This document shows positions 1-64,000 of a stretch of 64,000 nucleotides of DNA, piece by piece (the first letter of the stretch is position 1; each line of letters begins with the position of its first letter). A program made the translations under genes and the position numbers. Under the pieces are notes generated by a model. It worked only from the letters and a program-made list of their open reading frames with translations. It was not told the origin of the DNA and searched no databases. The stretch spans positions 62,001 through 126,000 of the forward strand of contig NZ_JABFHG010000004.1 in assembly GCF_013112485.1 (NCBI RefSeq). The letters run 5' to 3'. This DNA comes from Roseicella sp. DB1501. GTDB lineage: Bacteria; Pseudomonadota; Alphaproteobacteria; Acetobacterales; Acetobacteraceae.

Positions 1-2
1 TG

Positions 3-920
3 AAATTCCTGCTGGCGCTGCGGCCCGGCGTGCAGACCCCGGCGCAATGGGCGCGCCAGGCCGCCGCCTTCGACCGCATCACCAACGGCCGGCTGCTGCT
101 GAACATCGTCACCGGCGCCGATCCGAAGGAGCTGGCCGGCGACGGCATCTTCCTCTCCCATGCCGAGCGCTACGCCCAGACCGAGGAATTCCTGACCATC
201 TTCCGCGGCCTCTTCACCGCGGAGGGGATCGACTTCGAGGGGCGCTACCTCGCCTCGCGCGGCGGCCGGCAGCATTTCCCGCCGGTGCAGACGCCGCACC
301 CGCCGCTCTGGTTCGGCGGCTCCTCCGAGGCGGGGATCGAGGTCGCGGCGCGGCATGTCGAGACCTACCTCACCTGGGGCGAGCCGCCGGCGCTGGTGGC
401 GGCGAAGCTGGAGGCGGCGCGCGCCCGCGCCGCGGCGCATGGCCGCAGCCTGCGCTTCGGCCTGCGCGTCCACCTGATCGTGCGGGAGACCGATGCCGAG
501 GCCTGGGCGGAGGCCGAGCGGCTCATCTCGCGGCTGGACGACGCGACCATCGCCGCGGTGCAGAAGCGCCGCGCCGAGGGCAATGAGAGCGTCGGGCAGC
601 GGCGGCAGTCCGAGCTGCATGGCGGCCGGCGCGACCGGCTGGAAGTCTCGCCCAACCTCTGGGCTGGCATCGGCCTGGTGCGCGCGGGCGTCGGCACCGC
701 GCTCGTCGGCAGCCCGGAGACGGTGGCAGCGCGGCTGCGGGAGTATCAGGCGCTCGGCATCTCCACCATCATCGCCTCGGGCTATCCGCATCTCGAAGAG
801 GCCTACCGGGTGGCGGAGCTGCTCTTCCCGCGGCTTGGCCTCGGCGGGGCGGCGCGGCCGCAGGTGGCGGCGCGGGACTTCGTGACCACCGGCGGCGGCT
901 ACGGGACGCTGGCGGCATGA
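3..920 (+). CDS. ssuD: FMNH2-dependent alkanesulfonate monooxygenase SsuD (5' partial)
   Basis: The gene enters from the left edge in an open frame, so its N-terminus is missing. SsuD is a bacterial-luciferase-fold flavin monooxygenase that releases sulfite from alkanesulfonates in the cytoplasm during sulfur starvation. Visible signatures are [15 protein letters not shown], the FGGSSEAG stretch, the LRVHLIVRE strand carrying the Arg and His known to matter in E. coli SsuD, and the [13 protein letters not shown] loop with the conserved Arg. The end matches SsuD ([18 protein letters not shown]). Its stop overlaps the next start as ATGA, so it is translationally coupled to the permease gene. 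Other luciferase-like monooxygenases are less likely given this motif set. Confidence 0.93.
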
Positions 921-1750
921 GCGGGGCGGTCCTGCCGCAGGCGGGGCTGGCGGCGCCTGCCGCCCGCCGCGCCGGCTTGGCCTGGCGCGGCCTCGGCCGC
1001 TCGGCCCTGCCCTGGCTGCTGCCGGCGCTGCTGCTGCTGGCCTGGCAGGCCGGCAGCATGGCCGGCTGGATCGAGGAGGAGGTGCTGCCCGCGCCTTCCG
1101 CCGTCCTCGCCGCCGGCTGGGACCTGGCGCAGTCGGGCGAGCTGCTGCGCAACATCGAGGTCAGCGCCTGGCGCGCCCTCGCCGGCTTCGCCATCGGCGG
1201 CGGGCTCGGCCTCGGCTTCGGGGTCCTCACCGGCCTGTCGCGCCTGGGCGAGCGGTTGCTCGATTCCAGCGTGCAGATGCTGCGCAACATCCCGCACCTG
1301 GCGCTGATCCCGCTGGTGATCCTGTGGTTCGGCATCGACGAGGCGGCGAAGCTCTTCCTCGTCGCGCTGGGCAGCTTCTTCCCGGTCTATGTCAACACCA
1401 TGCATGGCGTGCGCTCGGTCGACCCGCAATTGGTCGAGATGGGCCGGGCCTATGGCATGGACGCGCCGAGGCTGTTCCGCCGCATCGTGCTGCCGGGCGC
1501 CCTGCCCTCGATCTTCGTCGGGCTGCGCTACGGGCTCGGCATCATGTGGCTGACGCTGATCGTGGCCGAGACGATCGCGGCGAATTCCGGCATCGGCTAC
1601 ATGGCGATGCACGCCCGCGAGTTCATGCTGGTGGATGTCGTGGTCTTCTCGATCCTGGTCTACGCCCTGCTCGGCAAGCTGGCGGACAGCCTGGCGCGGC
1701 TGCTGGAGCGGCTCTGCCTCTCCTGGAACCCGGCCTATCGGAGCGCGTGA
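917..1750 (+). CDS. ssuC: Aliphatic sulfonate ABC transporter permease SsuC
   Basis: This 277-residue inner-membrane permease would form the channel for sulfonate uptake. Hydrophobic segments fit about six helices, starting with a Leu/Ala-rich helix near residues 30-50. The ABC permease EAA-type loop is visible around residues 170-200 ([24 protein letters not shown]), where it should contact the ATPase. It overlaps ssuD by four bases and its TGA overlaps the ssuB ATG by one base, so D-C-B is one operon. A periplasmic binding protein (ssuA) is not visible and would lie beyond the left edge or elsewhere. Confidence 0.92.
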
Positions 1751-2520
1751 TGGACGGCATGGTGCAGGCGCCGGCGCGCGCCGGCGCGGCCGCGGTCGGC
1801 ATCCGCGGGCTGCGCAAGGATTTCGGCGGTCCCTCGGTGTTGCAGGGCATCGATCTCGACATCCCGGCGGGGCAGTTCCTCGCGGTGGTGGGGCGCAGCG
1901 GCTGCGGCAAGTCGACGCTGCTCCGTCTCATCGCCGGGCTGGACCGGCCGAGCGCCGGCACGCTCGCCCTGCAGGCGGGACCGGAGCGACTCGCCCCCGA
2001 AGCGGCGGTGCGGCTGATGTTCCAGGAGCCGCGGCTGCTGCCCTGGTCGAGCATCCGGGGCAATGTCGAGGTCGGGCTGGCGCGCGACACCCCGGCGGCG
2101 CTGCGGGAGGCGCGGGCGCAGGCGGCGCTCGCCGAGGTCGGGCTCGCCGACCGGGCGGCGGAATGGCCCTCCGTGCTCTCGGGCGGGCAGAAGCAGCGCG
2201 TGGCGCTGGCCCGCGCCCTGGTCAGCCGGCCGCGCCTGCTGGTGCTCGACGAGCCGCTCGGCGCCCTCGACGCGCTGACGCGGATCGGCATGCAGGCCCT
2301 GGTCGAGGAGGTCTGGCGGGCCGAGGGCTTCACCGCGGTGTTGGTCACGCATGACGTCGGCGAGGCCGTGGCGCTGGCCGACCGGGTGATCCTGCTGGAG
2401 CGGGGGCGGGTGGCGATGGACCTGGCCATCGACCTGCCGCGGCCGCGGCGGCGCGGCGATGCCGCCCTCGCGGGTTTCGAGGCGCGTATCCTCGAGCGCC
2501 TGCTCGCCGGCGAGCGGTAG
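1750..2520 (+). CDS. ssuB: Aliphatic sulfonate ABC transporter ATP-binding protein SsuB
   Basis: This is the 256-residue ATPase of the sulfonate importer. All ABC motifs are present: Walker [11 protein letters not shown]-loop [10 protein letters not shown], signature [15 protein letters not shown], Walker [13 protein letters not shown] and the switch His in [11 protein letters not shown] chose the ATG that overlaps the ssuC stop (TGATG); the open frame continues upstream but only through the shadow of ssuC. Immediately downstream lies the convergent hisA gene with only 29 bases between, so the operon must end here. Confidence 0.93.
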
Positions 2521-2549
2521 AGGGCGGCGGGCGCCGGACGCCTCGGCGT

Positions 2550-3302
2550 TCAGGGGCGGGGCGGCGTTCGCCCCGCCGCCAGGGCCAGCGCCGCGGCTGG
2601 ATCGACGCGGCCGTCATAGAGCGCCCGGCCGATGATCACGCCCTCGATCCCCTCGCCCGCGAGGCCAGCCAGCGCGGCGAGATCGTCGAGCGAGGCGACG
2701 CCGCCCGAGGCGATGACCGGCAGCCGCACCGCGCGGGCCATGGCGAGCGTCGCCTCCAGGTTCACGCCGCCGAGCATGCCGTCGCGCTCGATATCGGTGT
2801 AGATGATGGCCGCCGCCCCGGCATCCTCGAAGCGCTTGCCGAGATCGGTGGCGAGGACGGTGCTCACCTCGGCCCAGCCCTCAGTCGCCACCATGCCGTT
2901 GCGGGCATCGATGCCGACCGCGACGCGGCCGGGCCAGGCCTTGCAGGCGGCCAGCGCGAAATCCGGGTCCTTCACCGCCGCCGAGCCGAGGATGACGCGA
3001 CGCAGTCCGCGCCCGAGCCAGGCCTCGACCGTCGCCATGCTGCGGATGCCGCCGCCGAGCTGCACCGGGATTTCCGGGATCGCGGCGAGGATGGCTTCGA
3101 CCGCCGCCGAGTTGGCCGGCCGTCCGGCGAAGGCGCCGTCGAGATCGACCACGTGCAGCCAGGGGAAGCCGAGCGCCGCGAAATGCCGCGCCTGGGCGGC
3201 CGGGTCGGCGGAATAGACCGTAGCCTGGGCCATGTCGCCGCGCTTGAGGCGGACGACCTGGCCGCCCTTGAGGTCGATGGCGGGATAGAGGGTGAGTGAC
3301 AT
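2550..3302 (-). CDS. hisA: ProFAR isomerase HisA
   Basis: HisA catalyses the Amadori rearrangement of ProFAR to PRFAR, the fourth step of histidine synthesis, in the cytoplasm. The 250 residues match the usual (beta/alpha)8 length. The N-terminal catalytic Asp lies in [13 protein letters not shown], the second Asp in [11 protein letters not shown], and phosphate-binding turns are [12 protein letters not shown] and [12 protein letters not shown]. It is the last gene of the minus-strand operon, 49 bases after the GNAT gene. hisF and hisE, which commonly follow hisA in alphaproteobacteria, are not here; the sulfonate operon converges instead. Confidence 0.95.
2555..2577. terminator. Stem-loop at the ssuB/hisA convergence
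   Basis: A perfect 9-bp inverted repeat (GGCGGGGCG, 5-base loop, CGCCCCGCC) sits in the last codons of hisA, just past the ssuB stop. There is no clear T-run, so it may only slow polymerase, but its position between convergent genes fits a bidirectional terminator. Confidence 0.4.
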
Positions 3303-3351
3303 GCGAGGCCTGTCCTGGTTCCGGCCCGGGCGGGGGTGCCGGGAGGAGGGG

Positions 3352-3960
3352 CTAGCGCCCCATCACCTTCCCGGTGCTGCGGCCCCGGCCCGGCTCGAGC
3401 AGCTTGTAGTAGAAGTGGCCCGCGACCGTCCGCCCGTTCACCCGGGCATAGGCGGGATGGGTTCCCCAGCGCTCGTAGCCCAGCGTCTCGAACAGCGAGA
3501 TGGCGGTGGTCTGAGTCTCGCGCACGTCGAGGTTCACGACGCGGTGGCCGAGCGAGGCGGCGCGCTCCTCGACCCGGCGGATCATCAGCCGCGCCAGGCC
3601 GTGGCCGCGGGCATAGGGCGCGATATAGGCATGGGTCAGCGTCGCCCCGAAGGCCTGCGCCTCGTTGTTCCGCGGCGGCCGGACGAGCTGGGCGCTGCCG
3701 ACCACCACGCCGTCGAGCCGGGCGATGAACAGCTCGCGCTCCGGCACTAGCATGACGCCGCGGAAATGCCGTTGCAGCGCCACCCGGCCCTGCGGCTCGA
3801 TCCAGCCGAAGCCGCCGCCCTCGATGATGGCGGCGTCGGTCGCCTCGCAGAGCTCGGCCATGTCGTGGTCGTCAAGCTCCGTCACCCGCTCGACCGAGAG
3901 TTCGGGCTGGTGCGGCATGCTCGGCTCGACCAGGCCAATCGGCACCTTCGGTGCGCTCAT
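3352..3960 (-). CDS. GNAT family N-acetyltransferase in the histidine operon
   Basis: This is a 202-residue acetyl-CoA-dependent acyltransferase of unknown substrate. The acetyl-CoA binding region is visible as [17 protein letters not shown] (a variant R/Q-x-x-G-x-G/A loop), followed by the [21 protein letters not shown] strand and helix typical of GNAT domains. I chose the ATG at 3960 because it overlaps the hisH stop as ATGA; an in-frame ATG three codons upstream is also possible. Its position between hisH and hisA suggests co-expression with histidine synthesis but does not prove a role in it. Confidence 0.8.
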
Positions 3961-4619
3961 GGGGTCCACCGAAGGAAATTGGCGAGGATGCGCAGGCCCA
4001 CCGCGGCGCTCTTCTCCACATGGAATTGCGTACCGGCGATATTGCCGCGACCGACGATGGCGACGACCGGGCCGCCGTAATCGGTGGTGGCCAGCACCTC
4101 GCCGGCATCATAGTCGCTCAGGGCGTAGGAATGAACGAAATACGCGTGCTCGCCTGGGTGAATTCCCGCAAGCAATGGATGCCCATCCGCCGGGAATGCG
4201 AGGGTGTTCCAGCCCATCTGCGGCAGGGGCAGCGCGGCCCCGTCCGGGCCCCTGGGCGCCATCGGCGCCATCTCGCCGCGGATCCAGCCGAGGCCGGGCG
4301 TCGTCCCGTGCTCAAGCCCGCGCTCGGCCATGATCTGCATGCCGACGCAGATGCCGAGCAGCGGCGTGCCCTCGGCGACGCGGCGTTCCAGCACCTCGAC
4401 CATGCCGGGCAACGCGGACAGGCCGCGCATGCAGGCGGCGAAGGCGCCCTGGCCGGGCAGGATCAGCCGGTCGGCCGCAGCGGCTTCCGCCGCGTCGCGG
4501 GTCACCGCGGCCTCGACGGCGATGCCCGCATCGGCGGCGGCGCGGCCGAGCGCGCGCAGCACCGAGGCGAGGTTGCCCGAGCCCGGATCGACCACGGCGA
4601 CCCGCATCGCACCGCTCAT
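3957..4619 (-). CDS. hisH: Imidazole glycerol phosphate synthase glutaminase subunit HisH
   Basis: HisH hydrolyses glutamine and channels ammonia to HisF, which makes IGP and AICAR. The 220-residue class I glutamine amidotransferase shows the oxyanion region LPGQGAFAACM, the nucleophile Cys in GICVGMQIM and the catalytic His-x-Glu in QFHVEKS. The start at 4619 (MSGAMRV) overlaps the end of the upstream gene; an internal ATG four codons later is a second possibility. The partner hisF is absent from the window. Confidence 0.94.
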   Translation of the reverse strand: MSGAMRVAVVDPGSGNLASVLRALGRAAADAGIAVEAAVTRDAAEAAAADRLILPGQGAFAACMRGLSALPGMVEVLERRVAEGTPLLGICVGMQIMAERGLEHGTTPGLGWIRGEMAPMAPRGPDGAALPLPQMGWNTLAFPADGHPLLAGIHPGEHAYFVHSYALSDYDAGEVLATTDYGGPVVAIVGRGNIAGTQFHVEKSAAVGLRILANFLRWTP

Positions 4620-5017
4620 GCCGCCACTGTCCGTAATAGCTCGGGCCGCGTCTCGAAGAGGCGGGCGACCGCCAGCTCCTCCGCCGGGGCGGCGACGACA
4701 TGCGCCAGGCGCCAGCCGCGCCGGCCGAGCGCCGCGCGCCGCAGATCCTCCGCCTCGGCGCCGAGCAGGAATTGCAGGGCAAGCAGCACCGGCAGCCGAT
4801 AGGTGGCGGGCAGCAGGATGGCGGTCAGCAGGACCAGCCCGATCCAGGCGCCCGTCTCCAGCCAGAGCCGGTGCCGCAGCAACCAGATCGGGCCGAAGAG
4901 CAAGGCACCCCAGGAAAACCCCTCCCGCACCAGGATGGGGTCGCGCGGCAGGGACGCGGGAGCACCATGCGCGGCGCCCCCGCCACTGCGCGGCAGGTGG
5001 ACGGTCCAGATGCGCAT
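4616..5017 (-). CDS. DUF2628-like small membrane protein between hisB and hisH
   Basis: This is a 133-residue protein with a short N-terminal segment followed by about two hydrophobic stretches (roughly residues 35-75) and a charged C-terminal tail. The pattern (FSWGALLFGPIWLLRHRLWLETGAWI) resembles DUF2628 proteins, whose function is unknown. Its start overlaps the hisB stop and its stop overlaps the hisH start, so it is firmly embedded in the histidine operon. No catalytic motif is visible. Confidence 0.78.
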   Translation of the reverse strand: MRIWTVHLPRSGGGAAHGAPASLPRDPILVREGFSWGALLFGPIWLLRHRLWLETGAWIGLVLLTAILLPATYRLPVLLALQFLLGAEAEDLRRAALGRRGWRLAHVVAAPAEELAVARLFETRPELLRTVAA

Positions 5018-5619
5018 CAGGCTTCCAGGACCCCTTTCGTCGAGGGAACCGTGTCAGGCGAGCGCGGGTCCGTCTCCACCGCCATGCGAAGGCTCCGGGC
5101 CAGCGCCTTGAAGCAGGCCTCAGCGACATGGTGCGCGTTGGTACCGGCCTTCAAGGTCAGATGCAGGGTGATGCCGGCATTGAAGGCGAGGGCGCGGAAG
5201 AACTCCTCGAACAGCTCGGTGTCCATCTCGCCCACCTTGTCGCGGGCGAAGGGCACCGACCAGGCAAGGAAGGGCCGGCCGGAGATGTCGATCGCCGCCT
5301 CGGCCAGCGCCTCGTCCATCGGCAGCAGGGACTGGCCGTAACGCCGGATCCCGCGCTTGTCGCCGAGCGCGCGTTTCAGCGCCTGTCCCAGCACGATGCC
5401 GACATCCTCCGTCGTGTGGTGGAAGTCGATATGGAGGTCGCCCTTGGCCTCGACCGAAAGGTCGAAGAGCGCATGGCGGCCGAGCGCGGTGAGCATGTGG
5501 TCGAGGAAACCGATGCCGGTCGCCGCCCGCACCTGGCCCGTCCCGTCGAGGGAGAGGGTGACGCGGATCTCGGTCTCGGCCGTGGTCCGGGTGATGCTGG
5601 CGGTGCGAGGGGTGGTCAT
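5017..5619 (-). CDS. hisB: Imidazoleglycerol-phosphate dehydratase HisB
   Basis: HisB dehydrates IGP to imidazole acetol phosphate, using two manganese ions held by clustered histidines. The 200-residue monofunctional form carries the expected motifs [27 protein letters not shown] and [17 protein letters not shown]. It is the first gene of the minus-strand operon hisB-DUF2628-hisH-GNAT-hisA. It lies 81 bases downstream of the AI-2E-type gene on the same strand. Confidence 0.96.
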
Positions 5620-5700
5620 TCGCGACCTCCTACGCCAGGGGGCGGGGGGGTCGCAACCGCCCCGCTCGCTGGCATGGGAAAGGCGGGCCGCCCGACCGGC

Positions 5701-7647
5701 TCAGGCCGGTGCGGGCGCCATGCCGAGGGCGGGCGGCTCCGGCCGCGGCGCCGGCTCGGTCAGCATGGGCACCGGCGCGGCCGCCGCCTGCTCGGCCGCC
5801 AGATCGGTCGCCTCGACCAGGTTCGCCGCCAGCAAGAGCGGCGCCGACTGGCCCTCGGCGCGCAGCGCCGCGGCGATGGGCGCGGCCATGGGGCCGGCCT
5901 GGGTGTCGTCCTCGGACGTCGTCCAGGCGAGGGCGAGGGCCGGGATGCCGGGCAGCCGCCGGCGGGCCCGGCGCAGCAGGTAGCGCGCCGTCGCGGTGCT
6001 GCTGCCGCCTTCGATGAGGCAGAGGCAGAGCAGCTTCGGCGGGGTGGCGGGGCTGGCGGCCATGCCGCCGACCTGCACGCCGAAGCCGCGCCGCTGCAGC
6101 GCCTGGGCGAGCATCATCGCCGCCAGCCCGTCGAAGGGGCCGCGACCCGGCAGGCAGAGCACCGAGCCCGGTACCTGCCAGGCGGCCGGCAGCGGCGCCG
6201 CCGCCTCGCCATCCTCCGCCTCGGGATCCTCGGCCTCCTCCAGATCCTCGATCAGCTGCTCGACGCTGGCCTGCAGCGCCTCGCGCCGCTCGGGCGAGAG
6301 CGCGCCATGCACCGCATCGGCCTGGGCGAGGCGCAGCGCCGGCAGGGCGATGGCGTCGAGATAGGCGGCGAAGGACTTCTCCTTCAGGCAGCGCTCGGCC
6401 TGCTCGGCCAGTGCATCGGCGTCGCCGGCGAGGGCACGCTGGTAGAAGGTCTCCTCCGGGTCCAGCGGCGGGCTGTCGCCGAGCATCACCTCGAGGAATT
6501 CCAGCCGGTCGACATGCCGCCCGAGCACCACCAGGCAAACGGTGAGCGGCACCGCCAGCAGCAGGCCGATCGGGCCCCAGAGCCAGGTCCAGAAGGTCGC
6601 CGCGGCGATGACCGCGATGGGCGACAGGCCGGTGGAATGGCCGAAGACCAGCGGCTCGAAGACCTGGCCCATCGCCGCCTCGCCGAGGGCGAAGAGCACC
6701 AGCACCCAGACCAGCGTCCCCCAGCCGGGATCGACGGCGAGGGCGAGCAGCGCCGGGAAGCCGGCGGCGATGAAGCTGCCGATGAAGGGCACGAAGCGCA
6801 TCAGCCCGGCGACGAAGCCCCAGAGCAGCGGGTTGGGGATACCGACCAGCCAGAGCACGCCGGTCATCACCAGGCCGAAGCCGAAATTCATGCCTGTCTG
6901 GGCCAGGAAGTAGCGGGAGAGCCGGTAGGCGGCATCGTCCATCGCCGCCATGGTGCGGTGCAGGTCGCGGGCGCCGGCCAGGCGGATCAGCCGGTCGCGC
7001 AGGTCCTCCCGGTAGAGCAGGATGAAGATCACCAGGATGGCGACGATGCCGGCCGTCGCCAGCGGGCCCAGCAGCGGCTCCGCGACCCGCTGCAGCATCT
7101 CGAAGGCGGTCGGGTCAGGGTTGTGGATCTCGACCGGGATGGGCCGGTTCGTTGGCTGACTCGGCAGCGCCTCGGGCTGGGCGAGGGGCGGGCTCGCGGG
7201 CGGCTTGTCGCGGGCGCCGGCGCTGCGCCCCATCTCCTGCAGCGTGCTGACCACCCGGTCGATCAGCCCGCCCGAGGCCTGCAGCCGGCCGAGCTTCTCG
7301 GTGATGGCGGTCTGATAGGTCGGCAGGTTCTCGGCGAGCGAGGTCGCCTGCCGCCCGACCAGGCCGAACATCGAGAGGATCACCGCGCCGGCCAGGACCA
7401 CCGCGACCAGGACCGAGGCCGGGCGCGGCAGGTGCAGCCGCCGAAGCCCGCGCGTCACCGGCGCGAGGACGAAGGAGAGCAGCATGGCGAGGACGAGCGG
7501 GATCAGCAGCTCCCGCCCGAAATACAGGATCGCGATCACCAGGATCGCGCCCTGCAGGACATGCAGGGCGGAGCCGGGCACGCCGGCGGCGGCGACGCCC
7601 CGGTGCTGCGGGACGGCGGAGGGGCGCGGGGGTGGCGTGTCGGGCAT
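5701..7647 (-). CDS. AI-2E family transporter with long C-terminal extension
   Basis: This 648-residue inner-membrane protein has an N-terminal AI-2E/UPF0118 permease domain to about residue 390, with hydrophobic clusters at both ends of a polar extramembrane stretch and the family pattern GLMRFVPFIGSFIAAG. The family exports AI-2-like molecules or acts in ion or cell-envelope homeostasis; the substrate here is unknown. Family members are usually about 350-400 residues, so the last 250 residues are extra: a helical part, an acidic linker (EDLEEAEDPEAEDGE) and an alternating beta/alpha part beginning near VPGSVLCLPGRGPFDG. I chose the ATG at 7647 because the longer open frame runs into the divergent cupin gene. 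Confidence 0.85.
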   Translation of the reverse strand: MPDTPPPRPSAVPQHRGVAAAGVPGSALHVLQGAILVIAILYFGRELLIPLVLAMLLSFVLAPVTRGLRRLHLPRPASVLVAVVLAGAVILSMFGLVGRQATSLAENLPTYQTAITEKLGRLQASGGLIDRVVSTLQEMGRSAGARDKPPASPPLAQPEALPSQPTNRPIPVEIHNPDPTAFEMLQRVAEPLLGPLATAGIVAILVIFILLYREDLRDRLIRLAGARDLHRTMAAMDDAAYRLSRYFLAQTGMNFGFGLVMTGVLWLVGIPNPLLWGFVAGLMRFVPFIGSFIAAGFPALLALAVDPGWGTLVWVLVLFALGEAAMGQVFEPLVFGHSTGLSPIAVIAAATFWTWLWGPIGLLLAVPLTVCLVVLGRHVDRLEFLEVMLGDSPPLDPEETFYQRALAGDADALAEQAERCLKEKSFAAYLDAIALPALRLAQADAVHGALSPERREALQASVEQLIEDLEEAEDPEAEDGEAAAPLPAAWQVPGSVLCLPGRGPFDGLAAMMLAQALQRRGFGVQVGGMAASPATPPKLLCLCLIEGGSSTATARYLLRRARRRLPGIPALALAWTTSEDDTQAGPMAAPIAAALRAEGQSAPLLLAANLVEATDLAAEQAAAAPVPMLTEPAPRPEPPALGMAPAPA

Positions 7648-7836
7648 GCCGCTATTGGTGACCTCGGGCCGGGGATCGGCCACCCCGGCGCAACGCGGCG
7701 TTGCCGAGTCCGTTGCGCGGTGGTGTCGGTCGGGCCAAAGGAAGGAGGGGGACCGCGCCTGATTGTGCCTTGCCGCCGGCCTGCCGGGGTGTAGCCTGCG
7801 CCTTACGGTTCGGAGAGACCGCAAGGAGGACGGACC

Positions 7837-8268
7837 ATGGATGGCAGCATCGCGGGCGCGCGCGCCGACGGAAAGACCGACATCAAGCTCACTGTCTCGA
7901 ACAAGGCCGACCAGCCCTTCGTGAAGGGACGGCGGAAATTCTTCCGCTACCGCGACCTCGGCATGCAGGCGGCGACCGGCGGCAAGCTGCGGGCGCAGGT
8001 GATGGAAGCGATCACCGGCATGACCGAGCCGACGGGCTGGCACACCCACCAGTGCGAGGCGCAGTTCATCTACATCCTGAAGGGCTGGGTCGAGCTGGAA
8101 TTCGAGGACGGCACCCGCACGCGCAGCGGCCAGGGCGATGCCGTGCTCATCCCCGGCGGCATGAAGCACAACGAGATCGCCACCTCGGACGATGTCGAGA
8201 TCCTCGAGCTCTCGATCCCGGGCGACATGGCGACCAAGCCCTGCGATCCGCCGGAAGGCCGCGGCTGA
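7837..8268 (+). CDS. Single-domain cupin protein
   Basis: This is a 143-residue protein with both cupin motifs: GWHTHQCEAQFIYILKG (two His and a Glu for a metal) and GDAVLIPGGMKHNEIA (the third His). Such small cupins may be metal-dependent enzymes or ligand binders; the substrate is not apparent. A strong AAGGAGGA ribosome site lies 7 bases before the ATG. It is transcribed away from the AI-2E-type gene, with a promoter presumably in the 189-base gap. A dispersed repeat element follows it. Confidence 0.85.
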   Translation: MDGSIAGARADGKTDIKLTVSNKADQPFVKGRRKFFRYRDLGMQAATGGKLRAQVMEAITGMTEPTGWHTHQCEAQFIYILKGWVELEFEDGTRTRSGQGDAVLIPGGMKHNEIATSDDVEILELSIPGDMATKPCDPPEGRG

Positions 8269-8337
8269 GGCAGGACCGCCGGCGAACGGGACAGGCTCGC
8301 CATCGGCGCGGCCGCGCCGGCCGTGCCGCATGAGCAG

Positions 8338-8497
8338 GTCATACCAATGGCATGAATGATCCATTCATGCCGAGCGCCCGATCGGGCGCCGTCGGTCGCG
8401 CCCTTTGGCGCGCCTGGCGGCGCGGCGTGGCGTAGCCAAGCTGCCGGAGGCAGCGCCGGCGATTGAAGGGGCCGTTGATGTGTCAACATCAACGGCC
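8338..8497 (+). repeat. Dispersed two-hairpin intergenic repeat, copy A
   Basis: The 319-base gap between the cupin and the next gene holds an ordered set of inverted repeats. A 9-bp stem (GCATGAATG / CATTCATGC) lies at 8350-8370, a GCTGCC / GGCAGC hairpin at 8440-8454, and a perfect 12-bp stem (GGCCGTTGATGT, loop GTCA) at 8470-8497. The stretch from 8369 onward is shared with copy B at 19060 in inverted orientation, including an identical 22-base block at 8440-8461. No open frame or transposase is present. It resembles a REP or MITE-like element. Confidence 0.7.
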
Positions 8498-8587
8498 GTT
8501 GGTAGGGGCGTCCGGGCGCATCCGGGCCGGGGCGCCGCGCGGCGGCTGCGATGCCCCGGCATGTCGAGCCGCCGGGAGGGAACCACG

Positions 8588-9802
8588 ATGAACCTCGACC
8601 GACGCGCGCTGCTGGGCGGCGCCGGCTTCGGCGTGCTGCCGCAGCTGGCCCGGGCCCAGGCGAGGCAGACCATCCGGCTTGGCGTCATCACCGATATGAG
8701 CGGCGCCTTCGCCGACCTCTCCGGCCCGAATGCCGTGCTCGCGGTGCGCCAGGCGGTGCAGGATGCGGCATCGCTCGGCCTGAAGGTCGAGGTCGTCGCC
8801 GCCGACCACCAGAACAAGCCCGACATCGCGGTGAACATCGCCCGGCAGTGGTTCGACCGGGAGGGCGTGGACGCGCTGGTCGACGTGCCCGCCTCCTCCG
8901 CCGCTCTCGCGGTGAATGCGGTGGTGCGGGAGAAGAACAAGGCCTTTCTCGCCTCCGCCCCGGGCACCTCGGAACTCACCGGTGCGCAGTGCAGCCCGAA
9001 CACGGTGCAATGGACCTACGACACCTGGATGCTCGCCAATTCCACCGCGCGGGCGGTGGTGCGCGAGGGCGGCGATAGCTGGTTCTTCGTCACCGCCGAC
9101 TATGCCTTCGGCCATTCCATGGAGGTCGAGGGCGGCAAGATCATCGGTGCCGAGGGCGGCAAGGTGATCGGCAATGCCCGCTTCCCCTTCCCCGGGACCA
9201 CCGACTTCTCCGCCTTCCTGCTGCGCGCCCAGGCGAGCAAGGCGAAGGTGATCGGCCTCGCCTTCGGCGGCACCGACATGGCGAATGCGGTGAAGCAGGC
9301 GACCGAGTTCGGCCTGCAGAAGCGCGGGCAGCGGCTCGCCGCCCTCATCCTCTTCATCTCCGAGGTGCATTCCATGGGCCTCGAGACGGCGAAGGGCCTG
9401 GTCTGCTCGACGAGCTACTACTGGGACACCAATGACCGCACGCGGGCGCTGACGCAGCGGATGAAGCAGAATTTCGGCGCGCCGCCCGCCACCATGGTGC
9501 AGGCCGGCTGCTACGGCGTGGTGCTGCACTACCTGAAGGCGGTGGCCGATCTGGGCGTGGCGGCGGCCAAGGCGGACGGCGCCGCGACGGTGGCCCGCAT
9601 GAGGGCGATGCCGACCGATGACGACGCCTTCGGCCCAGGCGGCATCCGCGCCGATGGGCGCAAGCTGCACCCGGCCTATCTGGTGGAGGTGAAATCGCCG
9701 GCCGAGAGCCGCGGCCCCTGGGACTACTACAAGGTGCTGCGCACCGTCCCGGCCGACCAGGCCTTCCGGCCGATGGCCGAAGGTGGCTGCCCGCTGGTGT
9801 GA
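8588..9802 (+). CDS. ABC transporter substrate-binding protein, branched-chain amino acid (Peripla_BP_6) type
   Basis: This is a 404-residue periplasmic binding protein with a leader containing DRRALLGG and an Ala-rich end (ARAQA), possibly Tat-exported. The mature start IRLGVITDMSGAFADLSGP and the NIARQWFDREGVDALVDVP segment are typical of the LivJ-like family, which now includes binders of amides, aromatic acids and urea as well as amino acids. No permease or ATPase gene is adjacent, so its membrane partner must be encoded elsewhere. The ATG follows a GGAGGG-like site. Confidence 0.88.
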   Translation: MNLDRRALLGGAGFGVLPQLARAQARQTIRLGVITDMSGAFADLSGPNAVLAVRQAVQDAASLGLKVEVVAADHQNKPDIAVNIARQWFDREGVDALVDVPASSAALAVNAVVREKNKAFLASAPGTSELTGAQCSPNTVQWTYDTWMLANSTARAVVREGGDSWFFVTADYAFGHSMEVEGGKIIGAEGGKVIGNARFPFPGTTDFSAFLLRAQASKAKVIGLAFGGTDMANAVKQATEFGLQKRGQRLAALILFISEVHSMGLETAKGLVCSTSYYWDTNDRTRALTQRMKQNFGAPPATMVQAGCYGVVLHYLKAVADLGVAAAKADGAATVARMRAMPTDDDAFGPGGIRADGRKLHPAYLVEVKSPAESRGPWDYYKVLRTVPADQAFRPMAEGGCPLV

Positions 9803-9808
9803 TGCCGC

Positions 9809-9832
9809 CGGACCGGCCGCCTGACCGGTCCG
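9809..9832. terminator. Stem-loop between convergent genes
   Basis: A perfect 8-bp inverted repeat (CGGACCGG, 8-base loop, CCGGTCCG) starts 6 bases after the stop of the binding-protein gene and lies before the end of the convergent GNAT gene. It lacks a T-run. Confidence 0.4.
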
Positions 9833-9862
9833 AGGCCCCTAACGAGGCCCGCCGCACCGCGC

Positions 9863-10309
9863 TCAACCCGCGGCGAGGCGCTTGCGCAGGAACCAGCGCG
9901 TCTGCCCCGCCGGATAGTCCTCCAGCGCGCCGAACACTGCATAGCCGAGCGTTTCGTAGAAGTCGCGGGCCTGGAAGCTGTCGAGCCAGGCGGAATGGCA
10001 GCCGGCCGAGGCCGCGTGCCGTTCCGCCGCCGCCATCAGCGCCCGCCCGGCGCCGAGGCCGCGCCGCGCCGGATCGACCCAGACCGCCTCGACGAAGAGC
10101 CAGCCCCAGGACAGCACGCCGATGAAGCCGCCGACCAGCTCGCCCGCCGCATCCTCGAGGCGCAGCCCGAAGCGGTCCGCCCGGTGCGGCACGGTCTCGG
10201 CATGGAAGGCGTTGATCCGCTGCCCCAGCTCGGCCCGGAAGCCGGCGGGCGGGGCCGGGTCGAACACCATGCGGATGCCTTCCGGCAGTGCCGCCTCATC
10301 TCCGGCCAT
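9863..10309 (-). CDS. GNAT family N-acetyltransferase
   Basis: This 148-residue acetyltransferase has a clear acetyl-CoA loop in VDPARRGLGAGRALM and a C-terminal SFQARDFYETLGYAVFG segment characteristic of the GNAT fold. The substrate cannot be inferred. It stands alone on the minus strand, convergent with the binding-protein gene and divergent from the deacetylase gene. Confidence 0.85.
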   Translation of the reverse strand: MAGDEAALPEGIRMVFDPAPPAGFRAELGQRINAFHAETVPHRADRFGLRLEDAAGELVGGFIGVLSWGWLFVEAVWVDPARRGLGAGRALMAAAERHAASAGCHSAWLDSFQARDFYETLGYAVFGALEDYPAGQTRWFLRKRLAAG

Positions 10310-10385
10310 CGGTCCCCCCTTCGACGCAGGGCGTGGAGGATGCTACGGCGGACCCGCCCTGCCCAAGCCCGGAGCCTTGCGGATC

Positions 10386-11207
10386 GTGTGCCGTCACTGC
10401 CTCTCCCCCCGTGCCGGCCTGCCGCGCCGCGCCCTGCTCGCCGGGCTGCTGCCGGCGCTGCTCCCGGCCGCCGGCCTCGCCTGCCCGGCGGATGCGCTGC
10501 TCGAGCCCTCGCTGCGGCTCGCCCTGCCGGCGACGGCGCCGCGCGGCGTGGCGCTGACCCTCGATGCCTGCGATGGTCGGACGGATATGCGCATCCTCGA
10601 GACGCTGCTGCGGCTCGAGGTGCCGGCGACCGTCTTCGCCACCGCCCGCTGGGTGCAGGGCAATGCCGCGGCGCTGGCCCTGCTGCGGGCGCATCCGGCG
10701 CTGTTCAGCCTGCAGAACCACGGCGCCCGCCACCTGCCGGCGGTGCTCGGGCCCGGCCGGGTCTATGGGCTGGCGCCGGCCGGCACGCTGGCGGCGGTGC
10801 AGGCGGAGGTGGCGGGCGGCGCGGCGGCGCTGGTCGAGGCCGGGCTGCCGCCGCCGCGCTGGTATCGCGGCGCGACCGCGCTCTACAGCCCGGAGGCGGT
10901 GACGCTGATCGAGGCGATGGGCCAGCGGGTCGCCGGCTTCTCGCTCAATGCCGATGAGGGCGCCTCGCTGCCGGCCGCCGCGGTGGCGCGGCGGATCGGC
11001 GCGGCGCGCGGCAACGAGGTCATCATCGCGCATCTCAACCATCCCGAGCGGCCGAGCGGGGCCGGGGTCGCAGCGGGCGTCGCGGCGCTGCGGGCGGCGG
11101 GGATGGGCTTCGTCCGGCTCGACGCGGCGCCGGTGGCGGCGGAGGAATGCCGGTCGCGCCACCGGCCGCAATTCCTCGCCGCGATGCGGCACCGGCCGGG
11201 CGCCTGA
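10386..11207 (+). CDS. Secreted polysaccharide deacetylase-like protein
   Basis: This is a roughly 273-residue protein with an N-terminal signal peptide (residues 1-35, ending LLPAAGLACPAD; possibly a lipoprotein Cys). The NodB-like fold is suggested by the first metal motif variant TLDACDGRTD and the NHGARHLP His pair, followed by PPRWYRGATALYSPE and IIAHLNHPE. NodB-family enzymes remove N-acetyl or other acyl groups from cell-wall or exported glycans. The motifs deviate from the canonical TFDDG form, so activity is not certain. I chose a GTG start at 10386 because it begins a plausible signal peptide; upstream in-frame starts lie in the shadow of the GNAT gene. Confidence 0.75.
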   Translation: MCRHCLSPRAGLPRRALLAGLLPALLPAAGLACPADALLEPSLRLALPATAPRGVALTLDACDGRTDMRILETLLRLEVPATVFATARWVQGNAAALALLRAHPALFSLQNHGARHLPAVLGPGRVYGLAPAGTLAAVQAEVAGGAAALVEAGLPPPRWYRGATALYSPEAVTLIEAMGQRVAGFSLNADEGASLPAAAVARRIGAARGNEVIIAHLNHPERPSGAGVAAGVAALRAAGMGFVRLDAAPVAAEECRSRHRPQFLAAMRHRPGA

Positions 11208-11227
11208 GAGCGCCCGAACGGTCCGGC

Positions 11228-12589
11228 TCAGCCGCCGAGGACGAAGTTCTTCAGCTCACCCTCGGCCCAGGCCAGGGCGTCGTCGAGCTTCTGGCCGCCC
11301 TGCGCCACACGGGCGATCATCTTGGTGTTGATCGCCTGGGTATAGGCCTGCACCGCCGCATCGGCCGGCGCCGGGGCGAAGGCCACGCTGTACTGGCCGT
11401 GCTGGTGCGGCTTGTCGGGGTAGTTGAACTCGAAGCCGGTGGTCGGCCCCTCCGTCGCCCAGACCTTGAAGTCGGTCATGCTCTGGAAGGGCGGCAGGTC
11501 GTAGCCGGAGGTGGCGGTGGTCTGCCGCTCGGCGCTCGTGCGCTCGGAGAGGAATTCCAGCAGCGACTTGGCCGCCGTCTTGTTCTTCGAGAAGCTCCAG
11601 ATGCCCCAGAAATACGGCAGGTAGGGCGTGAAGCGGCCCTCCGGCCCGGCCGGCATGGGCGCGTACCACATCTTCTCGGCGACGGATGGGTTGTCGCGCC
11701 GGGCCACCGCCCAGGCGGAGGGCGGGTTGAAGGCGAGCGCCGTCTTGCCGCCGATCAGCGCCCGGTTGTTCGAGGCATCGTCCCAGGCCCAGACATCGCG
11801 CGGCAGGTATTGCGCGAGCCGGATGGCGTATTCCGCCGCCTGCTTCACCTTGTCGTTGCCGCGCAGGGTGACCTTGCCCTCGGCATCCATCATGCTCGCG
11901 CCGAAGCTGCGGAACAGCGCCCCCACCCAGTCCACCGCATCCGAATACTGGCCCATCGGCAGGGCGAAGGGATAATCGGCGGCGTGGCACTTCTGCGCCG
12001 CGGTGAGGAAGGTGTCCCAGGTCCAGGTGTCGGCGCCCGGGCCCTGCCTGGCCTCGGCCGGCCACATGGCGCGGATATCGATGCCGGCATGCTTCTCGAA
12101 CAGGTCGTAGCGGATGCAGGGTGGCTTGGCCTGGGTGCCGGCGATGGCGGGCACGGCGCGCCAGGCGCCCTCGCGCTTGGCGAGATAGGCGGCGGCCGGG
12201 GCGATCTCGCCATATTTCTGCGTCAGCCGGCCGACGACATCGTCCACCGGCTCCAGCAGCCGGGCATGCGAGGAGGGCTCCCAGGTCGGGAAGGAGAGGA
12301 TGTCGTGGCCGCTGCGGGACTGCGCCTGCGCCGCGATGGTCAGCAGGATCTGGTTGCCGACCGAGGTGATGAAGTCGACCTGCACCTCGACCCGGTTCTT
12401 CGCGCCCCATTCCTTGCAGAGCGTCTGCAAGCTTTCATTCCCCGCCGGCACCCAATGGTCCCAGAAGCCGCAGCGCAGCACGCCCGCCGAGCCCTGGCCG
12501 TGGACATGAAACAGGGGCAGCGCGGCCCCGGCCATGCCGGTGAGGCCCGTGCGCAGCGCCGCGCGCCGCGTCATCCCGTATCGCGTCAT
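11228..12589 (-). CDS. Extracellular solute-binding protein family 1, paralogue 1
   Basis: This 453-residue periplasmic binding protein of the sugar/polyol type (SBP family 1) starts with a Tat-like leader, MTRYGMTRRAALRTG. Recognisable features are the CGFWDHWVPAGN opening, an aromatic-rich ligand region (WAWDDASNNRALIGGKTA) and WGIWSFSKNKTAAKSLLEFLS. The longer frame starting at 12625 is less likely because the second ATG heads the leader. It lies downstream of a close paralogue on the same strand, with an 89-base gap. No sugar permease or ATPase gene is nearby. Confidence 0.88.
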   Translation of the reverse strand: MTRYGMTRRAALRTGLTGMAGAALPLFHVHGQGSAGVLRCGFWDHWVPAGNESLQTLCKEWGAKNRVEVQVDFITSVGNQILLTIAAQAQSRSGHDILSFPTWEPSSHARLLEPVDDVVGRLTQKYGEIAPAAAYLAKREGAWRAVPAIAGTQAKPPCIRYDLFEKHAGIDIRAMWPAEARQGPGADTWTWDTFLTAAQKCHAADYPFALPMGQYSDAVDWVGALFRSFGASMMDAEGKVTLRGNDKVKQAAEYAIRLAQYLPRDVWAWDDASNNRALIGGKTALAFNPPSAWAVARRDNPSVAEKMWYAPMPAGPEGRFTPYLPYFWGIWSFSKNKTAAKSLLEFLSERTSAERQTTATSGYDLPPFQSMTDFKVWATEGPTTGFEFNYPDKPHQHGQYSVAFAPAPADAAVQAYTQAINTKMIARVAQGGQKLDDALAWAEGELKNFVLGG

Positions 12590-12678
12590 GAACGTGTCTC
12601 CCCGCCGGCGGCGTGCGGCCGCCATGCGGGTCGGACTTTAATGCCAAAGGCCCGCATGCGTGACCGCATTTGGGCCCC

Positions 12679-14037
12679 TCAGCCGCGGGCGAAATTCTTC
12701 AGCTCGCCCTCGGCCCAGGCCATGGCCTCCTCGGGCTTCTGTCCGCCCTGCGCCACGCGGGCGATCATCTTGCTGCTGATCGCCTGGGTATAGGCCTGCA
12801 CCGCCGCCTCGGCCGGCGCCGGGGCATAGGCGATGCAGAGCTGGGCCTTGTGGTGCGGCTTGTCGGGATAGTTGAACTCGAAGCCGGTGGGCGGCCCCTC
12901 GGTCTCCCAGGTCTTGAAGTCGGACATGCTCTGGAAGGGCGGCAGGTCGAAGCCGCTGGTGGCTGCCACCTGCCGCTCCGCGCTGGCGCGGTCCGAGATG
13001 TGCTCGAGCAGCGCCTTGGCCGCCGACTTGTTCTTGCCGAAGCTCCAGATGCCCCAGAAGGCCGGGTTGTAGGGCGTGAAGCGTCCGGCCAGGCCGCTCG
13101 GCATCGGCGCATACCAGCATTTCTCGGCGACGGACGGGTTGTCGCGCTTGGCCACCACCCAGGAGGAGGGCGGGTTGAGGATCAGGGCCGATTTGCCGCT
13201 GATCAGCGCCCGGTTGTTCGAGGCATCGTCCCAGGCCCAGACATCGCGCGGCAGGTACTGCGAGAGCTGCACCGCATAGTCGATGACCTGCTTCACCTTG
13301 TCGTTGCCGCGCAAGGTGACCTGGCCTTCCGCATCCATCATGCTGGCGCCGAAGCTGCGGAACAGCGCGCCGAGCCAGTCCACCGCATCCGGGAACTGCC
13401 CCATCGGCAGGCCGAAGGCATAGCCCGCGGCATGGCATTTCTGCGCCGCAGCGAGGAAGGTGTCCCAGGTCCAGGTATCGGCGCCCGGGCCCTGCCTGGC
13501 CTCGGCCGGCCACATGGCGCGGATGTCGATGCCGGCATGCTCCTGCAGCAGGTCGTAGCGCACGCAGGGCGGCTTGGTCTGGGTGCCGGCGACGGCTGGC
13601 ACGGCGCGCCAGGCGCCGTCGCGCTTCGCCAGATACTCGGCGGCGGGCGTGACCGGGCCGTATTTCTGCTGCAGCCGGCCCATCACGTCATCGACCGGCT
13701 CCAGCAGCCGGGCATGCGCCGAGGGCTCCCAGGGCGGGAAGGCGAGGATGTCGTGGCCGCTGCGGGACTGCGCCTCGGAGGCGATGGTCATCACGTTCTG
13801 GTTGCCGACCGAGGTGACGAGGTCGATCTGCACGTCGACCCGGTTCTTCGCGCCCCATTCCTTGCAGAGCGCGGCCAGGGCGCCGTTGCCGGCCGGTGCC
13901 CAGTGGTCCCAGAAGCCGCAGCGCAGCACGCCCGCCGAACCCTGGCCATGGACGTGAAAGAGCGGCAGCGCAGCGCCCGCCATGCCGGCGATGCCCGCCC
14001 GCAGCGCGCTGCGCCGCGTCGTCCCGTATCGGGTCAT
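12679..14037 (-). CDS. Extracellular solute-binding protein family 1, paralogue 2
   Basis: This is a 452-residue tandem paralogue of the previous gene. By eye about four-fifths of residues are the same, including the leader (MTRYGTTRRSALRAG), the CGFWDHWAPAGN opening and the C-terminal AWAEGELKNF. Differences are spread along the whole length, which indicates an old duplication rather than an assembly artefact. The two could bind related ligands for one distant permease. The ligand is unknown; carbohydrate, polyol or glycerol-phosphate compounds are typical of the family. Confidence 0.88.
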   Translation of the reverse strand: MTRYGTTRRSALRAGIAGMAGAALPLFHVHGQGSAGVLRCGFWDHWAPAGNGALAALCKEWGAKNRVDVQIDLVTSVGNQNVMTIASEAQSRSGHDILAFPPWEPSAHARLLEPVDDVMGRLQQKYGPVTPAAEYLAKRDGAWRAVPAVAGTQTKPPCVRYDLLQEHAGIDIRAMWPAEARQGPGADTWTWDTFLAAAQKCHAAGYAFGLPMGQFPDAVDWLGALFRSFGASMMDAEGQVTLRGNDKVKQVIDYAVQLSQYLPRDVWAWDDASNNRALISGKSALILNPPSSWVVAKRDNPSVAEKCWYAPMPSGLAGRFTPYNPAFWGIWSFGKNKSAAKALLEHISDRASAERQVAATSGFDLPPFQSMSDFKTWETEGPPTGFEFNYPDKPHHKAQLCIAYAPAPAEAAVQAYTQAISSKMIARVAQGGQKPEEAMAWAEGELKNFARG

Positions 14038-14143
14038 GGTGTCCTCCCACCAGCGGCTTGTCGGCGCCGCCTGGCAGGAAGCTTACGCAGGGGCGGCGCG
14101 CCGCGTCATCCGATATCGGCCGGCGGCGGCCTCCGGGAGGGGC

Positions 14144-15316
14144 TCAGACGCCCTGCGGCAGCTCCCGCTCCACCACCGCGGCCAGCAGGCCGGCGCCATA
14201 GGGGATGGCGGCGTCGTTGAAGTCGTAGCCGGGGTTGTGCACCTCGCAGCTTCCCTCGCCCTCGCCATTGCCGACGAGCATGTAGGCGCCCGGCCGCTCC
14301 GCCATCATCCAGGAGAAATCCTCGCTCCCCATGGCGGCGATGCGGTCGCGGTCCACCCGCGCCTCGCCCACCATCGCCGCGGCGGCATCGGCGATCATCG
14401 CGGTCTGCTCGGGGGCGTTGACGACGGGGACGGTGACCTCGCGGAACTCCAGCCGCGCCGTGCCGCCGAAGCCCGCGGCGATGCTCTCGGCCAGCGCCCG
14501 CATCCGCGCCTCCAGCAGCCGCATCGTCTCGGCGCGGAAGGCCCGCACCGTGCCGCGCAGCGCGACCTGCGCCGGGATGACGTTGTAGGCGGTGCCGGCC
14601 GAGAAGCCGGTGACGCTGATCACCGCCGTGTCGTTCGGCGCGACGTTGCGCCCGACGATGCTCTGCCAGGCGGAGACGATCTGGGCGCCGCAGACCACCG
14701 GATCGACCGTGCTCTCCGGCCGCGCCGCATGGCCGCCGCGGCCCTCGATCGCCAGGTCGAAGAAGGCGCAGCCCGCCATCATCGCGCCGGGGCGGATGGC
14801 GTAGTGGCCGACCGGCAGGCCGGGCCGGTTGTGCAGGGCGTAGATCGCATCGCAGGGGAAGCGCCGGAACAGCCCGTCCTCCAGCATGGCTAGCGCTCCG
14901 CCCTGGCCCTCCTCGGCCGGTTGGAAGATGAAATGGACGATGCCGTCGAAGCGCCGCGTCTCGGCCAGGTAGCGGGCGGCGCCGAGCAGCATGGTGGTGT
15001 GCCCGTCATGGCCGCAGCCATGCATCTTGCCCGGCACGGTGGAGCGATGCGCGAAACCGTTCGCCTCCGGCATGTCGAGCGCGTCCATGTCGGCGCGCAG
15101 CCCGATGGCGCGGTTGCCATGGCCGTTGCGCAGCACGCCGACCAGGCCGGTGCGGCCGATGCCGCGATGCACCTCGATGCCCCAGGATGCCAACCGCTGG
15201 GCGACCAGCGCCGCCGTGCGGTGCTCCTCGAAGCCAGTTTCGGGATGGGCGTGGAAGTCGCGGCGCCAGGCGGTGAGCTGGTCCTGGAAGCCGCGGATAT
15301 GCTCGATCGGGGTCAC
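14144..15316 (-). CDS. M20 family amidohydrolase (hippurate hydrolase-like)
   Basis: This 390-residue metallopeptidase-fold amidohydrolase likely cleaves N-acyl amino acids. Metal ligands appear in HGCGHDGHTTML (Cys and His), QPAEEGQGG (Glu pair) and the late HNPGYDFNDAAIP His. The dimerisation domain begins near GRGGHAARPES. The natural start is a GTG at 15316 (VTPIEHIRGFQDQL); the much longer upstream frame is a shadow of the divergent methyltransferase gene. It stands alone on the minus strand. Confidence 0.9.
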   Translation of the reverse strand: MTPIEHIRGFQDQLTAWRRDFHAHPETGFEEHRTAALVAQRLASWGIEVHRGIGRTGLVGVLRNGHGNRAIGLRADMDALDMPEANGFAHRSTVPGKMHGCGHDGHTTMLLGAARYLAETRRFDGIVHFIFQPAEEGQGGALAMLEDGLFRRFPCDAIYALHNRPGLPVGHYAIRPGAMMAGCAFFDLAIEGRGGHAARPESTVDPVVCGAQIVSAWQSIVGRNVAPNDTAVISVTGFSAGTAYNVIPAQVALRGTVRAFRAETMRLLEARMRALAESIAAGFGGTARLEFREVTVPVVNAPEQTAMIADAAAAMVGEARVDRDRIAAMGSEDFSWMMAERPGAYMLVGNGEGEGSCEVHNPGYDFNDAAIPYGAGLLAAVVERELPQGV

Positions 15317-15457
15317 GCCGGCACTATCGGAGTCCGGCCGGCGCGACGCAAACGCCGCTCGCGCAGTATTTCGGGAGCGGATTGCCCCTCCCGGGCGTTT
15401 CCGGGTAGGGGCGATCTGCTCTATGCCTGGAGGATCAGGAGGCAACGGCCGACTCCC

Positions 15458-16384
15458 ATGGAACAGCGCATCGAGGAAGCGGCGAGGCCGCGGCGCGAGG
15501 TGCCGGCACCACCCGGTCTGTCCCGGGGCGCGCCGGTGCCGTGGTGGATGAAGCTCGGCATGAAGCTGAGCCTGGCCGCGCTCGGCGTGCATGGGCACCG
15601 GGCGCGGGCGCTGGGCCTGGCGCGCCCCTCCTACGACGCGACCGAGCCCGCCAAGCTGATCGCGGTGCCGCGCGCCTGGCTCGACCGGGCCGAGGCGCTG
15701 ATCGGCCGCCGGCCGCGCACGCTGCTCGAGATCGGCCCCGGCGGCATGGTGGTGCGGGCGCCGGTGCTGGCCGGGCTCGGCCTGCGGCGGGTCTGGTTCG
15801 CCGATCCGGCGGATAGCGGGCCGGCCGGCCCCGCGCCCTACAGGTCCGCCGCCGAGCTGGCGCGGTCGCAGGGCCTGCCCGCGCCGGACCTCGCCGGCTG
15901 CCGGGACCGCGGCGCCGCCCTCGCCCGCTGCGGCGCGACCCTGCTGATCGGCGGCCCCTCGGCGCTGGCCACCATCCCGGACGGGGCGATCGACCTCGTG
16001 GTCAGCGAGGCGGTGCTCGAGCATGTGCGGCGGGAGGACATGGCGCCGCTGCTGCAGCAGCTCCGCCGCGTCACCGCGCCGGACGGGATCGGGCTGCACG
16101 GCATCGACTTCCAGGACCATCTCGGCGGCGGGCTGCAGCACCTGCGCTTCAGCGACCAGTTCTGGGCCAGCCCGCTGGTCGGCCGCGCCGGGATCTACGT
16201 CAACCGGCTCGGGCTCTCGGCCATGGTGGGGCGCTTCCGCCGCGCCGGCTTCGAGGTGACGGTGGGCGAGGCGGTGGTCTGGGAGCGGCGGCCGCCCGGG
16301 CCGCGCAAGCCGCATCCCGAGGCGACGCGGCCGGTGGCCGACGATCTCGTGGCGCGGGCGCTGCTCGAGGTCCGGCCGGGCTGA
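15458..16384 (+). CDS. Class I SAM-dependent methyltransferase
   Basis: This is a 308-residue protein with a class I methyltransferase core: SAM-binding motif I in TLLEIGPGGMVV (about residue 90) and the AIDLVVSEAVLEHV strand with the VLEHV hallmark. The N-terminal 60 residues are basic and poorly conserved. The target is unknown. A GGAGG site precedes the ATG at 15458. It is transcribed divergently from the amidohydrolase gene, with 141 bases between. Confidence 0.82.
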   Translation: MEQRIEEAARPRREVPAPPGLSRGAPVPWWMKLGMKLSLAALGVHGHRARALGLARPSYDATEPAKLIAVPRAWLDRAEALIGRRPRTLLEIGPGGMVVRAPVLAGLGLRRVWFADPADSGPAGPAPYRSAAELARSQGLPAPDLAGCRDRGAALARCGATLLIGGPSALATIPDGAIDLVVSEAVLEHVRREDMAPLLQQLRRVTAPDGIGLHGIDFQDHLGGGLQHLRFSDQFWASPLVGRAGIYVNRLGLSAMVGRFRRAGFEVTVGEAVVWERRPPGPRKPHPEATRPVADDLVARALLEVRPG

Positions 16385-16478
16385 GCCGCGGCCCCGCGCG
16401 CGGCCCTCGCCGGCCGTGCCGGGTCGGCAAACCCGATGGTGTTGTGCAACCTTCCCGTCCTGGGACAGTCTGGCTTCC

Positions 16479-17114
16479 GTGCTTCCGATCTCCTTGTCCC
16501 GGCCGGGCTGGCCCCGGCCTGCCGCAGCCGTCCTGACCCTCCTGCTCGGATACGCCGTCCCGGCCGGGGCGCAGTCGGGCGACCCGTCCTTCCGCGTGGT
16601 CAACAACACCCTCAAGCCGATCAACGAGGTCTATGTCTCGCCCGTCTCCTCGTCGGGCTGGGGGCATGACCGGCTGGGGGCCGATGTGGTGCCACCGGGC
16701 GGGCGGCAGCTCATCCGCCTGCCAGCCGGCACCTGCCTCTACGACATCCGCATCGTCTACCAGCAGGGCGGGGCGGAGGAGCGGCGGAACATCGACACAT
16801 GCGGCCTCGGCGACCTGATCCTCGGCGGCGGCGCCGCGGCGCCGCGCAACGCCCCCCAGGGCAACCCCTCCTTCAACCTGGTGAACCGGGGCCGGCAGGC
16901 GATCGCGGCCTTCTACGCCTCGCCCGCCTCGGCGCAGAACCAGGGGCCGGAACGACTGGGGGAGGGCAACCTGGTCCAGCCCGGCCAGTCCGTCCCGATC
17001 CGGCTGCCCTATGGCGAATGCCGCTACAACCTCCGCTGGGTCTGGCAGAACGGCAAGGCGCAGGAACGGCGGAACGTCAACGCCTGCGGCACCGCCAGCC
17101 AGGCGGTGCAGTAG
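16479..17114 (+). CDS. Secreted two-repeat protein of unknown function
   Basis: This roughly 211-residue exported protein has a signal peptide ending PAGAQ and then two copies of a module of about 75 residues. Copy 1 contains PSFRVVNNTLKPINEVYVSP and CLYDIRIVYQQGG-AEERRNIDTCG; copy 2 contains PSFNLVNRGRQAIAAFYASP and CRYNLRWVWQNG-KAQERRNVNACG. Each module ends with two conserved Cys about 20 residues apart, probably a disulfide. A GTG at 16479 gives a sensible signal peptide; an ATG at 16416 is possible but yields an unlikely leader. Confidence 0.72.
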   Translation: MLPISLSRPGWPRPAAAVLTLLLGYAVPAGAQSGDPSFRVVNNTLKPINEVYVSPVSSSGWGHDRLGADVVPPGGRQLIRLPAGTCLYDIRIVYQQGGAEERRNIDTCGLGDLILGGGAAAPRNAPQGNPSFNLVNRGRQAIAAFYASPASAQNQGPERLGEGNLVQPGQSVPIRLPYGECRYNLRWVWQNGKAQERRNVNACGTASQAVQ

Positions 17115-17243
17115 CGGCGCATCGCGGGCGGGAGGGCAGGCGGCGCTTTGATTCGGCGCGGGCCTGCCTTATCTCCCCCGGAGCAGAAGGCCGGGCGCCC
17201 CGCAGGGGACCGTCACGCCCCCTCCATGGCCGCCGGAACCCGC

Positions 17244-19049
17244 ATGCCCGACACCCCGCTCGACCGCATCCGCAACTTCTCCATCATCGCCCATATCGAC
17301 CACGGCAAGTCGACCCTGGCCGATCGGCTGATCCAGACCACCGGCGCGGTCACCGCGCGGGAGATGAAGGAGCAGCTGCTCGACAACATGGAGATCGAGC
17401 GCGAGCGCGGCATCACCATCAAGGCGCAGACCGTCCGGCTGAACTACCAAGCCAAGGACGGGCAGATCTACACGCTGAACCTGATGGACACGCCCGGCCA
17501 TGTGGACTTCGCCTACGAGGTCTCGCGCAGCCTGGCCGCCTGCGAGGGCAGCCTGCTGGTCGTCGACGCCTCTCAGGGCGTCGAGGCGCAGACCCTGGCC
17601 AATGTCTACCAGGCGCTGGACGCCAACCACGAGATCGTCCCCGTCCTCAACAAGGTCGACCTGCCGGCGGCCGAGCCGGAGCGGGTGAAGCAGCAGATCG
17701 AGGACGTGATCGGCCTCGACGCCTCCGAGGCGGTCGAGATCAGCGCCAAGACCGGGCTGAACATCGAGGGTGTGCTGGAGGCGATCGTCACCCGCCTGCC
17801 GGCGCCGAAGGGCGACCCGGCGGCCACCACCAAGGCGCTGCTGGTCGATAGCTGGTACGACGCCTATCTCGGCGTGGTGGTGCTGGTGCGGGTGAAGGAC
17901 GGGCATCTGCGGAAAGGCCAGAAGATCCGCATGATGTCGAACGGCGCCGCCCACACCATCGAGCAGGTCGGCGTCTTCACCCCGAAGATGGCCGCCGTCG
18001 AGAGCCTCGGGCCAGGCGAGATGGGCTATGTCACGGCCGCCATCAAGACGGTCGCCGACACCAATGTCGGCGACACCATCACCGATGACCGCCACCCCGC
18101 GGCCGAGCCACTGCCGGGCTTCAAGCCCTCCATCCCCGTCGTCTGGTGCGGCCTCTACCCGGTCGATGCCGACGACTTCGAGAAGCTGCGCGAGAGCCTC
18201 GGCAAGCTGCGGCTGAACGATTCCAGCTTCCACTACGAGGCGGAGACCTCGGCGGCGCTCGGCTTCGGCTATCGCTGCGGCTTCCTCGGCCTGCTGCATC
18301 TTGAGATCGTGCAGGAGCGGCTCTCGCGCGAGTTCGACCTCGACCTGATCGCGACCGCTCCATCCGTCGTCTACAAGCTGACCAAGACCAGCGGCGAGAA
18401 GATGGACCTGCACAACCCGGCCGACATGCCGGATGGTAGCCTGATCGAGGCAATCGAGGAGCCCTGGATCAAGGCCACCATCATGGTGCCGGACGACTAT
18501 CTCGGCGCCGTGCTGACGCTGTGCAACGAGCGCCGCGGCCAGCAGGTGGAGCTCACCTATGTCGGCAGCCGCGCCATGGCGGTCTACCGCCTGCCCCTCA
18601 ACGAGGTGGTCTTCGACTTCTACGACCGGCTGAAATCGGTCAGCCGCGGCTATGCCAGCTTCGACTACGCCATGGACGGCTACGAGCCGGGCGACCTGGT
18701 GAAGATCTCCATCCTGGTGAACAACGAGCCGGTGGACGCGCTCTCCTTCATGGCGCACCGCTCCGCCGCCGACCGGCGCGGCCGCGCCATCTGCGAGAAG
18801 CTGAAGGAGCTGATCCCCCGCCAGCTCTTCAAGATCCCGATCCAGGCGGCGATCGGCGGCCGGGTCATCGCGCGCGAGACCATCTCCGCCCTGTCCAAGG
18901 ACGTCACCGCCAAATGCTATGGCGGCGACATCACCCGCAAGCGCAAATTGTTGGAGAAGCAGAAGGAGGGCAAGAAGCGCATGCGGCAGTTCGGCAAGGT
19001 CGAGATCCCGCAAAGCGCCTTCATCGCCGCCCTCAAGATGGACGCCTGA
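17244..19049 (+). CDS. lepA: Elongation factor 4 LepA
   Basis: LepA is a ribosome-bound GTPase that back-translocates or remodels stalled ribosomes. The 601 residues match the family length. GTPase motifs are G1 [10 protein letters not shown]3 DTPGHVDF, G4 NKVDLP and G5 SAKTG, and the LepA-specific C-terminal domain ends [15 protein letters not shown] chose the ATG that starts [19 protein letters not shown], since this spacing to G1 is normal; an ATG 18 bases upstream is also in frame. Confidence 0.97.
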
Positions 19050-19059
19050 TGCTCGGCAT

Positions 19060-19262
19060 GCATTGATGTTGGCACATCAATGCCCTCAGGCGCCGGCGCT
19101 GCCTCCGGCAGCCTGGCTGCGCCACACTGGTGGCGGCGCCCATCCGGGCGCTCGGCCGGTTGCGCCGGCTGCAAGTCGGAGTTTGTTTCAAGGCCGGGGG
19201 CGCCCGCACCGGGGCAGGCCGTCATTCGGGGTGGGTCAATCAACCATTCGGGATACTAATCG
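19060..19262 (-). repeat. Dispersed two-hairpin intergenic repeat, copy B
   Basis: This is an inverted copy of the element at 8338. A perfect 10-bp stem (GCATTGATGT, loop TGGC) lies at 19060-19083, followed by the identical 22-base block at 19091-19112 with its GGCAGC-type hairpin, and a GCCGAGCGCCCG match at 19145-19156. The outer segment near 19233-19256 also resembles the ATACCAATGG...GATCC edge of copy A. It fills most of the 272-base gap between lepA and the histidine kinase gene. It encodes nothing visible. Confidence 0.7.
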
Positions 19263-19321
19263 GTCATTCATTCTCTCAATAAGCTAGGCTGCCGGCGGGC
19301 TCGCTTCGGGGTCCGCGGGAT

Positions 19322-21997
19322 ATGGATCAGCCAGCAAGCGACGAGATGCCATCCCGAATCGACCTCCGCCGCGCGAGGATCCTGAGCGTCGCCGTCCTCC
19401 TCGCGGGCTTCGCGCTCGCCACGGTCGTGGTGGCGATGCTGCTGGAGGCACGCGAGGAGAGCTGGAACCGCGCGATCCTGACCGCCCGCAATGCCAGCCG
19501 GGCCGTGGCCTCGGACCTGGCGCGGACGATCCAGGGTTTCGACCTGCAACTGCTGGCGGCCGCCGAGGCCGGCGATGAAACCGGCACCGCCCTGCGGGTC
19601 GGGCCGGCCTGCCCCGAGGCGGCCGCGACCTGCCTCCCGGCGCCCGGCCAGATCCTGCTGCTCGATGCCGATTCGCCGCCGGGCTGGGCCGCCGGCATCC
19701 TGGGCGAGGAAGCCCTCCGCTTCCATCGCGCCCATGCCGATGGCGACCTGCATATCGGCCGCCCCGGCCGCGGCCGGCCCGGGAATGGAAGGGGCGATGG
19801 CTGGGTCGTGCCGCTCAGCCGCGCCGTCGGCCAGCCCGACGGCACCATCCGCGGCGTCCTCGTGATCACGCTGCCGCTCGCCACGCTGCGGCCGCTGCTG
19901 GAGCGGATGGAGCTCGGCCTGAAGGGCGCGCTCACCCTGCTGCGCGAGGACGGCGCCGTCATCCTGCGCCTGCCCGAGGGAGCGCCCGCGGCGGGGGAGC
20001 CCGCCGGGTCCTGGCGCGAGGTGCCGCGCGAGATGCTGGCGGCGGCCAGCGGCGATGACGAGTTCGTCGGTTTCGCCCGGCGCGACGGGGTGGAGCGGCT
20101 GCAGGTGCTGTCCCGGATCGAGGGCACGCCGCTGCTGCTGATGGCGACGGTCGCCACGGCGGCGATCGACGCCCCCTGGCGGCGGCAGGCCTGGATCACC
20201 GGCGGCGCGACCCTGCTGCTGATGCTCTGCCTCGCCGCCGCGACGGCCATGATGCAGCGCGACTTCGGCCGCCGCCGCATGGCCGAGGCCGCCGCCCGCA
20301 ATGCCGCGACCACCGCGGCCGTGGCCCGCGACGTCGCGATGCGGGCGCAGGCCCTGGCCGAGGAGCGGCGGGAGATGGCCGAGCGCGCCCAGGCCCTGGA
20401 GGAGGAGAACCGCCAGCTCGCCGAGGCGCGTGCCCAGGCCGCCGACCGGCTGGCGCGGCAGCGCTCGGAGATCCTGGCGGTGATGGCGCATGAGATCCGC
20501 ACGCCGCTCACCGGCGTCATCGGCTTCGCCGAGTTGCTGGCGACGGCGGATCTGCCGGCGGAATCGCATGGCCATGCCGAGACCGTGCTGCACAGCGGCA
20601 AGGTGCTGCTGGCCGTGGTCAACGACCTGCTCGACCTCGCCAAGCTGGAGGCGGGCAAGATCAGCATCGAGAGCGTCGCCTTCTCGCCGCCCGAGCTGCT
20701 GCGGCAGTCCCTCGACCTGGCGTGGCCGCTCGCTGGCCGGAAGGGGCTGCGCATGGCGCTGGACCTGGCGCCGGACCTGCCCAAGCGGGCCAGCGGCGAT
20801 CCCATCCGGCTGCGCCAGGTCATCGACAACCTGATCGGCAATGCGGTGAAATTCACCGAGGCGGGCGGCATCACCCTGCGCGCCATGAGCCGCGCCGGCG
20901 TTGCGCCAGGTGGCACCGGGTCGGCCGAGACGCTGCTGCGCATCGAGGTCATCGACACCGGCATCGGCATCGCGCCCGAGGCGGTGCCGCGCCTCTTCAC
21001 CATGTTCGAGCAGGCCGAGGCCGGGCCCGCCCGGCGCTTCGGCGGCACCGGGCTCGGCCTCGCCATCTGCCGCCGGCTGCTCGAGGCGATGCAGGGCCGG
21101 ATCGGCGTCGAGAGCGTGCCCGGCCAGGGCAGCCGCTTCTGGTTCGAGGTGCCGCTCGCCCTGGCGGAGGGCGTCCCGCAGGCGGAGGCGCCCGGCCTGG
21201 CCGGGCCGCCGGTCCCGACCGCGCCGCGCCGGGTGCTGGTGGTGGACGATGTCGAGGCCAACCGGATCCTCGTGCGGACGCATCTCGAGCGGGCGGGGCA
21301 TGCGGTGACGCTGGCCGCGGATGGCAGCGGCGCGGTCGATGCCGCGGCGCGGCAGCGCTTCGACCTGATCCTGCTCGACGTCCACATGCCGGTCATGGAC
21401 GGGCCGGAGGCGGCACGGCGCATCCGCGCCGGCGGCCCGAATGCAGCGACGCCGATCATGGCGCTGACCGCCGATGTCTCCGGCGCCCAGCGCACGCGGC
21501 TGGAGGAGGCGGGGATGAATGCGGCCCTGACCAAGCCGGCATCGCCGGCAGCCCTGCTGGCCGCGGTCGCCGGCTGCCCCATCTCGGCGCCGCCGGACGA
21601 CGGCACGCCCGTCCTCGACCCGGAGATCATCGCCGAGATCGACCGGCTGCTCGGCCGCCCCGAGCGCGACGCCATGCTTAGCCAGAGCCTCGCCGAGGCG
21701 ACGGAGCAGCTCGGCCGCTGCGGCGGCCTGCTCTCGAGCCCGGCCGAGCTGCGCTTCCTCGCGCATCGGCTGGCCGGCGGCCTGCTCTCGGTCGGCGCCA
21801 TGGCCGCCGGGCGGGCGGCGCAGAAGCTCGAACGGGCGGCCGCAACGGCAAGCGGCCGAGCCGGAGCTGCGCGGCCTCATCGCCACCCTCGACGCGGCCG
21901 TGGCGGCGCTGCGGCTGGCTGTGCCGTCGTGACCCGCTGCGGGCCGCGGAAATTGATTTCGCTCCTATTGCGCGTGAATAGGAGATTGCCGGCTTGA
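19322..21997 (+). CDS. Hybrid sensor histidine kinase with REC and Hpt domains; 3' end probably frameshifted
   Basis: This membrane sensor has TM1 at about residues 20-42, a periplasmic sensor region to about 285, TM2 near 291-311 and a coiled coil to about 380. The HisKA phospho-His is H390 (VMAHEIRTPL). Next come an ATPase domain (DNLIGNAVKF, DTGIGI, GGTGLGLAI), a receiver domain with phospho-Asp in LILLDVHMPVMDG, and an Hpt-like domain with AHRLAGG. The last 50 residues in frame are Arg/Gly/Pro-rich and unlike an Hpt end. The +1 frame, entered at about 21840-21865, reads EPELRGLIATLDAAVAAL and stops at 21932, so an extra base is likely. No response-regulator gene is adjacent. Confidence 0.88.
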   Translation: MDQPASDEMPSRIDLRRARILSVAVLLAGFALATVVVAMLLEAREESWNRAILTARNASRAVASDLARTIQGFDLQLLAAAEAGDETGTALRVGPACPEAAATCLPAPGQILLLDADSPPGWAAGILGEEALRFHRAHADGDLHIGRPGRGRPGNGRGDGWVVPLSRAVGQPDGTIRGVLVITLPLATLRPLLERMELGLKGALTLLREDGAVILRLPEGAPAAGEPAGSWREVPREMLAAASGDDEFVGFARRDGVERLQVLSRIEGTPLLLMATVATAAIDAPWRRQAWITGGATLLLMLCLAAATAMMQRDFGRRRMAEAAARNAATTAAVARDVAMRAQALAEERREMAERAQALEEENRQLAEARAQAADRLARQRSEILAVMAHEIRTPLTGVIGFAELLATADLPAESHGHAETVLHSGKVLLAVVNDLLDLAKLEAGKISIESVAFSPPELLRQSLDLAWPLAGRKGLRMALDLAPDLPKRASGDPIRLRQVIDNLIGNAVKFTEAGGITLRAMSRAGVAPGGTGSAETLLRIEVIDTGIGIAPEAVPRLFTMFEQAEAGPARRFGGTGLGLAICRRLLEAMQGRIGVESVPGQGSRFWFEVPLALAEGVPQAEAPGLAGPPVPTAPRRVLVVDDVEANRILVRTHLERAGHAVTLAADGSGAVDAAARQRFDLILLDVHMPVMDGPEAARRIRAGGPNAATPIMALTADVSGAQRTRLEEAGMNAALTKPASPAALLAAVAGCPISAPPDDGTPVLDPEIIAEIDRLLGRPERDAMLSQSLAEATEQLGRCGGLLSSPAELRFLAHRLAGGLLSVGAMAAGRAAQKLERAAATASGRAGAARPHRHPRRGRGGAAAGCAVVTRCGPRKLISLLLRVNRRLPA

Positions 21998-22071
21998 CAT
22001 CAGGTGGTGCCAGGGCGACCTGCGCGCCACCCGCGTCCCGCCCGGCCGCGTCCGCAGGAGGTCCTGTTCGC

Positions 22072-23058
22072 ATGTCCCGTCTCGCCCGGCGCGCCCTGCT
22101 CGCGCTCGCCGCCCTCGTCCCGCTCGGCCTTGCCCATCCCGCCGCGGCGGAAACCTTCCCGAGCCGGACGATCACCGTGATCGTGCCCTTCGCGGCGGGC
22201 GGGCCGACGGACACCGTCACCCGCCTCGTCGCCGAATCCATGAGCCGCGACCTCGGCCAGACCGTGGTGGTGGAGAATGCCGGCGGCGCCGGCGGCACCA
22301 TCGGCGCCCAGCGCGTCGCCCAGGCGAGGCCGGACGGCTACACCCTGCTGCTGCACCATATCGGCATGGCGACCACCCCGACCCTGTATCGCCGCTTGGC
22401 CTATGACCCGGTCGGCGGCTTCGAGACGGTCGGGCTGGTCACCGAGGTGCCGATGACCCTGATCGCCAGGAAGGACTTCCCGGCGACCACCCTCGCCGAG
22501 GCGGTCGCCGTCATCCGCCGGGACCGGGAGAAGCTCAACTACGCCAATGCCGGCATCGGCGCCGCCAGCCATCTCTGCGGCCTGCTGCTGATGAAGGCGG
22601 TGGACGCGCCGATGACCACCGTGCCCTTCCGCGGCACCGGCCCGGCGATGCAGGAGGTGCTCTCCGGCCGCATCGACCTGATGTGCGACCAGACCACCAA
22701 CACCACCGAGCAGATCAATGCCGGCGCGGTGAAGGTCTTCGCGGTGACGACGCCCGAGCGCCTGCCGGCCCTGCCCAACGTGCCGACCAGCGCCGAGGCC
22801 GGCCTGGCCGAATTCCAGGTGAGCATCTGGCATGGGCTCTACGCTCCGAAGGGCACCCCGGCCGAGGTGACGGCGCGCCTGTCCCAGTCGCTGCAGACCG
22901 CGCTGCGTGACCCGAAGCTCATCGCCCGCTTCGCCGAGCTCGGCACCACGCCGGTGGCGCAGGAGATGGCGACGCCGGAGGCGCACCGGAAATTCTGGCT
23001 CGCCGACATCGCCAAGTGGAAGCCGATCATCCAGGCGGCCGGGCAGTACGCCGACTGA
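22072..23058 (+). CDS. Bug family tripartite tricarboxylate transporter substrate-binding protein
   Basis: This is a 328-residue periplasmic binding protein with a clean signal peptide (MSRLARRALLALAALVP...PAAA). The family opening TITVIVPFAAGGPTDTVTRL and the GGTIGAQRVAQARPDGYTLL stretch are diagnostic of Bug/TctC proteins, which bind carboxylates or other small organic ligands. No tctA or tctB membrane gene is nearby, which is usual for orphan Bug proteins. A CAGGAGG site precedes the ATG at 22072; the frame is open further upstream but with no good start. Confidence 0.92.
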   Translation: MSRLARRALLALAALVPLGLAHPAAAETFPSRTITVIVPFAAGGPTDTVTRLVAESMSRDLGQTVVVENAGGAGGTIGAQRVAQARPDGYTLLLHHIGMATTPTLYRRLAYDPVGGFETVGLVTEVPMTLIARKDFPATTLAEAVAVIRRDREKLNYANAGIGAASHLCGLLLMKAVDAPMTTVPFRGTGPAMQEVLSGRIDLMCDQTTNTTEQINAGAVKVFAVTTPERLPALPNVPTSAEAGLAEFQVSIWHGLYAPKGTPAEVTARLSQSLQTALRDPKLIARFAELGTTPVAQEMATPEAHRKFWLADIAKWKPIIQAAGQYAD

Positions 23059-23108
23059 CGGGACCACTGCGGCCGCGCCGCTTTACGGCCGGCCGGGGCG
23101 CATGCGAA

Positions 23109-23134
23109 CCTCCCCGGCAACGACCCCGGGGAGG
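23109..23134 (+). terminator. Stem-loop after the Bug gene
   Basis: A 9-bp inverted repeat (CCTCCCCGG, 8-base loop, CCGGGGAGG) begins about 50 bases after the stop. The rest of the 226-base gap to the VOC gene shows no other structure. There is no T-run. Confidence 0.4.
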
Positions 23135-23284
23135 GGATGATGCTGGATCGCCGCCGCCAGGGGAGCGCGCGCCGGGTCGCGCGCCGTCCGGCCGGTCCTC
23201 CTTCCGTCCCGCCGGGGGCCCCATGCGCCTGGATGGGCGGGCTGCCGCGCGCCGCCCGCAGCCCCTGACGGAGGACCGCAAGCG

Positions 23285-24169
23285 ATGGACGGCATGAGCA
23301 AGCTCGAATGCCCCTGGAACCGGGCGGCGGAATCGCTCGGCAATTCAGTGGAATTGCAGCACGTGAACCTGCGCGTGCCGGACCAGCGCCTCTCGACCGC
23401 CTTCTACATCTCCGCCCTCGGCCTGACGCGCGACCCCTTCCTGCTGACCGGGGTCGAGAACATGTGGGCCAATGCCGGGGTCAGCCAGTTCCACCTGCCG
23501 CATGGCCAGGCGCAGGTGCTGCGCGGCACGATCGGGCTGGTGCTGCCGGACCGCGCCCAGCTCCTGCACCGGCTGCAGACGGCGCGCCGCTGGCTCGACG
23601 GCACGCGCTACGGCTTCGAGGAGCAGGCGGACCACATCGCCGTCACCTGCCCCTGGGGCAACCGCTTCCGCTGCCACGCCCCGGATGCCGAGCGCTTCGG
23701 CCGCATCCGGCTCGGCATCCCCTATGTCGAGTTCGACGTGGCGCCCGGCGCCCTCGATGGCATCGTCCGGTTCTACCGCGAGATCGTGCAGGCGCCGGCG
23801 CGGATCGAGGACGGGGTGGCGAAGGCGCTGGTCGCGCCCGGCCAGTACCTCACCTTCCGCGAGACCGACCGGCCGCAGCCCGCCTATGACGGCCACCATA
23901 TCCAGCTCGCCTTCGTCGATTTCGGCGGGGTGCATGCCCGGCTGTCCGAGCGCGGCCTGATCAGCCAGGAGGACAGCCAGTTCCAGTACCGCTTCATCCG
24001 CCTCGTCGATCCGGACAACGGCCGGCTGCTCTTCGAGGTGGAGCACGAATGCCGCTCCATGACCCATCCGCTCTTCATGCGGCGGCTGGTCAACCGCAAC
24101 CCGGCGGTGACCAACCAGCTCTACGCGCCGGGCGCCGAGGAACTGGCCTGGGCGATGCCGCCCGAGTGA
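23285..24169 (+). CDS. VOC (glyoxalase/dioxygenase) superfamily protein
   Basis: This is a 294-residue protein with two vicinal-oxygen-chelate modules. The first starts at ELQHVNLRVPDQRLSTAFYISALGLT and carries an early His. The second runs from about residue 145 (GIPYVEFDVAPGALDGIVRFYREIV) to a terminal Glu in GRLLFEVEHE. Such proteins include extradiol dioxygenases and glyoxalase-like enzymes; the substrate is unknown. A second in-frame ATG lies three codons downstream. It follows the Bug gene on the same strand but with a 226-base gap and a hairpin, so it is probably a separate unit. Confidence 0.78.
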   Translation: MDGMSKLECPWNRAAESLGNSVELQHVNLRVPDQRLSTAFYISALGLTRDPFLLTGVENMWANAGVSQFHLPHGQAQVLRGTIGLVLPDRAQLLHRLQTARRWLDGTRYGFEEQADHIAVTCPWGNRFRCHAPDAERFGRIRLGIPYVEFDVAPGALDGIVRFYREIVQAPARIEDGVAKALVAPGQYLTFRETDRPQPAYDGHHIQLAFVDFGGVHARLSERGLISQEDSQFQYRFIRLVDPDNGRLLFEVEHECRSMTHPLFMRRLVNRNPAVTNQLYAPGAEELAWAMPPE

Positions 24170-24327
24170 GGCTAGGGGGTGAGGCGGGGGGCTGGATGCC
24201 ACATCGCCGGCCCCGCCTCACGCGCCCGCGCTTCACACCTCCGCACGCCCCGACGCCGCGGCTGGTCTTGCCGGCCCGGCATCCTGTACTCGTTCGGCTT
24301 CTTGAAGGTGGAACAGGGAAAGGCCGG

Positions 24328-24510
24328 ATGCTCGCAGTCGTGTGCCAATACATCGTGCTGACCGGCGTGGTCTGCAGCGCCCCCATGCGGGAGGCCGAGG
24401 CCGCCGCGCTGGCCCAGGACCTGCGGCAGCAGAACAAGTCCGAGGTCGAGATCGTCAAGCAGAACAGCCCGAAATGGATCGAGGCCCTGGTCAACGGCCC
24501 CAAGAAATAG
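24328..24510 (+). CDS. Small hypothetical protein (60 aa)
   Basis: This short frame starts MLAVVCQYIVLTGVVCSAPM, a possible membrane or secretion segment, followed by an acidic/amphipathic helix (EAEAAALAQDLRQQNKSEVE). Codon use looks normal for the genome. The gene is convergent with the DUF1194 gene, 14 bases away, and a GGAACAGGGAAAGG purine run lies upstream of the ATG. I do not recognise a family; it could be a spurious frame. Confidence 0.5.
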   Translation: MLAVVCQYIVLTGVVCSAPMREAEAAALAQDLRQQNKSEVEIVKQNSPKWIEALVNGPKK

Positions 24511-24524
24511 CCGCAACCGGACCG

Positions 24525-25295
24525 TCAGATCACGACCGGCCCAGGCAGGCCGGCCACCTCGCGGATCAGCTTGCGCTTGACCGCATTGCCGAAGCTCTGG
24601 AAATCCTCGGCGACGACGACGAAGGCGCCGGGCCCGCCGATCACGCTATCGCGGTAGTAGTCGTCGAGCGGGATGGGCGGCATGCGGCCGAAGGTCGGGC
24701 GGTCGTTGACGATGGGCAGGCCGTTGATCGTCACGCCCTCGGCCACCAGCCGGTCGCGCGCCGGCTCGACCGGCCCGCCGCTGTTGTTCACCCCGTCGCC
24801 CGAGACGTCGATCACCCGCCGCGTGCCGTCGAAGGGCGCCTGCTGCAGCGTGGTGCGGGAGAAGTCGAGCCCGCTTGAGATCGAGGTCCAGGAGAGCGAG
24901 GCGCGCGGCGCCTCGGCCAGCCTCTCCGACCAGGCCTGCGCCTCCGCCATGCCGGAGATCCGCATCCAGGGCAGCACCAGCCGCTGGTACTCGGCGCCGG
25001 CCCATTCGACATAGGCCACGCCGATGGCGCCGATCATGCCGCCGCGGATCGCCTCCACCACCTGCGGGTCGGAGACCGCGGCGCGGTAGCCTTCCCGCTG
25101 CAGCCGTGCCTCGTCGTCATCGACCGAGCGGGAGACATCGACCGCCAGCACCAGCAGGACATCCACAGGCTCGCCATCGGCCCGGGCCGGGCGCGGCCGC
25201 AGCATCGGAGCCGAGGTCAGCGCGGCGGCTCCGACCGCCAGCAGGGAGCGACGGTGCATGGGCCGCGGCCTCCATTCGTGACGCGAATGCGTCAT
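24525..25295 (-). CDS. DUF1194 domain-containing exported protein (VWA-like)
   Basis: This 256-residue protein has an N-terminal Tat-like or Sec leader (HRRSLLAVGAAALTSAP) and a von Willebrand A-like core. The metal-site pattern DVSRS (in LAVDVSRSVDDDEARLQREGY) and SGDGVNN match DUF1194, a family of unknown function common in alphaproteobacteria. The start may be the second Met (MHRRSLL at 25259), which gives a tighter leader. It is monocistronic. Confidence 0.85.
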   Translation of the reverse strand: MTHSRHEWRPRPMHRRSLLAVGAAALTSAPMLRPRPARADGEPVDVLLVLAVDVSRSVDDDEARLQREGYRAAVSDPQVVEAIRGGMIGAIGVAYVEWAGAEYQRLVLPWMRISGMAEAQAWSERLAEAPRASLSWTSISSGLDFSRTTLQQAPFDGTRRVIDVSGDGVNNSGGPVEPARDRLVAEGVTINGLPIVNDRPTFGRMPPIPLDDYYRDSVIGGPGAFVVVAEDFQSFGNAVKRKLIREVAGLPGPVVI

Positions 25296-25438
25296 GGAAG
25301 CGCCCGGCGGCCACCGAGTTCAACAGGGAACCTCATGACGCGCAGAGATGATCGCGCCGGGGACCGGAGATTGTAGGCCAGGGTCTTGCACAACCCATGG
25401 CCGCGACCATGGCATCCGGGGCGGCCCCCCGCCTGCTC

Positions 25439-26608
25439 CTACAGGGCGGAGCGCACCACCTCCGCCACCCGCCCGACATCCGCCTCGGACAGGTAGGGAT
25501 GCATCGGCAGCGACAGGCAACGGGTGCAGAGATCCTCGCTGACCGGCAGGGGCGGCGCGCCGGCCTCGATCCCGCGGGCATGCGCCGCGGCATAGGCGGG
25601 CTGGCGGTGCAGCGGCTTCGGGTAATAGATGGCCGAGGGCAGGCCAGCCGCCTGCATCGCCGCCTGCACCCGGCTGCGCTGCGCCGTGTCCTGCAACAGG
25701 ATGGTGTAGATGCCCCAGGCGCTCTCGGCTCCCTCCGGCACCCGCGGCACCGTCACCTGGTTGCCCAGCGCCGCCCCGTACCAGCCCGCTGCCTGCCGCC
25801 GCGCCGCCAGCTCGCCCTCGAGCAGCGGCATCTTGGCCAGCAGGATGGCCGCCTGGATGGAATCCAACCGGCCGTTCATGCCGGTGCGCAGCACCTCGTA
25901 GCGCGACTTGCCCTCGCCATGGGTGCGGAGCGAGCGGTAGAGTTCGGCGCGGTCGGCATCGTCAGTCAGAATGGCGCCGCCATCGCCGTAGCAGCCGAGC
26001 GTCTTGGTCGGATAGAAGCTGAGCGCCGTGGCATCGGCCTGGGTGCCGAGGCGCCGGCCGCCGAGGGCGCCGCCGAAGGCCTGCGCCGCGTCGTCGAGCG
26101 CGAACATGCCGTGCTCGGCGCAGAGCGCCCGGATCGCCGGCCAGTCCGCCGGCAGCCCGTAGAGATCGACGCCGATCACCGCGCGCGGCCGCAGCCGCCG
26201 CTCATGCGCCACCATCGCCAGGCGGCGGCGGAGATCGGCGAGGTCGATGTTGAAGCTGCCCGGCTCGACATCGACGAAGACCGGCGTCGCCCCGAGCGCC
26301 AGCGGCACCTCGGCCGTCGCGGTATAGGTGAAGGCCGGCAGGAAGACCGCATCGCCCGGCCCGATGCCCTCCGCCATCATGGCGATCTGCAGCGCATCGG
26401 TGCCGGAGGAGACGCCGACGGCATGCTTCGCGCCGCTGAACCCGGCCAGCTGCGCCTCGATGGCATCCACCTCGGGGCCCTGGATGAAGCGGCCATGCTC
26501 GAGGATGCGGGCAATGCCGGCATCGATCTCGGCCCGGATCAGCGCCTGCTGCGCCTTCATGTCGAAGAAGGCGATGGGGCGGGTCTCGGGATGGTTCGTG
26601 CTGCTCAT
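25439..26608 (-). CDS. DegT/DnrJ/EryC1/StrS family aminotransferase
   Basis: This is a 389-residue PLP-dependent sugar aminotransferase. The PLP-binding Lys lies in SFYPTKTLGCYGDGGAI, preceded by the DDAAQAFGG motif. The N-terminal IAFFDMKAQQALIRAEIDAGI and the GVSSGTDALQIAM phosphate pocket are typical. Such enzymes aminate keto-sugar nucleotides for surface glycans. It is separated from the exopolysaccharide operon by the PhnD-like gene, on the same strand, and may contribute to that pathway. Confidence 0.9.
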   Translation of the reverse strand: MSSTNHPETRPIAFFDMKAQQALIRAEIDAGIARILEHGRFIQGPEVDAIEAQLAGFSGAKHAVGVSSGTDALQIAMMAEGIGPGDAVFLPAFTYTATAEVPLALGATPVFVDVEPGSFNIDLADLRRRLAMVAHERRLRPRAVIGVDLYGLPADWPAIRALCAEHGMFALDDAAQAFGGALGGRRLGTQADATALSFYPTKTLGCYGDGGAILTDDADRAELYRSLRTHGEGKSRYEVLRTGMNGRLDSIQAAILLAKMPLLEGELAARRQAAGWYGAALGNQVTVPRVPEGAESAWGIYTILLQDTAQRSRVQAAMQAAGLPSAIYYPKPLHRQPAYAAAHARGIEAGAPPLPVSEDLCTRCLSLPMHPYLSEADVGRVAEVVRSAL

Positions 26609-26807
26609 GCGCGGTCTCGTTCCAGCGCGAGGACGGGACGCGGATCGACGGTCGCCATCCGGTCGCGGATCCGCCGGGCATCGGCCCGGACGGGGCGCAG
26701 GGGGGCTCGCGGACCGGCCCTGCCGCGCCTGCTCTAGACCCGGGCGAAGGCCGGCGCAAAATCAAGGCGCGTGTCGCGGTGCAACACCCGCCCGCGGGGG
26801 CTGCCGC

Positions 26808-27668
26808 TCAGCCCGCGCCGCTGCTGCCGAGCAGGGTGCGGCCCGCGCTCTCGATCATGGCGTAGCTGTCGGGCTGCGCCGCCACCCAACCGGTATAGCG
26901 GGGCGGCATCACCTTCGCCGCCTTCGCCTCGTCGATGGCCAGCGCCGCCTCGCGCAGCTTGGCCTTCAGCGCCGGGTCGAGGCCCGACCGCACTGCCAGC
27001 GCATCGTTGGGCAGCGGGTCGGACCGCCAGACGACGCGCAGCTGGTCGGGCCGCAGCCGCCCCGCCGCGACCATGGCCGCCAGGCCGCGGTCGTCATCCG
27101 TGGCGAGGTCGACCTTGCCATTCGCCGCCGCCAGGGTGTTGGCGGCATGGGTGTTGCCGTCCTGGTAGCGGAAGTAGGTGGCCGGATCGATGCCGTGCTG
27201 GCGGAACCAGTAATGCGGGATCAACCAGCCGCTGGTCGAGCCGGCATCGGCGAAGGCGATGGACAGGCCCTTCGCGTCCTCCGGGAAATGCCCGATCTTC
27301 AGCGCCTGCCGGGCGAGGATGACAGCCTGGTAGGTCGGCTTGCCCTGATAGGTCACCACCGCGAGCGCCTCGGCGCCGGCGCGTTCCTTGGCCAGCAGGT
27401 AGCTCCAGGGCCCCATCCAGGCGAGGTCGATCTGGTTGGTCGCCAGGGCAAGGGCGATACCGGCCCAGTCCGGGGTGACGCTGAACTCGAGCGGCCGGCC
27501 GACCGCCTCCGCCATATGGGCGAAGAACGGCCGCCAGAGGCGGTGCGTCTCCTCCACCGTGGGCAGGAGGGGACCGACGGCGCAGCGAAGCGGGAGCTCG
27601 ACGGCGCCGAGGCGGGAGGGAAGGGCGGCGAGGGCGAGCCCTGCCGCCGTCAGGAATCTGCGGTGCAT
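26808..27668 (-). CDS. Phosphate/phosphite/phosphonate-type ABC substrate-binding protein (PhnD family)
   Basis: This roughly 286-residue exported protein has a signal peptide starting MHRRFLTAAGLALAALP. PhnD-type signatures include the opening LRCAVGPLLPTVEE, the ALATNQIDLAWMGPWSYLLA loop, IAFADAGSTSGWLIPHYWF and the VWRSDPLPNDALAVR segment. The family binds phosphonates or phosphite, but related members bind other oxyanions. No phnC or phnE is nearby. An upstream Met at 27689 is in frame but less likely as the leader start. Confidence 0.86.
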   Translation of the reverse strand: MHRRFLTAAGLALAALPSRLGAVELPLRCAVGPLLPTVEETHRLWRPFFAHMAEAVGRPLEFSVTPDWAGIALALATNQIDLAWMGPWSYLLAKERAGAEALAVVTYQGKPTYQAVILARQALKIGHFPEDAKGLSIAFADAGSTSGWLIPHYWFRQHGIDPATYFRYQDGNTHAANTLAAANGKVDLATDDDRGLAAMVAAGRLRPDQLRVVWRSDPLPNDALAVRSGLDPALKAKLREAALAIDEAKAAKVMPPRYTGWVAAQPDSYAMIESAGRTLLGSSGAG

Positions 27669-27843
27669 GGGAGGTCTCCTGGCCTGCATGGCCGTTATGG
27701 CCCGGTGCCGCCGCGCGGCGGCGGAGGACTACACCGGATCGCCGCCTGGCGCGAAACCACGGGGACGCCATTCCGGCTGCGACAAGTCCGCCCCATATTC
27801 GCCGACGGCGCGCCCGGCTGTGCGGCCGGGCACGGGCAGGATA

Positions 27844-29817
27844 CTACCGCGCCGCCTGTGCCTCGGCGCCCTCGGCATTATGGTCGAATTCCGGCACCAG
27901 CCGGCCGAGCTGCGCCAGCGCCGCGCGCGGGTTGCCCGCCCGTGCCGCCGCCGCGATCTCGTCGATCGCACGGCCGACCAGCGCCGGGTCGGCGGTGCGC
28001 GGCGTCGCCACCAGCAACCCGCGGAACTGCGTCGGTCGCGGCGGCTCCTGGCCGTGGAACAGCTCCTCGTAGAGCTTCTCGCCGGGGCGCAGCCCGGTGA
28101 AGCGGATCTCGACATCCTCCTCGGGCCGCAGCCCGGCGAGGCGGATCATGCGCCGCGCCAGGTCGACGATCTTCACCGGCTTGCCCATGTCGAGGACGAA
28201 GATGCCGCCCTCGGCCAGCTCGCGCGGCTGGTCCTCGCGGTCCTCGGCGCCGATGACGCTCGCCTGCAAGACGAGTCCGACCGCCTCGCGCACCGTCATG
28301 AAGTAGCGGCGCATGTCGGGATGCGTCACGGTCAGCGGCCCACCGCGCTCGAGCTGGCGGCGGAACAGCGGCACCACCGAGCCGGTCGAGCCCAGCACGT
28401 TGCCGAAGCGCACGGTGACGCAGCGCATGCCGTGCCCGCTGGCGCGCACCGGGTCGCGGCTCGCGGCGCGGGCGGACATGTCGAGCGCCTGGCAGTACAT
28501 CTCGGCCAGCCGCTTGCTCGCGCCCATGACGCTGGTCGGGTTCACCGCCTTGTCGGTGGAGATGAAGACCATGGCCCGGCAGCCGACCGCGGCGGCGGCA
28601 TCGGCGACGATGCGGGTGCCGAGGGCGTTGGTCAGCAGCCCCTCCAGCGGGTTGTTCTCCACCATCGGCACGTGCTTCAGCGCCGCGGCGTGGAAGACCA
28701 GCTCCGGCCGGATGTCCTCGAGCAGCCGGCGCATGCGCGGCTCGTCGCGGATATCGGCGAGCACGGCGCGGCGCGGCACGTCGGGATGCCGCTCGCGCAG
28801 CTCCAGGTCGATCTCGTAGAGGGCGAATTCGCCATGGTCGAGCAGGGTGAGCTGCGACGGCCCAAAGCTCGCCACCTGCCGCGCCAGCTCGCCGCCGATG
28901 GTGCCGCCGGCGCCGGTGACCAGCACGCGCCGCCCCTGGATCAGCCGCGCCATGCCCTCGCGGTCGAGCGGCACCTGCGGCCGGTCGAGCAGGTCCTCGA
29001 TCGCCACCGGGTCGAGCTTCAGCCGCTGTCCGGCCTTCTCCTCCAGCCCGCCCGCCATGCGCCTGGCCGCCGGGTCGAGCGAGGTGACCGAGGGCGCCCG
29101 CCGCACCGGGATACCGTGCCGGTCGGCGACGTCGAGCAGCTGCTCCAGCGCCAGGCCCTGGACGTGGTGGGTGGTGAGGACGATGAGGGCGGGCAGCCGG
29201 CCCTCCTCCCGCATCATGTCCAGCACCCTGGCGATCTCCTCGGCGGTGCCGAGGATCGGGTGGCCCTGGATGCGCCGCCCCGCCTGGCGGGTGCGCATGG
29301 AGAGGATGCCGATGACCCGGAAGGCCGGCTGCCGCTCGGCGGCCAGCGCCCGGATGAAGATGTCCGCCCCGTCCCCGGCGCCGACCAGCAGCACCGGCTG
29401 CGGCGTGATCGTCTCATGCGCGCGCCGGCCATGATGCAGCCGCCCGGCGATGCGCGGGGCGCCGAGCAGGATGCCGAGGGTCAGGGCGTGGATGGCCGGG
29501 AAGGCCGGGTTGGGCGGCGCCCAGGCGCCGAACAGGCGCAGCCCGATCCAGAAGAGCAGCGCCGCGCCGATCGCCGCCCCGACGATGCCGAGCAGGTCGG
29601 GCAGCCCGGCATAGCGCCAGTATTGCTGCGGCAGCCGCACCGGCAGCCCGGCCGCCAGCAGCGCCAGGACGGCGCCGGGCAGGGCACCGAGCCACCAGCC
29701 CGCGGCAGGCCAGGTGCCGGGCGCATCGAGCAGCATCGCCGCCGGCAGGGCCAGGCAGGCGATGGCGGAATCGAGCGCGAGGTTGAGGAGGATGCGGTGC
29801 GGCGCGCGGCGGGCCAT
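27844..29817 (-). CDS. Membrane-anchored nucleotide-sugar 4,6-dehydratase/epimerase (WbpM/CapD-like)
   Basis: This is a 657-residue protein close in size to WbpM: about four N-terminal TM helices, a first Rossmann domain (VLLVGAGDGADIFIRAL) and a catalytic SDR domain with the NAD motif VTGAGGTIGGELARQV. TDKAVNPTSVMGASKR shows the Ser-Met-Lys triad characteristic of the membrane UDP-GlcNAc 4,6-dehydratase group. It likely makes a 4-keto-6-deoxy sugar for surface glycans. It is the last gene of the five-gene operon. In-frame ATGs inside a 12-bp tandem repeat upstream (for example at 29856) offer alternative starts. Confidence 0.9.
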   Translation of the reverse strand: MARRAPHRILLNLALDSAIACLALPAAMLLDAPGTWPAAGWWLGALPGAVLALLAAGLPVRLPQQYWRYAGLPDLLGIVGAAIGAALLFWIGLRLFGAWAPPNPAFPAIHALTLGILLGAPRIAGRLHHGRRAHETITPQPVLLVGAGDGADIFIRALAAERQPAFRVIGILSMRTRQAGRRIQGHPILGTAEEIARVLDMMREEGRLPALIVLTTHHVQGLALEQLLDVADRHGIPVRRAPSVTSLDPAARRMAGGLEEKAGQRLKLDPVAIEDLLDRPQVPLDREGMARLIQGRRVLVTGAGGTIGGELARQVASFGPSQLTLLDHGEFALYEIDLELRERHPDVPRRAVLADIRDEPRMRRLLEDIRPELVFHAAALKHVPMVENNPLEGLLTNALGTRIVADAAAAVGCRAMVFISTDKAVNPTSVMGASKRLAEMYCQALDMSARAASRDPVRASGHGMRCVTVRFGNVLGSTGSVVPLFRRQLERGGPLTVTHPDMRRYFMTVREAVGLVLQASVIGAEDREDQPRELAEGGIFVLDMGKPVKIVDLARRMIRLAGLRPEEDVEIRFTGLRPGEKLYEELFHGQEPPRPTQFRGLLVATPRTADPALVGRAIDEIAAAARAGNPRAALAQLGRLVPEFDHNAEGAEAQAAR

Positions 29818-29844
29818 CCGCCGGCTATAAGCCGGTCCGCCCCA

Positions 29845-29892
29845 GGGCGCCACCATGGGCGCCACCATGGGCGCCACTGCGGGCGCCACCAG
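29845..29892. repeat. Four 12-bp tandem repeats upstream of the dehydratase gene
   Basis: Units are GGGCGCCACCAT twice, then GGGCGCCACTGC and GGGCGCCACCAG. On the minus strand, units with CAT supply ATG codons in frame with the dehydratase, encoding Met-Val-Ala-Pro repeats. Copy-number change could shift the start site. Confidence 0.8.
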
Positions 29893-29903
29893 GGGAGGGC
29901 CGA

Positions 29904-31094
29904 TCAGGGCGCCGGCACTCCGCCGGGGGCGTGGACTGGCAAGGGGGCGAGCGCCCGGTAGAGCCCGACCAGCCGCGCCGCCTCGCCCGCCCAGCCGAAG
30001 CGGGTCGTCGCCGCCCGCTGCCCCGCCGCGCCGAGCGCGGCCCGGCGGTCCGGATCGCGCAGCGCTTCGATGGCTGCGGCGATGGCCTCCGGATCGGCGC
30101 TGTCGACCAGCATGCCGCAGCCGGTCGCGGCGACGATGCCGGCGACCTCGGTGGCGAAGGCCGGGGCGATCACCGGCAGCCAGGCCTGCATGGCGTCGAA
30201 CAGCTTGTGCGGCAGGGCGAGGCGGTGATTCTCCTCGCCCGGCTGGAACAGCACCAGGGCGATATCGCCCTCGGCCAGCCGCGCCATGGCCTCGGGATGC
30301 GGCAGCCAGGGCAGGCGCTCGATGCGGTCCGCGAGGCCGAGCGCCGCGGCGCGGGCGAGGAATTCCGTCTCCGAGCCATCGGTGAAGCGGCCGATCAGCC
30401 GCAGCCGGTCCTCCGGCGGGCCGAGCGCCATCGCCTCCAGCAGCGCCGGCCAGCCGCGGCTGCGGCCCATGGCGCCGGCATGCACCAGCGTCAGCGGGCC
30501 GGCGGCATGGCGCCGGGGCGCGGCGGCGCCGGGCATGGCGTAGTTGCGCACCGCGACCAGCCGCGGCGCGCCGGCGAAATCCTCCGCCAGCCCGTCCTTG
30601 GCCACCACCACCGCATCGGCGGCGCGCCCGGCGAGGCGGCAGGCGAGGCGCAGCGCCGCCCGCGCGAGCGGGCGCAGCGGCCGGGCCAAGCGGCTGTCGA
30701 GGCGGCTCGGATAATGCTCGTGCACGTCGAGCACCACCCGCGCGCCGCTGCGCCATCCGGCCCAGAGCGCGGCGAACCAGGCATCCGGCTCGCTGGCATG
30801 GATCACCGCGGCGCCGCTCGCCGCCGCCCGGCGGGCGAGGCCGGGCAGGGCGGCGAGCCGGCCGGCCCAGCCCGGGCGGCGGGCGAAACCCTCGATCGCC
30901 ACGCCCGCGACCGCCGCCGGCATAGCGTCGCGGGCCGGCGCGAGATGCCGCACCCGCCAGCCTGCCGCGGCCAGCGCCGCACCCTCCTTCCGCACGACGC
31001 GGATATCGTCCGGCGGATGCGCCGCCGAGAGCATCAGGACCAGCGGCGCCTCGGCCGGGGCCAGGCGCACCGGCGGCGGGGCGAGGGCGTTCAT
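29904..31094 (-). CDS. Glycosyltransferase family 4-like protein
   Basis: This is a 396-residue GT-B fold glycosyltransferase. The N-terminal domain has LMLSAAHPPDDIRVVRKEGAAL and the C-terminal domain has VHAGAMGRSRGWPALLEAM, FQPGEENHRLALPHKLFDAM and a final GCGMLVDSADPEAIAAAI, where the family nucleotide-sugar Glu would lie. It overlaps the epimerase stop by four bases. It should add one sugar of the exopolysaccharide repeat in the cytoplasm; the donor is unknown. Confidence 0.87.
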   Translation of the reverse strand: MNALAPPPVRLAPAEAPLVLMLSAAHPPDDIRVVRKEGAALAAAGWRVRHLAPARDAMPAAVAGVAIEGFARRPGWAGRLAALPGLARRAAASGAAVIHASEPDAWFAALWAGWRSGARVVLDVHEHYPSRLDSRLARPLRPLARAALRLACRLAGRAADAVVVAKDGLAEDFAGAPRLVAVRNYAMPGAAAPRRHAAGPLTLVHAGAMGRSRGWPALLEAMALGPPEDRLRLIGRFTDGSETEFLARAAALGLADRIERLPWLPHPEAMARLAEGDIALVLFQPGEENHRLALPHKLFDAMQAWLPVIAPAFATEVAGIVAATGCGMLVDSADPEAIAAAIEALRDPDRRAALGAAGQRAATTRFGWAGEAARLVGLYRALAPLPVHAPGGVPAP

Positions 31095-32239
31095 GCCGCC
31101 AGCACCTCGGCCAGATGCGCCGCCATGCGCGGCCCCGCGCCGCCGTCCCAGAGCGGGATCGGCCGGGCCCGCGGCCAGTCGCCGGCCAGCGCCGCCGCCA
31201 CCGCCGCGGGCAGCGCCTCGGGCGTCACCAGCCGGCTGCTGCCGGCCTTCAGCGTCACCGGCCGCTCGGTCGAGGGGCGCAGCGTCAGGCAGGGCAGGTC
31301 GAGCGCCGTCGCCTCTTCCTGCACCCCGCCGCTATCGGTCGCCACCAGCCGGGCGCCGGCGAGCAGGCCGAGGAAGGCGAGGTAGGATTGCGGCGGCAGG
31401 GCGTGCAGCCCGGGCGGCAGCGCCAGCCTGGCCGCCGCCATCCGGGCGGCGCTGCGGGGATGCACCGGCCAGACCAGCGGCAGATGCGCGGCGGCCGCGC
31501 CGAGCGCCCGCAGCAGCGCCGCGAGCCGCGCCGGATCGTCGACATTGCCGGCGCGGTGCAGGGTGACGAGGCCATAGCCGCCGGGCGCCAACCCCTTGGA
31601 CGCCAGCTCCTCGGGCAGCGGCCGCGCCCGCGCCGCGGCGAGGTTGCGCCGCAGCGTGTCGATCATGGCGTTGCCGACCGCCCGCACCGCCGCGGGCGCG
31701 GCCCCCTCGGCCAGCAGGCGGGCGGCACTGCCCTCGTCCGGCGCCCAGAGCAGCGTCGCCACCGCATCGATGGCGCGACGGTTGATCTCCTCGGGCATGT
31801 CCGCCTCGCCGCCGCGCAGCCCGGCCTCGAGATGCGCGACCGGCAGGCCGAGCTTGCGCGCGGCGAGCGCCGCGGCGAGCGAACCGTCGACATCCCCGGC
31901 CACGACGACGAGGGCCGGGCGCCGCCGCGCCCAGGCGGCGTGCAGCGCCATCATGGTGCGGCCGGTGGTCTCGGCATGGTTGCCGCCCGGCACGCCGAGC
32001 GCGATCTCCGGCGCCGGCAGGCCGAGCTCGGCCAGATGGTCGCCGAACATGGCCGGGTCCTGGTGCTGGCCGGTATGCAGCAGCACCGGGCGCAGCGGCA
32101 GGCGGGATGCGGGCAGGGCGTGCCAGAGCGCCGCCAGCTTCGGCAGGTTCGGCCGCGCCGCGGCGACCAGGTGCAGTTCGCCCAGGGGCGTCGGCAAGGG
32201 CGTTGGCTGGGGCGTTGGCTGGGGCGTTAGCAGGGTCAT
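31091..32239 (-). CDS. wecB: UDP-N-acetylglucosamine 2-epimerase (non-hydrolysing)
   Basis: This is a 382-residue WecB-type epimerase that interconverts UDP-GlcNAc and UDP-ManNAc. Motifs include VLLHTGQHQDPAMF, VVVAGDVDGSLAAA, AHLEAGLRGG-(x)-MPEEINRR, VTLHRAGNVDDP and the late ATDSGGVQEEATAL with the family Ser-Gly-Gly. The N-terminal 18 residues are a Pro-Thr repeat encoded by 12-bp tandem repeats that begin right after the ATG, so the true start could be internal. It lies 25 bases downstream of the first glycosyltransferase gene. Confidence 0.9.
   Translation of the reverse strand: MTLLTPQPTPQPTPLPTPLGELHLVAAARPNLPKLAALWHALPASRLPLRPVLLHTGQHQDPAMFGDHLAELGLPAPEIALGVPGGNHAETTGRTMMALHAAWARRRPALVVVAGDVDGSLAAALAARKLGLPVAHLEAGLRGGEADMPEEINRRAIDAVATLLWAPDEGSAARLLAEGAAPAAVRAVGNAMIDTLRRNLAAARARPLPEELASKGLAPGGYGLVTLHRAGNVDDPARLAALLRALGAAAAHLPLVWPVHPRSAARMAAARLALPPGLHALPPQSYLAFLGLLAGARLVATDSGGVQEEATALDLPCLTLRPSTERPVTLKAGSSRLVTPEALPAAVAAALAGDWPRARPIPLWDGGAGPRMAAHLAEVLAA
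32187..32234. repeat. Four 12-bp tandem repeats in the wecB start region
   Basis: Units are GGCGTCGGCAAG, GGCGTTGGCTGG twice, and GGCGTTAGCAGG. They lie directly after the wecB start codon (32237-32239) on the coding strand and encode Thr-Pro-Gln/Leu-Pro repeats. Unit number and length equal those of the repeat at 29845. Confidence 0.8.
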
Positions 32240-32264
32240 CGGCCGGACCGGCCGGTGCGGGCGG

Positions 32265-33503
32265 TCATGCCAGGGCCAGCCGCGGCCGGGCCGGCACCGC
32301 CGCCTCGGCGAGTTCGCAGAAGCGCGCCGCCAGCAGCCGCCTGTCCCAGCGGCGCTCGGCGAGCTGCCGGGCGGCATGGCCCATCGCCCGCCGCCGGGCC
32401 GGGTCCGCCGCCAGCGCGCCGAGCGCCCCGGCCAGGGCGGCGGGATCGTCCGGCGGCACGGCGATGCCGGCCGGCCCGTACCGGCCGCCGGCCAGCAGCC
32501 GCGCCGCCATGCCGCCGAGATTGGCCACCACCGGCAGGCCGGCGGCGAGGTAGTCCATCAGCTTGTTGGGCGCGGTGAGCTCGGCGAAGGCCGGCACCGG
32601 CGCCAGGCATTGCAGGCCGATATCGGCGCTGGCCAGCAGCGCCGCCAGCCGCCGCTTCGGCAGCGGCGCCAGGAAGCGGAGGTTGCGCAGGCCGAGTGCG
32701 GCCGCCCGCTCGCGCAGCCGCGGCGTCTCGGCGCCCTCGCCGACCAGCAGCAGGGTCAGCGGCGCCCCGATCGCCTGCAGCCGCGCCGCCGCCTCGAGGA
32801 GCAGGCCGAGGCCGTTCGCGGGACCCTGCGCCCCGGCATAGACGGCGAGCGCCGCATCGGCCGGCAGGCCGGGGGGCCGCCAGGGGGCGATGCGCGGGTC
32901 GAAGAGGTCGAGGTCGCAGCCATTCGGCAGCACAGCGATCGCGCGCGCGCCATGCGCCCGGGCGGTCTCGGCCATGCCGTCCGACAGGGCGATCACCGTG
33001 GCGGCGTTGCTGCAGGCGGCATCGGCCAGCCGGTCGAGCGCCCACCAGAGCGGCGGCGAGCCGATGCCCATGGCGCGCGGCAGCTCCGGCCAGGGATCGC
33101 GGATCTCGAAGAGGAAGGGGATGCCGCGCAGCCGCCAGGCGGCAAGCGCCGGCAGGGCGACGCTCGGCGGCGTCGAGCTGGCGATGACGAGGTCCCAGGT
33201 CTCTGCCATGGCGAGCCGGGTGGCGCGTGCCGCATAGCGCAGGAAGGCCCCGGCCCGGGCGCGCAGCGGCATCGCATTGCCGCAGGGGATGGCCCATTCG
33301 ACGACGCGGAAGCCGTCCACGGGCCCCTCGCGGCGGCCGTGGCGGAAGCCGCCGCCGAGGCCTGTCGCCGCCCCGGCATACTGGCCGCAGGCCATGGTCA
33401 CCGCATGCCCGCGCGCCGCCAGCGCCCGCGCCATGGCATGGCTGCGCGTACCGGTGGCGCCCTCGGGCGTCGAGAAATGCTGGTGCAGGTAGAGGATGCG
33501 CAT
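32265..33503 (-). CDS. Glycosyltransferase family 4 protein (WcaI-like)
   Basis: This is a 412-residue GT-B enzyme. It starts MRILYLHQHFSTPEGATGTRSH, a signature of the FucNAc/colanic-acid-type GT4 group. It has DLVIASSTPPSVALPA, an IRDPWPELP loop, and the C-terminal donor region LLLVGEGAETPRL...FAELTAPNKLMDYLAAGLPVV. Its ATG overlaps the aminotransferase stop (ATGA), so translation is coupled. It likely transfers an amino-deoxy sugar made by the flanking enzymes. Confidence 0.9.
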   Translation of the reverse strand: MRILYLHQHFSTPEGATGTRSHAMARALAARGHAVTMACGQYAGAATGLGGGFRHGRREGPVDGFRVVEWAIPCGNAMPLRARAGAFLRYAARATRLAMAETWDLVIASSTPPSVALPALAAWRLRGIPFLFEIRDPWPELPRAMGIGSPPLWWALDRLADAACSNAATVIALSDGMAETARAHGARAIAVLPNGCDLDLFDPRIAPWRPPGLPADAALAVYAGAQGPANGLGLLLEAAARLQAIGAPLTLLLVGEGAETPRLRERAAALGLRNLRFLAPLPKRRLAALLASADIGLQCLAPVPAFAELTAPNKLMDYLAAGLPVVANLGGMAARLLAGGRYGPAGIAVPPDDPAALAGALGALAADPARRRAMGHAARQLAERRWDRRLLAARFCELAEAAVPARPRLALA

Positions 33504-34735
33504 CAGCCGCCCGCTTCCTTGCGGATCGCCGCCGTGACGCGCGCCTGCTGCGCCGGCGTCAGGCCGCTGCCGGAGGGCAGGCAGAGCCCGGTCTCGAACA
33601 GCTGGGCGGCGATGGCGCCGCCGCTGCGCGGCGCGTCGCGGAAGGCCGGCTGCAGATGCAGCGGCTTCCAGACCGGCCGGCTCTCGATGTCCAGCGCCGC
33701 CAGACGCCGCCGCACCGCCTCGCGCTCCGGCGCGCCGGAGCGCGGCGTGAAGAGGGCGACGCTGAGCCAGCGGTTGGCGCGGCCCCAGCCTGGCTCGGGC
33801 ATGAAGCCGATGCCCGGCAGGTCGCCCAGCGCCTCGCGGTAGCGGGCGAAGATGGCCCGCCGCGCCGCGACCCGCTCGGCCAGCGCCGGCAGCTGCGCCA
33901 GCCCGACCGCGGCGAGCAGGGCCGAGAGCCCGTAGGTGAAGCCCGTGGTCTCGTGCTGGTAGTGCGGCGCCGGCTCCTTCGCCTGCGTCGCCAGCATGCG
34001 GGCGCGCTCGATCAGCCGCGCATCGTCCGAGGCCAGGGCGCCGCCGCCGCCGGTGGTGATGATCTTGTTGCCGTTGAAGCTGAAGGCGGCGAGGCGCGCG
34101 CCGCGGCCGGCATGGCGGCCGCGCTGCGTCGCGCCGAGCGCCGCGGCGCTGTCGCAGAGCACCGGCACGCCCCAGCGCTCGCAGAGCGCGGCGATGGTGT
34201 CGAGGTCGCAGCACTGGCCGAAGAGATCGACCGGCACGACGACGCGCGGCAGGCGGCCGCGGCGGGCGGCGCGGGCGAGCTCGCGCTCGAGCCGCGCGGG
34301 ATCGAGGGTCCAGCTCTCCTCGCTGACGTCGAGGAAGCGCGGCACCGCGCCCATCTGCACCGCCGGCGCGATGGTGGCGATGAAGGTGAGGGTGCTGGTC
34401 CAGACCTCGTCGCCCGGCGCGACGCCGAGCAGCCGGTAGCCAAGATGCAGCGCGGCGGTGCCGGTGGTGGTGGCGAGAACCTGCTCGAAGCCGGTGGCCT
34501 CGGCGATCGCTTCCTCGAAGGCCGTCGGCATCGGGCCGGCGGGGGCGATCCAGCCGCTATGGAGCGCGGCCTGCAGCGCCGTCGGCTCGGTGCCGGTGAG
34601 ATGCGGCGGGGAGAGCAGGATGCGCTCCTCGGCCGGGGCTGTTCCCGGGACATTCCCCGGCATCTCCGCACGTCCCGGCACTGGCCGGAAGGCGAGGACG
34701 GGGCCTAGTCGGGACGCGGTCTCGACGGGCGTCAT
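33503..34735 (-). CDS. DegT/DnrJ/EryC1 family sugar aminotransferase
   Basis: This is a roughly 410-residue PLP enzyme and the first gene of the exopolysaccharide operon. The PLP Lys lies in AFSFNGNKIITTGGGGAL, preceded by LCDSAAALGA; the pattern LSPPHLTGTEPTALQAALHSGWIAP resembles PglE/PerA-type 4-aminotransferases. It could aminate the 4-keto sugar produced by the WbpM-like dehydratase. The start MTPVETASRL at 34735 seems best, but an ATG at 34765 is also in frame. The upstream gap to secB (34766-34902) is markedly AT-rich and likely holds the operon promoter. Confidence 0.9.
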   Translation of the reverse strand: MTPVETASRLGPVLAFRPVPGRAEMPGNVPGTAPAEERILLSPPHLTGTEPTALQAALHSGWIAPAGPMPTAFEEAIAEATGFEQVLATTTGTAALHLGYRLLGVAPGDEVWTSTLTFIATIAPAVQMGAVPRFLDVSEESWTLDPARLERELARAARRGRLPRVVVPVDLFGQCCDLDTIAALCERWGVPVLCDSAAALGATQRGRHAGRGARLAAFSFNGNKIITTGGGGALASDDARLIERARMLATQAKEPAPHYQHETTGFTYGLSALLAAVGLAQLPALAERVAARRAIFARYREALGDLPGIGFMPEPGWGRANRWLSVALFTPRSGAPEREAVRRRLAALDIESRPVWKPLHLQPAFRDAPRSGGAIAAQLFETGLCLPSGSGLTPAQQARVTAAIRKEAGG

Positions 34736-34765
34736 GTGGAAATCCGGATTGTTCCGACATGACAA

Positions 34766-34902
34766 TCGAGTGAGCAGAGAGACTTCGCAACAAATTTTTA
34801 ATGCGATTTCCTAATGATTATCGCCGTCACCGCCACGGCGGTTCACCACCGGGCGGCTTGCCTTGCGAAGCCCGGCCGGGCGGGCACGTCGTGCCCCCGG
34901 CG
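34766..34902 (-). promoter_or_regulatory. AT-rich gap likely holding the exopolysaccharide operon promoter
   Basis: In a genome of about 70% GC, this stretch has long A/T tracts (AACAAATTTTTAATGCG and TCCTAATGATTATC). It lies directly upstream of the five-gene operon and downstream of secB on the same strand. I could not identify convincing -35/-10 boxes. Confidence 0.4.
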
Positions 34903-35376
34903 TCAGGCGGTGCCGACCGGTCCCTGCTGCTCGCCGCGGCGCGACTGCCAGAGCGCGACGAAATCGATCGGCGCCAGCATCACCGGCGGGAAGCCGCCGT
35001 CGCGCGTGACATCGGCCAGGATGTTGCGGGCGAAGGGGAAGAGCAGGCGCGGGCACTCGACGAGCAGCACCGGCTCGAGCACGTCCGGCTCGACGGTCAC
35101 GGTGAAGACGCCGCAATAGACCAGCTCGGCGATGAAGCAGGAGCGGCCCTCGGCCTGGGCGTCGGCGCGGATCTGCAGCGACACCTCGTAGACATTGCCC
35201 CCCTCCTGCACCGGGCGGGCCTGGACGTCGAGCTGCAGGTCGACGCGCGGCTGCTCGCGCAGGGTGGCGAAGATCTCGGGCGCGCCGGGCACCTCGAAGG
35301 ACAGGTCCTTCGTGTATTGCAGGTTCAGGACGAGCGGGCCCTGGGGCATCGGCGGGGCGGCGGGGGCGTCGGACAT
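34903..35376 (-). CDS. secB: Protein-export chaperone SecB
   Basis: SecB is the cytosolic tetrameric chaperone that hands unfolded preproteins to SecA. The 157 residues show the family pattern LNLQYTKDLSFEVPGAPEIF, an acidic/hydrophobic core ending FIAELVYCGVFTV, and CPRLLFPFARNILADVTRDGGFPPVML. I chose the ATG at 35376 (MSDAPAAPPMPQGP); upstream in-frame Met codons give an unlikely extension. A secB neighbour pair with a Tim44-type gene is common in alphaproteobacteria. Confidence 0.95.
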   Translation of the reverse strand: MSDAPAAPPMPQGPLVLNLQYTKDLSFEVPGAPEIFATLREQPRVDLQLDVQARPVQEGGNVYEVSLQIRADAQAEGRSCFIAELVYCGVFTVTVEPDVLEPVLLVECPRLLFPFARNILADVTRDGGFPPVMLAPIDFVALWQSRRGEQQGPVGTA

Positions 35377-35478
35377 GGCAGAATGCATCCCGGAGAATGG
35401 GCGCGCGGGGTAGCATGCCGGGCTGGCGCGGAACAGCGCCGCGCCGGGCCCGTCCGGCAAACCGTCACTGGTAAACTT

Positions 35479-36057
35479 TCACTGGCGCTTCACCGGCGGC
35501 TGATAGTGTCGCCACTGGATATCCCGTGGCGCCGGCGCGTTGGGATCGCAGCGCAGCCACTCGCCGTTCGTCAGCTGCTCGCCGGTCATTGCCAGGATGA
35601 AGCCCCAATGCGACACCACCAGCGTGTCCCGCCAGTCCGGCAGGGCCGCCATCTCGGCCCGGAACAGCGAGGCGCGCGCCTCCACCTGATGGTGGGGCTC
35701 CTCGATCGCCGGCCACCAGACCTCGTCGATATGGCGGAAATCCACCTCCGGCCAGGCAAGGGCGAGCTGCGAGCAGGGCGAGCCGATGTCGCAGGAAAGG
35801 GCGTAACGTTCGCGCACGGCCGGCATGACATGCACCGGGATGCCGAGCCGCCGGGCGATCGGCGTCGCGGTCTGCAGGGCACGGGTGTAGGGGGAGGCGA
35901 TGATGCGCCGCAGCCCCTCATCGGCGAGCATCTCCGCTGCCTCCTCCGCCTGCGCCTGGCCGAGCGGCGTCAGGGCCGGGTCCGGGATGCCGGGATCCTT
36001 CTTCGTCGCGGTGAAGCGCAGGTTGAACTCGCTTTGGCCGTGCCGGAGGAGGATCAT
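35479..36057 (-). CDS. Histidine phosphatase family protein (phosphoglycerate mutase-like)
   Basis: This is a 192-residue phosphatase with the catalytic RHG motif at the very N-terminus (ILLRHGQSEFN) and the second His in VVSHWGFI. The middle contains IASPYTRALQTATPIA, the family phosphate pocket. The substrate is unknown; small phosphorylated metabolites or phosphoproteins are typical. It lies between secB (102 bases away) and the divergent Tim44-domain gene. Confidence 0.88.
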   Translation of the reverse strand: MILLRHGQSEFNLRFTATKKDPGIPDPALTPLGQAQAEEAAEMLADEGLRRIIASPYTRALQTATPIARRLGIPVHVMPAVRERYALSCDIGSPCSQLALAWPEVDFRHIDEVWWPAIEEPHHQVEARASLFRAEMAALPDWRDTLVVSHWGFILAMTGEQLTNGEWLRCDPNAPAPRDIQWRHYQPPVKRQ

Positions 36058-36221
36058 CGTCGCTTGCCGTGGGGAGAGGAGACGGGGAGGCTGGGCATGG
36101 CGTACCGGTGCCGTCCCGGCCGGGCAAGCCCGCCCGGTTGCCCTTCCGGCAGCCGGTTCCGGTGCCCTGCGGCGTTGCGGCCGGACCCTCGCGACCTTAA
36201 ATGGGTGAAAAGGAGTTAACC

Positions 36222-36905
36222 ATGACGGGTGGCTTTCCGCTCGACCTGATCCTCTTCGCCATGGTCGCGGCCTTTCTGGTCCTGCGGCTGCGGAGCGTGC
36301 TGGGCCGGCGCACGGGGTTCGAACGGCCGCCTGCCTCGGAGCCGCGGCCATCCGGCTTCGACCCGCGCGGCGGCCGGGTGCTCGATGGCACGGCCGAGGA
36401 GGTGCGCGCCGCGCCGGCCCGCAGCGGCACGCGGCACGTGCTGCCTGACCCGCGGACGCCGCCGGGCCAGGCGCTCGGCCGCATCGCGGCGGCGGATCGC
36501 AGCTTCGACCCGGACCGCTTCCTGGATGGGGCGGAGGGCGCCTTCCGGATGATCGTCGCCGCCTTCGCGGCGGGCGACCGGCAGACCCTGCAGGGCCTGC
36601 TGAGCGACAGCGCCTATGCCGGCTTCGAGAGCGCCATCACGGCACGCGAGCAGGCGGGCGAGCAGCAGCGCACGGAGATCCGCGAGGTCCATGAGTTGGC
36701 GATCGAGGGGGCTGACCTGCGCGGCAACATCGCGGAAGTGGTGGTGCGCTTCGTCACCGATCAGGTGAACATGACCACCGGCCGCAACGGCGAGGTCATC
36801 TCCGGCAGCGACGCCGTCACCGAGCTGACCGATATCTGGACCTTCCAGCGCGACGTCACCGCGACCGACCCGACCTGGAAGCTGACCGGCACCAGCCACA
36901 CCTGA
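36222..36905 (+). CDS. Tim44/TimA-family membrane-associated protein
   Basis: This is a roughly 227-residue protein with one N-terminal TM helix (FPLDLILFAMVAAFLVLRL), a Pro/Gly-rich linker, and a C-terminal Tim44-like domain (about 100-225). That domain includes FRMIVAAFAAGDRQTLQGLLSDSAYAGFESAI and a terminal DIWTFQRDV. Bacterial members are thought to help membrane-protein export or assembly. I chose the ATG at 36222, 7 bases after AGGAG. It is followed 4 bases later by mltA, an arrangement common in alphaproteobacteria. Confidence 0.88.
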   Translation: MTGGFPLDLILFAMVAAFLVLRLRSVLGRRTGFERPPASEPRPSGFDPRGGRVLDGTAEEVRAAPARSGTRHVLPDPRTPPGQALGRIAAADRSFDPDRFLDGAEGAFRMIVAAFAAGDRQTLQGLLSDSAYAGFESAITAREQAGEQQRTEIREVHELAIEGADLRGNIAEVVVRFVTDQVNMTTGRNGEVISGSDAVTELTDIWTFQRDVTATDPTWKLTGTSHT

Positions 36906-36909
36906 GCCC

Positions 36910-37998
36910 TTGCGGCAGGATGTGGCGAAGCCCCGGCGGCGCTGGCCAGGGCTGGTCCTGGCGGGGGCTCTCGGCCTTGTCGCCGGCGCGCCTGCCGGCG
37001 CCGGCGATCTAGCGAGCCTGCCCGGCTGGGCGGAGGAGGATGCCGCCGCGGCGTTGGCGCCCTTCCGCGCCGGTTGCCGCGAATTGGCGCGACGGGCGCC
37101 GGATGCCCCCCTTGGCGGTCGTGGCCCGATTGCCGCGCGTGCTGGCCGCCCCGCGGCCTGGGATCTCGTCTGCGCCGAGGCGATGGCGCTGCCGGCCGGG
37201 GCCGAGCGGGACTTCCTCGAGCGTCGACTCGAGCCCATGCCGGTCGGCACGGGGTTGCTGACCGGCTATTACGAGCCGCAGCTCTCCGGCCGCCTGGCGC
37301 CCGACGCGCCGCATCCGACGCCGCTGCGCGGCCTGCCGCCGGCCCCGCCCGAGGGGATGCCGCTTCCCGACCGCGCGGCGATCGAGGCCGGGGCGCTGGA
37401 CGGCCTCTCCCCCATCCTCGTCCATGTCGATCCGGTCGAGGCCTTCTTCCTGCAGGTCCAGGGCTCGGGCCGCGTGCTGCTGCCGGATGGCGGGCTGCTG
37501 CGGCTGCGCTATGCCGGCAAGAACGGCCATCCTTACCGCGCCATCGGCCGGGTGCTTCTCGAGCGCGGCGCCATCGCCCGCGAGGCGATGTCCATGCAGG
37601 CGATCCGCGCCTGGCTGGCGGCGGCCCCGCCGGAGGCGGCGATGGCGCTGCTGAACGAGAATCCCTCCTATGTCTTCTTCCAGCGCGACGAGGCGCTGCG
37701 GCCGGATGAGGGGCCGCCGGGGACGCTCGGCGTGCCGCTGACGCCGGGGCGCTCGATGGCGGTGGATCCGGCCTTCATCCCGCTGGGCGTGCCGGTCTGG
37801 ATCGTGACGCGCGACCCGCTCGACGGCAGTCCGATCCGGCGGCTGGTACAGGCGCAGGATACGGGCGGCGCCATCCGTGGCGCGGCGCGCGGCGACCTGT
37901 TCTTCGGCTGGGGCGAGGCCGCAGCGGCGCGCGCGGGGCCGATGCGGGAGGTGGTGGAGATGACCGTGCTGGTGCCGCGCGAAGGCGTCGCGCCCTGA
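36910..37998 (+). CDS. mltA: Membrane-bound lytic murein transglycosylase A
   Basis: MltA cleaves peptidoglycan strands to 1,6-anhydromuropeptides in the periplasm. The roughly 362-residue protein has an N-terminal export signal and the MltA region TGYYEPQLSGRL. The 3D domain follows, with DPAFIPLGVPVWI and VQAQDTGGAIRGAARGDLFFGWG, which carries the catalytic Asp. The start is a TTG at 36910 or a GTG at 36922. Lack of an obvious lipobox suggests a soluble periplasmic or signal-anchored form. Confidence 0.92.
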   Translation: MRQDVAKPRRRWPGLVLAGALGLVAGAPAGAGDLASLPGWAEEDAAAALAPFRAGCRELARRAPDAPLGGRGPIAARAGRPAAWDLVCAEAMALPAGAERDFLERRLEPMPVGTGLLTGYYEPQLSGRLAPDAPHPTPLRGLPPAPPEGMPLPDRAAIEAGALDGLSPILVHVDPVEAFFLQVQGSGRVLLPDGGLLRLRYAGKNGHPYRAIGRVLLERGAIAREAMSMQAIRAWLAAAPPEAAMALLNENPSYVFFQRDEALRPDEGPPGTLGVPLTPGRSMAVDPAFIPLGVPVWIVTRDPLDGSPIRRLVQAQDTGGAIRGAARGDLFFGWGEAAAARAGPMREVVEMTVLVPREGVAP

Positions 37999-38116
37999 CG
38001 CATCCCGGCCCCCGTTGGGCACCGAACGACGAGCGTGTCTCGGCGTGGCCGGGCGCACAGACGCCCGGGCGCAGCCACGCCAATCTTCCCGCACACTATG
38101 CGAGAAGGAGTGTGAC

Positions 38117-38449
38117 ATGCGCAAGCTCGGAGCACTGGCCCTGGTGCTGTGCTTCACCATTCTCCTGCCGCTGGCCGGCCGGGCCGAAGGCAGCGAGGGC
38201 GAGGGGCTGCAGGCCGCCGCCGAGGCGATGCGGCAGGCCGCCATCCGCGACGGCGGGAGCGGCTGGCGGAACGGCGAGGCGCGGCTCGTCGCCTCCGGCA
38301 CCGGCTATGGCGTTGCCTATTCCGGCACGCCGCGGGGCAATGTCGGCCGTGGGCCGCTGACCGTGATCGGCAGCATGGATGGCCAGCCCATCGTCGCCTA
38401 TGCCGATCCGCAGCCGGGCGGGCCCGTCCTGCTGGCGGAGCGCCGCTGA
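38117..38449 (+). CDS. Small secreted protein of unknown function
   Basis: This is a 110-residue protein with a signal peptide (MRKLGALALVLCFTILLPLAGRAEG) and a short mature part containing GTGYGVAYSGTPRGNVGRGPLTVIGSMDGQPIV. A GAAGGAG site precedes the ATG. I do not recognise a family. It sits alone between mltA and the LutA-like gene. Confidence 0.7.
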   Translation: MRKLGALALVLCFTILLPLAGRAEGSEGEGLQAAAEAMRQAAIRDGGSGWRNGEARLVASGTGYGVAYSGTPRGNVGRGPLTVIGSMDGQPIVAYADPQPGGPVLLAERR

Positions 38450-38601
38450 GGCGGTGCAGCAGCGGGCAGGCCTGCTGGCCGCCGGGCCATCCCAGGCCCG
38501 GCGGTCCTGCCCTCCCGCGACCCGCCCCAGCTGCCTGATCGCGGAGCCGAATTCATCTTCGCGGCCGTTTCCGCGCCCTGGCCATCTGCTAGATTGTCGG
38601 C

Positions 38602-39369
38602 ATGCTCCAGACCCGGCCACGCGTCGCCCTGTTCGTCACCTGCCTCGTCGATCTTTACCGGCCGAATGTCGGTTTCTCCGCCATTGCGTTGCTCGAGGAG
38701 GCCGGCTGCTTGGTCGAGGTGCCCGACGCCCAGACCTGCTGCGGCCAGCCTGCCTACAACACCGGCGACCGGGCGACGACGCAGGACCTCGCCCGGGGCG
38801 TGATCGATACCTTCCTGCCCTATGACTACACCGTCGTCCCGAGCGGCTCCTGCGGCGGGATGATTTCGCATCACTATCCCGGGCTCTTCGCCGACGATCC
38901 GCAGTATCGTGGCCGGGCCGAGGCGCTGGCGGCGAAGACGCATGAGCTCGTCTCCTTCCTCACCGACATCCGCAGCCTCGACAGCGTGCGGGCGCGCTAT
39001 GACGGCGTGATCACCTATCACGACAGCTGTTCGGGGCTGCGCGAGCTCGGTGTCAAGGCGCAGCCGCGCAAGCTGCTGCAATCCATGCCGGGCGTCACGC
39101 TGAAGGAGATGCCGGATGCCGAGATCTGCTGCGGCTTCGGCGGGACCTTCTGCGTGAAGTATCCCGACATCTCCACCCGCATGGTCACCGACAAGACGCG
39201 CTCCATCGCCTCGACAGGAGCGGATACGCTGCTCGCCGGCGACATGGGATGCCTGCTGAACATGGCGGGTCGGCTGAAGCGCGAGGGCACGCCGGTGAAG
39301 GTGCGCCACGTCGCCGAGGTGCTGGCCGGCCGCACCCGGGAGGCGCCGGCGATCGGCGACACGGAATGA
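38602..39369 (+). CDS. lutA: LutA/YkgE-like (Fe-S)-binding oxidoreductase subunit
   Basis: This is a 255-residue protein with two Cys-Cys-Gly motifs, TCCGQPAYN and ICCGFGGTF, each preceded by the expected spaced cysteine (SGSCGG, YHDSCSG). This is the fold of LutA, part of the LutABC L-lactate oxidising complex, and of glycolate oxidase iron-sulfur subunits. lutB and lutC are not adjacent, so a lactate role is an inference only. Its stop overlaps the next start as ATGA, coupling it to a 2OG-Fe dioxygenase. Confidence 0.88.
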   Translation: MLQTRPRVALFVTCLVDLYRPNVGFSAIALLEEAGCLVEVPDAQTCCGQPAYNTGDRATTQDLARGVIDTFLPYDYTVVPSGSCGGMISHHYPGLFADDPQYRGRAEALAAKTHELVSFLTDIRSLDSVRARYDGVITYHDSCSGLRELGVKAQPRKLLQSMPGVTLKEMPDAEICCGFGGTFCVKYPDISTRMVTDKTRSIASTGADTLLAGDMGCLLNMAGRLKREGTPVKVRHVAEVLAGRTREAPAIGDTE

Positions 39370-40115
39370 GCGCAGCCCTGCAGGTCAGTCCGCCGGACCC
39401 GCTGCTCGCGGCGATCGAGGCCCAGGGCTTCGCGCTGCTGCGCGGTGCCGAGATGGCGGCGCGCCTCGGCCCGGCCGGGGCGCCGGCCGAGCTCGACGCC
39501 TTCGCCGCGAGCTGGGAGCGGCTGGAGACCGACCGCTTCATGGCCGATGGCGGTCGCTACCGGCGCCGACGCCATGCGAATTTCACCGCCCGGGCCGGCC
39601 AGCCGGGGCATGTCCGCGGCCCGCACCGGCCGCATTTTCAGGCGGTGGTGCACAACAGCCTGAATGGCGGCGTCGAGCGCTGGTTCGGGCCGATGGAGGA
39701 TGCCGTCGCCGCGAGCGCGCCGCTGCAGGCGCTGCTCGCGCTCGGCCGCGGCGTCGCCGATGCGCGCAGCCCGCGGACCGACTGGTTCGTCGAGGTGCAC
39801 CAGTTCCGCATCGAGGCCGCGGCCGGCGCCCCCGGCTTCCCGACGCCGGAGGGCGTGCACCATGACGGCGTGGACTATGTGCTGATCGGGATGATCGCGC
39901 GCACCAACCTCGCGGGCGGCGAGACGCTGGTCACCGACGATGCCGGCGATGCGCTGGCGCGCTTCACCCTGCTCGACCGGCTCGACTGCGCCTTCATGGA
40001 CGACCGGCGGGTGATGCATGGCGTGACGCCGGTGCAACCCGCCGATCCGGCGCTGCCCTCCTGCCGGGACGTGCTGGTCATCACCTGGAAGCGGATCGCG
40101 CCGGGCGAAGGCTGA
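39366..40115 (+). CDS. 2OG-Fe(II) dioxygenase family protein (2OG-Fe_Oxy_2 type)
   Basis: This is a 249-residue protein with a PF10014-like core. The iron facial triad is the HxD in GVHHDGVDYVLIGMI (about residues 160-175) and a distal His in RRVMHGVTPV. Members hydroxylate free amino acids such as isoleucine, but no substrate can be fixed here. It starts inside the end of lutA. The stop region is tandemly duplicated. Confidence 0.85.
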   Translation: MSAALQVSPPDPLLAAIEAQGFALLRGAEMAARLGPAGAPAELDAFAASWERLETDRFMADGGRYRRRRHANFTARAGQPGHVRGPHRPHFQAVVHNSLNGGVERWFGPMEDAVAASAPLQALLALGRGVADARSPRTDWFVEVHQFRIEAAAGAPGFPTPEGVHHDGVDYVLIGMIARTNLAGGETLVTDDAGDALARFTLLDRLDCAFMDDRRVMHGVTPVQPADPALPSCRDVLVITWKRIAPGEG

Positions 40116-40145
40116 TCACCCGCCGTCAGCTGATCACCCCCGTCA
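40111..40145. repeat. Tandem duplication spanning two gene ends (18/17 bp)
   Basis: The block GCTGATCACCCGCCGTCA at 40111-40128 is followed directly by a copy lacking one base (40129-40145). The first copy contains the dioxygenase stop (TGA 40113-40115); the second contains the stop of the opposite-strand RTX-like gene (TCA 40143-40145). Confidence 0.8.
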
Positions 40146-41207
40146 GGCGAGAACGTGGTCGTTCACATGCGCCAGGATATTGGCGAAGAGGATGCCGGCC
40201 TCGGGCGAGGGCGACTGCCAGTCCGAGGCGGTGAGGGTGCCGATGGTGACGGTGCCGAGGCCATAGGCCTTCTCGATCAGGATGTCGCCATACTCGCCGG
40301 TCATCAGGGTCGTGAAGCCCGTGCCGGTCACGATGTCATGGCTGAAATAGGAGCCGGTGAAGTCGGTGCCGGCCTCGCCGGCCGGCCCGTTCGCCAGGTC
40401 GCCCGCGGCGTCCACCACATGGCCGGTGGCGGAGATGACGGACAGGCCGGCATCGAGATGCAGGGTCGCCCCGAAACCGAGATCGAGATCCTCGTCGGAC
40501 AGGCGTGCGGCATTCAGGAAGAGATGCCCGCCACCGGCGACGTAGCGCTCCATCTCGGCCCTGTGGGCGGCGACGAAGCTATCGAAGGCGCTTGATTGGT
40601 CGGCGCTGCCGTCGATGTAGACGGTCTGGTTGGTCGCGCTCAGCACGCTGGCCTCGAAGCCCTGCTGCTTGGTCCAGGCGCCGGCGCCGAAGGCGAGGCC
40701 CATCCTGCCGTCGTAGCTGGCCATGCCCCAGGGATTGCCGGAACCGGTCATGAAGACGATGCCGGTGCCGGGATCGTTGGTGAAGGCATAGTCGTCGGCG
40801 GTGAGCTGGTTCGTGCCGTCGGCCATCTGCACCAGGAGGATGCCGCTCTTCGTGGCGTCGGCGCCGTCGGTCACCCGGTAGTATTGCTGGCGCTGGTTCT
40901 CGATGAGCACGTAGCGGTCGAGATCGGGGTCGAAGACGCGGTCGGCGCCGTAGTGGTCGAAGGTCAGGGTGCTGCCGGCGCCGAAGCCGGAGAGGGTCAG
41001 CACGTCCTGCTCGCCGTCGCCCGAGCTGCCGGCGCCGTGGAAATCGAGGATCTGGTCGACGAGGCCGGACCCGCCGATCTGCAGCAGCTCGCCGGCCTTG
41101 AGGACGAAGGTGTCGTTGCCCGCGCCGCCCAGGAAGCGGCTCGGCTCGGCGCCGCCCTCGAGGGTGTCGTCATACCGGGTGCCGGAGATCGCATTGTAGC
41201 TGGCCAT
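40143..41207 (-). CDS. Calcium-binding RTX-like protein with C-terminal amidotransferase-like domain
   Basis: This is a 354-residue protein without a classical signal peptide. The N-terminal 40 residues look like RTX/serralysin calcium repeats (GTRYDDTLEGG, FLGGAGNDTFVL). The rest is beta-rich and ends in a domain with LATNQ-like strands, an AEMERYVAGGGHLFLNAARLSD helix-strand pair and a GLGTVTIGTLTASDWQSPSPEAGILFANIL end, which recalls class I glutamine-amidotransferase-like folds. Type I secretion substrates normally carry RTX at the C-terminus, so the arrangement is unusual. It has a strong AGGAG site. Confidence 0.75.
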   Translation of the reverse strand: MASYNAISGTRYDDTLEGGAEPSRFLGGAGNDTFVLKAGELLQIGGSGLVDQILDFHGAGSSGDGEQDVLTLSGFGAGSTLTFDHYGADRVFDPDLDRYVLIENQRQQYYRVTDGADATKSGILLVQMADGTNQLTADDYAFTNDPGTGIVFMTGSGNPWGMASYDGRMGLAFGAGAWTKQQGFEASVLSATNQTVYIDGSADQSSAFDSFVAAHRAEMERYVAGGGHLFLNAARLSDEDLDLGFGATLHLDAGLSVISATGHVVDAAGDLANGPAGEAGTDFTGSYFSHDIVTGTGFTTLMTGEYGDILIEKAYGLGTVTIGTLTASDWQSPSPEAGILFANILAHVNDHVLA

Positions 41208-41319
41208 CCTGGTCTCCTCCGAGGGGGTCTTCCCGGCCCCGCACGACCCGTTCGGACGGGCGTTCGCGCCGCGTCCCGCCACGGGGCGTATGAGGCGACC
41301 TGATTATATATGCGAAACT

Positions 41320-41332
41320 CAACTATAAGTTG
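41320..41332. promoter_or_regulatory. Perfect palindrome CAACTATAAGTTG in a divergent promoter
   Basis: This 13-bp palindrome lies in the AT-rich gap between the RTX-like gene (minus strand) and the amidase gene (plus strand). A related 13-mer occurs at 54815 upstream of the GH16-RTX gene (11 of 13 identical). It could be an operator or a promoter element. Confidence 0.4.
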
Positions 41333-41453
41333 AAAATTCGTCAGGGATTTCTGGTTGCGCCGCCATGACCCGCGCCCGCCAGCCCGGCGCGGAGGCGGCT
41401 TCGCGTGTCGTGGATCTGGTCTACCCTCCGCGGCGGACCGCGAAGGAACCGAC

Positions 41454-42872
41454 ATGCAGCATCTCCCCTCCGAGACCTGGCGCTGGGACGCCGTCGACAT
41501 CGCCCGCGCCATCCGCCTCGGCACCCTCTCCGCCCGCGAGGCGACCGAGGCCGCGCTGGCCCGGCTGCAGGCGGTGAACCCCGCCCTCAACGCCGTGGTC
41601 GACCCGCTGCCGGAGCTGGCCCTCGCCACGGCCGATGCCGCCGATGCGGCGCGCGCCCGCGGCGAGGCGCTCGGCCCGCTGCATGGCGTGCCCGTCACGG
41701 TGAAGGTGAATGCCGATATGGAGGGGCGGGCCACGACCAACGGCGTCGTTGCCTTCCGCGACGTGATCGCGCCGGCCGACAGCGCCGTCATCGGCAACAT
41801 GCGCAAGGCCGGCGCCGTCGTGATCGGCCGCACCAACACCCCGGCCTTCTCCTGGCGCTGGTTCACCGACAACGCCCTGCATGGCCGCACCCTGAATCCC
41901 TGGAGCGCTGGGCATACGCCGGGCGGCTCCTCGGGCGGGGCGAGCGCCGCGACGGCGGCCGGGATCGGGGCCATCGGGCATGGCAACGATATCGGCGGCT
42001 CGGTCCGCTACCCGGCCTATGCCTGTGGCATCGCCGGGCTGCGCCCCTCGGCCGGCCGCATCCCCGCCTTCAACCCCTCGGCCAAGGAGGAGCGCTCGCT
42101 CTCCGGCCAGTTGCTGTCCACCCAGGGACCGCTGGCCCGGCGCGTCGCGGACCTGCGGCTCGCCCTCGCCGCCATGGCGGCGCCGGACCGGCGCGATCCC
42201 TGGCAGGCGCCGGTGCCGCTGGAGGGACCGCCCCTGCCGCGACCGCTCCGCGTCGCGCTCTGCGCCGATCCGGCGCGCCAGGGCGTGCATCCCGCGGTCG
42301 CCGCGGCGGTGAAGGCGGCAGGCGAGGCGCTGCAGGCGGCCGGCTATGTGGTGGAGGAGGCGGAGCCGCCCGGCTTCAACGAGGTGGCGGCGGATTGGGA
42401 CGCCTTCATCCATGCCGAGGCGACCGTCTTCATGAAGGCCGGCTTCGAGGCACTCGCCGATCCGGCGGCGCGCGCGATCTTCGCCGAGATGGGCGAGCGG
42501 GCCCTGCCGGCACTGCCGGACTGGATGCGGCTGCTGGCGCGCCGTGCCACGCATCAGCGCGCCTGGGCGCAGTTCATGCAGGAGCGGCCGCTGCTGGTGA
42601 TTCCGGTCTCGGCCGAGCCGCCCTTCCCGCAGGGGCTGGACGAGCAGGACTTCCAGCGGGTGATCCGGGCGCAGACGCCGCTCTTCCCGACCGTGCAACT
42701 CGGCCTGCCGAGCGTCTCGGTGCCGACCGGCCTCGCCGAGGGGCTGCCGATGGGCGTGCAAGTGGTGGCGCCGCGCTGGCGTGAGGACCTGGCGCTCGCC
42801 GCGGCAGAGGCGATCGAAGCCGCTTACCCGATGCTGACGCCGATCGACCCGCGCCCGGCGGGCCAGGGCTGA
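41454..42872 (+). CDS. Amidase signature family enzyme
   Basis: This is a 472-residue amidase with the Ser-Ser-Lys triad: Lys in GVPVTVKVNADM, the cis-Ser in GGSSGGASAATAAG and the nucleophile Ser in GNDIGGSVRYPA. It hydrolyses an amide of unknown structure. The ATG at 41454 follows a GAAGGAA site. It is divergent from the RTX-like gene, and a hairpin follows its stop. A second, unrelated amidase gene lies at 58 kb. Confidence 0.9.
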   Translation: MQHLPSETWRWDAVDIARAIRLGTLSAREATEAALARLQAVNPALNAVVDPLPELALATADAADAARARGEALGPLHGVPVTVKVNADMEGRATTNGVVAFRDVIAPADSAVIGNMRKAGAVVIGRTNTPAFSWRWFTDNALHGRTLNPWSAGHTPGGSSGGASAATAAGIGAIGHGNDIGGSVRYPAYACGIAGLRPSAGRIPAFNPSAKEERSLSGQLLSTQGPLARRVADLRLALAAMAAPDRRDPWQAPVPLEGPPLPRPLRVALCADPARQGVHPAVAAAVKAAGEALQAAGYVVEEAEPPGFNEVAADWDAFIHAEATVFMKAGFEALADPAARAIFAEMGERALPALPDWMRLLARRATHQRAWAQFMQERPLLVIPVSAEPPFPQGLDEQDFQRVIRAQTPLFPTVQLGLPSVSVPTGLAEGLPMGVQVVAPRWREDLALAAAEAIEAAYPMLTPIDPRPAGQG

Positions 42873-42901
42873 CACCAGCCAGGGTTTTCCCATGAACGGG
42901 C

Positions 42902-42930
42902 CCCACGAAGCGGCGGCGCCGCTTCGTGGG
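42902..42930. terminator. Strong stem-loop between convergent genes
   Basis: A perfect 13-bp inverted repeat (CCCACGAAGCGGC, loop GGC) lies between the stops of the amidase and DUF4142 genes. Its symmetry and position fit a bidirectional terminator, though there is no T-run. Confidence 0.55.
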
Positions 42931-42936
42931 ACAGTC

Positions 42937-43476
42937 TCAGCGTGGCAGCGCCTGGGCCATGCGCAGGTGCTCCTGCAGCATGGGGACCTGCCGCGCCGCG
43001 AAGGCCTTCACATCCGGATCGGTGCCGTTCTGCGCCTCGTTCTGGAAGGCGCGCAGGTCCTCCTGATGGTCCTGCACCATGGCCTTGGCATAGGCGCGGT
43101 CAAAGGCGCGGCCCTGCAGCTTGGCCAGGCCGTCATAGACCGCCTGCTGCTCCCCGCCGATGCCATCGGGCGGCGTGATCTGCTTCTGCCGGGCGAGCGC
43201 CATGAGGCCGGTATTCGCCTCGCCGTGGTTCCTCACCATCTGCGCGCCGAAGCGGCGCACGGCGGGCGAGCGCCCCTTCTGCTCCGCCAGCTGGCCGAGC
43301 TGCACCTCCGCCATCCCGCCGCGGGCGGCGTCGGTGATGAAGCTCGCATCGGTGGTCGAGAGAGTCGGGTTCACCTGCGCCTTGGCGGCGGAGGCGACGG
43401 TATCGACGCTCTGCTGCGTCTCGGCGCAGCCCGCGAGGCAGGCCACCGCAACGGCCAGGATCCATCCGCGTGTCAT
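42937..43476 (-). CDS. DUF4142 domain-containing lipoprotein
   Basis: This is a 179-residue protein with a lipoprotein signal (ACLAGC lipobox at about residue 17). The mature part is a four-helix ferritin-like DUF4142 domain: DASFITDAARGGMAEVQLGQLAEQKG and MVRNHGEANTGLMALARQ. The function is unknown; such proteins are common stress-associated envelope proteins in alphaproteobacteria. It is convergent with the amidase gene. Confidence 0.88.
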   Translation of the reverse strand: MTRGWILAVAVACLAGCAETQQSVDTVASAAKAQVNPTLSTTDASFITDAARGGMAEVQLGQLAEQKGRSPAVRRFGAQMVRNHGEANTGLMALARQKQITPPDGIGGEQQAVYDGLAKLQGRAFDRAYAKAMVQDHQEDLRAFQNEAQNGTDPDVKAFAARQVPMLQEHLRMAQALPR

Positions 43477-43574
43477 GACGTCTTCCTCCCTGCGATCCGA
43501 TCGGTCCCGCCAGGCGGCACCGGGAGGTCAACGCCGGGACGGGGCGGGCGTTCGGGCCCGCCCGCCGCGAGAGG

Positions 43575-43602
43575 CGCTACTTGAAGGACGCTACTTGAAG
43601 AC
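43575..43602. repeat. Tandem duplication of the dctM gene end (14 bp x2)
   Basis: CGCTACTTGAAGGA at 43575-43588 is followed by CGCTACTTGAAGAC at 43589-43602. The second copy holds the dctM stop (CTA on the plus strand, 43591-43593); the first copy lies just downstream of the stop. Confidence 0.75.
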
Positions 43603-45006
43603 TGGCGGCGCGTCGTCGTCCGGCAGGTCGGGCAGCGGCACCTCGATGCGGACCGTGCTCGGGTCGACGCCCGTGCTCCGGTCGAGCCAGTAGGTCACGC
43701 TCTCCGGCCAGAAGATCACGATCGCCACCAGGACGAGCTGCAGCCCGACCCAGGGGATGGCGCCCCAGTAGATGTCGCGGCTGCGCACCTCCTTCGGGGC
43801 GATGCCGCGGAGATAGAAGAGCGCGAAGCCGAAGGGGGGGTGCATGAAGCTGGTCTGCATGTTCACGCAGATCAGCACGCCGAACCAGACGAGATCGATG
43901 CCGAGCTTCGCCGCCACCGGCGCGAGCAGCGGGATGATGATGAAGGCGATCTCGAAGAAGTCGAGGAAGAAGGCCAGGAAGAAGATGAAGATCTGGCTGA
44001 AGATCAGGAAGCCCACCTGGCCGCCCGGCAGCTTCGAGAGCAGGTGCTCGATCCAGATCGCGCCGTCCACCCCCTGGAAGACCAGGCTGAACACGGTGGC
44101 GCCGATCAGGATGAAGATGACCATGGCGGTGATGCGCATGGTGTTCTGGGTGGCCTGCCAGAGCAGGTCCCAGGTGAAGCGGCGGTTCACCATGGCCAGC
44201 ACGACCGCGCCGACCGCGCCCATCGCCCCCGCCTCGGTCGGCGTGGCGAGGCCGAGGAAGATGGTGCCGAGCACGAGGAAGATCAGCACGATGGAGGGCA
44301 CCATGCCCTTCAGCACCCGCCACCAGAGCTGCCAGCCGCGCTGCGTCAGCGCCTCGTCCGGCAGCGGCGGCACCCGGTGCGGCTGGAAGATGCTGACGAC
44401 GACGATGAAGCCGATGAAAAGCAGCACCTGCAGGATGCTGGGTCCGATGGCGCCGGCATACATGTCGCCGACCGACTTGCCGAGCTGGTCGCCGAGCACG
44501 ATGAGGACGAGGCTCGGCGGGATCACCTGGGTGATGGTGCCGCTGGCCGCGATGACGCCGGTGGCGATGCGCATGTCGTAGCCGTAGCGCATCATGATCG
44601 GCAGGCTGATCATGCCCATGGCGATGACCGAGGCGGCCACCGTGCCGGTGATGGCGCCGAGCACGGCGCCGACCAGGATCACCGCATAGGCGAGGCCGCC
44701 CGGCACCTTGCCGAAGAGCTGCCCGGTGCCCTCCAGCAGGTCCTCCGCCAGGCCGCAGCGTTCGAGGATCGCGCCCATCAGGGTGAAGAAGGGGATCGCC
44801 AGCAGCAGGTCGTTGGAGATGATGCCGAAGACCCGCAGCGGCAGGTTGCCGAGATAGGCCGGCGTGAAGAAGCCGAGCTCGATCGACAGGAAGCCGAAGA
44901 ACAGGCCGACGGCGGAGAGGCTGAAGGCGACCGGGAAGCCGATCAGCAGGAAGACGACGAGGCCGCCGAACATCAGCGGCGCCATCACGTCCATGTCGAT
45001 GGTCAT
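43591..45006 (-). CDS. dctM: TRAP transporter large permease (DctM type)
   Basis: This is a 471-residue, roughly 12-TM subunit that carries the ion-coupled solute path. The N-terminus MAPLMFGGLVVFLLIGFPVAFSLS and GVLIAVNM-like repeated TM segments match DctM; GAVLGAITGTVAASVIAMG is the family core and SLVLIVLGDQLGKSVGDMYAGA the second repeat. It is the last gene of the operon binding protein-dctQ-dctM. Its length is a little above the usual 425-430, with additional C-terminal residues. Confidence 0.93.
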   Translation of the reverse strand: MTIDMDVMAPLMFGGLVVFLLIGFPVAFSLSAVGLFFGFLSIELGFFTPAYLGNLPLRVFGIISNDLLLAIPFFTLMGAILERCGLAEDLLEGTGQLFGKVPGGLAYAVILVGAVLGAITGTVAASVIAMGMISLPIMMRYGYDMRIATGVIAASGTITQVIPPSLVLIVLGDQLGKSVGDMYAGAIGPSILQVLLFIGFIVVVSIFQPHRVPPLPDEALTQRGWQLWWRVLKGMVPSIVLIFLVLGTIFLGLATPTEAGAMGAVGAVVLAMVNRRFTWDLLWQATQNTMRITAMVIFILIGATVFSLVFQGVDGAIWIEHLLSKLPGGQVGFLIFSQIFIFFLAFFLDFFEIAFIIIPLLAPVAAKLGIDLVWFGVLICVNMQTSFMHPPFGFALFYLRGIAPKEVRSRDIYWGAIPWVGLQLVLVAIVIFWPESVTYWLDRSTGVDPSTVRIEVPLPDLPDDDAPPVFK

Positions 45007-45030
45007 AGGGGCGCGGATCCTGGCGAGGGT

Positions 45031-45579
45031 CTATTGCTCGGGGCGGTGGTATTCGACCACCACCTCGGCCTGCGGGGAGACGCCTCGCAGCAGGGCGATG
45101 CGCTTGATGAGCTCGGAGATGCCCTGCAGCATCAGCAGGAAGAAGCCGATCGGCAGCAGGATCTTCACCGGCCAGCGCAGCAGGCCGCCGGCATTCGGGC
45201 TGCCCTCTTCGCGCATCAGGCTGTCGAGGAAGAAGGGCCAGGTCATCCAGGCCAGCAGGGTGACCGCCGGCAGCATGAAGAAGAGGAAGCCGAAGACGTC
45301 CACCCAGAGCCGGGCCCGCTCGGACAGGCTGGAATAGAGCAGGTCCACCCGCACATGCTCGTTGCGGAACAGCGTGTAGGAGGCGCCGAGCATGACGGTG
45401 GCGCCGAAGAGGTACCACTGCACCTCGAGCCAGGCATTCGAGGAGTAGGAGACGCCGTAGCGCACGAAGGCGTTGCCGGCGGAGATCGCACAGGACAGCA
45501 GCACCGCCCAGTCGGCCAGCTTGCCGACCGCGGCGTTCAGCCTGTCCACGCCGCGGCTGAAGGCGAGCAGGGGACCCAT
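45031..45579 (-). CDS. dctQ: TRAP transporter small permease (DctQ type)
   Basis: This is a 182-residue, four-TM small subunit. It begins MGPLLAFSRGVDRLNAAVGKLADWAVLLSCAISAGNAFVRYG, with the family arginine region, and has SSNAWLEVQWYLFGATVMLGASYTLFRNEHVRVD, the conserved DctQ loop. Its length and the large gaps between TM2 and TM3 match the TakQ-like group. It lies between the binding protein and DctM genes. Confidence 0.9.
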   Translation of the reverse strand: MGPLLAFSRGVDRLNAAVGKLADWAVLLSCAISAGNAFVRYGVSYSSNAWLEVQWYLFGATVMLGASYTLFRNEHVRVDLLYSSLSERARLWVDVFGFLFFMLPAVTLLAWMTWPFFLDSLMREEGSPNAGGLLRWPVKILLPIGFFLLMLQGISELIKRIALLRGVSPQAEVVVEYHRPEQ

Positions 45580-45653
45580 GAGAGCGTGTTACCTCCCTGG
45601 CGCGCCCGCCCACCGGCGGGCCGGGGGCGGGGCGCATTCATGTCAGCAGTGTC

Positions 45654-46757
45654 TCAGCGGCGCTGCTGCTGTGCCTGAGCGTGCATCAGATAGACGAAAT
45701 TGTCGAAGGTGCTCTCGGTGACCCGGAACCACTGGTATTCGAGGTCGCGGAAGACCTTCCAGGGCTCGTAGACCTTCTTGAAGGCGGCATTCTTCGCCGC
45801 CGTCTCCTCGTAGAGCTCGAAGGCCGCCTTGTAGCAGGCCTGCATCACCTCGCGCGGGAAGGCGCGAAGCTGCGCGCCGCCTGCCACCAGGCGGCGAAGT
45901 GCCTGCGGGTTCTGCACGTCGTACTTGGCCATGGTCTCGAGCGTCGCGTCGCGGCAGGCGCTCTCCAGCACGTCCTTGTAGACCTGCGGCAGCTCGTCAT
46001 ACTTGGACTTGGCCACGTAGAAGGAGAGGTTCAGCCCGCCTTCCCACCATCCCGGGTAATAATAATAGGGCGCGACGCGGTTGAAGCCGAGCTTCTCGTC
46101 GTCATAGGGGCCGATCCATTCGGCGGCGTCGATCGTGCCCTTCTCGAGCGCCGGGTAGATGTCGCCGCCGGCGATCTGCTGCGGCACCCCGCCAAGCTTC
46201 TGCATGATGTTGCCGGCGATGCCGGCGATGCGCATCTTCAGGCCCGACAGGTCCTGGACGGTCTTGATTTCCTTGCGGAACCAGCCGCCCATCTGCGCCC
46301 CGGTGCTGCCGCAGGGGATGGAGTGGATGTTGTAGCCGGCGAAGAACTCCTGCAGCAGCTCGCGGCCGCCACCGGCATAGAGCCAGGCATTGATTTGCCG
46401 CGTGTTCATCCCGAAGGGGATCGTGGCGTCGAAGGCGAAGGTCGGATCCTTGCCGACGAAGTAATAGCTCGCCGTATGGGCGCATTCCACGGTGCCGCCC
46501 TGCACCGCATCCGCCACCTGCAGCCCCGGCACCAGCTCGCCGGCCGAGAAGACGCGGATCTGGAACTTGCCGTCGGTCAGCGCCGCGACGCGCTTCCCCA
46601 CATGCTCGCCCGCGCCGAAGATCGTGTCGAGCGAGCGCGGAAAGGAGGAGGCGCAACGCCACCGGACCTCCGGCAGCGCGCCCTGCGAGAGGGCAGGAGT
46701 AGCCAAGGCGGCGGTGCCGGCAAGGGCCCCACTAGCGATGAATCCACGACGATCCAT
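45654..46757 (-). CDS. TRAP transporter substrate-binding protein (TakP-like)
   Basis: This is a 367-residue periplasmic protein with a Tat-like leader (MDRRGFIASGALAGTAALATPALSQG). The mature start VRWRCASSFPRSLDTIFGAGEHVGKRV and the region WIGPYDDEKLGFNRVAPYYYYPGWWEGG resemble the alpha-keto acid binder TakP of Rhodobacter. It likely captures an organic acid for the DctQM permease. The leading 14 residues in the open frame are dropped in favour of the Met that starts the leader. It is divergent from hyfB. Confidence 0.9.
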   Translation of the reverse strand: MDRRGFIASGALAGTAALATPALSQGALPEVRWRCASSFPRSLDTIFGAGEHVGKRVAALTDGKFQIRVFSAGELVPGLQVADAVQGGTVECAHTASYYFVGKDPTFAFDATIPFGMNTRQINAWLYAGGGRELLQEFFAGYNIHSIPCGSTGAQMGGWFRKEIKTVQDLSGLKMRIAGIAGNIMQKLGGVPQQIAGGDIYPALEKGTIDAAEWIGPYDDEKLGFNRVAPYYYYPGWWEGGLNLSFYVAKSKYDELPQVYKDVLESACRDATLETMAKYDVQNPQALRRLVAGGAQLRAFPREVMQACYKAAFELYEETAAKNAAFKKVYEPWKVFRDLEYQWFRVTESTFDNFVYLMHAQAQQQRR

Positions 46758-46935
46758 GTGTCTGTGCTGGCTCCCGGTGCGCCCGCGCCATGACGGCAAG
46801 CGGGACCGGCCTAACTAACCTCTTGTTGCGCGCTTGTTAAGAGCGGGAATCGTGCCGTTTCAAGGTCGACCCCCCCTCGCCGCGTCGGCGGTAGGGGACT
46901 AAGCTCGGGGACGTGATGGCCCGCCTCCCGTTCCC

Positions 46936-48966
46936 GTGCTGACGCTCTTCGCGCTCTGTCTCTGGGTCCTGGTCCTGCTCGCGGCGGCGGCGGTGCCGCT
47001 CGGTCGCCATGCCCGGGCGGGGCTGGTCGTCCATGCGGGATGCCTGATCGCCTCCGTCGGGTTTGCCGTCGTGGCGCTCGCCGTGCTGCTGGGCGGCGAG
47101 CCGGTCGAATCCGGACCCTTGCCCTTCGGGCCGCCCTGGGCGCCGGCGCAAATCGGCCTCGACGGGCTGTCGGCCTGGTTCCTGCTGCTGCTCGGCATCG
47201 CCGGCAGCGCCGCCTCGCTCTTCGCCATGGAGGGCAAGGCCGGCGGGCATCCGCTGCCGGCGCGCGCCCTGCCGCCCTTTCCGCTCTTCCTTGCCGGCAT
47301 GGCCCTGACGCTCGCCGCGACGGACGCCTTCCTGCTCCTCCTCGGCTTCGAGCTGATGTCCTTCGCCTCCTGGGCGCTGGTCGCCGCCGAGCACGAGAAG
47401 CCGGAGAACCGCGCGGCGGCGCGGCTCTACCTTGTCTTCGCGGTGCTGGCCGGCGCCTGCCTGGTCCCGGCCTTCGGGCTGCTGGCCGGCCAGGCCGGGG
47501 CGCTCGATTTCGCCGCGATGCGCGACGCCCCGCCGGAGGGTTGGCGCGCCGCCGCGGTGCTGCTGCTCGGCCTGCTCGGCGCTGGCGCCAAGGCGGGCTT
47601 GGTGCCGCTGCATGCCTGGCTGCCGCTCGCCCATCCGGCGGCGCCCAGCCATGTCTCGGCGCTGATGTCGGGGGCGATGACCAAGATCGCGCTCTACGTG
47701 CTGGCGCGGCTGCTGCTCGACCTCTGCGGCCCGGCGCAGCCCTCCTGGTGGGGCGTGCCGCTGCTCGTGCTCGGCGCCGCCTCGGCCCTGTTCGGGGCGC
47801 TGCGGGCCAATCTTGAGGATGACGCCAAGACCCTGCTGGCCTGCTCGACCATCGAGAATATCGGCTTCATCACCCTCGGCTTCGGCCTGGCGCTCGCCTT
47901 CCGCGGCGCCGATCTCGGGCCGCTGGCGGCGCTCGCCGCCGGCGCGGCGCTGCTGCACGCGCTGAACCACGGCGTCTTCAAGACCGGGCTCTTCCTGATG
48001 GCCGGCGCGGTGCTGCACGGCGCCGGCAGCCGCCGCCTGGACCGGCTGGGCGGGCTGATCCACGCCATGCCGGTCACCGCCCTCGCGGCGCTGATCGGCG
48101 CCGCGGCCGCGGCCTCGCTGCCGCCGCTCTCGGGCTTCGCCAGCGAATGGCTGCTGCTGCAGGCGCTGCTCGCCGGCTGGCGGGTCAGCGATATCGGCTT
48201 CCAGGTGCTCACCGCCGCGGCCGCGGCCGTCGCGGCGATGGCGGCGGCGCTCGCCGCGGCGGCGATGGTGCGGTTCTTCGGCCTCGTCTTCCTCGGCCGC
48301 CCGCGCAGCCCGCGCGGCGCCGGGGCGCGGGAGGCCGGCCGCTTCGAGCGCGCCGCCATGCTGCTGCCGGCGGGGCTGACGGTGCTGCTCGGCCTCTTCC
48401 CCGGCAGCGTGCTGGGGCTGGCCGCGCCGGCCCTGCAGGAACTGGTCGGCCCGGTCATGCGGGTGCCGGCGCGCGGCGCCTCGCTGGCTGCGGGCGAGGG
48501 CATGACCGGCTACGCGCCGCTCGTCATCGCCCTGTTGCTGGCCCTCGCCCTCGGCGTCACCTGGCTGCTGGTGCGGCGCCGCTCCCCGGCGGCGACCGCG
48601 CGCGGGCCGGTCTGGAATTGCGGCTTCATCGACCCGCCGCCGCATCTCCCCTTCGGCGACCCGCTGACCCAGCCCGGTGCGGCCGGCATCGCCCAGCCGC
48701 TGCGCCGCATGCTGGGCGAGACGCTGCTGCAGGCGCGCGAGAGCGTCGACATGCCGGCGCCGGGCGAGACCCGGCCGGGCCGCCATGCGGTGCGGTTCGC
48801 GGACCCCTCGGGCGCCCTGCTGCTCGGCCCGGCGGCGCGGCTGCGCGACCGCATCGCCGGTGCGGCGGAGCGGATGCGCCACTTCACCATCCGTCGCTGC
48901 CTCTCGCTCAGCTTCGCCACCCTGGTCGGGATGCTGGCGTTGCTGGCCTGGCTGGAGGCGCGCTGA
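46936..48966 (+). CDS. hyfB: Hydrogenase-4-like antiporter subunit HyfB
   Basis: This is a 676-residue, about 16-TM protein related to NuoL and the Mrp antiporter subunits. It would pump protons or sodium. Typical segments are FAMEGKAGG, GAKAGLVPLHAWLPLAHPAAPSHVSALMSGAMTKIALY with the conserved Lys and His, LEDDAKTLLACSTIENIGFI, and AALLHALNHGVFKTGLF with the key Lys. It starts with GTG at 46936 and is the first gene of the operon. An AT-richer divergent gap of 178 bases separates it from the TRAP binding-protein gene. Confidence 0.92.
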   Translation: MLTLFALCLWVLVLLAAAAVPLGRHARAGLVVHAGCLIASVGFAVVALAVLLGGEPVESGPLPFGPPWAPAQIGLDGLSAWFLLLLGIAGSAASLFAMEGKAGGHPLPARALPPFPLFLAGMALTLAATDAFLLLLGFELMSFASWALVAAEHEKPENRAAARLYLVFAVLAGACLVPAFGLLAGQAGALDFAAMRDAPPEGWRAAAVLLLGLLGAGAKAGLVPLHAWLPLAHPAAPSHVSALMSGAMTKIALYVLARLLLDLCGPAQPSWWGVPLLVLGAASALFGALRANLEDDAKTLLACSTIENIGFITLGFGLALAFRGADLGPLAALAAGAALLHALNHGVFKTGLFLMAGAVLHGAGSRRLDRLGGLIHAMPVTALAALIGAAAAASLPPLSGFASEWLLLQALLAGWRVSDIGFQVLTAAAAAVAAMAAALAAAAMVRFFGLVFLGRPRSPRGAGAREAGRFERAAMLLPAGLTVLLGLFPGSVLGLAAPALQELVGPVMRVPARGASLAAGEGMTGYAPLVIALLLALALGVTWLLVRRRSPAATARGPVWNCGFIDPPPHLPFGDPLTQPGAAGIAQPLRRMLGETLLQARESVDMPAPGETRPGRHAVRFADPSGALLLGPAARLRDRIAGAAERMRHFTIRRCLSLSFATLVGMLALLAWLEAR

Positions 48967-49926
48967 GTGCAGGTCTTCGGAGCCATCCTGGCGCAGCTTC
49001 TGCACCTGCTGTTCATGCTCGCGGCGGCGCCGCTCGTCCTCGGCGTCACGCGCTGGCTGAAGGCGCGGCTGATGGGACGGCGCGGCGCCTCGCCGCTGCA
49101 GCCCCTCCGCGACCTCGACAAGCTGCTGCGCAAGCGGCCGGTGCTGGCGGAGAACGCCTCCGTCGTCTCGGAGGCGGCGCCCTATGTCGCCTTCGCCGCC
49201 TGCCTGCTCGCCATCGCGCTGGTGCCGAGCTTCGCCCGCGGCATGGCCTTCGCCCCCTTCGCCGACCTGATCCTGCTGGCCGGGCTGCTGGCGCTGTCCC
49301 GCATTGCGCTGGCCCTGGCGGGGATGGATGTCGGGACGGCCTTCGGCGGCCTCGGCGCGGCGCGGGAGATGAGCTTCGCCGCCTTCGCCGAGCCGGCGCT
49401 GCTGCTCTGCGTGCTGAACTTCGTGATCCTGGCCGGGAGCACCAATCTCGACCTGATCGCCGGCACCTTCCGCGACGGCGCGCTCGGCCTGCGCGTCTCG
49501 CTCGGCCTCGCGGCGGTGGCGATGCTGGCGGTCGCGGTCGCCGAGAATGCCCGCATCCCGGTGGACAATCCGGCGACGCATCTCGAGCTGACGATGGTGC
49601 ACGAGGCGATGCTGCTCGAAAGCAGCGGCCGGCACCTGGCGCTCTGGGAATACGGCGCGGCGCTGCGCCTGACGCTCTGGCTGTCGCTGGTCGCCGCCAT
49701 CTTCGTGCCCTTCGGCACGGCGCCGGCGGGCAGTGGGCCGCTCGCCTGGGCGGTCGGTCTGCTGGCCTGGCTGCTGAAGATGGGCGCGCTCTGCCTCGCC
49801 CTGGCCTGGTTCGAGAGCGCGATCGCCAAGATGCGCGTCTTCCGCGTGCCGGAATTCCTCGGCGCGGCGCTGCTGCTGGCGCTCCTCGGCGCGGCGCTGC
49901 TCTTCGTCAGCACGGGGCTGGCATGA
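48967..49926 (+). CDS. hyfC: Hydrogenase-4-like membrane subunit HyfC (NuoH-like)
   Basis: This is a 319-residue, eight-TM NuoH-type subunit that links the iron-sulfur arm to the proton-pumping arm. Signatures include LQPLRDLDKLLRKRPVLAENASVV, the quinone/ion channel region AVAENARIPVDNPATHLELTMVHEAMLLE and WEYGAALRLTLW. It begins with a GTG directly after the hyfB stop (TGAGTG). Conserved acidic residues in NPATHLELTMVHE are intact, which supports a working ion path. Confidence 0.92.
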   Translation: MQVFGAILAQLLHLLFMLAAAPLVLGVTRWLKARLMGRRGASPLQPLRDLDKLLRKRPVLAENASVVSEAAPYVAFAACLLAIALVPSFARGMAFAPFADLILLAGLLALSRIALALAGMDVGTAFGGLGAAREMSFAAFAEPALLLCVLNFVILAGSTNLDLIAGTFRDGALGLRVSLGLAAVAMLAVAVAENARIPVDNPATHLELTMVHEAMLLESSGRHLALWEYGAALRLTLWLSLVAAIFVPFGTAPAGSGPLAWAVGLLAWLLKMGALCLALAWFESAIAKMRVFRVPEFLGAALLLALLGAALLFVSTGLA

Positions 49927-50591
49927 GCTTCGGCCAGCTCCCCTACGATGTCTCGCACCTGCTCGGCGGCGGCATGCTGCTGCTCTCCTTCGTGCTGCTC
50001 TACCAGCGCCGCGTCGGGGCGGTGATCAATGCCCTGGCGATGCAAGGCGGCATCCTCGCCCTCGCCGCCGCCTGGCAGGCCCTGGTGCAGGGCGCGCCGC
50101 AGCTCTACCTGACGGCGCTGATCGCCCTCGGAGCCAAGGCGGTGCTGATCCCGCTCGCGCTCCGCACCCTGCTGCGCCGGCTCGACCTGCACCGGACCGT
50201 GGAGACCGCGCTCGGCATCGGGCCGAGCCTCGTCGCAGGGGTGGCACTGGTCGCCCTCGCCATCCTGGTGGTGCTGCCGATCACCGCCGGCAACCGCGCC
50301 ATCGCGCGGGAGGATCTGGCGCTCGCCCTCTCGGTGGTGCTGCTCGGCATGCTGATGATGATCACCCGCCGCAACGCCATCCTGCAGGTGGCGGGGCTGA
50401 TGACGCTGGAGAACGGGCTGATCCTCGCCGCGGTCGGCGTCGCCGGCATGCCGCTGGTGGTTGAGCTCTCGACCGCCGCGCTGGTGATGATGCTGCTCGT
50501 CGTCGGCGGCGTCTTCGTGTTCCAGATCCGGGAGCGCTTCGACACCGTCGATACCGGCTTCCTCGAGCGCCATCGCGGGGAGGCCGATTGA
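49923..50591 (+). CDS. hyfE: Hydrogenase-4-like membrane subunit HyfE
   Basis: This is a 222-residue, about six-TM subunit of the hydrogenase-4 type, related to NuoK at its C-terminal half (MLMMITRRNAILQVAGLMTLENGLILAAVG). It has the conserved Glu in TLENG. It overlaps hyfC by four bases (ATGA) and its stop overlaps the hyfF ATG. No HyfD-like antiporter gene lies between, so the complex has two antiporter-like subunits rather than three. Confidence 0.9.
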   Translation: MSFGQLPYDVSHLLGGGMLLLSFVLLYQRRVGAVINALAMQGGILALAAAWQALVQGAPQLYLTALIALGAKAVLIPLALRTLLRRLDLHRTVETALGIGPSLVAGVALVALAILVVLPITAGNRAIAREDLALALSVVLLGMLMMITRRNAILQVAGLMTLENGLILAAVGVAGMPLVVELSTAALVMMLLVVGGVFVFQIRERFDTVDTGFLERHRGEAD

Positions 50592-52030
50592 TGCCGCTGT
50601 CCTGGGCCGTCGTCTTCCTGCCATGGGCCGGCGCGCTGCTGCTCGCCGTGCTGCCGCGGGAGCGGCCGGCGACGCTCGCCAATATCGCCGTCTCGGCGGC
50701 GAGCCTCGTCCTCGCGCTGCTGCTGCTCGGGCATCCCGGCGGCATCGAGGGGTGGACGCATGTCGATGCGCTGAACCTGCCGCTGGTCCTGCTCTCCTTC
50801 ACCATCGGGCTGACCACCGCGGTCTTCTCGCTCGGCGCCATCGGGGCGGAGCGGTTCGATGCGTTGCGGCTGCGCGCCTACCATGTCGCCTTCCAGGTCT
50901 TCATGGGGGCGCAGGCTCTCGCGCTGCTCGCCGACAACATGGGGGTGATGTGGGTGGCGATCGAGATCGCGACCCTGGCCAGCGTGCTCATCGTCGCGGT
51001 GCACGGCACGCCCACGGCGATCGAGGCGGCCTGGAAGCTGTTCATCCTCTGCGGCGTCGGCATCGCCCTCGCGCTCTTCGGCACCATCATTCTCTATCTC
51101 GCGGCGCAGCCCTTCGTCGGGCATGGCGATTCCGGCCTCTCTTGGACGGTGCTGCACGGCATCGCCGAGCGCTGCGACCCCGGCGTGCTGAACCTCGCCT
51201 TCGTCTTCCTGCTCGTCGGCTACGGCACCAAGGCCGGGCTGGTGCCACTGCATTCCTGGCTGCCGGATGCCGAGGCGGAGGGGCCGATCGCCATCTCCGC
51301 CGTGCTGTCGGGCCTGTTGCTGAACGCGGCGCTGCATGCGGTGATCCGCACCAAGGCAATCGTCGGCGTGCATCCCGGGGCGGTGCCGCCCGGACCCTTC
51401 CTCATCGCCTTCGGCCTGGCCTCGCTGCTGCTCGCCGCCTTCGCGCTCTGGCGGCGGCGCGACGCGCGGCGCTTCTTCGCCTGGTCGAGCATCGAGCATA
51501 TGGGCCTCGCCGCGCTCGCCTTCGGCCTCGGCGGCGCCACCGCCAACCTCGCGGGGCTGCTGCACATGCTCGGCCACTCCCTCTGCAAGTCGGCCGTCTT
51601 CTTCGGCGTCGGCCATGCGGCGCAGCTCAAGGGCTCGCAGAAGACGGCGGCGATCGGCGGGTTGGCGACGAGCCATCCGGCCTTCGGCTGGTCGCTCGCG
51701 CTCGCCATCGCCGCCGTCGCCGGCCTGCCGCCCTTCGCGCTCTTCGCCAGCGAGTTCCTCATCGTCTCCGATGCCGCCGCCTCGCGCTGGTGGCTGATCC
51801 TGCCGCTCGGCCTCGGCCTGCTGACCGCGGCGGCGGCGAAGGTCCACATGCTGCAGGCGCTCTGCCTCGGCGATCCGACGCCGGGCGGGGACGCGCCGCC
51901 GCCGGGCTGGACGGCGCGCACCACCCTCGGGCCGGTCTGGGTGCATCTCGGCCTCGCCCTGCTGCTCGGCATCGCGCTCCCCGCGCCCTTCGCCAGCCTG
52001 CTCGCCGCCGCGGCGAGGATTCCGGGATGA
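50591..52030 (+). CDS. hyfF: Hydrogenase-4-like antiporter subunit HyfF
   Basis: This is a 479-residue, about 14-TM antiporter-like subunit (NuoM/NuoN type). Visible parts are AYHVAFQVFMGAQALALLADNMGVMWVAIEIATLASV, GTKAGLVPLHSWLPDAEAEGPIAISAVLSGLLLNAALHAVIR and RRFFAWSSIEHMGLAALAFGLGG with LLHMLGHSLCKSAVFF, keeping the conserved Lys. I chose the ATG at 50591 (overlapping the hyfE stop) instead of the TTG three bases earlier. Confidence 0.92.
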   Translation: MPLSWAVVFLPWAGALLLAVLPRERPATLANIAVSAASLVLALLLLGHPGGIEGWTHVDALNLPLVLLSFTIGLTTAVFSLGAIGAERFDALRLRAYHVAFQVFMGAQALALLADNMGVMWVAIEIATLASVLIVAVHGTPTAIEAAWKLFILCGVGIALALFGTIILYLAAQPFVGHGDSGLSWTVLHGIAERCDPGVLNLAFVFLLVGYGTKAGLVPLHSWLPDAEAEGPIAISAVLSGLLLNAALHAVIRTKAIVGVHPGAVPPGPFLIAFGLASLLLAAFALWRRRDARRFFAWSSIEHMGLAALAFGLGGATANLAGLLHMLGHSLCKSAVFFGVGHAAQLKGSQKTAAIGGLATSHPAFGWSLALAIAAVAGLPPFALFASEFLIVSDAAASRWWLILPLGLGLLTAAAAKVHMLQALCLGDPTPGGDAPPPGWTARTTLGPVWVHLGLALLLGIALPAPFASLLAAAARIPG

Positions 52031-53535
52031 GCCTTGTCGAGATCATCCGGCGCGGCGCGCCGCAGGATTGCCGCCCCCGGCCGCGCTTCCTGCTGACCCG
52101 GCCGCAATGGGGCACGATGGCCGAGGCCCTGGCGGCGGAGGCCGATCCGGCCCTGCTGGCGATGTGGGGCGAGCCCGGCATGGTGCATGCCGCCTTCTGG
52201 CTCGAGGCCGAGGCCGCCATGCTGCTCGCCTCCTGCCCGGCGGCGGATGGGCGCTTCCCCGCGCTCTCGCCGGCGCGGCCGGGCGCCGTGCGGTTCGAGC
52301 GCATGCTGCATGACCTCTGGGGGCATGTGGCCGAGGGCGCCGTCGATCTCCGGCCCTGGCTCGACCATGGCCGTTGGCCCATTGCGGCGCCGCTCGCCGC
52401 CCGGCCGGAGGCGAATGCCGCCCCGCCGCCGCAGCCGGCATTCCTCGGCGTGGAGGGCGAGGGGGTGCACCAGATCCCGGTCGGGCCGGTGCATGCCGGC
52501 ATCATCGAGCCCGGGCATTTCCGCTTCCACGTCCAGGGCGAGACAGTCGCGCGGCTCGAGGAGCGGCTCGGCTATGTCCATAAGGGGCTCATCGGCCTGA
52601 TGCTGGGCAAGCCGCCGGCGGCGGCGGCGAAGCTCGCGGCGCGGCTTTCCGGCGACAGCACCGTCGCGCATGGCTGGGCCTTCGCGCGGGCGGTGGAGGC
52701 GGCGCTCGTGGTCGTGCCGCCGCCGCGCGCCGTGGCTCTGCGCGGCGTGATGGCCGAGCTGGAGCGCATCCACAACCACCTGAACGACTGGGGTTTCGTC
52801 TGCAACGACGCCGCCTTCGCCTGGCCGCATGCGCAATGCGGCGTGCTGCGCGAGGGCGTGCTGCGCGCCGCGGCGGCCGCCTTCGGGCATCGGCTGATGA
52901 TGGATTGCGTGGTGCCGGGCGGCGTGGCCGCGGATCTGGCGCCCGGCGGCGCCGAGGCGATCCTCGCCGCGCTCGCGGTGGTGGAGGCGGCGATCCCCGG
53001 CCTGCTCGATGTCTATGAGGGCCATGCCAGCCTGCAGGATCGCGTCGTCGGCACCGGCATCCTGCGGGCGCCGCTCGCCGCGCGCTTTGCCGCCGGCGGC
53101 TATGTCGGCCGTGCCGCGGGGCGCGGCTTCGATGCCCGCAAGGCCGCGCCCTACGAGCCCTATGACCGGCTGCCGCCGGAGGTGCCGGTGCGCGACCAGG
53201 GCGATGTCGATGCGCGGGTCCGCATCCGCGTCGCGGAACTCGGCGAATCGCTGCGGCTGGTGCGCGCGCTGCTGGATGAGCTGCCCGCGGGCGAACTGAC
53301 CGTGTCGCTGCCGCGCCGTGGCGGCGAGGGCATCGGACTGATCGAGGGCTTCCGCGGCGAGTGCCTGCACTGGGTGGCGCTCGACGAGGCCGGGCTGCTG
53401 CGCGCCGCCTTCCCGCGCGATCCGTCCTGGCTGCAATGGCCTCTGCTCGAGGCCGCGATCGAGGGCAACATCGTCGCGGACTTCCCGCTCTGCAACAAGA
53501 GCTTCAACTGCTCCTATAGCGGGGTCGATCTGTGA
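52027..53535 (+). CDS. hyfG: NiFe-hydrogenase-like large subunit lacking nickel ligands (Ehr-like)
   Basis: This is a 502-residue fusion of a short NuoC-like N-terminus and a NuoD/HycE-like domain (from about residue 140; IPVGPVHAGIIEPGHFRF, ERIHNHLNDWGF). In HycE the L1 motif is RVCGICGFAH; here residues 206-215 are RLSGDSTVAH, with Ser in place of both cysteines. The C-terminal DPCxxC is replaced by residues 485-502, DFPLCNKSFNCSYSGVDL, with at most one aligned Cys. It therefore cannot hold a normal [NiFe] site. By family knowledge this fits energy-converting hydrogenase-related (Ehr) complexes. It overlaps hyfF by four bases. Confidence 0.9.
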   Translation: MSLVEIIRRGAPQDCRPRPRFLLTRPQWGTMAEALAAEADPALLAMWGEPGMVHAAFWLEAEAAMLLASCPAADGRFPALSPARPGAVRFERMLHDLWGHVAEGAVDLRPWLDHGRWPIAAPLAARPEANAAPPPQPAFLGVEGEGVHQIPVGPVHAGIIEPGHFRFHVQGETVARLEERLGYVHKGLIGLMLGKPPAAAAKLAARLSGDSTVAHGWAFARAVEAALVVVPPPRAVALRGVMAELERIHNHLNDWGFVCNDAAFAWPHAQCGVLREGVLRAAAAAFGHRLMMDCVVPGGVAADLAPGGAEAILAALAVVEAAIPGLLDVYEGHASLQDRVVGTGILRAPLAARFAAGGYVGRAAGRGFDARKAAPYEPYDRLPPEVPVRDQGDVDARVRIRVAELGESLRLVRALLDELPAGELTVSLPRRGGEGIGLIEGFRGECLHWVALDEAGLLRAAFPRDPSWLQWPLLEAAIEGNIVADFPLCNKSFNCSYSGVDL

Positions 53536-53930
53536 CCATCGCCCTTTCCCCGCCCTTGCCGGTGCTGCGCATCTTCGACGTGGCGAAGGCGCGGGAATTC
53601 TATGTCGGCTTCCTCGGCATGAGCTGGGACTGGGAGCACCGCTTCGCGCCGGACCTGCCGCTCTACGCCCAGGTCTCGCGCGGCGCGCTGGTGCTGCATC
53701 TCAGCGAGCATCACGGCGATGCCTGCCCGGGCGCGGCGCTGCGCATCCATGTGTCGGGGGAGGGTGGGCTGGAGGCGCTGCATGCGGCGCTGGCAGGCGC
53801 CCGCTACCGCCATGCGCGGCCGGGGATCGAGGCGAAGCCCTGGGGCGAGCGCGCGCTCAGCGTGATCGATCCCTTCGGCAATCGGCTGACCTTCCATGCG
53901 CCGGCGCCGCCAGCCCCGGAGGATGGCTGA
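53532..53930 (+). CDS. VOC/glyoxalase superfamily protein inside the hyf operon
   Basis: This is a 132-residue single VOC module (LPVLRIFDVAKAREFYVGFLGMSWDWEHRF...VIDPFGNRLTFH) resembling bleomycin-resistance-type members. The GTG start is inside the hyfG stop (GTGA) and the TGA overlaps the hyfI ATG, so it is translationally coupled on both sides. Conserved metal residues are ambiguous, with a His at the C-terminal strand. The position is where HyfH ferredoxin would normally lie. Its role in the complex is unknown. Confidence 0.85.
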   Translation: MTIALSPPLPVLRIFDVAKAREFYVGFLGMSWDWEHRFAPDLPLYAQVSRGALVLHLSEHHGDACPGAALRIHVSGEGGLEALHAALAGARYRHARPGIEAKPWGERALSVIDPFGNRLTFHAPAPPAPEDG

Positions 53931-54463
53931 TGCTCTGGCCAAAGCTCGCCCGCAACCTGGTCGGCCGGCCGCTGACCGACCCGCCGCCCGCCGTCTCGCC
54001 GGAGGTGGTGCAGGCGCTCGCCCTGCGGCTGGAGGAGAGCGCGCAGAAGCGGCTCGGCCGCAGCCTGGCGATCCGTCAGGTGGATGCCGGGAGCTGCAAT
54101 GCCTGCGAGCTCGAGATCAACGCCCTCGGCAATGTCATCTACGATCTGGAGCGGTTCGGGCTGCGCTTCGTCGCCTCGCCCCGCCATGCCGATGTGCTGC
54201 TCGTCACCGGGCCGCTGACGCGCAACCTGCGCGAGGCGCTGCTGCGCGCCCGCGCCTGCACGCCGGACCCCTGCTGGGTGGTGGCGGTGGGTGACTGCGC
54301 CGTGGATGGCGGGCTGTTCAAGGACAGCTATGCGGTGGAAGGCGGCGTCGCCGCGGCGCTGCCGGTGGATCTGATCATCCCGGGCTGCCCGCCGACGCCG
54401 ACCCGCCTGCTGGAGGGGTTGCTGGCGCTGCTGGAGGCACAGGTGAGCCAGCGCAGCCGATAA
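53930..54463 (+). CDS. hyfI: Hydrogenase-4-like small subunit HyfI (NuoB-like)
   Basis: This is a 177-residue NuoB/HyfI-type subunit. Four ligands for the N2-type [4Fe-4S] cluster are present: C56 and C59 (GSCNACELEI), C123 (GDCA) and C153 (PGCPP). The intact cluster contrasts with the missing nickel ligands of its partner. It is the last gene of the operon and is followed by a hairpin. It could be a complex-I-type subunit in isolation, but the neighbours favour the hydrogenase-4 family. Confidence 0.92.
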   Translation: MLWPKLARNLVGRPLTDPPPAVSPEVVQALALRLEESAQKRLGRSLAIRQVDAGSCNACELEINALGNVIYDLERFGLRFVASPRHADVLLVTGPLTRNLREALLRARACTPDPCWVVAVGDCAVDGGLFKDSYAVEGGVAAALPVDLIIPGCPPTPTRLLEGLLALLEAQVSQRSR

Positions 54464-54466
54464 AAG

Positions 54467-54500
54467 AACGGGCCGGCCGGACGAATCCAGCCGGCCCGTT
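54467..54500 (+). terminator. Stem-loop after the hyf operon
   Basis: An 11-bp inverted repeat (AACGGGCCGGC, 12-base loop, GCCGGCCCGTT) starts 4 bases after the hyfI stop. It probably ends the operon; a T-run is not evident. Confidence 0.5.
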
Positions 54501-54941
54501 GGCTGCCCGAAGGCGGCCAGTCTGGCGACGGCTTGCCGGGAAATAGCCGCCGCCGAACGCCGTCCGTCCGAACCCCGGAGGGCATCAGGACGACGGACTG
54601 AGGATCGCCCAAGCCGCCTCAACGGGAGATGTGAGGGCGCTTACAATCGAGCAATGCTTTCCCGCGGGGCCTTTCTGTCGAACGCTGCGATGGCACGCCC
54701 GCCGATCGATCCGGCCTTCTCCGCCAGCTCCATCTCCCGATCATCCCGATCTCCATCGCCGGGACGGCAATGGCGACGCCCGGTACGGCGTCACCCCTGC
54801 TGTTCGTTGCGTTACCACTCTAAGTTGTGAAGCCCCATGCCTTGCCACCATAAGATGTTCGACCCGTTATTAACGAAGCAAAACGGGGAAGCCTGCCTGA
54901 CCCGTCGGGGGGCAGCGGGGCTTACCGCTCGGGGTGACGTT
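54501..54941 (+). promoter_or_regulatory. Long gap with an AT-richer promoter segment upstream of the GH16-RTX gene
   Basis: The gap after the hyf terminator holds no supportable gene; the frames here lack family similarity. The segment 54805-54900 is relatively AT-rich (GCGTTACCACTCTAAGTTG, GACCCGTTATTAACGAAGC). It includes the 13-mer CCACTCTAAGTTG at 54815-54827, related to the palindrome at 41320. Confidence 0.4.
54815..54827. promoter_or_regulatory. 13-mer related to the palindrome upstream of the other RTX-type gene
   Basis: CCACTCTAAGTTG differs at two positions from CAACTATAAGTTG at 41320-41332. Each lies in the upstream gap of one of the two RTX-type genes of the window. Confidence 0.3.
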
Positions 54942-57929
54942 ATGGCGGACGCCAATACCAGCGTGCCTGACGCGGCTCTTCTCACGGCCTTGGCCTTGCC
55001 GCAGAGCGGAACGCCGATGCAGTGGATCATCGGCGGGCAGGAGGCGCGCCTCATCACCGGCACCTCGGCCGATGATGGGCTGGCCGGGCCCGATATCAGT
55101 TCCCGTCTCACGCTCGAGGGCGGCGCCGGGGACGACAGCTATCAGGTCGGCAACCACTACGATTTCGTCCACGAACTGGTCGATGAAGGCATCGATACGG
55201 TCATTTCAACGGCCGATGCCTTCACGCTGCCGGAGGCTGTCGAGAACCTGATCGTCCTGGCCGATCGCGGCTATGGCAGTGGCAACGAGCTCAACAATCG
55301 GATCGAGGGCGGGGACTACGCGCAGATCCTGAACGGCGGCGGCGGCACCGACCTGCTGACGGGCGGCAGCGGCGCCGATGTCTTCCAGTTCCTAGCCGGT
55401 GGCGGCTGGGACGTGATCACCGATTTCGAGACCGGCACCGACCGCCTGCACCTCGCCGCCTTCGACGGCTTCGCCACCGCAGCGGCCGTCCTCGCCGCAC
55501 TGCGGCAGAACGGCGAGAATGTGGAGCTCGATCTCGGCGGCGGGCAGGGCATCACCTTCCTGGACCGGAGCATCGCCGACTTCTCCGCGAGCGACTTCCT
55601 GCTGCCGGCCGATCCGGCCGCGCTGACGCTGACCTTCGCCGAGGAATTCGATAGTTTTGCCTGGTCGGTGGACGGCAGCGAGGGCTGGCGGACCACCTAT
55701 ACGGGCGGCGACAGGGCCTATCCGGGCAATGGCGACCAGCAGTATTTCACCGATGCCACGCTTGGCCAGTCGCCCTTCCGCCTCGAGGACGGCGCCCTCG
55801 TCATCACCGCCTCGCCCGGCGAGAATGCGCTGGGCCTGCCCTATAATTCCGGGCTGATCACCAGCCAGGGAGCCTTCAGCCAGCTCTACGGGTTTTTCGA
55901 GGCGCGGATCGACATCCCCGATGGCACGGGCTGGTGGCCCGCCTTCTGGATGCTGCCGGCGACCGGCGGCTGGCCGCCGGAGCTCGACATCCTGGAGAGC
56001 TTCGGCACCGGGGACCCGACCGCCCAGGTCACCGCCCATACCAGCAATGGCACGACGCGGAGCTCGGTCAGCATCCCGGTTGCCTTCCCCGACATCGCCT
56101 CGGGCTACCACACATATGCCGTGAGCTGGCTGCCGGACGAGATCCGCTGGTATATCGACGGCGTCGAGGTCGCCAGCACCCTGACGCCCGCGGACATGCA
56201 GGTCCCGATGTACATGCTGCTCAACCTCGCCGTCAGCAATGCGACGGCGGCGGCCGGGGCCAGCGCCGATATGTATATCGACTATGTCCGGGCTTACGCC
56301 TATTCGGCCGAGACCGTCGCCGCGCATGTCGATACCAGCGACACGCTGGTCAGCGCCGTGAGCGCCGTGCTGCCGGACGGCCTGCACACGTTGATGCTGA
56401 CCGGCACCGGGACGCTGACCGGCACCGGCAATGCGCTCGACAACCGGCTGGTGGCGGAGGCGGGGCACGCGGCGCTGCTGGGTCTGGCCGGCGACGACTA
56501 CCTCCTTGGCGGCACCGGCAACGACACCCTCGATGGCGGCCTCGGCAAGGACCGGATGCTGGGCGGCCCCGGCGATGACAGCTATGTCGTCGACAATCTC
56601 GGTGACCGGGTGATTGAGCTGGCCGGGCAGGGCACCGATATGGTGAGCAGCTCAATCGGCTACACGCTGGGCGCCAATCTCGAGAATTTGGTTCTGACGG
56701 GTGCCGCGGCGCTTGGCGGCGCCGGCAATGATCTGGCGAACCGCCTCACCGCCAATGCCGCCGGCTCGCGCCTCTATGGCTATGGCGGCGAGGACACGCT
56801 GATCGGCGGCACGGGCAATGACCAGCTCGACGGCGGCAGCAGCGCCGATCTGATGATCGGCGGCTTCGGCGACGATACCTATTTCGTCGACGATGCGCGC
56901 GACATGGTGGTCGAGCTCGCCAATCAGGGCGGCGATCTCGTCCGCAGCGCCATCACCTACACGCTGGGCGCCAATCTGGAGAAGCTCATCCTCACCGGCA
57001 CCGCCAATATCGACGGCACCGGCAACGAGCTGGCGAACCGCCTCTTCGGCAATGCCGGCGCCAACCGCCTCGATGGCGGCGCTGGGGATGACTATCTCGA
57101 TGGCGGCGCGGGCAACGACACCATGGCCGGGGGCACCGGCAACGACACCTATATCGTCGATGCCCTCGGCGACCGGGTGGTGGAGCTGGCCGGGCAGGGC
57201 ACCGATACGGTGAGCAGCGCGATCGGCTATACGCTCGGCGCCAATCTCGAGAACCTGGTGCTGACCGGCACGGCGATGATCGGCGGTGCCGGCAACGAGC
57301 TGGCGAACCGCCTCACCGCCAATGCCGCCGGCTCGCGCCTCTATGGCTATGGCGGCAACGACACGCTGGTCGGCGGCGCGGGCAATGACCAGCTCGATGG
57401 CGGCAGCGGCGCCGACACCATGAGCGGTGGCGCCGGGGACGACAGCTACATCGTCGACGATGCGCGCGACCTGGTGGTCGAGCTCGCCGGCCAGGGCCTG
57501 GATGTCGTCCGCAGCAGCATCAACTACACGCTGGGCGCCAATCTGGAGAAGCTCATCCTCACTGGCACCACCAATATCGACGGCACCGGCAATGCGCTGG
57601 ACAACCGCCTCTTCGGCAATGCCGGCACCAACCGTCTCGATGGCGGCGCCGGGGATGACTGGATCGAGGGCGGGGCAGGCAGCGACACCCTGACCGGCGG
57701 TGCGGGGGCGGATCTCTTCGTCCTGGCCCCCGGCTGCGGCAATGTCGTGGTCACCGATTTCGGCACCGGCGCCGACCGGCTGGTGCTCTCGGCCTTCCAT
57801 GCCGCGCTGCCCGGGATGAGCGTGACCCAGGCCGGGGCGAACACCGTGCTGCATTTCGCGGCAGGCGAATCGATCACCCTGCTCGGCGTCGCCTCGGTCA
57901 CGCTCTGGGGCGACTACATCCTGCCCTGA
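54942..57929 (+). CDS. Secreted GH16 beta-glycanase with RTX repeats (ExsH-like)
   Basis: This is a roughly 995-residue protein without a Sec signal. A first RTX-like block (about residues 25-215) has LTGGSGADVFQFLAGGGWDVITDFETGTD. A GH16 domain follows (about 225-460), starting LTFAEEFDSF, with the catalytic ELDILESFG (ExDxxE) and GWWPAFWMLP. The C-terminus is a long array of nonapeptide-like repeats (GGAGNDxLxGG) ending WGDYILP. It fits type I secreted glycanases such as rhizobial ExsH that trim exopolysaccharide. An ATG at 54837 is also in frame; I chose 54942. Confidence 0.88.
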   Translation: MADANTSVPDAALLTALALPQSGTPMQWIIGGQEARLITGTSADDGLAGPDISSRLTLEGGAGDDSYQVGNHYDFVHELVDEGIDTVISTADAFTLPEAVENLIVLADRGYGSGNELNNRIEGGDYAQILNGGGGTDLLTGGSGADVFQFLAGGGWDVITDFETGTDRLHLAAFDGFATAAAVLAALRQNGENVELDLGGGQGITFLDRSIADFSASDFLLPADPAALTLTFAEEFDSFAWSVDGSEGWRTTYTGGDRAYPGNGDQQYFTDATLGQSPFRLEDGALVITASPGENALGLPYNSGLITSQGAFSQLYGFFEARIDIPDGTGWWPAFWMLPATGGWPPELDILESFGTGDPTAQVTAHTSNGTTRSSVSIPVAFPDIASGYHTYAVSWLPDEIRWYIDGVEVASTLTPADMQVPMYMLLNLAVSNATAAAGASADMYIDYVRAYAYSAETVAAHVDTSDTLVSAVSAVLPDGLHTLMLTGTGTLTGTGNALDNRLVAEAGHAALLGLAGDDYLLGGTGNDTLDGGLGKDRMLGGPGDDSYVVDNLGDRVIELAGQGTDMVSSSIGYTLGANLENLVLTGAAALGGAGNDLANRLTANAAGSRLYGYGGEDTLIGGTGNDQLDGGSSADLMIGGFGDDTYFVDDARDMVVELANQGGDLVRSAITYTLGANLEKLILTGTANIDGTGNELANRLFGNAGANRLDGGAGDDYLDGGAGNDTMAGGTGNDTYIVDALGDRVVELAGQGTDTVSSAIGYTLGANLENLVLTGTAMIGGAGNELANRLTANAAGSRLYGYGGNDTLVGGAGNDQLDGGSGADTMSGGAGDDSYIVDDARDLVVELAGQGLDVVRSSINYTLGANLEKLILTGTTNIDGTGNALDNRLFGNAGTNRLDGGAGDDWIEGGAGSDTLTGGAGADLFVLAPGCGNVVVTDFGTGADRLVLSAFHAALPGMSVTQAGANTVLHFAAGESITLLGVASVTLWGDYILP
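56569..57703 (+). repeat. Two tandem copies of a 567-bp coding repeat in the RTX array
   Basis: Identical landmarks recur 567 bases (189 residues) apart: GCCGGGCAGGGCACCGAT at 56622 and 57189, and the block CGCCTCACCGCCAATGCCGC at 56742 and 57309. Each unit has an A half (NLENL...RLTANAAGSRLYGYGG) and a B half (NLEKLIL...RLFGNAG). High DNA identity suggests a fairly recent duplication or gene conversion. Confidence 0.85.
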
Positions 57930-57931
57930 GC

Positions 57932-57949
57932 ACCCGCGCGGCGGCGGGT
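57932..57949. terminator. Short stem-loop between convergent genes
   Basis: A 6-bp inverted repeat (ACCCGC / GCGGGT, 6-base loop) lies between the GH16-RTX stop and the convergent amidase stop, only 19 bases apart. Support is weak. Confidence 0.3.
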
Positions 57950-59295
57950 CACGCCGCCAGCGCCGTCTCCACCGCCTGCGCCACCGCGAGGAGATGGGCA
58001 TCGCCCATCGTCTCGCCGGTGAGCATCAGCCCGACCGGTGCCTCGCCGGGACGGTGGATCGGCAGGCTGATACTGCAGCGGTCGAGGAAATTGCCAACCG
58101 AGGTGTTGCGCAGCAGGAGGAGGTTGATGCGGTTGTAGCCCTCCTCCGGCTCCACCTCGGCCAGGCTCGGCGGCACGATCGGGCAGGTCGGCGTCAGCAG
58201 CGCATCGAAGGGGGCGGTGCGGCGCGCGACGGCCGCGATCAGCCGGGCGCGGTGGCCGAGGAGGTCGAGATACTCGGCCGCCGACATGCGCTCGCCACGG
58301 CGGATCCGCGCCAGGATCCGTGGGTCGTAGGCATCGCCGCGCTCCGCGATCAGCCTGCGGTGCCAGGCCCAGGCCTCGCTGGCGGCGAAGCCGCCGGTCG
58401 CGTTCACCACCGGCAGCTCGGCGAGTTCGGGGATGTCCAGCATCTCGATGCGCGCGCCGGCCGCCGCCAGCCGGGCCAGGGCGCGCTGGAAGGTATTGGC
58501 GACGGTCTGGTCCATGTCCTCGGTGAGGAAGGTGCCGCGGGGCAGGGCCAGGCGCAGCCCGGCGACGGGGCGCTGCGGCAGGGGTTGCGGCATCTCCTCG
58601 CCGCTGATCACCGCATCGAGCAGGGCGCAGCAGGCGGTGCTGCGGGCGAGCGGACCGACCGAATCGAGGCTCGGCGCCAGGGGCAGCACCCCGGCGATCG
58701 GCACCCGGCGGGCCGTCGGCTTGAAGCCGACCACGCCGCACAGCGCCGCCGGCACGCGGCAGGAGCCGCCGGTATCGGTGCCGAGACCGCCGAAGCCCAT
58801 ATGATCCGCCGCCGCCACCGCCGCGCCGGCGGAGGAGCCGCCCGGGATATGCCCGGTCGCCCGGTCCCAGGGGCTGCGCGGCGTGCCGTAATGCGGGTTC
58901 ACGCCGAGGCCGGAGAAGGCGAACTCCGTCATGTTGGTGCGACCGATCACCACGAAGCCCATGCGTCGCAGGCGCCTGACGGCCGGCGCATCCGCCGCGG
59001 CGGGAGGCGCGTCGCGCAGCACGGCCGAGCCCGCCGGGGTCGGATGGCCGGCCTCGTCGAAGAGGTCCTTCACGGTGACCGGGATGCCGGCCCAGGGGCT
59101 CGGCGCGCGGCCGGCATGGCGCAGCGCGTCGATGGCACGCGCCTCGGCGCGGGCGGCATCGGCATGCAGGGCGGTGAAGGCGCGCTTCCCCTCGCCGGAC
59201 GGGTCGGCGATGCGGTCGAGCGCGGCATCGACCAGGCTGGCGGCGGAGAGGCGGCCGCTGGCGAGGGCGGCCGCGGCATCGGCAATGTGCTGCAT
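57949..59295 (-). CDS. Amidase signature family enzyme
   Basis: This is a roughly 448-residue amidase with the Ser-cisSer-Lys triad: Lys in GIPVTVKDLFDEAG, GHIPGGSSAGAAVA, and the nucleophile in GTDTGGSCRVPAALCG. I chose MQHIADAAAALASG (59295) over an ATG 17 codons upstream because this matches the usual amidase start. The substrate is unknown. It is convergent with the GH16-RTX gene and upstream of a small gene on the same strand. Confidence 0.9.
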   Translation of the reverse strand: MQHIADAAAALASGRLSAASLVDAALDRIADPSGEGKRAFTALHADAARAEARAIDALRHAGRAPSPWAGIPVTVKDLFDEAGHPTPAGSAVLRDAPPAAADAPAVRRLRRMGFVVIGRTNMTEFAFSGLGVNPHYGTPRSPWDRATGHIPGGSSAGAAVAAADHMGFGGLGTDTGGSCRVPAALCGVVGFKPTARRVPIAGVLPLAPSLDSVGPLARSTACCALLDAVISGEEMPQPLPQRPVAGLRLALPRGTFLTEDMDQTVANTFQRALARLAAAGARIEMLDIPELAELPVVNATGGFAASEAWAWHRRLIAERGDAYDPRILARIRRGERMSAAEYLDLLGHRARLIAAVARRTAPFDALLTPTCPIVPPSLAEVEPEEGYNRINLLLLRNTSVGNFLDRCSISLPIHRPGEAPVGLMLTGETMGDAHLLAVAQAVETALAA

Positions 59296-59341
59296 GGTCG
59301 GATGCTGGCGCCGCCGCGCCATGGCGGCAAGCGGGCGCCAG

Positions 59342-59369
59342 GGCACCGCGCTACTGGCACCGCGCTAAT
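59342..59369. repeat. Tandem duplication at the end of the small gene (14 bp x2)
   Basis: GGCACCGCGCTACT (59342-59355) and GGCACCGCGCTAAT (59356-59369) are adjacent, 13 of 14 identical. The second holds the stop of the 60-residue minus-strand gene (CTA at 59365-59367); the first lies just past that stop. Confidence 0.7.
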
Positions 59370-59547
59370 CCTCGGGCTGGTTGTCGTTGCCCGGCGGGTA
59401 TTGCCGGATCTGCTCCAGGGCGACGGGAAACATCACCGCCCCGAACATCCAGCCTTCCCATAGGATGAAGCCGTCATCCCCGTCGGGCGTCTCGCCCATA
59501 TCCTCGGCCATGCTGGCCTCCCACTCTGCCTGTCTGGCTTTAGACAA
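59365..59547 (-). CDS. Small acidic hypothetical protein (60 aa)
   Basis: This short frame is rich in acidic and aromatic residues (MAEDMGETPDGDDGFILWEGWMFGAVMF...QIRQYPPGNDNQPED). It has no recognised family. A short hydrophobic run (GWMFGAVMFPVAL) could touch a membrane. It lies between the amidase gene and the gntR start, opposite to gntR. It may be real given normal codon use. Confidence 0.5.
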   Translation of the reverse strand: MSKARQAEWEASMAEDMGETPDGDDGFILWEGWMFGAVMFPVALEQIRQYPPGNDNQPED

Positions 59548-59594
59548 TCCGGCTGTCGAGGGTTTCGCACGACGGCGTGGGTTCCTTCACCTCT

Positions 59595-59614
59595 TGCCAT
59601 CTGATATGGCAGTT
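59595..59614 (+). promoter_or_regulatory. Operator-like 20-mer at the gntR start
   Basis: TGCCATCTGATATGGCAGTT ends 2 bases before the gntR ATG at 59617. It matches the site at 61289 at 18 of 20 positions. The inner part is a near-palindrome, consistent with binding by a dimeric regulator. Location at the start suggests autoregulation and perhaps a leaderless transcript. Confidence 0.6.
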
Positions 59615-59616
59615 GT

Positions 59617-60342
59617 ATGAGCGCCACCGCACCCCACCCGGTCGAAAGGCTGGCCGAGGAGGACACGCTCTCACTCGCCGAGCGCGCCTATCGCCGGCTG
59701 CGCGACGCCATCGTCCAGGGCGCCCTCACCTCCGGCAGCCGCATTTCCGAACGCAGCCTGGCGCTGGCGCTCGGCATCTCCGCCCAGCCGGTGCGGGAGG
59801 CGCTGCGGCGGCTCGAGCAGGACGGCATGGTGATCACCCTGCCGCGCCGTGGCACGGTGGTGGCCGAGTTCGGCCCGGCGCGGCAGGCCGAGATGGGCCG
59901 GATCCGCGCCGCGCTGGAAGGGGCCGCGGCGGCGCTGGCCGCGGAACGCGCCGATGCCGAGGCGCTGGCGGCCCTCGCGGCGCAACTCGCCGCGATGCGC
60001 TTGGCGACCGAGGCTGGGCGGCCGGAGCGCGTCTCGGAGGCGAATGAGCGCTTCCACGCCCTGATCCATGCCGCGACGGACAACCCCTTCCTCATCCGCT
60101 CCCTCGCCGCGCTCCGCGCCTATGATCATTTCGGGCGAGTCCGTGCGCTGAACGCCAGCCCGGCGGAATTGCCGCGCGCGCTCGGCGAACATGCCGGCAT
60201 CCTCGCCGCCCTACAGGCCCGCGATCCCGAGACGGCCGAGGCGCGCATGCGCGCGCATGTCCTGCGCTCGCTCGAGATCGGCGGCCTGCTGCCGCGAAGC
60301 CCGGACAACCGAATTCCGGAGAAGAGGACGCCGCCCGCATGA
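59617..60342 (+). CDS. GntR family transcriptional regulator (FCD type)
   Basis: This is a 241-residue regulator. The N-terminal winged helix has ERAYRRLRDAIVQGALTSGSRISERSLALALGISAQPVREALRRLEQDGMV, and the C-terminal FCD domain spans about 85-225 with the metal-site ERFHALIHAATDNPFLI and EHAGILAALQARDPETAEARMRAH. FCD regulators sense organic acids or sugar acids. It overlaps the lyase gene by four bases and probably controls itself and the TRAP operon. Confidence 0.93.
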   Translation: MSATAPHPVERLAEEDTLSLAERAYRRLRDAIVQGALTSGSRISERSLALALGISAQPVREALRRLEQDGMVITLPRRGTVVAEFGPARQAEMGRIRAALEGAAAALAAERADAEALAALAAQLAAMRLATEAGRPERVSEANERFHALIHAATDNPFLIRSLAALRAYDHFGRVRALNASPAELPRALGEHAGILAALQARDPETAEARMRAHVLRSLEIGGLLPRSPDNRIPEKRTPPA

Positions 60343-61262
60343 CCCTGCCCCCCGACCGGCTGCGCACCGCGCTGACCGGCATCTCCGGCATCCTGGTCAC
60401 GCCCATGGCGGCCGATGACCGGATCGACCCCGCGCGCCTCGCGCCGATCATCGTCCGCGCCACGGCGGCCGGCGTCGATGCCCTGACCGTCAACGGCAAT
60501 ACCGGCGAGTTCTATGGCCTTGCCTTCGCCGAGGCGGAGCGGATGCAGGCCGAGGTACCGGCGCTGGTCGGCGGTCGCGCCGCGGTCGTCGCCGGGGTCG
60601 GCCGCAGCCTTGGCGAGGCCTGCGCCCTGGCGCGCCGCGCCCGGACCGATGGCGTGGATGCCGTCATGGTGCACCAGCCGCCCGACCCCTTCGTCGCGCC
60701 GCGCGGCGTCGTCGCCTATGTCGCGAAGATCGCCGAGGCGGCCGGGCTGCCGGTCGTGCTCTATCTCCGCAACGACGGCATCGGCCTGCCGGCGATCGAG
60801 GCGCTGACACGGATTCCCGGTGTGGTCGGGGTGAAATGGGCAACGCCGAACCTCATGGTGCTGGCGCAGGCGATCCGCCGGGCCGGACCAGGGGTCTCCT
60901 TCATCTGCGGCCTGGCGGAGCCCTGGGCGCCGCCGATGACCGCGCTCGGGGCGCAGGGCTTCACCTCGGGCCTGATCAACCTGCTGCCGGAGCGGTCCGT
61001 CGCCATCCTGGCCGCGTTGCGGGCGGGCGACTTCGCCCGCGCCAATGCCGAGATCGCCGCCATCCAGGGCTTCGAGGCGCTGCGGGCCGAGGAGCAGAAC
61101 GGCGCCAATGTCGCCGTGGTGAAGGCGGCGCTGGCCCTTTCCGGCATCGATGTCGGGGCGGCCCGTCCGCCGGCCGCCTGGCCGCTGCCGCCCGGCTCCG
61201 CCGCCGCGCTGCGCGATCTGCTGGCCGGCTGGGGCCTGCTGCGGCGCGACGCCGCCGAGTAG
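60339..61262 (+). CDS. DapA-family (dihydrodipicolinate synthase/N-acetylneuraminate lyase) aldolase
   Basis: This is a 307-residue class I aldolase. The Schiff-base Lys is in VVGVKWATPN, the conserved Tyr in LPVVLYLRNDG, and the carboxylate-binding loop in VNGNTGEFYGL. True DapA has GTTGE, so this may act on another 2-oxo acid such as a keto-deoxy sugar acid or 4-hydroxy compound. Coupled to gntR by ATGA and followed by TRAP genes, it likely degrades the acid imported by them. Confidence 0.88.
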   Translation: MTLPPDRLRTALTGISGILVTPMAADDRIDPARLAPIIVRATAAGVDALTVNGNTGEFYGLAFAEAERMQAEVPALVGGRAAVVAGVGRSLGEACALARRARTDGVDAVMVHQPPDPFVAPRGVVAYVAKIAEAAGLPVVLYLRNDGIGLPAIEALTRIPGVVGVKWATPNLMVLAQAIRRAGPGVSFICGLAEPWAPPMTALGAQGFTSGLINLLPERSVAILAALRAGDFARANAEIAAIQGFEALRAEEQNGANVAVVKAALALSGIDVGAARPPAAWPLPPGSAAALRDLLAGWGLLRRDAAE

Positions 61263-61288
61263 GGTGAGACGCCGCTTCCGGCGGCTTC

Positions 61289-61308
61289 TGCCATCTGCTA
61301 TAGCAGTT
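61289..61308 (+). promoter_or_regulatory. Operator-like 20-mer upstream of the second TRAP operon
   Basis: TGCCATCTGCTATAGCAGTT lies 51 bases before the dctP ATG. It contains the perfect palindrome CTGCTATAGCAG and matches the gntR site at 59595 at 18 of 20 positions. It is a likely binding site for the neighbouring GntR regulator. Confidence 0.6.
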
Positions 61309-61359
61309 CGTCAGGGCCAGGGCGGCGAAAGATCGCGCCTGGCAGGAGGATAAGGTCCG

Positions 61360-62352
61360 ATGACGATCAACGCATCCCGCCGGGCCTTGCTCGGCGCTGC
61401 CCTCACCCCCTTGACCGCCCCCTGGCTGGCGAACCGCGCAGCGGCGGCTGGCATCACGCTCCGCGCCGCCGACATCCACCCCGATGGCTATCCGACCATC
61501 GAGGGCGTCAAGCTGATGGGCCGGCTGGTGGAGGAGCGCACGAGCGGCCGCATCAAGATCCAGATGTTCCATTCCCGCCAGCTCGGCGAGGAGAAGGACA
61601 CGCTGGAGCAGACCCGCTTCGGCGTCATCGACTTCACCCGCGTCAACACCGCGCCGCTGAACAACCTGGTCCCCGCCACGCTGGTGGTGGGCCTGCCCTT
61701 CCTGTTCCGCGACACCGCGCATATGCAGGCGGTGATGGATGGGCCGATCGGCGAGGATATCGGCCGGGACACCACCTCGCACGGGCTGGTGACGCTCGCC
61801 TACTACGACAGCGGCGCGCGCTGCTTCTACACCAAGCCCCGCGCGGTGCAGGAGCCGGAGGCGCTGAAGGGCCTGAAGGTCCGGGTGCAGCAGAGCGACA
61901 TGTGGGTGGCGCTGATGCGTGCCTTCGGCGCCAATGCGACGCCGCTGCCCTTCGGCGAGGTCTATTCCGCCATCCAGACCGGGGTGGTGGACGGCGCCGA
62001 GAACAACGTCCCCACCTACTACACCTCGCGCCATTTCGAGGTGGCGAAGTTCTACACCAGGACCGAGCACAGCCTCTCGCCCGAGATCCTGGCGATGAGC
62101 AAGCGCAGCTACGACAAGCTGGCCAAGCCCGACCAGGAGATCGTCCGCCAGGCGGCGAAGGAGAGCGTGCCGCATATGCGCAAGCTCTGGGTGGCGATGG
62201 AGGAGGAGGCGCAGGCCAAGGTCGTCGCCGGCGGCGCGCAGATCGTCGAGGCGGACAAGGCGGCCTATGCCAGGCTGGTGCAGCCGGTCTACGACCAGTT
62301 CGTCAAGGATGCGAAGCTGAAGGCGCTGGTCGAACGCATCCGGGCGGCCTGA
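61360..62352 (+). CDS. dctP: TRAP transporter substrate-binding protein DctP
   Basis: This is a 330-residue periplasmic binding protein with a Tat-like leader (ASRRALLGAALTPLTAPWLANRAAAA). DctP signatures are ADIHPDGYPTIEGVKLMG, SRQLGEEKDTLEQTRFGVIDF, LKGLKVRVQQSDMWVALMRAFGANATPLPFGEVYSAIQTGVVDGAENN with the ligand Arg. Such proteins bind sugar acids or dicarboxylates. It lies just after the GntR-type operator. Confidence 0.94.
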   Translation: MTINASRRALLGAALTPLTAPWLANRAAAAGITLRAADIHPDGYPTIEGVKLMGRLVEERTSGRIKIQMFHSRQLGEEKDTLEQTRFGVIDFTRVNTAPLNNLVPATLVVGLPFLFRDTAHMQAVMDGPIGEDIGRDTTSHGLVTLAYYDSGARCFYTKPRAVQEPEALKGLKVRVQQSDMWVALMRAFGANATPLPFGEVYSAIQTGVVDGAENNVPTYYTSRHFEVAKFYTRTEHSLSPEILAMSKRSYDKLAKPDQEIVRQAAKESVPHMRKLWVAMEEEAQAKVVAGGAQIVEADKAAYARLVQPVYDQFVKDAKLKALVERIRAA

Positions 62353-62357
62353 CCGCC

Positions 62358-62888
62358 ATGCGGGCGCTGCATCGGAGCGTCGGCGGGGTGCTGACCCTGG
62401 TGGCGCGCGGCGCCATCCTCATCGCCGGCCTGGCGATGGTGGCCATGGTGCTGGTCGTCGCCTGGGGCGTCTTCGGCCGCTTCGTGCTGAACGACACGCC
62501 GGCCTGGGCCGAGGCCTCGGCGCTGCTGCTGCTTGGCTGGGTGATCCTCGGCGCCGCCGCGGCCGGGGTGCGCGAGGGCTTCCATATGGGCTTCGACACG
62601 CTGCGCGAGGTGCTGCCCGCACCGCTGGCTCGGCTGTTCCAGGTGCTGTCGGACCTCGCTGTCACCCTCTTCGGCATGGCGATGGCCTGGTACGGCGCCG
62701 ACCTGGCGCTCGAGGTCTGGGACGCGACGCTGCCCACCCTCGGCCTGCCCGGCACGGTGGAATACCTGCCGCTCGCGCTCGGCGGGCTGCTGATTGCCCT
62801 GTTCGGCCTGGAGCGACTGCTCTCGCATGCCGTGACCGGCCACGCGCCGGCCGGGATGCCGGAACACACCCTGCTCACCGACGCCTGA
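62358..62888 (+). CDS. dctQ: TRAP transporter small permease DctQ
   Basis: This is a 176-residue, four-TM subunit. The family loop VAWGVFGRFVLNDTPAWAEASALLLLGWVILGAAAAGVREGFHMGFD is intact. It starts 5 bases after dctP and ends in a 16-bp tandem duplication. The large permease follows after 64 bases. Confidence 0.92.
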   Translation: MRALHRSVGGVLTLVARGAILIAGLAMVAMVLVVAWGVFGRFVLNDTPAWAEASALLLLGWVILGAAAAGVREGFHMGFDTLREVLPAPLARLFQVLSDLAVTLFGMAMAWYGADLALEVWDATLPTLGLPGTVEYLPLALGGLLIALFGLERLLSHAVTGHAPAGMPEHTLLTDA

Positions 62889-62905
62889 TCTCACCGACGC
62901 CTGAA
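62874..62905. repeat. Tandem duplication of the dctQ gene end (16 bp x2)
   Basis: CTCACCGACGCCTGAT (62874-62889) is followed directly by CTCACCGACGCCTGAA (62890-62905). The first copy contains the dctQ stop (TGA 62886-62888); the second is downstream. Only the last base differs. Confidence 0.8.
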
Positions 62906-62952
62906 GCGGCACGCCGGGCGATCCCGGCACCGTCAGCCAGAAGGACGCCTCC

Positions 62953-64000
62953 GTGGAACTCACCGTCCTGCTCGGCAGCTTCGCGCTGCTGCTGCTGATC
63001 GGCACGCCGGTCGCCTTCGCGCTCGGCGCGGCGACGCTTGCCGCCGTGCTCTACATGGACCTGCCGCCGGTGGTGGTGTTCCAGCAGCTCTCCTCCGGCA
63101 TGAACGTCTTCTCCATGCTGGCCATCCCCTTCTTCGTCTTCGCCGGCGACCTGATGCTGCGCGGCCAGATCGCCGACCGGCTGGTGGCGCTGGCGGCCGC
63201 GATGGTCGGGCATCTGCGCGGCGGGCTGGGGCAGGTGAACATCGTCGCCGCGACGCTGTTCGGCGGCGTCTCCGGCTCGGCGGTCGCCGATGCCAGCGCG
63301 GTCGGCGGCGTCATGATCCCGCAGATGCGGGCACGGGGCTATGCGCCGGACTATGCGGTGAACATCACGGCGAACGCGGCGCTGATCGACCTGCTGATCC
63401 CGCCGAGCCACAACATGATCCTCTACGTCATCGCCGCCGGCGGGGCGATCAGCGTGGCCGATCTCTTCACCGCCGGCATCATCCCCGGCCTCGTCATGAT
63501 GCTGGCGCTGATGGTCGTCGCCTGGCTGGTCGCCATCCGCCGCGGCTATCCGCGCGAGGCCTTCCCGGGCTGGGCGGCGCTGCTGCGGCTGGCCGTCGGC
63601 GCCCTGCCGGGGCTGATGCTGATCGTCATCATCTTCGCCGGCGTCCGCAGCGGCATCTTCACCGCGACCGAGAGCGCCTGTGTCGCGGTGATCTACGCGC
63701 TGCTGGTCACCGTGCTGGTCTATCGCAGCCTGCGCTGGCAGGGCTTCCTGGAGGCGGTGGGCGGGGCGGTGCGGACCACCGGCATGGTCATGCTCATCAT
63801 CGGCACGGCGACCGCCTTCGGCTGGCTGATGGCGCTGCTGCAGGTGCCGGCGCAGACCGTCGCCTTCATGCGCGGCATTACCGAGGACCCGATCCTCACC
63901 CTGCTGCTGATCAACGTCATCCTGCTGGTGCTCGGCACCTTCATGGACATGGCGCCGCTGATCATGATCGGCACGCCGATCTTCCTGCCGGTGGTGAAGG
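62953..64000 (+). CDS. dctM: TRAP transporter large permease DctM (3' partial)
   Basis: The gene starts with GTG at 62953 (MELTVLLGSFALLLLIGTPVAFALG) and runs off the right edge; about 349 codons are present of an expected 425. Family landmarks are FAGDLMLRGQIADRLVALA, ATLFGGVSGSAVADASAVGGVMIPQM, NALLIDLLIPPSHNMILY-like and LGTFMDMAPLIMIGTPIFLPVVK. With DctP and DctQ it forms one secondary transporter energised by an ion gradient. Confidence 0.93.
   Translation, partial: MELTVLLGSFALLLLIGTPVAFALGAATLAAVLYMDLPPVVVFQQLSSGMNVFSMLAIPFFVFAGDLMLRGQIADRLVALAAAMVGHLRGGLGQVNIVAATLFGGVSGSAVADASAVGGVMIPQMRARGYAPDYAVNITANAALIDLLIPPSHNMILYVIAAGGAISVADLFTAGIIPGLVMMLALMVVAWLVAIRRGYPREAFPGWAALLRLAVGALPGLMLIVIIFAGVRSGIFTATESACVAVIYALLVTVLVYRSLRWQGFLEAVGGAVRTTGMVMLIIGTATAFGWLMALLQVPAQTVAFMRGITEDPILTLLLINVILLVLGTFMDMAPLIMIGTPIFLPVVK

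Follow-up and report, generated by a model that had tools for sequence, protein, structure and literature searches.

The 64,000 nucleotide stretch of Roseicella sp. DB1501 DNA analysed here (the window) carries a six-subunit cassette, in the order HyfB-C-E-F-G-I, that probably encodes an ion translocator of the Ehr type, belonging to the complex I superfamily and devoid of a nickel site. The Ehr complexes are energy-converting hydrogenase-related complexes, as described in PMC6349859 and PMC10284858. Judged from sequence, the cassette is a member of this already described class because the four nickel ligands have been lost from its large subunit, no HyfA- or HyfH-like subunit was found, and HypD is absent from the genome. 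The class was originally described by Marreiros and co-workers in 2013.

All six genes lie on the forward strand. The cassette begins with a HyfB-like antiporter subunit (46936..48966, 676 aa, GTG start; PF00361 E 7.3e-47; 1.1e-181 against NCBIfam hydrogenase 4 subunit B, below the cut-off), followed by a HyfC/NuoH-like membrane anchor (48967..49926, 319 aa; PF00146 E 8.4e-33), a HyfE-like membrane subunit (49923..50591, 222 aa) recognised by its position and by a match to the NCBIfam hydrogenase 4 membrane subunit (1.6e-17, below the cut-off; no Pfam match at 1e-3), and a HyfF-like antiporter subunit (50588..52030, 480 aa, TTG start; PF00361 E 2e-44; 3.1e-159 against NCBIfam hydrogenase 4 subunit F, slightly below the cut-off). 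The two PF00361 proteins, with HyfC and HyfE, are the antiporter-like subunits expected of an Ehr operon. The HyfG/HycE-like large subunit, a NuoC-NuoD fusion that has lost its nickel ligands (52027..53535, 502 aa), and a HyfI/NuoB-like small subunit with an intact proximal [4Fe-4S] cysteine set (53930..54463, 177 aa; PF01058 E 6.2e-30) complete the set.

Conservation was counted over the window plus 96 loci whose best HyfG segment exceeded 330 bits, drawn from 143 loci (L033-L109, L113-L120 and L150-L209, minus 203 and 204); rows that did not exceed 75% of the window protein's length were dropped, subunit by subunit. These family counts overstate independence, since more than half of the rows are near relatives (the L033-L091 group). 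The first-pass annotation, made from the letters of the window, had held the HyfI cysteines, the HyfC channel residues and the antiporter lysines to be intact, and so they proved: C56, C59, C123 and C153 of HyfI were kept in 93/93 family rows; the acidic residues E142, E193, D200, E207, E213, E218 and E283 of HyfC in 86-87/87; E139, K219, K298, H341, H345, K349 and E404 of HyfB in 72-75/75; and E126, K215 and K334 of HyfF in 92-93/94. The cassette was conserved, judging by plasmid records, across Alpha- and Betaproteobacteria, and also in many families of the phylum. Estimates of dN/dS, in which dS is approximate, the genome being rich in GC, were 0.05-0.23 over seven genes against Roseicella frigidaeris (L080; HyfG 91% identical), 0.16-0.43 against locus L033 (six genes, the VOC gene described below being absent there) and 0.33-0.48 against locus L055. 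The earlier claim of a working ion-moving complex thus stands, by this conservation and these dN/dS values, as far as a maintained membrane complex is concerned; a redox drive is not settled, the cluster having been lost in relatives.

The HyfG protein was aligned with E. coli HycE (NC_000913). The first ligand motif, RVCGICGFAH in HycE, reads RLSGDSTVAH in the window (residues 206-215, 52642..52671), and the HycE motif SLDPCYSC is replaced by DFPLCNKSFNCSYSGVDL (residues 485-502, 53479..53532), which includes K491 and N494; HycE C241, C244, C531 and C534 align to S208, S211, S496 and G499. Both N-terminal cysteine ligands had been read at first pass as serines and the C-terminal DPCxxC as gone, and the alignment agreed with this at all four columns, with no shifted quartet. 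The replacement residues are themselves held in the family (S208 in 97/97 rows, S496 in 93/97, G499 in 96/97). Among the HyfG columns with 95% conservation or more over the 97 rows, none held cysteine; the nickel quartet has therefore not moved elsewhere in the protein, and a hydrogenase with shifted ligands was ruled out. The window protein stops just after the C-terminal motif, HycE's C-terminal extension being missing. Two charged residues were kept: E161 (52507..52509), the beta1-beta2 loop glutamate in the column of HycE E193 and MbhL E21 (96/97), whose role is described in PMC9474812 and PMC7684303, and R443 (53353..53355), the canopy arginine equivalent to HycE R478 (97/97). In the predicted HyfG model the loop 154-161 was of low confidence. 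The residues by which complex I reduces quinone (headgroup Tyr and His, canopy Asp) are replaced, with G209 in the column of the NuoD Tyr (94/97), I160 in that of the beta1-beta2 loop His (95/97), and N494 at the canopy Asp (95/97).

Among solved structures the best profile match of HyfG was HycE (7z0s_E, 2.2e-97), with 6cfw_L at 1.1e-65, and Foldseek superposed it on 7z0s_E with TM 0.90. In a 65-row tree the protein fell in one clade with the other ligand-less proteins collected in this analysis, outside the HycE/HyfG hydrogenases (SH-aLRT 99); together with the ligand columns, this supported the earlier view that the complex is not a NiFe hydrogenase and is of the Ehr kind. Relatives with four cysteines at the nickel columns, added later, fell inside the wider clade (2-3 state changes), so that loss of the nickel ligands was not one clean event. 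The window's genome, which is 98.4% complete, has no HypD (PF01924), and HypD was over cut-off in 24/70 genomes carrying family HyfG (70 of 84 such genomes seen). Both marks of a group 4 [NiFe] hydrogenase that were looked for are thus missing, the four cysteine ligands from the large subunit and the Hyp maturation system, for which HypD was tested, from the genome.

The cassette resembles the Ehr complexes in its group 4 large-subunit fold, its missing nickel ligands, its antiporter-like subunits and its inability to act as a hydrogenase; it differs in having six subunits, with no formate dehydrogenase, NuoE/F-like or ferredoxin subunit found, and in the fixed SGD/NKS pocket signature. With E. 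coli Hyd-3/Hyd-4 (HycE, HyfG; PDB 7z0s) it shares the full-length NuoC-NuoD fusion and its fold, relative gene order, a CxxC small subunit, the beta1-beta2 Glu and the canopy Arg, whereas the nickel ligands, the C-terminal extension, the HyfA, HyfD and HyfH genes, HypD and the canopy Asp (here Asn) are not shared. Like MBS/MBX of P. furiosus (PDB 6u8y) it is a hydrogenase-related complex with no working NiFe site; MBS, however, is described as having lost two of the four nickel cysteines, its catalytic cluster is bound by three Cys, and it possesses a subunit for electron input (PMC7684303). Complex I (NuoB, NuoCD, NuoH, NuoL/M/N) has the same core fold and many of the same ion-translocation residues, but the cassette lacks the tandem CC of its small subunit, the quinone-site Tyr and His, the canopy Asp, and an NADH module. 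By annotation alone, a likeness is also seen to M. tuberculosis Rv0082-Rv0087 (hycD, hycP, hycQ, hycE and two oxidoreductase genes), described as a putative hydrogenase/formate hydrogenlyase locus (PMC6901956).

No route of electron input was evident in the cassette. HyfA and HyfH gave no match in 49 family loci (tblastn, 1e-4), the probes being E. coli HyfA, HyfH and NuoF, which a much diverged ferredoxin could escape. Among the neighbour clusters listed for 58 loci (top 45) there was no conserved candidate donor; each cluster spanned four or more loci, and a rarer partner could therefore be missed. Formate dehydrogenase, the partner suggested for other Ehr complexes in PMC6349859, was not encoded within the cassette, and as an obligate partner it was unsupported, TIGR01591 being over cut-off in 37/70 genomes (a weaker superfamily match was seen in 69/70). 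In the window's genome a TIGR01591 formate dehydrogenase lies ~28 kb downstream of the cassette.

The HyfI cluster cysteines are fixed in the window family and have been lost repeatedly in the wider clade. Among 58 further HyfI proteins from Chloroflexota and Cyanobacteriota loci (from 30 of 49 and 30 of 42 matches listed), 20 were missing at least three of the four cluster ligands and the other 38 had the full set; 40 of these relatives' loci, taken with flanks, and 31 window-family loci make up the trees and residue tables that follow. Cluster state changed 6 times on both trees, and a single clade of all cluster-less rows was rejected (p-AU 1.3e-36), also after removal of Allomeiothermus silvanus and Mycobacterium branderi (p-AU 5.6e-4), whose HyfI lack all four ligands. 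Twelve Chloroflexota loci (group I) have the six-gene order of the window, no HyfA or HyfH match, and D, mostly A, D and N at the HyfI cluster columns. All 12 keep S208, G209, D210, N490, K491, S492, N494, S496, Y497 and G499 of HyfG; E139, K219, K298, H341, H345, K349 and E404 of HyfB; E126, K150, K215 and K334 of HyfF; and E142, E193, D200, E207, E213, E218, K271 and E283 of HyfC. Changes were seen in HyfG (211 is Glu, 206 variable), HyfC (D100 is Asn, R112 mostly Lys, S220 often Thr) and HyfF (H304, H330 and E389 variable). The best HyfI match in all 12 genomes, whose completeness was unstated, was the Cys-less cassette copy, and HypD was present in 11/12. Group I is 26-36% identical to the window family in HyfB, HyfC, HyfF and HyfG, and the two as one clade were neither recovered nor rejected (p-AU 0.07). 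Fewer residues were kept by M. branderi, which lacks K491, R443, S208 and several HyfB and HyfC charges, and by A. silvanus, which lacks S208 and HyfC K271 and has D210 and E218 swapped for their homologous acids. Since several relatives without the cluster retain many ion-moving parts, the central function of the complex may do without the ancestral redox chemistry.

The reading that we favour, with confidence falling a little short of even, is that the complex is an ion translocator in which the HyfG pocket acts as a charge switch rather than as a metal active site. HyfB, HyfC, HyfE and HyfF would form a translocator of H+ (or Na+), joined to a HyfG-HyfI arm now devoid of a NiFe centre. The emptied pocket, made up of S208-G209-D210 with N490-K491-S492, N494, S496, Y497 and G499, would be a charged, protonatable switch adjoining residues of the former proton path (R443, H251, E404, R362 and E161), and its charge state would be relayed via the acidic channel of HyfC to the antiporter subunits. 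In the window lineage the sole remaining [4Fe-4S] cluster, that of HyfI, might take electrons from a soluble donor on the side exposed by the missing HyfH, and so set or drive (it may gate) the pocket charge. We infer the ion, its direction, the donor, and both the switch role and the spatial closeness of K491 and D210; the activity conserved would presumably be the switch rather than substrate turnover. The charge switch is suggested, at the level of sequence, by the ligand loss, the fixed replacements, the gene content, the lack of HypD in the genome and the conserved membrane residues, and further by survival of the pocket and most membrane charges in the twelve relatives without any cluster ligand. 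Counting against it, cluster cysteines fixed in 93/93 rows are hard to reconcile with electrons playing no part, group I was not shown to be sister to the window family at its low identity and has the HyfG, HyfC and HyfF changes listed above, the pockets and charges of A. silvanus and M. branderi are less well kept, and HypD absence is not general. A wider proposal, which we hold tentatively, is that the activity conserved in the Ehr clade, as a branch of the complex I superfamily, is ion translocation without redox catalysis, and that nickel ligands were lost in the clade (by the 2-3 state changes above) and the cluster about six times; the twelve Chloroflexota cassettes would encode a six-subunit, complex I-like machine with no redox cofactor ligand found, and the window family would be a member of the clade that still bears the cluster, with the same pocket.

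The main rival is an ordinary redox pump, in which a soluble donor such as reduced ferredoxin would pass electrons through the HyfI cluster to quinone in the emptied HyfG pocket and thereby drive H+ translocation. We regard this as possible but somewhat doubtful. The invariant HyfI cysteines with hydrogenase CxxC spacing, the superfamily fold and gene order, and the separate NuoD of the window's genome speak for it, as does the nature of the hosts, which we take to be quinone-respiring aerobes. It is opposed by the missing quinone-site residues, by the lack of an electron-input subunit in the 49 loci and the patchy occurrence of TIGR01591, and by group I, which keeps the pocket without the cluster. 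Loss of the canopy Asp is described as impairing quinone reduction in complex I (PMC9474812). An improbable alternative is an enzyme of the MBS kind, with a small substrate, e.g. sulfane sulfur, being reduced in the emptied cavity by the proximal cluster itself; the precedent is P. furiosus MBS, hydrogenase-related and described as having a catalytic proximal cluster (PMC7684303). That cluster has three Cys and a shortened loop, whereas the window HyfI has four, throughout its family and at hydrogenase spacing; the MbhL E21 equivalent is described as absent from MBS (PMC7684303; PMC9474812 describes one acidic residue on that beta1-beta2 loop) but is present in window HyfG as E161; and MBS has the electron-input subunit not found in the window-family cassette.

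Decay of a formate hydrogenlyase operon could account for the lost metal ligands, for one locus (L153) with room for HyfI but no match to it, and for the strongly diverged copies carried by other Acetobacteraceae. With the frames intact, dN/dS below 1, the new residues fixed and the cassette conserved so widely in the phylum, a remnant is very unlikely. A hydrogenase whose metal site has changed would fit the nearest solved relatives in sequence and fold, which are HycE, MbhL or complex I subunits, but with no Cys at any of the four ligand columns of the window and a genome without HypD it is close to refuted. It is a long-standing question how, in complex I, a redox event in the hydrophilic arm is coupled to distant ion transport in the membrane; a natural series that loses metal centre and cluster yet keeps much of the coupling path and the pump residues would separate the redox from the ion parts. 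It would also suggest a function for complexes of soil and plant-associated bacteria whose subunits are currently labelled hydrogenase 4 or NADH dehydrogenase.

A VOC/glyoxalase-family gene (53532..53930, forward strand; PF19581 E 8.7e-43) lies between hyfG and hyfI. It had been put forward at first pass as a meaningful addition to the operon; the gene is there, but it occurs in 13/93 loci, which rules it out as a functional partner, and it is a sporadic passenger outside the conserved cassette. Two other kinds of neighbour recurred. An HTH gene lies directly upstream of hyfB in clusters of 13 and 11 loci (on the opposite strand in one of the 13), and in Acetobacteraceae loci recurrent adjoining genes resemble a TRAP transporter.

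Seven consecutive + strand genes lie at 46936–54463 in the window (from a genome of 6.0 Mb in 47 contigs), and most of their ends overlap. HyfB (46936–48966), HyfC (48967–49926), HyfE (49923–50591), HyfF (50588–52030) and HyfI (53930–54463) were each assigned by family profile match; HyfG (52027–53535) is a NuoC-NuoD fusion, as in HycE. Among solved proteins, window HyfG was closest to the formate hydrogenlyase subunit HycE (phmmer E 1.7e-47; profile E 2.2e-97), and its predicted structure (mean pLDDT 87, pTM 0.90; segments 109–143 and 154–161 poor) best matched HycE 7z0s_E, with a TM of 0.90. The nearest named relative for the HyfG gene was Roseicella frigidaeris (91%). The seventh gene (VOC, 53532–53930) sits between hyfG and hyfI, and the first-pass annotation had taken it as an addition to the operon; it occupies that place in only 13/93 loci, the hyfG-hyfI spacing in the other 80 being mostly ≤30 bases (eight wider gaps). 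The VOC gene has a dN/dS of 0.23 vs R. frigidaeris but cannot belong to the general function of the cassette. Three divergent genes upstream of hyfB (43591–46799, − strand), TRAP transporter-like by eye, have counterparts in several Acetobacteraceae loci; downstream, a long repeat-rich frame (54837–57929) resembled by eye a calcium-binding glycan-cleaving protein.

Window HyfG was aligned with E. coli K-12 HycE, HyfG and NuoCD (NC_000913), and the proposed loss of nickel ligands was borne out: HycE C241, C244, C531 and C534 correspond to window S208, S211, S496 and G499. Among the 97 family members (96 loci plus the window, many of them near relatives), S208 was present in all; position 211 was S in 67, T in 22, A in 6, M in 1 and C in 1; position 496 was S in 93 and A in 3 (gap in 1); and position 499 was G in 96 (gap in 1). 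New residues are fixed round the ligand columns, namely D210 (97/97), N490 (94/97), K491 (95/97) and N494 (95/97), the K491 column being Gly in all three E. coli references. Further positions were assigned with the functional map of formate hydrogenlyase (PMC9474812): the canopy Arg is retained as R443 (97/97), the proton-path residues as H251, R362 and E404 (97/97 each), and the beta1-beta2 loop Glu as E161 (96/97). The canopy Asp, retained even in complex I, is Asn in the window family, and Gly and Ile stand in the columns where complex I has its quinone-site Tyr and its quinone-site His. Because the ligands are replaced, the canopy Asp is Asn and the quinone-site columns are Gly and Ile, the pocket is, judged by its residues, unlike that of hydrogenase, complex I, or MBS (the last as described in PMC7684303).

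In a HyfG tree of 65 rows from which the motif columns were excluded, the 46 ligand-less rows of that sampling formed one clade apart from HycE/HyfG (SH-aLRT 99), with long branches in diverged Acetobacteraceae forms; this placement fits the Ehr class suggested in the first-pass annotation. The Ehr complexes are, according to PMC6349859, related to group 4 hydrogenases without the metal-binding residues and suspected to link charge movement with a redox reaction; PMC10284858 describes their function as unknown. Other Acetobacteraceae loci (L188–L190 and L196–L202, minus L198) have a strongly diverged HyfG whose ligand columns hold different residues again, and L197, L200 and L202 among them have no HyfI match beside HyfG.

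When 49 family loci (L113–L118, L150–L187 and L205–L209) were scanned for subunits, 43 held the complete set, ordered B-C-E-F-G-I. Contig ends cut four of the remaining six; L206 was without a HyfE match, and L153 gave none for HyfI even with about 4 kb available downstream of hyfG. The 2013 description of Ehr may include six-subunit forms already. No E. coli HyfA/HyfH match at E 1e-4 was obtained in the 49 loci, within the stretch available for each; true hydrogenase loci (L192–L195, L198) do give such matches at E 1e-4. A HyfG match at E ≤ 2.8e-95 was found in 62 of 398 Pseudomonadota genomes drawn (the window's own counted), the next match being 5.1e-57; among the 15 weaker matches are hydrogenases, diverged forms and a single fragment of 47% identity. 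HypD belongs to the Hyp proteins required for the NiFe cofactor (PMC12134894); it was not found in the window's genome, and was above cut-off in 24/70 genomes carrying the family's HyfG; formate dehydrogenase TIGR01591 was above cut-off in 37/70 of these. The cassette was also found on plasmids of Azospirillum, Rhizobium, Bradyrhizobium, Methylovirgula and Cupriavidus, with differing neighbour genes where annotated.

In a scan of 58 loci, an HTH regulator gene lay directly upstream of hyfB in 24 (e.g., L114 6464–6760), rhizobial and many others; none of the clusters listed was an HTH cluster for the near Acetobacteraceae loci. Tandem HyfB matches (two) begin the cassette in L172, L173 and L182, and the HyfB match of Siccirubricoccus sp. 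G192 (L084 3934–5959) is in two adjoining pieces. Variovorax sp. PBL-E5 has a tandem pair of cassettes (L210 2331–9615 and 13027–18603). In one of them HyfI carries a fused ferredoxin-like domain; the second bears the annotations hyfB, H, formate hydrogenlyase, F and C and is cut by the stretch end.

A match at 1e-45 was obtained in 44/301 Chloroflexota and 42/244 Cyanobacteriota genomes drawn. Thirty loci per phylum were read for HyfI, which was present in 58/60; 38 of these proteins have the full set of four cluster ligands, and 20 lack three or four. Of the 60 loci, 40 were taken with flanks. Group I comprises 12 Chloroflexota loci with the window's six-gene order and no HyfA/HyfH match in any of the 12. 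Its HyfI, 40–46% identical to the window's (47–55% over the best stretch), reads GSDN..EIE, GDDAC and IPGNPP vs GSCNACELE, GDCAV and IPGCPP in the window, with no gaps in the rows shown. Its HyfG has window S208, G209, D210, N490, K491, S492, N494, S496, Y497 and G499 in all 12, with Glu at position 211; HyfB keeps nine of nine scored residues (12/12); HyfC has E142, E193, R196, D200, E207, E213, E218, K271 and E283 (all 12/12), with D100 changed to Asn, R112 mostly to Lys and S220 often to Thr; and HyfF has E126, K150, K215 and K334 (12/12), H304, H330 and E389 being variable. In all 12 genomes the best HyfI match was the cassette's own Cys-less one, and the weaker matches were taken as putative NuoB- and Ech-like proteins. 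The trees do not establish group I as the closest sister of the window family.

In group I, where the redox centres are gone, the pocket is still fixed, as is most of the membrane machinery, and we therefore propose that the conserved activity of the complex would be ion translocation, with the HyfG pocket acting as a protonation or ligand switch in which K491 may be the key new residue. The main rival is a plain ferredoxin:quinone pump in the window family, where the HyfI cluster cysteines (C56, C59, C123, C153) are present in 93/93; since the cluster is fixed there, electrons probably still matter, and under the proposed switch they might serve as gate or drive. Neither reading was found in print in the open-licence literature covered, and the main text of PMC10715153, on Acetobacteraceae respiratory enzymes, contains neither 'Ehr' nor 'hyf'.

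Three or four cluster ligands are also lost in groups III (6 loci) and IV (2 loci), with the four nickel-column Cys kept; HypD was above cut-off in 11/12 group I, 3/7 group II, 1/6 group III and 0/2 group IV genomes. The cluster state requires six changes on the HyfG tree and six on a four-subunit tree, and the four-Cys nickel state three and two, respectively. A single clade of cluster-less rows was rejected by topology test, the groups having been named post hoc, after the data were seen. The Chloroflexota loci L291–L296 and L299–L305 have four nickel-column Cys with ELCYxC in place of DPCxxC, and HypD was found in 4 of these 13 genomes. Because L291–L296 keep these Cys and have lost three or four HyfI cluster ligands, a metal site without a proximal cluster is possible there.

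The HyfI-like proteins of an Allomeiothermus silvanus plasmid and of Mycobacterium branderi have Cys at 0/4 cluster columns and bear an N-terminal extension with four cysteines (read by eye) that could bind one cluster; Pfam Fer4 matches to the A. silvanus protein were sub-threshold only. HyfG of both, and likewise HyfB and HyfC of M. branderi, are altered at several scored positions. A single A. silvanus plasmid carries two copies of HyfG that are practically identical (L119:8995–11144 and NC_014213.1 248007–249284), and the HyfI without cluster Cys is the one read beside the first.
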